Below are positions 1 to 21,116 of a stretch of 21,116 nt of DNA, piece after piece. Made by a program: the position numbers and the translations under genes. Source of the DNA: a virus. The notes beneath the pieces are model-generated. The model had not been told where the DNA came from. It saw nothing but the letters and a program-made list of their open reading frames with translations, and did no database searches. The DNA lies in the IMG/VR virus record IMGVR_UViG_3300028595_000066, positions 1 through 21,116 of that record; one strand, 5' to 3'. Numbering within the stretch: position 1 is the first letter of the stretch; each line of letters opens with the position of its first letter.

Positions 1-80
1 ATCTCAGAAACACGCCGCCAGGTGCAGCCGAGTTCCCTCAAATACTTAACAATTTTTGCCTGTATTAAATCTAATTCCAT
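1..80 (-). CDS. Partial unknown phage protein (N-terminus only)
   Basis: The window edge cuts this gene, and only 26 complete codons are visible, beginning MELDLIQAKIVKYLREL. The visible part looks like an amphipathic helix followed by a Cys/Trp/Arg-containing stretch. The ATG at 78-80 is preceded by a purine-rich GCGGGAAA, which is only a fair ribosome binding site. It follows the 56-aa gene at 123-293 in the same direction and lies downstream of the baseplate spike gene, so it probably belongs to the end of the baseplate block or the following small-gene block. I do not recognise the family, and 26 residues are too few to assign a function. Confidence 0.5.
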   Translation of the reverse strand, partial: MELDLIQAKIVKYLRELGCTWRRVSE

Positions 81-122
81 TTCGGTTTTTTCCCGCCATC
101 ATAAGGTTTAGCCAATTTATTC

Positions 123-293
123 TTAATCAATTTGAGTCCAAATGCCATGATAAATTTCTGTATTGGCTTTAACCCACCGACTATATTTCCCTGATTCCAA
201 TCGGACATGATAATGGGTGTCCGATTCATAAGTCACAACTGCATGTTTGCCAGTTCGTTTATTGATACCCTTTGCCGGTAAAATTGTTTTCAT
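123..293 (-). CDS. Small hypothetical phage protein (56 aa)
   Basis: This short ORF begins MKTILPAKGINKRTGK and ends in WTQID followed by TAA. Its start is well supported, because GGAGG lies 5 bases before the ATG. The protein is basic and rich in Tyr, His and Trp (for example THYHVRLE and YSRWVK). It looks like a small beta-rich fold, with no signal peptide or membrane segment. It follows the possible secreted mini-ORF at 305-424, and its ribosome binding site overlaps the region of that ORF's stop codon, so the two may be coupled. Function is unknown. Position after the baseplate spike gene suggests an accessory protein rather than a core structural one. Confidence 0.6.
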   Translation of the reverse strand: MKTILPAKGINKRTGKHAVVTYESDTHYHVRLESGKYSRWVKANTEIYHGIWTQID

Positions 294-304
294 AAATCCC
301 TCCT

Positions 305-424
305 TTAGTTCGGCATCACATATGATTTGAAATCATCAACATACTTTTTCACAATCGCATGCGTAGCCGAACCCGCATGCAAAACCCCTGAAATGAGTAC
401 AATAACAAAAATGATTGAAATTAT
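305..424 (-). CDS. Possible small secreted protein with a non-AUG start (39 aa)
   Basis: This open frame has no ATG at its front. It could begin at an ATA (422-424) that overlaps the TAA stop of the spike gene as ATAA, or at a later TTG. The product would open with a hydrophobic run (IISIIFVIVLISGVLHAG) resembling a signal peptide with a cleavage-like LHA/G site. A short charged tail ending in MPN and TAA follows. Support comes from the signal-peptide-like composition and the exact fit between two real genes. Against it are the non-canonical start and the lack of a clear ribosome binding site. It could also be ordinary intergenic sequence. A 7-bp inverted repeat (357-380) lies inside it. Confidence 0.3.
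   Translation of the reverse strand: MISIIFVIVLISGVLHAGSATHAIVKKYVDDFKSYVMPN
357..380. repeat. Inverted repeat, 7-bp arms GCATGCG/CGCATGC, 10-nt loop
   Basis: Perfect arms at 357-363 and 374-380 surround a 10-base loop. In the minus-strand transcript it would form a GC-rich hairpin just upstream of the 56-aa gene. It is not followed by a T run on either strand, so it does not look like an intrinsic terminator. It may be an mRNA structure or chance. Confidence 0.4.
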
Positions 425-1053
425 GCTTTACTTATTTTCACTGTCTGACTACAGTCAGGATGTGGCCCTCCGGTAAAAGCACAAATATTGCCGCCCGTAA
501 CTGCCCCAAACAGTGATCCAGTACCGCCATCAATATCTACTCCGGAACCAGAAGTTATTTTCGTTTTACCACCAACATCAACAGTCCACTCCCCACCATA
601 GGTTTCATTGCAGTCCCCTGGCATAAGAGTGATTAAGTTTTTCTCCGAATCAATGTGTATTTTGCATCCAATATCTCTTTGAATGACCAGCCCCCCAATT
701 TCAACCTCTGGCGATTTGTTCCCTTTCCAACGAATATCAGTTATATATGGATAATTCGGATCACCATCAAAAAAGCCAACAATACACTGCGTCCCTTTTT
801 CCGGTGGGCACACAATCCCGCGATCTCTACCACCCCAATACACAGGTAATTCTACTTCAGGAATCATTGGTTCGTCTGGATCATCACTTTCATCATTTCT
901 AAGTATCTGCACATCAGCATAATACTTTCCATTAGCGACATAGCTCTTGACAATCCTTGCTTTCTTTGGAAGCCGATAGTAATGCCGCAAATTGGGCATA
1001 ACAATTTCAACGATTCGCTGCATCAATGATTTTAAGTCAACTTGTTTAGACAT
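421..1053 (-). CDS. Baseplate assembly protein V / tail spike (gpV, Mu gp45-like)
   Basis: This is a 210-aa protein of the gpV/gp45 type, the needle-like spike at the centre of the contractile-tail baseplate that punctures the outer membrane. The N-terminal third holds a polar helix and an OB-fold-like beta region (around residues 35-115, with ELPVYWGGRDRGIVCPPEKG and GDPNYPYITDIRW, typical of the family). The C-terminal half is Gly-rich short beta repeats (GGEWTVDVGGKTKITSGSG), as in the triple-stranded beta-helix. It ends at a tip segment with GGPHPDC. The start is taken at the ATG at 1053, which has AAGGA 6-7 bases upstream and overlaps the hub gene stop by 8 bases. A longer in-frame start at 1095 lies deep inside the hub gene and has less support. 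It follows the gpD-like hub, the usual order. Confidence 0.88.
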   Translation of the reverse strand: MSKQVDLKSLMQRIVEIVMPNLRHYYRLPKKARIVKSYVANGKYYADVQILRNDESDDPDEPMIPEVELPVYWGGRDRGIVCPPEKGTQCIVGFFDGDPNYPYITDIRWKGNKSPEVEIGGLVIQRDIGCKIHIDSEKNLITLMPGDCNETYGGEWTVDVGGKTKITSGSGVDIDGGTGSLFGAVTGGNICAFTGGPHPDCSQTVKISKA

Positions 1054-1822
1054 AACCAATCCTTGTCCGTGTCTTTTCAGTAATTTCATGTTCAACAGTC
1101 ACCGCACGACAAACCTTATCTATACCGCGACTGTCATCAATCAATCGAAATTCCATCGAATCTTTGAACCATGGTATCAATAACGCTTCTACATAATTAC
1201 CAAGATAACCTTTTGAGCCTGTTGGATTATGCACAACCATTTCAACACCGGTTTCCAACACAGGTATTTCATCTATGGATTCGACAAAATTGCCCCAATT
1301 AATTGCACCGTTGGAATCCATGAACAAATTCCACCCATTCATATTCATACCATAGGAACGTTTGCAAATATCTTTCAGTAAAAAAGCAATATGATAAACT
1401 GTATAATTTGAAGATACAAACTTATCCAACATACATCCAGGTTCGTCAACGCGACCAACCTTCATGCCTATTTCATTCAGACAGTATTGAATAATTGCTG
1501 ATGGTGTCTCATTCAGCCAGGTTTGTTTGATTAACCTCTTACCTGGATATTCCTGGCCCACTATTGATATAACCACTTGATCTTTTTCAGGATACACCCG
1601 AAGCACATTCCCAATATATTCGGACAATTTTTTGCCGCGATACCCATAATATATAGATACATCATCACCGGTATTAATTTCAGTTTCAGCGCTTCGGTCT
1701 GCATTATTCACAGTTACCAACGCATTGGAATAAGAGCTCCTGCGATCATACCGAATAGACACATGCGCCCTGTTAATTTCCAGATCTCGTATAAATATCT
1801 TCAGTTGAATACCCGATATCAT
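1046..1822 (-). CDS. Phage late control gene D-like tail hub protein
   Basis: This 258-aa protein resembles the gpD / Mu gp44 / T4 gp27-like hub family, whose trimer connects the tail tube to the spike. Typical features are the early beta region with INTGDDVSIYYGYRG, an IGNVLRVYPEKDQVVISIVGQEY-like strand pattern, the segment TWLNETPSAIIQYCLNEIG (the helix found in hub domains) and a later NPTGSKGYLGNYVEAL stretch. It is somewhat shorter than full-length gpD proteins (over 300 aa), so accessory parts are reduced. The start overlaps the previous gene's stop as ATGA, with GGAGG 4 bases upstream. It lies directly before the spike gene, as expected for partners. Confidence 0.82.
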   Translation of the reverse strand: MISGIQLKIFIRDLEINRAHVSIRYDRRSSYSNALVTVNNADRSAETEINTGDDVSIYYGYRGKKLSEYIGNVLRVYPEKDQVVISIVGQEYPGKRLIKQTWLNETPSAIIQYCLNEIGMKVGRVDEPGCMLDKFVSSNYTVYHIAFLLKDICKRSYGMNMNGWNLFMDSNGAINWGNFVESIDEIPVLETGVEMVVHNPTGSKGYLGNYVEALLIPWFKDSMEFRLIDDSRGIDKVCRAVTVEHEITEKTRTRIGYV

Positions 1823-2331
1823 ACGCCCTCCATTATGGTTTGGTCTGCTACTGGCGCAGATGTCGGCTTATCGATTTCAGCAACACCGGAAGTTCGTGCT
1901 TTTTCCACACGTACCACTGCTGGATTATGTTCTGTCAATCGAATCGTTGCCTGAATACTATCCTCATCATCAGACTCCGAGCTTTCAAGACCAGAAAAAA
2001 CAACCTGATCAATCCCACGTGCTTCTATATGCGGATTGCCCACAGTAAATACTTTTGGGTTCACGCCGTTATCATATCCCCGATATATCGCATTCAGTTC
2101 TTCTAATTTATCATAACATGTACTGGAATCATCTGTCAGTAAATCCACAACTATCGTAATTGCAGAATCCCGCCACCCCATTGGCGTTTTTGCACTGCCT
2201 GACTTTTGATCTTGCGGAAAACTATCAAACTGGATTTCTCCACGTATTGTCAGACGTTTCAAGACACCTGGCACACCACGACTACCCAGTCGAATCAAGC
2301 CATCGTCATATGTTAACAATCCGTCCATCAT
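1819..2331 (-). CDS. Baseplate/tail hub-associated protein at the gpU/gp43 position
   Basis: This 170-aa soluble protein lies between the tape measure and the gpD-like hub. P2-like phages have gpU/gpX there, and Mu has gp43. Visible features are a beta-rich N-terminal half (GLIRLGSRGVPGVLKRLTIRG), a motif-like stretch KTPMGWRDSAITIVVDLLTDD, the segment STCYDKLEELNAIYRGYDNG, and an acidic SSESDDEDS followed by RLTEHNPAVVRVE. I recall similar proteins at this site in other myovirus modules but cannot name a family with certainty. Its stop overlaps the hub start (ATGA), and its own start overlaps the tape-measure stop (TAATG), so it is translationally coupled on both sides. Two adjacent ATGs (2331 and 2328) both lie near a GGAG, so the exact start is ambiguous by one residue. 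Confidence 0.7.
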   Translation of the reverse strand: MMDGLLTYDDGLIRLGSRGVPGVLKRLTIRGEIQFDSFPQDQKSGSAKTPMGWRDSAITIVVDLLTDDSSTCYDKLEELNAIYRGYDNGVNPKVFTVGNPHIEARGIDQVVFSGLESSESDDEDSIQATIRLTEHNPAVVRVEKARTSGVAEIDKPTSAPVADQTIMEGV

Positions 2332-5300
2332 TACGCTCCATCATGTGTTAATACTAATCGTTGTTCCAGTTGCATCATCATATTATCCAGATCACTCACT
2401 GAATCAATATGAATTGAATCCACATAAAAAGTATTGCTTACAGAAGGTTTTTGCTGTGTGTCTTTTTCTTTGAAAAACTCTGCAAACGTAATCATACGAT
2501 CTTTTCCAGCACTGACTTGTTGCGATTCAGGAAAGTCTGAAGTAAACGGAATATTCAAAGGAGGTATATCCACCTTACCCAATGCCATACTCACTTCATC
2601 TTTCAGCTTTGGCGCACCTGCCTGTACACCCACAGACAATGTTGTCATCACGCGAGAACCACTTAATATTAAATCTGATAATGGCCCTTCCTTGGCATCT
2701 GAAAAGGGAAGCAAATTCCGCACATATGAAAACGCACTTTTTACAATGTTTACCGGCGCCATTAATACAGACTTAATCCCATCAACAAAACTCATAATCA
2801 CTTTCCGACCAGATTCATAGAAATTCAAGTTTGCAAAAAAGTGATTCACTTTTGCAATCGCTTTAAAAAGTAATTCAAATGGGTATAGTAACCCGCGTAT
2901 CATTATAGCGACAGCCTTAAAAGGAATCACTATCGCATACCCAACACTTTTACCGATTACCTTCAACCAATTAAATTCACTCCCAACGCCAAACAAAAGA
3001 TTTTTAATATAAGCAAACAGAGCACCAATAGGCGCAAATGCTTCTTGAAACGCAGAAACCAACGGCCCAAAAACTGATTTGATTTCATTCCAGGCAACAG
3101 CCATTCCCTGGCCAATACCTTCCCACAAGGCATTCCAGGCAGTCCGAATACCCAGCAAGTTCCATGTGAACAACGTATGTATCAACGAAACAGCAGTAAT
3201 CACCCATCCCACAGGCCCGGACAAAACAGCAACAAATCGCTTGGCAAAGAAAAAAACTGTCTTTAACATGCCTACAAAAAAACCACTGCTTTTTGATGCA
3301 CCGGATGGCATTAATTTTCCAAATGCCTGTAAAAACCCAAATCGACCTTGTCGAATATTGTAAATAAAAACATCCATCGCATTCTTACCCGCTAAACGCA
3401 TACGATACATCAATGACCTCGTACCGTGTCGCATTCCGTCAGACATGGTTGTAAGAATACGCTTTCCGCTTAATGTTAATTTTGAGAACGGACCAACCTT
3501 TGCATCTGAAAAAGGCAGCAATTCACGCATTTTTGTAAATATCTTCAGGATCGCTTCATAGGGCATTTTTGCAGCACTTAATATTCCGTTTGTCAATGTC
3601 ACGACAATCTTTTTGCCAGACTCAAACAAGTTCAGGTTAGAAAAAAAGGCGTATATATCTTTCCAATATCGTATCAATAACGCCGCAGCAGCAACCAACC
3701 CCACAACAATAGCGCCAATGGGATTACTACTCATAGCCGTAGTCAATGCCGCAAACGATGCCGCCATTGTACCATTGGCAGCAGATACCATTGCTGACGA
3801 ACTCGCCCATATATATTGCGCAATTGAAAGCGCTTTTGTCTTGATTGCAGCAAAATTAATACTATCTGCAAACACCAGCATACCAATCACAAGGCGTTTG
3901 ACATGACTGTTAATGAACGATAACGTTAAGCCCCATGCAGATTGAACAGCATTCAACAGTCTTGTTTGTACAATGGCAGTACTGGTCTTCACATTAAATA
4001 ACTGCAACCCTTTTGCCATCAAAAAGGAATAGGGATAAAGCAATGCCTGTGATGCCTGCAAGGCACCTGATGCGGCAGTAAAAGCAATTGTCTTAATGGT
4101 TGCCAGTGACGTATATGCCGCCAGCGCTTTCGTAGATACCAGCACAACACCAAGTATAACACTCCATTGTACTATCGGGTTTTCGATCCCTTTCACTGCT
4201 GTCGCAAATCCAAGAACGGCATCTACAAGTAAAGATATCGGTATCTGCACCGCACGAATTGCCAGCGCAAGCGCTTCCAAAGGCAACCCCAGCAAGACAA
4301 CAATTACACGTCCCAGACCTTCAAGCGAGGATTGACCATCACCGGAAAACAAGGCAAACAGGCTTGAAAAGCTGTCGCTCAACCACGCAATCACCGGACC
4401 GAGCAAGGCGTTCAATATCCTTCCTAATCTTGATAGTTCTACTCCCATGCCATAAAAGAAGGTTTTTACGCCATTATAAAAACTTTCAAGACCATCAGGA
4501 ATACCAATCGACATATTGCCCGCAAACAGACTGCCAAAATCAATGGCTTTGATTTTGGAAATCAGTCCATCCAATCGCTGCTGTATCTGCATGATATTGT
4601 TCGACCACGCCCAATACAATACAGAGCCCGCTGCAATAACCAGCTTCATCGGACCCATCAGCCAGGCAAGCATCCCGCCGAATTTAGACAATACGCCGGT
4701 CGTTCGTGATGCCGATATGCCTGTTTTCTGAAAACCACCAGACAACTTCCCTAGCATCCCGCCAATTGTCCCCATATGTGATACAAGCCAGTTCAGCATG
4801 GGCACTGATGCCAACATAGCATTGAAACGCATGAATAGTGTTTTAATTTTCTGCAATACGGACTGTATCTTTGCAACAATCACCGGAGATACGCTCTTGA
4901 TTCCGTCAACCAGTGTCAATATAATCTTACGACCGGCAAGCGTTAACGTAGATAATGGCCCTTTGCGCGCGTCAGAAAAAGGTAACATCGCCCGCACATT
5001 CAATAATACGCCATAAATTGTATGAATCAGCACACGACCTGCCGACACAACGCCAGCGGACATTTTCATTAGTAGTTCTTTGCCTGAAATATAGGCAAAG
5101 GCAAGCATTGCCACGCCAACTTCTTTCAATCGAAAAAGCAATGTCATCAAATCAGTACTTGCCACCAACGCCGCAGCACCTATTGATGCCACCACTGGAA
5201 ACGCCACCATTAAGCCGGCTGCCATCCCCGGCGCAAGCAATGCAAGCGCACTAAAACTTGCAGCAAGTGACCCTAACAACAACGCAAGCAAACCCACTGC

Positions 5301-6488
5301 ACCCACACCAATCACAAGTACTTTTGTCAATGTCTTATGACTGCTTGCAAAGCGCGTAACATTCTGAATGCCGGTTGCAAACAACAGCAACAAAGGAATT
5401 AATACTGGAAGTAATTGTTTGCCCAATACAATTGTCAGGCCTTCTGTTGCAGATTTCAGCGTAGTCACAGTGCCTTGCATATTATCCATTTGTTGTGATG
5501 CCACTTTTGATGCTGTCACCGGTCCAGACTGAAGGGTATTTGCATAGGCTTCCACTTTGCCGATCCCCAGTTGAAGTAAAGCTGTCACGCTGCTGATTGC
5601 TTCCTCTCCAAAAACTTCCTTCAAGTGCGCAGCGCGTGTACTTGATCCCATTGCACCTGTCGCCTGTTCAATTTGTCCCAATATTTTGAACAAGGGAATC
5701 ATGTTTCCGCTGGCGTCTTTTGTCGCAATACCCAAAGCATCTAATGTTTTAGCAGCGTTTCCAGTCGGCGCCTGTAAGCGCTGAATCATTATTTTCAATG
5801 CGGTACCGCTCACAGATGCATCAATTCCAATATCTCCCAGCTTGCCTGCCATTGCAGCCAGTTCATTAATTTGAACACCTGCGGCATTGGCAACTGGTGC
5901 AGCATTCGCCATTGTTGATGCCAAGCTTCTTAAAGTTGTATTGCTTGAAGTAAACGTTCGTGTCAGGACATCACCCACATAACCCATTTGACCGGCTTCC
6001 AGGTTGAATGCAGATAAAATATTAGTAGATATATTGGCAGTGTCAGCCAAATTTTCATTGGCTGCGGATGCCAGGTTTAACACGCCGGGCATGGATGCGA
6101 CCACTTCATTCGCTTCCATGCCGGACATGGCAAGATATTTTTGGCCGGATGCCACCTGCGATGCAGAAAATGCAGTCGAACTTCCCAATGATAATGCAGA
6201 TTCTTCCAAAGCGGCCATCTGTGTCGCTGTCGCCTGCGACACTGCCCCGACCTGAGACATGGAAAATTCAAACTGGCTTGCATTATACATAGGCCCGGCA
6301 AACAATGCCGAAAGCACAATGCCAAACATGGCCACCTGCTTGCCATAGGTACGAAACTTATCAAATTGAGGCGCAAGCGATGCCACCTTTCCCCGCAATG
6401 AATCAATATTGCCTCCTGCTGTTCGTGCAGGTGCAGATACTCGATCCACTACCGAGAAAAGTATGCCCAATTTAAATATGCTTTCCAT
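2331..6488 (-). CDS. Tail tape measure protein (TP901/TIGR01760-like)
   Basis: This 1385-aa protein is the longest in the window and should set tail length and act as the internal ruler. The N-terminal ~350 residues match the TP901-type core region (SQFEFSMSQVGAVSQA, ALEESALSLGSSTAFSASQ, PVANAAGVQINELAAMAG, RLQAPTGNAAKTLDALG). The rest is Ala/Leu/Gly-rich with many hydrophobic segments, as usual for tape measures. Three copies of a module with core LPFSDAxxGPxSxLxLxG occur (see repeats). I place the start at the ATG at 6488, which has AGGTGG 6-7 bases upstream, rather than at an in-frame GTG at 6521. This start lies inside the 3' end of the chaperone extension (17-base overlap), as is common in the chaperone/tape measure pair. 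Confidence 0.95.
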   Translation of the reverse strand: MESIFKLGILFSVVDRVSAPARTAGGNIDSLRGKVASLAPQFDKFRTYGKQVAMFGIVLSALFAGPMYNASQFEFSMSQVGAVSQATATQMAALEESALSLGSSTAFSASQVASGQKYLAMSGMEANEVVASMPGVLNLASAANENLADTANISTNILSAFNLEAGQMGYVGDVLTRTFTSSNTTLRSLASTMANAAPVANAAGVQINELAAMAGKLGDIGIDASVSGTALKIMIQRLQAPTGNAAKTLDALGIATKDASGNMIPLFKILGQIEQATGAMGSSTRAAHLKEVFGEEAISSVTALLQLGIGKVEAYANTLQSGPVTASKVASQQMDNMQGTVTTLKSATEGLTIVLGKQLLPVLIPLLLLFATGIQNVTRFASSHKTLTKVLVIGVGAVGLLALLLGSLAASFSALALLAPGMAAGLMVAFPVVASIGAAALVASTDLMTLLFRLKEVGVAMLAFAYISGKELLMKMSAGVVSAGRVLIHTIYGVLLNVRAMLPFSDARKGPLSTLTLAGRKIILTLVDGIKSVSPVIVAKIQSVLQKIKTLFMRFNAMLASVPMLNWLVSHMGTIGGMLGKLSGGFQKTGISASRTTGVLSKFGGMLAWLMGPMKLVIAAGSVLYWAWSNNIMQIQQRLDGLISKIKAIDFGSLFAGNMSIGIPDGLESFYNGVKTFFYGMGVELSRLGRILNALLGPVIAWLSDSFSSLFALFSGDGQSSLEGLGRVIVVLLGLPLEALALAIRAVQIPISLLVDAVLGFATAVKGIENPIVQWSVILGVVLVSTKALAAYTSLATIKTIAFTAASGALQASQALLYPYSFLMAKGLQLFNVKTSTAIVQTRLLNAVQSAWGLTLSFINSHVKRLVIGMLVFADSINFAAIKTKALSIAQYIWASSSAMVSAANGTMAASFAALTTAMSSNPIGAIVVGLVAAAALLIRYWKDIYAFFSNLNLFESGKKIVVTLTNGILSAAKMPYEAILKIFTKMRELLPFSDAKVGPFSKLTLSGKRILTTMSDGMRHGTRSLMYRMRLAGKNAMDVFIYNIRQGRFGFLQAFGKLMPSGASKSSGFFVGMLKTVFFFAKRFVAVLSGPVGWVITAVSLIHTLFTWNLLGIRTAWNALWEGIGQGMAVAWNEIKSVFGPLVSAFQEAFAPIGALFAYIKNLLFGVGSEFNWLKVIGKSVGYAIVIPFKAVAIMIRGLLYPFELLFKAIAKVNHFFANLNFYESGRKVIMSFVDGIKSVLMAPVNIVKSAFSYVRNLLPFSDAKEGPLSDLILSGSRVMTTLSVGVQAGAPKLKDEVSMALGKVDIPPLNIPFTSDFPESQQVSAGKDRMITFAEFFKEKDTQQKPSVSNTFYVDSIHIDSVSDLDNMMMQLEQRLVLTHDGA
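2632..2842 (-). repeat. Tape measure module, copy 3 (C-terminal)
   Basis: This stretch encodes FFANLNFYESGRKVI, then a hydrophobic helix, then LLPFSDAKEGPLSDLILSG and a TTLSVGV end. It aligns with copy 2 (3432-3650) from the FFxNLN start to the end and with copy 1 (4899-5093) over the LPFSDA core. The identity is at protein level, and the DNA is diverged. Confidence 0.75.
3432..3650 (-). repeat. Tape measure module, copy 2
   Basis: This stretch encodes FFSNLNLFESGKKIV, then a hydrophobic helix, then LLPFSDAKVGPFSKLTLSG and a TTMSDGM end. It is the closest relative of copy 3, sharing the same upstream FFxNLN segment. Confidence 0.75.
4899..5093 (-). repeat. Tape measure module, copy 1 (most N-terminal)
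   Basis: This stretch encodes ISGKELLMKMSAGV, then a hydrophobic helix, then MLPFSDARKGPLSTLTLAG and a LTLVDGI end. The LPFSDA core is conserved, but the upstream FFxNLN part seen in copies 2 and 3 is missing. Confidence 0.7.
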
Positions 6489-6675
6489 TGTCCCCACCTG
6501 TAAAGGCTTTGGCAATCGCACAAGCCATGCTATCTTGTTTTCTTTGTTCTACCCATAGCGCCGATGCATATTGATCAAAGTAAGCATCAACATCATCCAT
6601 CGGCGCTTCATTTAAATTCATTTTTATGAGCAAATCCATTTGGCGAAAACTATCTTCCGCCAAACGGTCTATAGC
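6472..6675 (-). CDS. C-terminal extension of tail assembly chaperone, expressed by -1 frameshift (gpGT-like)
   Basis: This reading frame has no ATG or ribosome binding site at its front; its only obvious initiation codon is a TTG at 6663. It continues exactly in the -1 frame from the end of the upstream chaperone gene after the A AAA AAG heptamer, reading A-I-D-R-L-A-E-D-S-F and on to GGDNGKHI. The predicted fusion is about 181 aa: 114 residues of the upstream frame plus 67 of this frame. Lambda G/GT and P2 E/E' pairs, and their equivalents in many tailed phages, use this arrangement to make a chaperone that recruits tail tube subunits and the tape measure. The next gene downstream is the tape measure, as expected, and it starts inside the end of this frame. 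Independent initiation at TTG is the alternative. Confidence 0.85.
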   Translation of the reverse strand, partial: AIDRLAEDSFRQMDLLIKMNLNEAPMDDVDAYFDQYASALWVEQRKQDSMACAIAKAFTGGDNGKHI

Positions 6676-6681
6676 TTTTTT
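6636..6681 (-). promoter_or_regulatory. Programmed -1 ribosomal frameshift signal (slippery heptamer, spacer, stem-loop)
   Basis: The heptamer A AAA AAG sits at 6681-6675 on the minus strand. It is in the correct phase of the upstream gene (codons GTA AAA AAG CTA TAG). A 7-nt spacer follows, and it contains most of the zero-frame TAG. Then comes a stem whose arms CCGTTTGGCG (6667-6658) and CGCCAAATGG (6645-6636) pair over 10 positions with one G-U, closing a 12-nt loop. Heptamer type, phase, spacing and stem all match known bacterial -1 signals such as dnaX. Confidence 0.92.
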
Positions 6682-7016
6682 ACGGCAAATTCTTCTGTCA
6701 AACCCAATGATTCCTGCAAGGCGTTACTTATTGCAATCATGCGCATGGGCTTATCTGCGTTCAATTGCTTCAGATCGTTATAACTGGGATAGATCACCAA
6801 ATCTTGAAGCAGATTTTCTACCGCTGTAGATGTTTTGCCTTTCATACTAGAAGACAAAAACCGGTTGATCTGTGGTTTTTTAGGCATTCTGAAATAGATA
6901 ACGCCATCATCTTCACCAGTCAATTGAAGTATTTTTGTACCTTTGTTTTGTTCCTGTAATACTTCTGATGGGATTTCGCTGATTTTAATTTCGGCTTGCT
7001 TATCATCTTCAAACAT
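6669..7016 (-). CDS. Tail assembly chaperone (gpG-like, zero-frame product)
   Basis: This 115-aa acidic, helical protein lies between the tail tube and tape measure genes, where tail assembly chaperones are found. The N-terminus is charged (MFEDDKQAEIKISEIP), and a beta-like segment (DDGVIYFRMPKKPQINRFL) is followed by helices to the end. The start has AAGGAGAG 7 bases upstream, a strong site. The 3' end carries the -1 frameshift signal described at 6636-6681, so two products are expected: this short one and the extended GT-like one. The sequence itself is only weakly recognisable. The assignment rests mainly on position, size and the frameshift architecture. Confidence 0.85.
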   Translation of the reverse strand: MFEDDKQAEIKISEIPSEVLQEQNKGTKILQLTGEDDGVIYFRMPKKPQINRFLSSSMKGKTSTAVENLLQDLVIYPSYNDLKQLNADKPMRMIAISNALQESLGLTEEFAVKKL

Positions 7017-7033
7017 TGCTTACTCTCCTTCTT

Positions 7034-7456
7034 TTAGTAGGCAGCTTCGCCGCCCCACTCAATCGGGTTTAGAATCGTGAAATCAATCTTCACACTGCCG
7101 GCATTATCATCATCCTGTTTGGATGATGTATCCGCCTTGGTCACCAGGCAATTTTTCAAACTATCAGTAACAGTCGCCATACCATCGACAGCATAACTCA
7201 CCACAATATTAAACGGCTTTTTATATACACTGCCACCCAGCGTTGTTTTTAACCGATCAAATTCCTCACGATCAAGCGTCCCACTGCCAGATGCTTTGTA
7301 GTTTTTTCTCCCATACCCCCGAGGGGTAGCGCCCTTACCATAGCGCGCTTCAATGGATCGCTCATCATTGTAAGAAATTTCTGTCATGCCAATGGTGACC
7401 TTACCGGCCACATTGATTTCAATGGATTCCCAGTCATATTTATTCAAATTAACCAT
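7034..7456 (-). CDS. Tail tube protein
   Basis: This 140-aa protein sits directly after the sheath gene, where the inner tube protein of contractile tails is encoded. The sequence is beta-rich (YDWESIEINVAGKVTIGMTEISYND, VYKKPFNIVVSYAVDG, GSVKIDFTILNPIEWGG). It also has a Gly/Arg/Tyr loop (GKGATPRGYGRKNYKASGSG), like that seen in tube proteins of the XkdM/gpFII type. Its length is near the usual 120-170 aa. A GGAGG lies 8 bases before the ATG. Only 3 bases separate it from the sheath stop, so the two are co-translated, fitting the need for balanced production. Confidence 0.82.
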   Translation of the reverse strand: MVNLNKYDWESIEINVAGKVTIGMTEISYNDERSIEARYGKGATPRGYGRKNYKASGSGTLDREEFDRLKTTLGGSVYKKPFNIVVSYAVDGMATVTDSLKNCLVTKADTSSKQDDDNAGSVKIDFTILNPIEWGGEAAY

Positions 7457-7459
7457 TGT

Positions 7460-9163
7460 TTATTCCTCCAATCTGGCATCAAATGACGAACCAGCATAAG
7501 TATATCTTGCATAAAGCCGAATAGACTTAATTATGGGGATACCAACCAGATCCAACATAACAGTTACGCCATTGTTTACAATGTCCTGCCCTGCAGGGAT
7601 ATCAACAAGCGCCGCTGCTAATTCGGATGGTATTGATTTGATCATTTGTTCCAGTGCAACTTCAATATCTGCTTTTAAGGAATCTATCCCTGAGGCACCC
7701 CCTTCGGCAACAGGATCACCGGCTTCACTGTACACGCTTTTCAATGCCGCAATTCGTGCTATCCGAATCGCTTTAAACGTTGTTCGTAATACAACCAAAT
7801 ACTGATAATCACTTGTGGCATCTGCAAGTGTACGATCATCGCCCCAATAAACGCCACTCAAACCTGCATATCGCTTTGCAGTAATCAACCCCGCAGATTC
7901 AAGTTGTTGCTGATGTGCTTCCGAATAGTTATCCGGCAAACTGGCTTGAGATATTGCACCCAAAGCAACCTTCCCAATAGCAGTATTAACCGGTATTGAA
8001 AGTATTTTGCCCGCCAGCAACCCGCCATAATTACGCTTCTGACGTTCACCGCTTGTGCTGGTCACTTCACCAAATGCGGTATTTACCAATACAAACCGAT
8101 GCGTATAGCTTTGTCGTTCCGAAATCATCGCACTCACCCATTCGTCAAGGTCTTCGCCAGCATTGGGAAGTCTACTTTCAGCCAAAAAGAACGTGGGTCG
8201 ATGCTTGTTCCATAGTTCGTCTGATTTTGCACCCATTGCCGCCCAACTTACAGAACTGGATGGACCGCAAATATATACAAACTCAACATCATACAGATCA
8301 AGCGCATGATCAATTACATCCATTACACCGCTTACTGTCGGTTCCGGTGCATACAGTTCAAATTCGTATTTATCTCCAGCCTGCATTGGTGTTGTATCAG
8401 ACACGTTAATTGTTACGCCTGTACTACCTGCCGGAATACTGCCAGATAACGGAATGGTTTTTTCAACGCCCCATGTATCACCGCCATCTAAAGACATCAT
8501 ATAAGTGGCTTCATTTGGCAAACCATTCGCCAGAATACGCAGCACGATATATGCACTTGCGCCAACATCCCCGGCAACTTCTATTTCTGGACCGCCTCCT
8601 TCATGATACACCATACCAATGGGAAGACGAGCAGAAAATTCATACTTGTCGCCACTAACAACGCCATCAGGCAGCGTCAATATCAATCCTGTTGCACCTA
8701 TCGGGATTTGACCATTCGCAGCAAGCACCTCTGCTGAGCCCCAGTCTAACCCACCATCAACAATTGGAGTGCCACCCAGATATACAGATTTCCGATATGT
8801 AGCCGTCCCCCGATCTCCTGATGTGACAATCTCTATCACGCAATCCACATTTTTCGTAGGTGCACCAGTTAACGTTGCTTCCGGTCCAGATCCTGTATGC
8901 TGAATCGGCGTTGTGTAGCCACCTGGAATACCGGACACCGGTACAGCAATCACTGATGGACTTTGTCCGCCTGTGGCAAACAAATCTTTGAGTCGGTCTA
9001 CCAGTGGCCCCACACCCAGAACTGTCAGGTCGGAATCTTTTCCAAGCAGGTAGGGTTTTCCAATTTGCCCGCTTGAACAGATCCCCGCCACAATGCAGGT
9101 AGCGGCTTTAGATGGTGACAACCCTGATACCCCATCGACAATAAATTCATTTACACCGGCCAT
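7460..9163 (-). CDS. Contractile tail sheath protein (DUF2586 family)
   Basis: This 567-aa protein forms the sheath that contracts to drive the tube through the envelope. From about residue 280 onward it carries the hallmarks of DUF2586 sheaths: DVEFVYICGPSSSVSWAAMG, DELWNKHRPTFFLAESRLPN, SERQSYTHRFVLVN, SAGLITAKRYAGLSGVYWGD, the Arg/Ala-rich AIRIARIAALKSVY helix, PAGQDIVNNGVTV and the C-terminal RYTYAGSSFDARL. Between the N-terminal domain and that core are two homologous ~85-90-residue domains (residues 93-182 and 191-273), which probably project on the sheath surface. GGAGG lies 6 bases before the ATG. The following gene is the tail tube. Confidence 0.93.
   Translation of the reverse strand: MAGVNEFIVDGVSGLSPSKAATCIVAGICSSGQIGKPYLLGKDSDLTVLGVGPLVDRLKDLFATGGQSPSVIAVPVSGIPGGYTTPIQHTGSGPEATLTGAPTKNVDCVIEIVTSGDRGTATYRKSVYLGGTPIVDGGLDWGSAEVLAANGQIPIGATGLILTLPDGVVSGDKYEFSARLPIGMVYHEGGGPEIEVAGDVGASAYIVLRILANGLPNEATYMMSLDGGDTWGVEKTIPLSGSIPAGSTGVTINVSDTTPMQAGDKYEFELYAPEPTVSGVMDVIDHALDLYDVEFVYICGPSSSVSWAAMGAKSDELWNKHRPTFFLAESRLPNAGEDLDEWVSAMISERQSYTHRFVLVNTAFGEVTSTSGERQKRNYGGLLAGKILSIPVNTAIGKVALGAISQASLPDNYSEAHQQQLESAGLITAKRYAGLSGVYWGDDRTLADATSDYQYLVVLRTTFKAIRIARIAALKSVYSEAGDPVAEGGASGIDSLKADIEVALEQMIKSIPSELAAALVDIPAGQDIVNNGVTVMLDLVGIPIIKSIRLYARYTYAGSSFDARLEE
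8345..8593 (-). repeat. Sheath inserted domain, copy B (residues 191-273)
   Basis: Protein-level duplicate of copy A (8618-8887). Both start with GPE, share an Ala-Thr-Tyr strand, contain a G..I P.G.TG core and end in GDKYEF followed by an Ala-Arg/Tyr-Ala-type strand. Confidence 0.75.
8618..8887 (-). repeat. Sheath inserted domain, copy A (residues 93-182)
   Basis: It begins GPEATLTG and ends VVSGDKYEFSARLP, in register with copy B (GPEIEVAG ... AGDKYEFELYAP). Shared key positions include GTATY/EATY, IPIGATG/IPAGSTG and SGDKYEF/AGDKYEF. The predicted fold is beta-rich and Ig-like. Confidence 0.75.
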
Positions 9164-9165
9164 AA

Positions 9166-9438
9166 TTATCCTCCAATGGGTTTCTTGCTAAACCCTTCAA
9201 GCATTTCGTCAAAAGCCTTTTTGCTGATTTGCTTGCCTGGCTTAATTGAATACATTTCACGAATACCAGCGATCTGCCAGGGCTTTAAATACTTTTCATT
9301 TGCCCAGACTTCAAAAGGAGCAAGTTTTTCCTTTTCAGCCGGTTTGGGTTTTGGTGGTTCCGGTTTTGCCGGTTTTACTTCGGGTTTTTCATCCTGGACG
9401 ATTTCGTTTTTCTCTTCTTTTTTGTCGGTTTTTGCCAT
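9166..9438 (-). CDS. Small Lys/Pro/Glu-rich phage protein (90 aa)
   Basis: The N-terminal 40 residues are a low-complexity tract of Lys, Glu and Pro (EKPEVKPAKPEPPKPKP). The C-terminal half looks folded: FEVWANEKYLKPWQIAGIREMYSIKPGKQ followed by a helix. Small proteins of this shape often lie before the sheath gene in Mu-like modules, but I cannot name a function. A strong AAGGAGG is present, followed by an A-rich run before the ATG. Two bases separate its stop from the sheath ATG. A regulatory or chaperone-like role in sheath production is possible but unproven. Confidence 0.75.
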   Translation of the reverse strand: MAKTDKKEEKNEIVQDEKPEVKPAKPEPPKPKPAEKEKLAPFEVWANEKYLKPWQIAGIREMYSIKPGKQISKKAFDEMLEGFSKKPIGG

Positions 9439-9443
9439 TTTTT

Positions 9444-9956
9444 TTAATCCTCCTTCATCTGGACATTTACGTTTTGAATAATCGGATTGCTCTTTCTGAC
9501 AAACAACCCGCCTTCAAAGTTTATCCGAATGATTGCCATTTCTGGACGTCTCAAGCGCCGGTCCCGTTTTTCCTGTGACCGGACAACATCATCCAGAATT
9601 ACTTTTACAGAGACCCCATTACTGTCAGGAATCCGTTTTATTTCCGTGATATTCTGTTCAAATTCCCTCAGAATACCTTCCAATATGCCTTGATCCGGTG
9701 CCCAGAAAAAACACCGAAACGTTAATACTTTTTGATATCGCTGGATTGTATAGGTGCATTGCGTATTATTTGAATCCACTTTTCGGTATACCTTCCGTGA
9801 CACCGGTTTTTTTTGATCCCTCGCAAGATCATACAGCACCGCATAATCATTATCTTTCAAAAAATCCCGTGCCATTTTCTCATAAAAGACATTGTCGTCT
9901 GAATACGGACCAAGTCGTTTAATCTGTTCATTCAACAAGGTTTGACATACATGCAT
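9444..9956 (-). CDS. Probable tail terminator / completion protein (170 aa)
   Basis: It lies between the gpG-like gene and the sheath block, where Mu-type phages encode a tail terminator. Visible features are an N-terminal helix (MHVCQTLLNEQIKRLG), a helical segment YEKMARDFLKDNDYAVLYDLARD, then beta strands with TIQRYQKVLTFRCFFWAPDQG and a final strand INFEGGLFVRKSNPI. The sequence does not match a family I can name, so the role is inferred from position and size. The ATG overlaps the upstream stop by one base (TAATG) and has only a weak upstream purine stretch (GGATGG), which suggests coupling. A minor tail protein would be the alternative. Confidence 0.65.
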   Translation of the reverse strand: MHVCQTLLNEQIKRLGPYSDDNVFYEKMARDFLKDNDYAVLYDLARDQKKPVSRKVYRKVDSNNTQCTYTIQRYQKVLTFRCFFWAPDQGILEGILREFEQNITEIKRIPDSNGVSVKVILDDVVRSQEKRDRRLRRPEMAIIRINFEGGLFVRKSNPIIQNVNVQMKED

Positions 9957-10420
9957 TATTGCACCATCCGTATAACGGCATTCATAACCTTTTCAGGCAG
10001 TTCACCTTTTACTTCCTCATAAGTGGGCTTCCATAACTTTCGTGCCGGTATTTTAGAACCATCATCATTTGGCTGTTCATGAATCATTGCAATATCAATT
10101 ACATCATCACCTTCATCGGTCTTAACGCCCCTGCGAACTCCGGTCATACCCCGAAAAGCATCAATCTGTTTTGTTGTAATATTAGAATACATCCGGTTCG
10201 TTGCCCTTAATATATCTGGATCAAGACCTTCTTTATCTTTTCGTTTTGCATATGCTTCGGTTAATGGCTCCCAGTCTAAATCCTGCTTGTCCACATGCGA
10301 TAGCACACGTGTTTCTATGGTCTTAATACCTTTTCCTACATGCTTTGACATTTCTCCGGTAAACTGATTGGCTAGTTTATCGAGCGTGGTTTGTAGTTTA
10401 CCCCAGTCGCCAGTAAGCAT
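9956..10420 (-). CDS. Virion morphogenesis / tail completion protein (Mu gpG, P2 gpS-like)
   Basis: This 154-aa, mostly helical, basic protein resembles the phage virion morphogenesis family (Mu gpG and P2 gpS type), which acts at the head-tail joint or in tail completion. Features are an early helix WGKLQTTLDKLANQF, the stretch ETRVLSHVDKQDLDWEPLTEAYAKRK (the family commonly has a W-x-P-L motif in this place), ILRATNRMYSNITTKQ, and a C-terminal PARKLWKPTYEEVKGEL. I choose the ATG at 10420 because AGAGGA lies 7 bases before it. The ATG two codons earlier (10426) sits directly against that site. Immediately upstream are the three membrane genes, which interrupt the usual head-tail order. Confidence 0.75.
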   Translation of the reverse strand: MLTGDWGKLQTTLDKLANQFTGEMSKHVGKGIKTIETRVLSHVDKQDLDWEPLTEAYAKRKDKEGLDPDILRATNRMYSNITTKQIDAFRGMTGVRRGVKTDEGDDVIDIAMIHEQPNDDGSKIPARKLWKPTYEEVKGELPEKVMNAVIRMVQ

Positions 10421-10431
10421 TTTCATTCCTC

Positions 10432-11058
10432 TTATTTTTTTAGTCTGCGTTTTTTTAAATATTTTTTCAGCGCTTGCTTTTTTCGGTTTTCCTGTCTTAA
10501 CAAAACGAGTTCTACATTTTCCGCCGTCATTAAATTGTTCATCACTGCCAGTTTGCCAAGTTTTGGCATCCTGCCACCATATGAAAGCCTGAGATTTCGC
10601 AATACAATCATATCAATAAACGTATCAACCATGATGCAATTCAATATTCGTTGTGCATGATACTCCCACAATGACCATTGTATGCCAATTTCTGGCGACA
10701 ACACTTCGTATTGACATTTCGTTAACCAACCAATTAGCAAAAACATAAACATCAACGTACTCATACATGAAAGTAAGGCCAGTCCAAACTGATACATTAT
10801 TTCTTTTCTTACACCATTAGCAGTTGAATGCAGATCAATATACATTTTCCCACACAAATACGCGACATAAGAAGCGAGAATAGCGCCCATGAAACATACC
10901 TTGACCTCAAACCAGTTTAATACAATCCTGTAATGATAATCCTCAGGATGGAGATAAGAACTTCCCAGCAAAACAAAACTACTGCCAATCATAAACCCCA
11001 TATACATCAGCTTAGCCTCATCAATAACCTCAAATATCTCACGCTTATTATTCCCCAT
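10432..11058 (-). CDS. Four-TM membrane protein of unknown function with C-terminal MshEN-like motif (membrane cassette, gene 3)
   Basis: This 208-aa protein starts MGNNKRE. About four hydrophobic segments (near residues 17-36, 49-73, 87-112 and 138-155) are followed by a cytosolic-looking, very basic tail ending KKYLKKRRLKK. The C-terminal region (residues 166-189) has a 24-residue pattern like the GspE-N/MshEN motif: Lys-Leu-Gly at positions 1-3, hydrophobic residues at 6-7 and 11-12, and Leu-x-x-Gln at the end. It is a diverged paralogue of the gene at 11326-11886: same MGN-x-x-R start, four-TM plan, Q-W-x-x-W, and 38 residues from that motif to the C-terminal one in both. The start at 11058 has GAGG 9 bases upstream; an earlier ATG (11067) abuts it. 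Its role is unknown; a superinfection-exclusion or defence-type membrane function is speculative. Confidence 0.8.
   Translation of the reverse strand: MGNNKREIFEVIDEAKLMYMGFMIGSSFVLLGSSYLHPEDYHYRIVLNWFEVKVCFMGAILASYVAYLCGKMYIDLHSTANGVRKEIMYQFGLALLSCMSTLMFMFLLIGWLTKCQYEVLSPEIGIQWSLWEYHAQRILNCIMVDTFIDMIVLRNLRLSYGGRMPKLGKLAVMNNLMTAENVELVLLRQENRKKQALKKYLKKRRLKK
10492..10563 (-). other. MshEN/GspE-N-like C-terminal motif of the 208-aa membrane protein
   Basis: 24 residues beginning Lys-Leu-Gly, with hydrophobic residues at the expected offsets and ending Leu-x-x-Gln, as in one half-motif of the c-di-GMP-binding MshEN domain. The usual Gly at position 10 is Asn here. The match is by eye. Confidence 0.35.
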
Positions 11059-11329
11059 CTGGATCATCCTCTACATATTGTAATTTCAACGAATCTCTTG
11101 CCTGTTTTAAGATCGTGCCGATTTTATCATCAATTTTCTTTTCTACAATACTTTCCAAATCATATTTCAGCTTAGTATATAAGGCCGTGTAACCCCCCAT
11201 AATCTCATTATGCATTTTGACATACAGCCCAAGTACGAGCAAAGCACAGAATACGACGACTGTATAAGCAACAGCTTTCATGAAAAGTTTCGCTGAATGC
11301 CAATTATGCTTGATATTTGTTCCACTCAT
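11048..11329 (-). CDS. Single-TM protein with coiled-coil-like tail (membrane cassette, gene 2)
   Basis: This 93-aa protein starts at the ATG at 11329, which has AGGAGA 6 bases upstream and overlaps the previous stop as ATGA. A longer ATG at 11359 lies inside that gene and has less support. Residues about 15-37 (FMKAVAYTVVVFCALLVLG) form one transmembrane helix. The rest is a charged helix (LKYDLESIVEKKIDDKIGTI) likely to form a coiled coil, with an acidic end (EDDPDGE). It lies between two paralogous four-TM genes, so it may be the partner subunit of a membrane complex. It does not resemble a known spanin (no lipobox, no periplasmic Pro-rich part). Function is unknown. Confidence 0.75.
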   Translation of the reverse strand: MSGTNIKHNWHSAKLFMKAVAYTVVVFCALLVLGLYVKMHNEIMGGYTALYTKLKYDLESIVEKKIDDKIGTILKQARDSLKLQYVEDDPDGE

Positions 11330-11886
11330 GATATCTCCTGTGCAAAATCCGATGTCCATCCGTCAAGCTCTTCTTCCAGTTTCTGCAAGTTCGCTTCAGT
11401 TATCTTTCCCATTTCCAAAGCGGTTTGCCCGAAATTTTTCAACCCTAACTTATGACTAATTCTTGCTGACAATATATTATCAAAATCAATGATTGACCCT
11501 AAGTTTCCGCCTATAAACAGGATTAATAATGCCAATTGCCATGTCGCCCATTGTTGGTCAGTTTCTATCGAAAGAGAATCATAACTTTTATTATACATCC
11601 ACTCCATCAAAAGCTCGATAAAGTATATATCGCTAATTATAATAACCACAGCACTTAAACATTTCCATGCAACGACAATTTTTAATTCATCCAAATGCCA
11701 GACCCTTAAATATTTTATCACAACCAGCACAGCAATACACACCCCTCCAGCAGCGGCAAACAGCTCCATCATAAAGATATACTCTCGAAACTGTGGACTC
11801 CCTAAATAATTATAAAGAATTGCAATACAAAAAACTAATGGTGTGCACAACCAGAGCATTAATTGTAATCTGTTTTCATTGCCCAT
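11326..11886 (-). CDS. Four-TM membrane protein of unknown function with C-terminal MshEN-like motif (membrane cassette, gene 1)
   Basis: This 186-aa protein starts MGNENR and has AGGG 7 bases before the ATG. Hydrophobic segments lie near residues 9-28, 38-60, 69-93 and 113-133. The pattern Q-W-x-x-W at residues 112-116 precedes the last one. The cytosolic-looking tail has a FGQTALEMGKITEANL stretch (151-174) resembling the GspE-N/MshEN motif, then acidic residues. It is a diverged paralogue of the 208-aa protein two genes downstream. Part of this gene is AT-rich (I count 16 G+C in 60 bases at 11581-11640), which may indicate separate acquisition. Neither protein resembles a head or tail component, although both sit in that gene cluster. 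Confidence 0.8.
   Translation of the reverse strand: MGNENRLQLMLWLCTPLVFCIAILYNYLGSPQFREYIFMMELFAAAGGVCIAVLVVIKYLRVWHLDELKIVVAWKCLSAVVIIISDIYFIELLMEWMYNKSYDSLSIETDQQWATWQLALLILFIGGNLGSIIDFDNILSARISHKLGLKNFGQTALEMGKITEANLQKLEEELDGWTSDFAQEIS
11365..11436 (-). other. MshEN/GspE-N-like C-terminal motif of the 186-aa membrane protein
   Basis: 24-residue pattern with Phe-Gly at positions 2-3, Ala-Leu at 6-7, Met-Gly at 9-10, Ile-Thr at 12-13 and Leu at 17 and 20. It has the same register as the motif in the 208-aa paralogue and lies the same 38 residues after Q-W-x-x-W. Confidence 0.35.
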
Positions 11887-11905
11887 AACTAGCCCTATAT
11901 TTGTT

Positions 11906-12283
11906 TTATCTGCCTATTTCTAATATCACAATCATACGATCTTCCCTGAAATATGCCGTCTTCTGAATTGTCAGCACACTATAGGTGTGCCCTTCAAGCA
12001 CAATAACATCATCATACGTAAACGTAACGCCCATATCATCAAGCACTTTCTTACTAAAGCGCAATGTTTTCAATTCATCCACTTCATCACGACCAGCTTC
12101 CTCAACATTCATTTCACCATCAACATCAGACTCACTTTTAACCCGCCCATTCTGAACACCTGCCAATAATGGAATATCACCACTCGAACGTCGTAAAATA
12201 ACAGGATACTTAATAAACGTATCGCAAATATCCTGCATTACAGATAGAAACTGATTTGTATCCTGCTCCGAAAGTAAATCCAT
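11906..12283 (-). CDS. Probable head-tail connector / stopper protein (125 aa)
   Basis: This is the second small gene after the major capsid gene, the usual place for head completion proteins. The N-terminal half is helical (EQDTNQFLSVMQDICDTF), the middle is acidic (SDVDGEMNVEEAGRDEVDEL), and the C-terminal half is beta-rich (VTFTYDDVIVLEGHTYSVLT, EDRMIVILEIG), as in head-closure or stopper proteins. Family is not recognised with certainty. Its ATG follows the TAA of the preceding gene with no gap, and the ribosome binding site is weak, so translation is probably coupled. The membrane cassette starts just after it. Confidence 0.6.
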   Translation of the reverse strand: MDLLSEQDTNQFLSVMQDICDTFIKYPVILRRSSGDIPLLAGVQNGRVKSESDVDGEMNVEEAGRDEVDELKTLRFSKKVLDDMGVTFTYDDVIVLEGHTYSVLTIQKTAYFREDRMIVILEIGR

Positions 12284-12667
12284 TTACACGCTCTCAATCA
12301 GTACCATCGGCGCACCAACACCCACTGAAACCAAAAGCACTGTTTTCTTATAAGCAATACTATTCTCTAGCTTAGACTGAATCTGTTGCAACCATTCCAG
12401 TTTATTATCCAGGAATTCCGCCTCTCCAGCCCCTTCGCCCTTTGCTTTTTTGATTGACTTTTTATAATGGCTCATTGATGGCATTATCAACGCCAGTGCC
12501 ACCATATCTGCAATAATCGATTTTTCAAGGATTTCTAAATCGTTTTCCATACGATTCGACCAATGCATTTCTGCCATTGCCTCTTCCACAAATACAGGGA
12601 TTGAATCAGCAAATAATTCCACCTCATCAGGCATTCGTGCATTGATCATATCGTTTATTCCAGCCAT
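12284..12667 (-). CDS. Probable head-tail adaptor protein (127 aa)
   Basis: This helical protein is encoded directly downstream of the major capsid gene. The N-terminal half contains a long helix-rich stretch (FVEEAMAEMHWSNRMENDLEI). A Lys-rich loop (KKSIKKAKGEGAGEAEF) is followed by another helix and a hydrophobic C-terminus (VLLVSVGVGAPMVLIESV). I set the start at the ATG at 12667, which is preceded by AAAGGGAT at a workable distance. An in-frame ATG at 12772 would extend 105 bases into the capsid gene and is unlikely. All-alpha adaptor (gp6/gp15-like) is the best guess from size and position, but the sequence alone does not prove it. Confidence 0.6.
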   Translation of the reverse strand: MAGINDMINARMPDEVELFADSIPVFVEEAMAEMHWSNRMENDLEILEKSIIADMVALALIMPSMSHYKKSIKKAKGEGAGEAEFLDNKLEWLQQIQSKLENSIAYKKTVLLVSVGVGAPMVLIESV

Positions 12668-12680
12668 TATTAATCCCTTT

Positions 12681-13679
12681 CTATGACTTTTGAAAAATTT
12701 TACATGCGTCTGGATATATCTTAGAAAAACCGCACACTTCAGAGATGACAGTCTTTTCAAACTGTCTGTCAATCACTTTATCTGTTTCAATCAATTCTGC
12801 ACCGGTTTCTTTCACCAGCTCCAATGCGGCTGATTTATCCAGTTGATACAACTGATCATCACCCAACGTACTTTCACTCCAATTGAACTTTTTTAAATCA
12901 TGACCAAATGGTGTGGCCAAGGCACCAGTCTTGGCTGTTTCAAACAAACGTGTGTCTTTGAATTCTGTCAGCGTTAATATATTTTTCAGCATGTCTTTCT
13001 TAGAAAACCACACAGTAGCTTCCCAATTTTCCATAGAAAGCATAAAATCAAGCAGGTTATCATAATTCAATGCGTCAACTGTTGGTGTAAGTGCGTTTCC
13101 ATTTCCATCACCATTCAGAAGCGTATACACTGCATAGGCGACTTTTTTCTTTTGCAATCGCTTGCCAATCAACTGCATATGCACTGACAGCACTGGCAGT
13201 TTCATCCGACGAAGCACTTCATAAGTCGCTTCAATCTTCACACCGGTTTTTGCCAATCGAATGACTTCCTTTCCTGTCTTCATGGACACTGTCGGGAAAT
13301 CACCCTTTTCCGTTACGCGTGACAAGTCCAGATCGCCTTTTTCATCAAATTCCGCTTTCACTGTTTCGTAAGTCGCACTGTCAATATTGACTGTGGTAGA
13401 CACTATGTCATCCAACACAACATCCAGCTTGCCAAGACCCACCATACCAATTCGCACATTGCGATTGATATATTCAGGAAACAGAATACTGTCATCTGTC
13501 GTCTTATAGAATCTTTCTACCTTATCCCTTTTGGGATTAATCCCGCGTTCATACAAGGCAAATTCAAAGGCATCCAAACCCTCTTCCTGTGAAGGCCTTT
13601 CTTTTTCAAGCAATTCGGTCATGGTCACACCCAATTGCTGTGCATGCTGATACATTGATTTTTCTATTGCTACTGCCAT
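12681..13679 (-). CDS. Major capsid protein (HK97-fold)
   Basis: This 332-aa protein is in the right place and of the right size for the major head subunit. The N-terminal ~60 residues are helical and charged (EKSMYQHAQQLGVTMTELLEKE), which may act as the scaffolding-like delta region. The core has ILFPEYINRNVRIG, the long strand-helix region ATYEVLRRMKLPVLSVHMQLIGKR and the segment TVWFSKKDMLKNILTLTEF, as in HK97-fold capsids. The C-terminus ends IYPDACKIFQKS. AGGAGGG lies a few bases before the ATG, one of the strongest sites in the window. The neighbours are a decoration-like protein upstream and connector genes downstream, the expected head order. Confidence 0.88.
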   Translation of the reverse strand: MAVAIEKSMYQHAQQLGVTMTELLEKERPSQEEGLDAFEFALYERGINPKRDKVERFYKTTDDSILFPEYINRNVRIGMVGLGKLDVVLDDIVSTTVNIDSATYETVKAEFDEKGDLDLSRVTEKGDFPTVSMKTGKEVIRLAKTGVKIEATYEVLRRMKLPVLSVHMQLIGKRLQKKKVAYAVYTLLNGDGNGNALTPTVDALNYDNLLDFMLSMENWEATVWFSKKDMLKNILTLTEFKDTRLFETAKTGALATPFGHDLKKFNWSESTLGDDQLYQLDKSAALELVKETGAELIETDKVIDRQFEKTVISEVCGFSKIYPDACKIFQKS

Positions 13680-13688
13680 TATACCCTC

Positions 13689-14045
13689 CTATAAATCCAA
13701 CCAAAGTTTGTTATTCGAAGCATCAATCGATACCACATGATATTTCTTACCGGCACCAGCTTTCACGCCACCGGCGCCATCTGCCACCAAACCAACATAA
13801 CCACAGCCCGGTGACGCTCCTGAGTAAGAAAATCCTGTGAACCCTTTTCGCTGCACAGTCCCAAAATTGTCAAACTCTATCTGCAACAGTTTACCATAAA
13901 AATCATCACCATCAGCACATTCATCAACAGTCTTTTCACCAGATACCTTTACAGGCACATCCAATGTCTGACTGGTAACGATACCGGAGCCCAACTTCAT
14001 GGTCACTTGCCGGCAATCGATTCCTCGAAAATTTACATCAAACAT
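13689..14045 (-). CDS. Small head protein, probable capsid decoration protein (118 aa)
   Basis: This small protein is encoded directly before the major capsid gene, as decoration (cement) proteins often are. It is beta-rich and Gly-rich: ITVTMKLGSGIV-like N-terminal strands (QVTMKLGSGIVTSQTLDVPV), a middle with QIEFDNFGTVQRKGFTGF, and GKKYHVVSIDASNNKLWLDL at the end. The ATG at 14045 follows GGAGG at about 5 bases. An in-frame ATG at 14057 has no such site. The gene is preceded by a 112-base intergenic region with a TATAAT box, which may start a capsid-rich transcript. Assignment as decoration protein is by position and size. Confidence 0.65.
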   Translation of the reverse strand: MFDVNFRGIDCRQVTMKLGSGIVTSQTLDVPVKVSGEKTVDECADGDDFYGKLLQIEFDNFGTVQRKGFTGFSYSGASPGCGYVGLVADGAGGVKAGAGKKYHVVSIDASNNKLWLDL

Positions 14046-14157
14046 TTTTCCCTCCATTTATTTTTCGTTTTTATTGCGCCTGACAAGGCAAATACGAAAC
14101 GATTTCTTTATTGTCTATACCCAACTATAGGTATTATACTAAAATTCAAATTTCGGC
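14046..14157 (-). promoter_or_regulatory. Intergenic region with a possible late promoter (TATAAT at 14133-14138)
   Basis: This is the longest gap in the window. On the minus strand a perfect TATAAT occurs at 14138-14133, about 90 bases before the head-protein ATG. No good -35 TTGACA lies at the right spacing, so it would be activator-dependent (as in Mu late promoters) or chance. Just downstream is CTATA-GTTGGG-TATAG, a 5-bp inverted repeat. A weak GCCT/AGGC hairpin lies nearer the gene but has no T run, so it is not a convincing terminator. Confidence 0.4.
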
Positions 14158-14604
14158 TTATTTCAGCTTGAAATCACTTTTATCTCTTTTGGGTGCACCT
14201 GCATTCGGATCTTCAGCCTGTGAACTTTGACGGCTCAACTTTTCACCGCACTTTGGACAGGTCAATGGCATTTGTGATTCCAGTTTTTCTGAATATTCTT
14301 CCAAAATTGCTTTGGCAGTTTCCAAACTTGCCGGCTTGATAACATGCTCGGTATACACAGGACTGGCTTTATCTCCCTTCACAGCCTGATATGCTGCAAG
14401 TGCCTTCTCCCGCATATCTTCAAGATATTTCTTACCTGTTTCAGCATCTGACATCAGCGCGGCTTTTTCTGATGCCAGTTGTTCTTTTTCATCTTCCAGC
14501 ACTTTCAATCTGCCAGTCACCAGACTTTCAAGCTCGCTTTCTTCTACCTGTGCGACCTTTACGCCAAGTGCTTCTTTTAATGCGTTACTTAATTTAATAG
14601 ACAT
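14158..14604 (-). CDS. Nested in-frame scaffold protein (internal start in the protease gene)
   Basis: An in-frame ATG at 14604 (protease codon 222) is preceded by AAAGGAGAT, 11 bases from the ATG. It would give a 148-aa product equal to the C-terminal part of the protease ORF. That part is a charged helical/coiled-coil region (VEESELESLVTGRLKVLEDE and a long Glu/Lys-rich helix), a CPKCGEKL half-zinc-ribbon and a polar tail, all typical of a head scaffold. Mu gene Z inside gene I and lambda Nu3 inside C are established examples. The internal start is predicted from the sequence and is not proven. Confidence 0.65.
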   Translation of the reverse strand: MSIKLSNALKEALGVKVAQVEESELESLVTGRLKVLEDEKEQLASEKAALMSDAETGKKYLEDMREKALAAYQAVKGDKASPVYTEHVIKPASLETAKAILEEYSEKLESQMPLTCPKCGEKLSRQSSQAEDPNAGAPKRDKSDFKLK

Positions 14605-15267
14605 AATCTTTTCATCTCCTTTGTTTGTAAATTTTTTTGCATAAGGGTCTTCACCTTCCCAGACCACAGATACCTCGTAAACATTCTTAATTTCTGTCAC
14701 AATCAATCTGACAAGCTGACCATCAATATCTTTCCCGATATAATCCCCATAGTAGTGGAGATCGGGATGGCTTTTTTCATAAGCAAACGTCAAGGTAGCA
14801 GAAAAGGAGTGAAGCGCGCCAATATCGAACCCGCGACATAGCTTTGAATCGGCCGTCCGATCCAATGTCACCAGTGCGTTAATACCTTCCGGCTTATTTT
14901 CTTCGTCCCATTCAGAATTTGATACAAATCCTTTCCAGTCTTCCACGCTGGCCCAATGATCTGCATATACTGTCCGCCTGTTAAACAAAGGCACGGCTTT
15001 TTTCAAAACGCCATCCCTCGTAAAGTCAAAATATCTGGACTGTGTTACTGCCTTAGAAAGCATCCTGCCCTTGATCAGTAAAAATTCTTCTGCATTAACA
15101 CCGGCTGCCTCTTCATCCGTGACAGCAAGTTTAAAATCTCCAATTTCGGATACATTACCGGTCAATCCTCCCAGGTTCAGTCGTGCCCGAACAAGCCCTT
15201 CTTTCTTTTCTTCACCAATATATTCAAAGCCATTCAAAGCCAATCGGTCTGTTTTTTGGTTACTCAT
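14158..15267 (-). CDS. Prohead protease with C-terminal scaffold (Mu gpI/S78-like)
   Basis: This 369-aa protein should cleave head proteins during maturation. The N-terminal ~220 residues are the protease, with candidate catalytic His104 (YADHWASVEDW), Ser154/Ser156 (ALHSFSATLTF) and the EVSVVWEGEDP segment near 198, which corresponds to the ExSxVxxPA motif of S78-type proteases. The C-terminal ~148 residues are the scaffold with a nested start (see 14158-14604). The ATG at 15267 overlaps the portal stop as ATGA. A GGAG lies only 2 bases from it, so initiation is probably coupled. An in-frame ATG at 15294 lacks a binding site. The portal, protease and capsid order is classical. Confidence 0.85.
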   Translation of the reverse strand: MSNQKTDRLALNGFEYIGEEKKEGLVRARLNLGGLTGNVSEIGDFKLAVTDEEAAGVNAEEFLLIKGRMLSKAVTQSRYFDFTRDGVLKKAVPLFNRRTVYADHWASVEDWKGFVSNSEWDEENKPEGINALVTLDRTADSKLCRGFDIGALHSFSATLTFAYEKSHPDLHYYGDYIGKDIDGQLVRLIVTEIKNVYEVSVVWEGEDPYAKKFTNKGDEKIMSIKLSNALKEALGVKVAQVEESELESLVTGRLKVLEDEKEQLASEKAALMSDAETGKKYLEDMREKALAAYQAVKGDKASPVYTEHVIKPASLETAKAILEEYSEKLESQMPLTCPKCGEKLSRQSSQAEDPNAGAPKRDKSDFKLK

Positions 15268-17441
15268 ATCTCCGCTGCCTTTCGATGCCGACATTCAGGA
15301 TGATAAGGAGGCGTTTCAAACCCCGCTGCCTGTAATTCAGCATCGCTTATGTTTTTTAATTGTTCTACTGTATATTTTTTTGTAAGGAATGGCGGCAAAT
15401 CATTCACATCTTCAAATCCTTTTTTTACAAGTTTTGCCAGTCGAAGTGCAGCCACTTCCACCTCAAAAACACGGCCCAACATCTCCTTGCAATGATCACA
15501 GATCGGCCCGCGTGTCGGTCCCACAATGCGATATCTCACAAAACCAGATTCATACAAATTCAATGTTTGGCCAAAGTTTTGTATCCTACCCACTGTCGTA
15601 TTCACCAACTGATTTATTTTTTGCCAGCTCACATTATCCACAATATCTGCAAACCGACTTTCAAATTCTTCTATAGTGTTCTCATCACGAAGGCTTAAAC
15701 CCTTTTCAAGATATTCCTTTTCCAACCAGTTGACCAACTGCTTACCAGTTTTGGATTCATTGTCTGCAATATAATTCCCTGCACCAAAGTAGTAATGATC
15801 CATTGATGTCAGATATCTCACCGCATTACTGTCTGTCAGACCAATATCCAGTTTTAACGATGCCGCTTTAAACGTGTTCAGTCCGTCCTTGCGATAGTAA
15901 TTATACATGTCATTCACATACCGAATCACAATATCATCAACGCTCAGATTAGCCTTCAGTGTTTTTGCAAACGCGGTAAACACAGCCTTTGAAAATGCTT
16001 TTTCATCCTTGACACGTTCAGGGATTGCACGAACCCCTGCGCGAACCGCTGCAATTTCTGCAATATGCATCTGTTGTCGAAGTTCATTCCGATATGTATT
16101 TTCAAAGCCTGACCCGCTAACAGATAACTGTTCAGGCTTATGAACATAAAGTCCTTTTTTGGCATCATAAGCAAATGCGACCGGTGATTTCTTTTCTCCG
16201 GTCGCTCCCATGTATCCAAGTTCTTGTGCTGCCTCATCATCTGAAATAAATCCAGCATCACGCTTCTTAACCACATTATCTATCCGAATCGTTTCAGTTT
16301 CTGCCTTTTCTTTTTCTTTGAATCCAGTATACTCGCTGAATGTCAGTCGAACAGAATCAACAGGTATCCCTACAAGCTGCAAATCAAGCTGGTACCCTTT
16401 TTCAATGAATCTTTTTACGATTCGCCTGAAATTCCTTAACCGTCCCATCAAACGATCATAGTCTACTCCGGCATAAGTTTCTGTGGTAGAATAACTGCGC
16501 CCCATCATCGAAGGTGGAATATCAAAGGCGCTCATAATCTGCTCTTCATTAATTTGAAAAATTATCTTTGCAGCGGATGCCGCTGTCTGGGATATAGAGT
16601 GATGACTGATCTCCTGATCATCAAAATGAACCGCAACCCCTTCTGAAAGGCTTTTTGCGTAGGATGCTGCATAGGTTTTCAAGTGTTTAATCAGTCGCTG
16701 TTGATAGGCATCCAGGTTTTCGCCTGGTAGTTGGTGCGGCTGTGTTAGCTTTACTGTCGTTATACCTAACATACCAATTTTTCGAACGATTGCAGCAAAG
16801 TTTCTAACCGCATCAATCTGAACATCCAAGTTCTTCATAGCTGCCAGCATCAACGGAATACCATAAGGATTATTATCCAGTGTCTTCAAAGGCGTATAAG
16901 AGAAGGTTAACGGATTTAAGGCCACAAAATTTTCTCGAAACCCTTTTCCTGTATCCTGATAAGGCATCCATGCCCCATCTTCCAGACGAAAACGGATTGA
17001 TCTGACCGGTGGCGTAACTGCCCGAACAATGCCATCACTAACTTGATCCGCGACCACCCATTCACCAGACAAAGCGCCCATCAACGCCACCTGTGTCAAC
17101 ATATGATTAATCAAACCATCGGCGCCGCCATTATAAACATTTCTGGCAAGCGTATTGATTCGTTCCAAAGCAGCTTCTGTGCGGCCCCCATTAATTTCTA
17201 TTTCATGACCGCTATTCCCCAGTGTCGTTATAATAGACAATGCCTGACTCACGTCCGGATTAAACATGGAAAGCATTTCCAGGATATCCAGATAAGCAGG
17301 ATCAAAAGGATACGCTTTGACTTCATAAAATCCTTTAATCCGAGAATACGCGCCATTAATCCCCGGCTCTATCTCGCTCACATGACCAGGCGCAATAGAA
17401 ATCACTGGCTGTTTCTTTTTGAATCGAAACCACTTCTTCAT
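15264..17441 (-). CDS. Portal protein fused to MuF-type head morphogenesis domain
   Basis: This 725-aa protein combines two roles usually on separate genes. Residues about 30-430 are the portal (dodecameric DNA entry pore): NPDVSQALSI, TYAASYAKSLSEGVAVHF, NEEQIMSAFDIPPSMMGRSYSTTETYAGVDYDRLM and the later LTFSEYTGFKEKEKAETE are portal-like. Residues about 540-720 carry the MuF/SPP1 gp7-like minor head domain, with the conserved G-P-x-x-G-P-x-C-x-x-C (Cys648, Cys651), L-G-R-V-F and P-P-Y-H-P-x-C-R-H-R (His714, Cys717, His719) signature. The large terminase stop overlaps this ATG as ATGA. Portal and MuF genes are normally adjacent, so a fusion keeps their order. Confidence 0.88.
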   Translation of the reverse strand: MKKWFRFKKKQPVISIAPGHVSEIEPGINGAYSRIKGFYEVKAYPFDPAYLDILEMLSMFNPDVSQALSIITTLGNSGHEIEINGGRTEAALERINTLARNVYNGGADGLINHMLTQVALMGALSGEWVVADQVSDGIVRAVTPPVRSIRFRLEDGAWMPYQDTGKGFRENFVALNPLTFSYTPLKTLDNNPYGIPLMLAAMKNLDVQIDAVRNFAAIVRKIGMLGITTVKLTQPHQLPGENLDAYQQRLIKHLKTYAASYAKSLSEGVAVHFDDQEISHHSISQTAASAAKIIFQINEEQIMSAFDIPPSMMGRSYSTTETYAGVDYDRLMGRLRNFRRIVKRFIEKGYQLDLQLVGIPVDSVRLTFSEYTGFKEKEKAETETIRIDNVVKKRDAGFISDDEAAQELGYMGATGEKKSPVAFAYDAKKGLYVHKPEQLSVSGSGFENTYRNELRQQMHIAEIAAVRAGVRAIPERVKDEKAFSKAVFTAFAKTLKANLSVDDIVIRYVNDMYNYYRKDGLNTFKAASLKLDIGLTDSNAVRYLTSMDHYYFGAGNYIADNESKTGKQLVNWLEKEYLEKGLSLRDENTIEEFESRFADIVDNVSWQKINQLVNTTVGRIQNFGQTLNLYESGFVRYRIVGPTRGPICDHCKEMLGRVFEVEVAALRLAKLVKKGFEDVNDLPPFLTKKYTVEQLKNISDAELQAAGFETPPYHPECRHRKAAEI

Positions 17442-18958
17442 GAGAACACCCTTGCGCCCTGTGGCGGTACACTACTCGGTCGTACCGATAGTTTTTGAAG
17501 TTCCCGAACCACCATTTCAAGCGCGTCCGGACCATCATCATTCACTGTTTTGGATAAGATATAAATTAATTGCTCAATCAATAAGTCCTGATCAGAATGG
17601 CCCCTGATAAACTTCAATTTTCCATGCTCAATCAAATACGCCAGCGTACTGATAATGCGCGTTTCTTTATTCTGCAAATTTTGAACAGGCCGCCATGAAA
17701 TATATCGTTGAACTTTCCGCGCATAATTTTCAATGGCTTCGTGAAGAAAATCATGAAGCATATTTTCTTCTATATACACCGGCCCGATAAAGGCATCGTG
17801 TTGAAGATAACAGGCTGCAAACATTTCTCCTGGCGACGCATGCCGTATCCATGCATGCAGCACATAGAACTCCATTTTCTTTGGATGAAACGCGACACTG
17901 ATAGCGGCTTTATAATCGTTGTTTTCTCCATTTTTGGCACTCGGATCAACACCAGTACCCAAATAGCATTCATCAAGATTGACTTGATCTCTCGTATACA
18001 TACAATGATCAAACCATTCCTCACGAATGGGAGATCCCTCTAAAATACAAAGATTCCGCATCTCACGATTAAAAGTCACAATGCCCATCTGATAAGCTTT
18101 ATCTTTCAATCGTTTACTTGGCCACAGTTGCGGCCACAATGGACGTTGATCTTCTTTTCCAAAATCCAACCAACAATCGTACACCCGGGAAACGTAACGC
18201 GGCTTATCTTCTTCGTCTCGGTCATCAATTAACTGAGACAATGCAGACTTGGCATGAAAGAGATTTCCCAGCATCATCATACTGAAATCATCTCCCAACG
18301 ATCCCAATACTGCACCGCGTATAATATTAATTCCTTCCTTTACGATTTCCGGGTTACGTACATTGTCGTCATTTTCAAAGTCGTCCACCCAACAGCGATC
18401 CGGTCGCCACTGCTTATATTTCAATGATCGATGTTTATCTTTCCTGCCCTGCCCCAAAATATAGATGTCATTGCGCGTGCAAAACTCATCCTGCTGCCAG
18501 ACCGAATCACCGACCAGATCACCGAAATCATGTCGAAGCCTGCGATTATATTCTAGCTCCGTTCGGATCGGTATGGTCATCCGTTTGGCCAGCTTGTTTG
18601 AATCTGAAAGTATTTTGATAAAATGCCGCAACTCCAAACAGATATCTCGTATTGACAGGCCCAACGTGAAGAATGTCGTCTTTGCATGTTCACGTGGCGC
18701 TGCAAGCAATACAAACTGATTCCGCAATTCAGCCAGTCCCGCCCATTCCTGATGAAAGTCCGCAAACTCACAATAGAAGTAATGCGGCAAATACGTCTGA
18801 AGAAAATACAGGCTGTCTTCTCGGGAACGTTCAACCCGCCGACTCTGTTTTTCTTTCGTATCATCTTCAAATGGACTCACACTGTCTCGAACCCATGCCG
18901 AGACTTCTTCGACCCATTTGTCGAATTGCGTTTCTGTTATTTGCGGTCGTTTTCTCAA
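17438..18958 (-). CDS. Terminase large subunit
   Basis: This 506-aa motor-nuclease packages DNA into the prohead. Counting from the TTG start, the Walker A-like AAPREHAKTT is at about 86-95, the Walker B with paired Asp (RCWVDDFEND) near 192-193, and the nuclease domain has GVDPSAK (Asp338), EEN (Glu397/398) and DGPDALE (Asp478). The ORF can be extended to an ATG at 19009, but that ATG lies inside the tRNA gene (18980-19054). I therefore choose the TTG at 18958, which has AGGA 7 bases upstream and lies 21 bases past the mature tRNA 3' end. It ends by overlapping the portal start (ATGA). Confidence 0.92.
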   Translation of the reverse strand: MRKRPQITETQFDKWVEEVSAWVRDSVSPFEDDTKEKQSRRVERSREDSLYFLQTYLPHYFYCEFADFHQEWAGLAELRNQFVLLAAPREHAKTTFFTLGLSIRDICLELRHFIKILSDSNKLAKRMTIPIRTELEYNRRLRHDFGDLVGDSVWQQDEFCTRNDIYILGQGRKDKHRSLKYKQWRPDRCWVDDFENDDNVRNPEIVKEGINIIRGAVLGSLGDDFSMMMLGNLFHAKSALSQLIDDRDEEDKPRYVSRVYDCWLDFGKEDQRPLWPQLWPSKRLKDKAYQMGIVTFNREMRNLCILEGSPIREEWFDHCMYTRDQVNLDECYLGTGVDPSAKNGENNDYKAAISVAFHPKKMEFYVLHAWIRHASPGEMFAACYLQHDAFIGPVYIEENMLHDFLHEAIENYARKVQRYISWRPVQNLQNKETRIISTLAYLIEHGKLKFIRGHSDQDLLIEQLIYILSKTVNDDGPDALEMVVRELQKLSVRPSSVPPQGARVFS

Positions 18959-18979
18959 GCTATTTTCCTGTAATATAGT

Positions 18980-19054
18980 TGGATGCGGGAAGCGGACTTG
19001 AACCGCCATCGTCAGGGATATGAACCCTGCATGTTACCATTACAACATCCCGCG
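18980..19054 (-). tRNA. tRNA with CAT anticodon, initiator-like (tRNA-fMet candidate)
   Basis: This 75-nt cloverleaf is on the minus strand. Acceptor arms CGCGGGA and TCCCGCA pair at six of seven positions and leave C1-A72 unpaired. The anticodon stem is CAGGG/CCCTG with loop TTCATAT, so the anticodon is CAT. The T-arm is GGCGG-TTCAAGT-CCGCT, and CCA is encoded. C1-A72 and three G-C pairs next to the anticodon loop (GGG/CCC) are the accepted hallmarks of bacterial initiator tRNA. Against this, the D-stem 11-24 pair is U-A rather than A-U, the stem has only three pairs, and position 73 is U, where initiators have A. It could be an elongator Met, an Ile tRNA (lysidine type) or a Gly-like backbone with a changed anticodon. 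It lies directly before the large terminase gene in the same transcript. Confidence 0.9.
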
Positions 19055-19062
19055 ATATAAAA

Positions 19063-19404
19063 TTACTTCTTATTCCGCAATACCTGTGTTTCAATTCGTG
19101 CCGAAACCACTTCTTTCAACCCACCATACACACCTTCAATAATTCCGCCAACTTTGCCATCAACCATTTCCAAAGCCATCGCTACCGCACGATCCTTGAT
19201 ATCTCTTTTGCCTGTATCATTCCACTGCCCCATATTTTTCATTTCTTTCTTCACAGTCTGTTCAAGATTGGCAACAACCATCTCAACCACATAGTCCAAA
19301 AATGAATTAGCAGCGAGTACCATCCCTGCATTGCCATATTTCTTTGCAGCAAAAAACAAGATAACTGCGACGATAGAGATACAAACTAAAGTCATTAAGC
19401 TCAT
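19063..19404 (-). CDS. Single-TM small protein, possible holin (LLH-like)
   Basis: This 113-aa protein starts MSLMTLVCISIVAVILFF, a short N-terminal transmembrane segment of about 18 residues. It continues as charged helices (VANLEQTVKKEMKNMG, RDIKDRAVAMALEMVDGKVG). The arrangement resembles phage holins of the LLH type, one TM plus a helical tail, but the match is only by general pattern. The start overlaps the small terminase stop as ATGA. A lysis gene between the two terminase genes would be unusual, although the endolysin lies just upstream. It could equally be a membrane protein unrelated to lysis. Confidence 0.5.
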   Translation of the reverse strand: MSLMTLVCISIVAVILFFAAKKYGNAGMVLAANSFLDYVVEMVVANLEQTVKKEMKNMGQWNDTGKRDIKDRAVAMALEMVDGKVGGIIEGVYGGLKEVVSARIETQVLRNKK

Positions 19405-19895
19405 TTGTTATTTTCCTTTTTTTTGAAAGCACCTGTCATGCCTTCCAAATGTTTTGATAATCCTTTCAATGTCTTGGGATCACGTCCTTTAAGGTAAGCG
19501 AAAATAAATTCAACCGCTTCCATAAAAAAACGTGTTCGATCAATCTCGCCATCTTTTGCCTGGATTCCTTGTCGCTCCCGATCTTCTCTTAATACTGTTA
19601 TAGCTGCCATAATCAATCTGGCGTCATTTCCTTTTGATGCCTTTTCCAGGGCATTTTTCATCATCTCCCGGAAGTCCCGATTAATCTTTATTCGATCCTG
19701 ATGATATTCTTTCCTCTTGATACTCCACGTCCTGCGCTCACCTTCACCAGACCACAGTCCGTCCACTTGCGACCACCGATGCAATGTCTGTATCGGGATA
19801 TCCATCCGAGAAGAAATTTCCTTGAACGATAGAGATTCCTCTACATACAGTCTCTCCGCTTCACCGCGAATTTCCCAATCGTACTCAATACCCAT
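19401..19895 (-). CDS. Terminase small subunit (DUF1804-like)
   Basis: This 164-aa protein has an N-terminal helix-turn-helix (AERLYVEESLSFKEISSRMDIPIQTLHRWSQVDGLW) that should bind the packaging site. A helical region follows with RERQGIQAKDGEID and FFMEAVEFIFAYLK for oligomerisation, then a basic C-terminal tail (FKKKENNK) that could contact the large subunit. Size and domain order fit small terminases of Mu-like phages. It is two genes upstream of the large terminase, separated by the holin-like gene and the tRNA. Its ATG overlaps the preceding stop as TGATG. Confidence 0.8.
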   Translation of the reverse strand: MGIEYDWEIRGEAERLYVEESLSFKEISSRMDIPIQTLHRWSQVDGLWSGEGERRTWSIKRKEYHQDRIKINRDFREMMKNALEKASKGNDARLIMAAITVLREDRERQGIQAKDGEIDRTRFFMEAVEFIFAYLKGRDPKTLKGLSKHLEGMTGAFKKKENNK

Positions 19896-20335
19896 CAGAC
19901 ACCCTTTTCACCAAGAAATGATTCAACTGTAATTCGATCTCGATACGCACAGTTCTTATTAGCAACAATTGCCTTCCTGCATGCATCCAACTCATCTCCA
20001 GTTACTTCCTGAAATTCATACTGCGCATAAACCGTCCATGGCAAACACCCACGACGACCACTATTAATATATAATATATGGCACCCGGCACCTTTACCCC
20101 TCGCTTTTTCCTTCTCAACAGCGACATATTCACCGACACCAAAATTATGACTCTTCATCTTATGAATCGAACCAGGATAAGTATTATTCACGTATTTGGC
20201 CCTTAACCCTTTCCACCATGCCTGTATTTCTTCCTTAAAAACCAGGCTCAAACAAACACTTATAAATGGAAGTTTTGACCAGGCATAAGTCATTAAGTCA
20301 GTCATCCACCCGACCAGTATTTCTATTATCTCCAT
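19895..20335 (-). CDS. Unknown 146-aa protein with hydrophobic N-terminus
   Basis: The first ~35 residues (MEIIEILVGWMTDLMTYAW ... FISVCLSLVF) are hydrophobic or amphipathic and may insert in the membrane. The rest is soluble and basic, with three or four Cys (GCHILYINSGRRGCLPW, CRKAIVANKNCAY) and aromatic residues. It lies between the endolysin and small terminase genes, so it may be part of the lysis set, but it does not match a spanin (no lipobox) or an obvious holin. A GGAG lies about 11 bases before the ATG. I do not recognise the family. Confidence 0.7.
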   Translation of the reverse strand: MEIIEILVGWMTDLMTYAWSKLPFISVCLSLVFKEEIQAWWKGLRAKYVNNTYPGSIHKMKSHNFGVGEYVAVEKEKARGKGAGCHILYINSGRRGCLPWTVYAQYEFQEVTGDELDACRKAIVANKNCAYRDRITVESFLGEKGV

Positions 20336-20341
20336 AATATC

Positions 20342-20893
20342 TTACTCCAATATTCTTTCTTTTTCTGTTGGCCATCGTATAGCCACCAAATCACTCACTT
20401 TGTAATAACTAATCTTTATTTGATCAGATTGGTTACAGCCAATACATGCGTAGTATTCCACTCCATTTCGTTTAACCACTTCACCGGAAACCATAACAGT
20501 CACGTGGTAACCAGACCCTTGACGAAACACGCAAACCGCACCTGCCTTAATTCCTACAGGCGCACCCCATGTTTTAAAACTCTCAGCAATGGCACTTCCT
20601 GTGCCTTTGATTCGCACCTCGGCCAATATTTTATTAAAACCACTCGTACACCAACTGGTCTTGTTATCATCCCATAATGATGGATCTAACTTACAGAGCC
20701 TGTATGATCCGACAATCCACTGATTATTTTCCGGCCCTTCAGTTTCGGCTAAGCCCTCATATATTTTCAATTGATCCAGCCATACCGGATTATCTTCATA
20801 GATATAATCAGGCTGAATATGCCAATACCCTGTTATAAGCAAAAGCGTCACAGCGATTGAAACCATCAAGACGCTAAATTGTTTCCGTGTCAT
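20342..20893 (-). CDS. Endolysin, TIGR02594-type Cys/His hydrolase with N-terminal signal anchor
   Basis: This 183-aa protein should degrade peptidoglycan. Its C-terminal domain matches the TIGR02594 pattern: WCTSGF with candidate catalytic Cys82, then KGTGSAIAESFKTWGAPVG, CVFRQGSGYHVTVM with His130, CNQSDQIKIS and a final RWP. The N-terminus (about residues 6-23, FSVLMVSIAVTLLLITGY) is a single hydrophobic anchor, so it may be a SAR (signal-arrest-release) endolysin exported by Sec and activated on holin-triggered membrane depolarisation. This is typical of phages of Gram-negative hosts. AGGAGAGG just upstream makes the start certain. Confidence 0.85.
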   Translation of the reverse strand: MTRKQFSVLMVSIAVTLLLITGYWHIQPDYIYEDNPVWLDQLKIYEGLAETEGPENNQWIVGSYRLCKLDPSLWDDNKTSWCTSGFNKILAEVRIKGTGSAIAESFKTWGAPVGIKAGAVCVFRQGSGYHVTVMVSGEVVKRNGVEYYACIGCNQSDQIKISYYKVSDLVAIRWPTEKERILE

Positions 20894-20904
20894 TTTCCTC
20901 TCCT

Positions 20905-21116
20905 TCAGTAATTGATTGACAGTTCAGTAATTTTGCCTTCGGATATGGCATTGACAAGAATTGTTGCAATATCTTTCCCCATGCCATACCGACAAAATGA
21001 ATCCACAATACGTGATTTCACCTTTTGCCGGTTTGAAATATCTTCCCTTCGTTTTCTTTCTGCTTCTGCCCGCAATTCGTTCTCAAGTACTTTCCTTTCC
21101 TGTTCAGCTTTCAGCC
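20905..21116 (-). CDS. C-terminus of coiled-coil phage protein (partial)
   Basis: The window cuts this gene. The visible 69 codons read a Lys/Glu/Arg-rich helix (LKAEQERKVLENELRAEAER), then RQKVKSRIVDSFCRYGMGKD and IATILVNAISEGKITELSINY. Phage proteins ending in this way, with a coiled coil followed by a small folded domain and a final strand, are common and often mislabelled as TolA-like. Their role is unclear. Its stop lies 11 bases before the endolysin ATG, with the endolysin ribosome binding site between them. Homology is recognised from memory. Confidence 0.65.
   Translation of the reverse strand, partial: LKAEQERKVLENELRAEAERKRREDISNRQKVKSRIVDSFCRYGMGKDIATILVNAISEGKITELSINY

What the first reader, a model, noticed from the sequence alone, without database searches (positions are those of the whole stretch)
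10432..11886. Three-gene membrane cassette with two diverged paralogues, inserted in the head-tail junction genes
Two proteins with the same plan flank a single-TM coiled-coil protein. Both start MGN-x-x-R, have about four hydrophobic segments, carry Q-W-x-x-W, and have the C-terminal motif exactly 38 residues further on. None looks like a virion part, yet they sit between the head-tail connector and the gpG-like tail completion gene. The genes overlap or nearly touch, so they form one translational unit. Part of the first gene is AT-rich (16 G+C in 60 bases at 11581-11640, counted). A membrane-located phage system, such as superinfection exclusion, host takeover or lysis timing, is the most attractive explanation. 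It does not match a defence or exclusion system I can name.
Basis: partly seen in the sequence, partly recalled or inferred. Interest (0 to 1): 0.75.

Follow-up and report, generated by a model that had tools for sequence, protein, structure and literature searches.

The report
Extra membrane-gene trio in phage operon
A Mu-like bacterial virus carries three extra, mutually overlapping membrane-protein genes, two of them ancient duplicates of each other, slotted cleanly between two virion-assembly genes that touch in all 28 checkable relatives; they are probably optional cargo that acts on the host cell membrane, but they match no known family and their job is untested.

Summary
Three minus-strand genes (P1 11326-11886, P2 11048-11329, P3 10432-11058) overlap each other and abut the neck gene. 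P1 and P3 are true paralogues: a gapless 90-residue alignment spans the QWxxW and C-terminal motifs and beats 5999 of 6000 shuffles. In 28 of 28 relatives with both flanking genes, those genes are at most 50 bases apart, often overlapping as TGATG; here they are 1479 bases apart. The trio is therefore a clean, lineage-specific insertion and not a core virion part. Profile, phage, plasmid, PDB and sampled-genome searches found no homologue, and AlphaFold models are poor (pLDDT 46-48). The phage has its own lysis-type genes elsewhere. Best reading: moron-type cargo, co-expressed with late structural genes, encoding a hetero-oligomeric inner-membrane complex that most likely excludes or disables rival phages, RexB/Butters-gp31-like in topology only. 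Insertion and duplication are solid; function is inference.

The parts
11906..12283 (-). upstream flank: connector-like gene (125 aa), the gene next to the neck gene in relatives
   Evidence: 23-34% identical homologues directly before the neck gene in 28 relatives; no profile hit; role inferred from position
11326..11886 (-). P1, 186 aa orphan membrane protein; four plausible TM segments (about 10-30, 42-62, 70-90, 112-132), QWATW at the start of the fourth, cytoplasmic acidic tail (inferred)
   Evidence: paralogue of P3; no family hit
11048..11329 (-). P2, 93 aa, single N-terminal TM segment (19-39), basic N-terminus, 54-residue tail predicted outside; ATG overlaps the P1 stop (ATGA), AGGAG upstream
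   Evidence: the longest possible ORF starts at 11359
10432..11058 (-). P3, 208 aa orphan membrane protein and paralogue of P1; three convincing TM segments plus a degenerate fourth, QWSLW, strongly basic C-terminal tail
   Evidence: overlaps the P2 end by 11 nt
9956..10426 (-). downstream flank: Neck1/tail completion gene, ATG 5 nt after the P3 stop
   Evidence: PHROG 26 E 1.3e-5; 50-59% identical homologues in close relatives

Best explanation
An accessory (moron-type) three-gene membrane cassette has been inserted as a unit between two neighbouring virion-assembly genes of a Mu-like contractile-tailed phage, and is read as part of that late operon by coupled translation. P1 and P3 arose by duplication and probably form a hetero-oligomer in the inner membrane. 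Their cytoplasmic tails carry opposite charge (P1 acidic, P3 basic), and P2, with one TM segment, adds a tail on the outside. Most likely the complex changes the host membrane during late infection so that competing phages are excluded or the cell is disabled, in the manner of four-TM prophage proteins such as RexB or Butters gp31. Shown: insertion, duplication, gene overlap, absence from relatives, hydrophobic segments. Inferred: late expression, complex formation, topology, exclusion or takeover function.
For: Insertion: con125 to neck gap at most 50 nt in 28/28 relatives against 1479 nt here, stop and start often overlapping as TGATG. Relatives with 53-69% identical capsid proteins do without the trio, so it is not needed for the shared virion plan. 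Duplication. Overlapping genes with Shine-Dalgarno-like motifs and no promoter or terminator excess imply co-expression with the structural genes. A temperate Mu-like clade is suggested by rve-type transposase matches in 6 of 12 longer relatives. Other relatives carry different inserts in the same block, several with N-terminal signal or membrane segments (L024, L025, L039), so this block accepts envelope-directed cargo. Precedent for four-TM prophage defence proteins: PMC7542560, PMC6426596.
Against: No homologue of known function, no confident structure and no expression data. Classical exclusion morons have their own promoter and are expressed in the lysogen; none was detected here. P3 may have only three TM helices. 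RexB and Butters gp31 partners are soluble proteins, not a second paralogue plus a one-TM protein, and no sequence similarity to them was tested directly.
Confidence: 0.35

Rival explanations
1. Lysis accessory: P1/P3 act as a holin/antiholin-like pair that sets the time of lysis, with P2 as an inner-membrane spanin-like protein.
For: Late-operon position; small multi-TM proteins in two related versions; P2 has the N-in, one-TM, outside-tail plan of an inner-membrane spanin.
Against: A holin-like gene (PHROG 13712 E 1.7e-4) and a lysozyme/peptidase-type gene with an N-terminal TM lie at 19063-19404 and 20342-20893, where relatives also keep lysis-like genes. No lipobox ORF for an outer-membrane partner on the minus strand of the window. 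No holin profile hit for P1 or P3.
Confidence: 0.2
2. Morphogenesis or virion factor: the trio tethers head or neck assembly to the membrane, or is packaged and acts during DNA entry.
For: Sits next to, and is translationally coupled with, the neck gene.
Against: 28 of 28 relatives build the same connector and neck without it; no structural-family match.
Confidence: 0.15
3. Anti-defence: the membrane proteins block a membrane-acting host defence system.
For: Restricted to one lineage, as counter-defence genes often are; membrane location.
Against: Counter-defence genes are usually expressed early, whereas this unit is embedded in a late operon; no family hit (which covers defence but not anti-defence proteins).
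Confidence: 0.15
4. Neutral or decaying hitch-hiker genes without a present function.
For: Single known occurrence; P3 fourth segment degenerate.
Against: Three intact, overlapping ORFs with ribosome-binding motifs; motifs conserved between the diverged paralogues.
Confidence: 0.08

Closest known systems
Phage morons (accessory genes inserted between genes that are adjacent in relatives)
   Same: Clean insertion between two genes that touch in all checked relatives; absent from the rest of the clade
   Different: No own promoter or terminator above chance, no compositional contrast at third codon positions, and coupled translation with the late operon
Four-TM prophage exclusion proteins (lambda RexB; Butters gp31; Sbash gp30/gp31 system)
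   Same: Small multi-TM phage-encoded membrane proteins working, in the known cases, with a partner encoded next to them (PMC7542560, PMC6426596)
   Different: Here two paralogous multi-TM proteins plus a one-TM protein; position in the structural operon instead of the lysogenically expressed region; no profile match
Holin/antiholin and spanin lysis proteins
   Same: Late-operon membrane proteins; P2 has the plan of an inner-membrane spanin
   Different: Separate lysis-type genes are present; no holin profile; no outer-membrane lipoprotein partner found
MshEN cyclic di-GMP motif
   Same: P3 tail KLGKLAVMNNLMTAENVELVLLRQ meets 10 of 11 constrained positions of the published relaxed motif (PMC5013675)
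   Different: Fails the G/A/S position; the aligned P1 stretch fails 3; 4% of P3 shuffles do as well; MshEN needs two tandem copies; no Pfam match

Membership tests
Moron-type accessory insertion | extra gene(s) between two genes that are adjacent in relatives | tested here: met
   1479 nt against at most 50 nt in 28/28 relatives
Moron-type accessory insertion | own promoter and terminator | tested here: not met
   promoter-like sites 17 against 13.8 expected, terminators 2 against 2.8 and none on the gene strand; only sigma-70-like consensus was scanned
Moron-type accessory insertion | base composition or codon usage differs from the phage | tested here: not met
   GC3 and codon fit within the range of the other genes
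Four-TM prophage exclusion protein (RexB/Butters gp31 type) | four TM helices | tested here: inconclusive
   P1 four plausible; P3 three clear and one degenerate
Four-TM prophage exclusion protein (RexB/Butters gp31 type) | sequence homology to a characterised member | tested here: not met
   no Pfam, PHROGs, NCBIfam or PADLOC match and no tblastn hit in 50,697 phage records up to E 10
Four-TM prophage exclusion protein (RexB/Butters gp31 type) | protects the carrier cell against other phages | not testable with these tools
   needs a plating assay
Holin/antiholin | profile match to a holin family | tested here: not met
   none for P1 or P3; the holin-like gene of this phage is at 19063-19404
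Two-component spanin (P2 as inner-membrane part) | adjacent or embedded outer-membrane lipoprotein gene | tested here: not met
   no lipobox ORF of 30 aa or more on the minus strand of the window
MshEN cyclic di-GMP receptor | two tandem 24-residue motifs | tested here: not met
   one near-match in P3 with one violation, three violations in P1; no Pfam hit
Core virion/assembly gene | conserved at this place across relatives | tested here: not met
   absent in 28/28

The most novel reading that the evidence does not exclude
A previously undescribed protein family whose two diverged copies and a single-TM partner form a three-part membrane machine carried by a Mu-like phage, giving late-infection exclusion of competitors by altering the host inner membrane.
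Probability: 0.25. Interest if true: 0.6.

Novelty: new member of a known kind. Interest (0 to 1): 0.38.

Why it matters
If the trio works as an exclusion or takeover complex, it would add a new protein family and a three-part design to phage-encoded membrane systems. It would also show that the connector/neck block of this Mu-like clade is a recurrent place for envelope-directed cargo, a spot that searches around integrase, early or lysis genes overlook. If it proves neutral, it is one more orphan accessory insertion, which is common in phages.

Tried and rejected
Homologue searches that gave nothing: viral-contig scans with P1, P2 and P3, a P1 scan of the genome collection (40 pattern hits, none confirmed), tblastn in phages and plasmids, PDB sequences, the paralogue profile over 26 relatives' records and 395 genomes, P1 over 297, P3 over 85, P2 over 389 (two hits at E 0.004-0.007, expected by chance with 389 genomes). 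A DNA pattern for E-x3-QW-x2-W-x16-ID gave 44 viral stretches; the best score against P1 was 47 and against P3 45, against 78 between the paralogues, so these were taken as chance. These scans need exact short peptides or use loose first looks, so distant relatives may be missed, and no positive control genome was available. MshEN motif: rejected. Spanin reading of P2: no partner. Foreign DNA from low G+C: rejected, explained by hydrophobic codons. Fold search was not run because both models are below pLDDT 50. ExbB/MotA-type motor pairs were considered from general knowledge only: the P1 loop between TM2 and TM3 is too short for that fold, and no profile matched. Assembly chimera considered: unlikely, since the genes overlap or abut on both sides and codon usage is that of the phage. 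The closest relative by TerL/MCP (L037, 76% and 82%) ends inside the capsid gene and cannot show whether it has the trio.

Full report
What the window is. The record is a 21,116-base viral contig of IMG/VR. Its minus strand carries a Mu-like contractile-tail structural module: lysozyme/peptidase-type gene, DUF1804-like gene, holin-like gene, tRNA-Met, large terminase, portal, protease, decoration-like protein, major capsid protein, two connector-like genes (con126, con125), the trio, Neck1/tail completion, two small genes, DUF2586 tail sheath, tail tube, tape measure and baseplate genes. FP_Mushu, a phage with a related sheath, shows the same order without the trio.

The trio itself. P1 (11326-11886, 186 aa), P2 (11048-11329, 93 aa from the ATG that overlaps the P1 stop; the longest ORF starts at 11359) and P3 (10432-11058, 208 aa) overlap by 4 and 11 nt, and the neck ATG follows the P3 stop by 5 nt. 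P1 and P3 both begin MGNxxR and align without a gap over 90 residues that hold QWxxW and the C-terminal motif; the score of 78 compares with 33-37 in shuffles, reached once in 6000. The two proteins are therefore diverged duplicates (23% identity). A simple insertion-energy scan gives four segments for P1, one for P2, and three for P3 with a degenerate fourth. Loop charges fit N-in/C-in for P1 and N-in/C-out for P2 (inference). The C-terminal tails have opposite charge: P1 net -3 over its last 47 residues, P3 net +13 over its last 54, which would suit pairing of the two tails (inference).

It is an insertion. A capsid-protein alignment (A1) brought in 79 viral and 80 genome loci; the closest genome loci are from Desulfobacterota metagenome assemblies, so that is the likely host group. 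In all 28 loci that hold both flanking genes, con125 and the neck gene are at most 50 nt apart (median 5); in the window the distance is 1479 nt. In many of them the stop and start overlap as TGATG or TAATG. None of the fetched loci contains P1, P2 or P3. The insert has the codon usage and GC3 of the phage, so its lower G+C reflects its hydrophobic residues; either it is old or it came from a similar genome.

Other inserts in the same block. Relatives carry different extra genes near the same junction: L024 has a 122-aa protein with an N-terminal hydrophobic signal between con126 and con125; L027 has two proteins of 375 and 759 aa there; L025 and L039 have about 4 kb of large proteins, mostly with N-terminal signal segments, before the 90-aa gene ahead of the sheath. 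The block thus seems to accept cargo repeatedly, and four of the five cargo sets seen, the window's included, look membrane- or export-directed. The clade is probably temperate: 6 of 12 longer relatives match a DDE transposase domain, weakly, within open frames of 542-616 aa; the window is a fragment and does not show this gene.

What it is not. No Pfam, PHROGs, NCBIfam or PADLOC model matches, nor any phage or plasmid record or PDB chain. Sampled Desulfobacterota genomes gave no credible hit. These negatives are limited by the search methods. Structure models had pLDDT 46.5 and 47.8 and cannot be used beyond saying that both are helical. A look-alike of the cyclic di-GMP MshEN motif in the P3 tail failed the published definition.

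Mechanism. The trio is not needed for the shared virion plan, is membrane-located by sequence and is co-translated with late genes. A hetero-oligomeric membrane complex acting on the host late in infection is the reading that best fits. Among such functions I favour exclusion or disabling of competitors, by analogy with four-TM prophage defence proteins (PMC7542560 and PMC6426596), because separate lysis-type genes exist and the core assembly genes work without the trio elsewhere. This choice between functions rests on inference, and confidence is 0.35. Lysis regulation, an assembly or virion role and anti-defence remain open.

Verdict. A real, well-delimited accessory insertion with a genuine internal gene duplication and orphan proteins. 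Accessory orphan cassettes in phages are common, so the novelty lies in the protein family and the position more than in the kind of system.

Noticed in passing
L025:10857-15376 and L039:10925-14859: About 4 kb of large collagen-like, beta-helix-like or fibre-like proteins with N-terminal Sec-type signal segments sit inside the tail-junction genes of two relatives; exported fibre-like proteins in a structural operon are odd.
   Followed up: partly
L027:10061-13467: Two proteins (375 and 759 aa, the second resembling a glycosidase with repeat regions by eye) are inserted between con126 and con125.
   Followed up: no
L024:9439-9807: A 122-aa protein with an N-terminal hydrophobic signal is inserted between con126 and con125.
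   Followed up: no
18980-19054: A tRNA-Met gene (ARAGORN and Rfam agree) lies within the structural operon between the holin-like and large terminase genes.
   Followed up: partly
15264-17441: The portal protein (725 aa) has a C-terminal extension that weakly matches head morphogenesis and maturation-protease families, so it may be a portal/minor-head fusion; the same gene length is seen in relatives.
   Followed up: no
L037:149-583 and window:20342-20893: The closest relative (TerL 76%) has an M15-peptidase-like gene (by eye) where the window has a different lysozyme/peptidase-type gene, so the lysis module is exchanged between close relatives.
   Followed up: no
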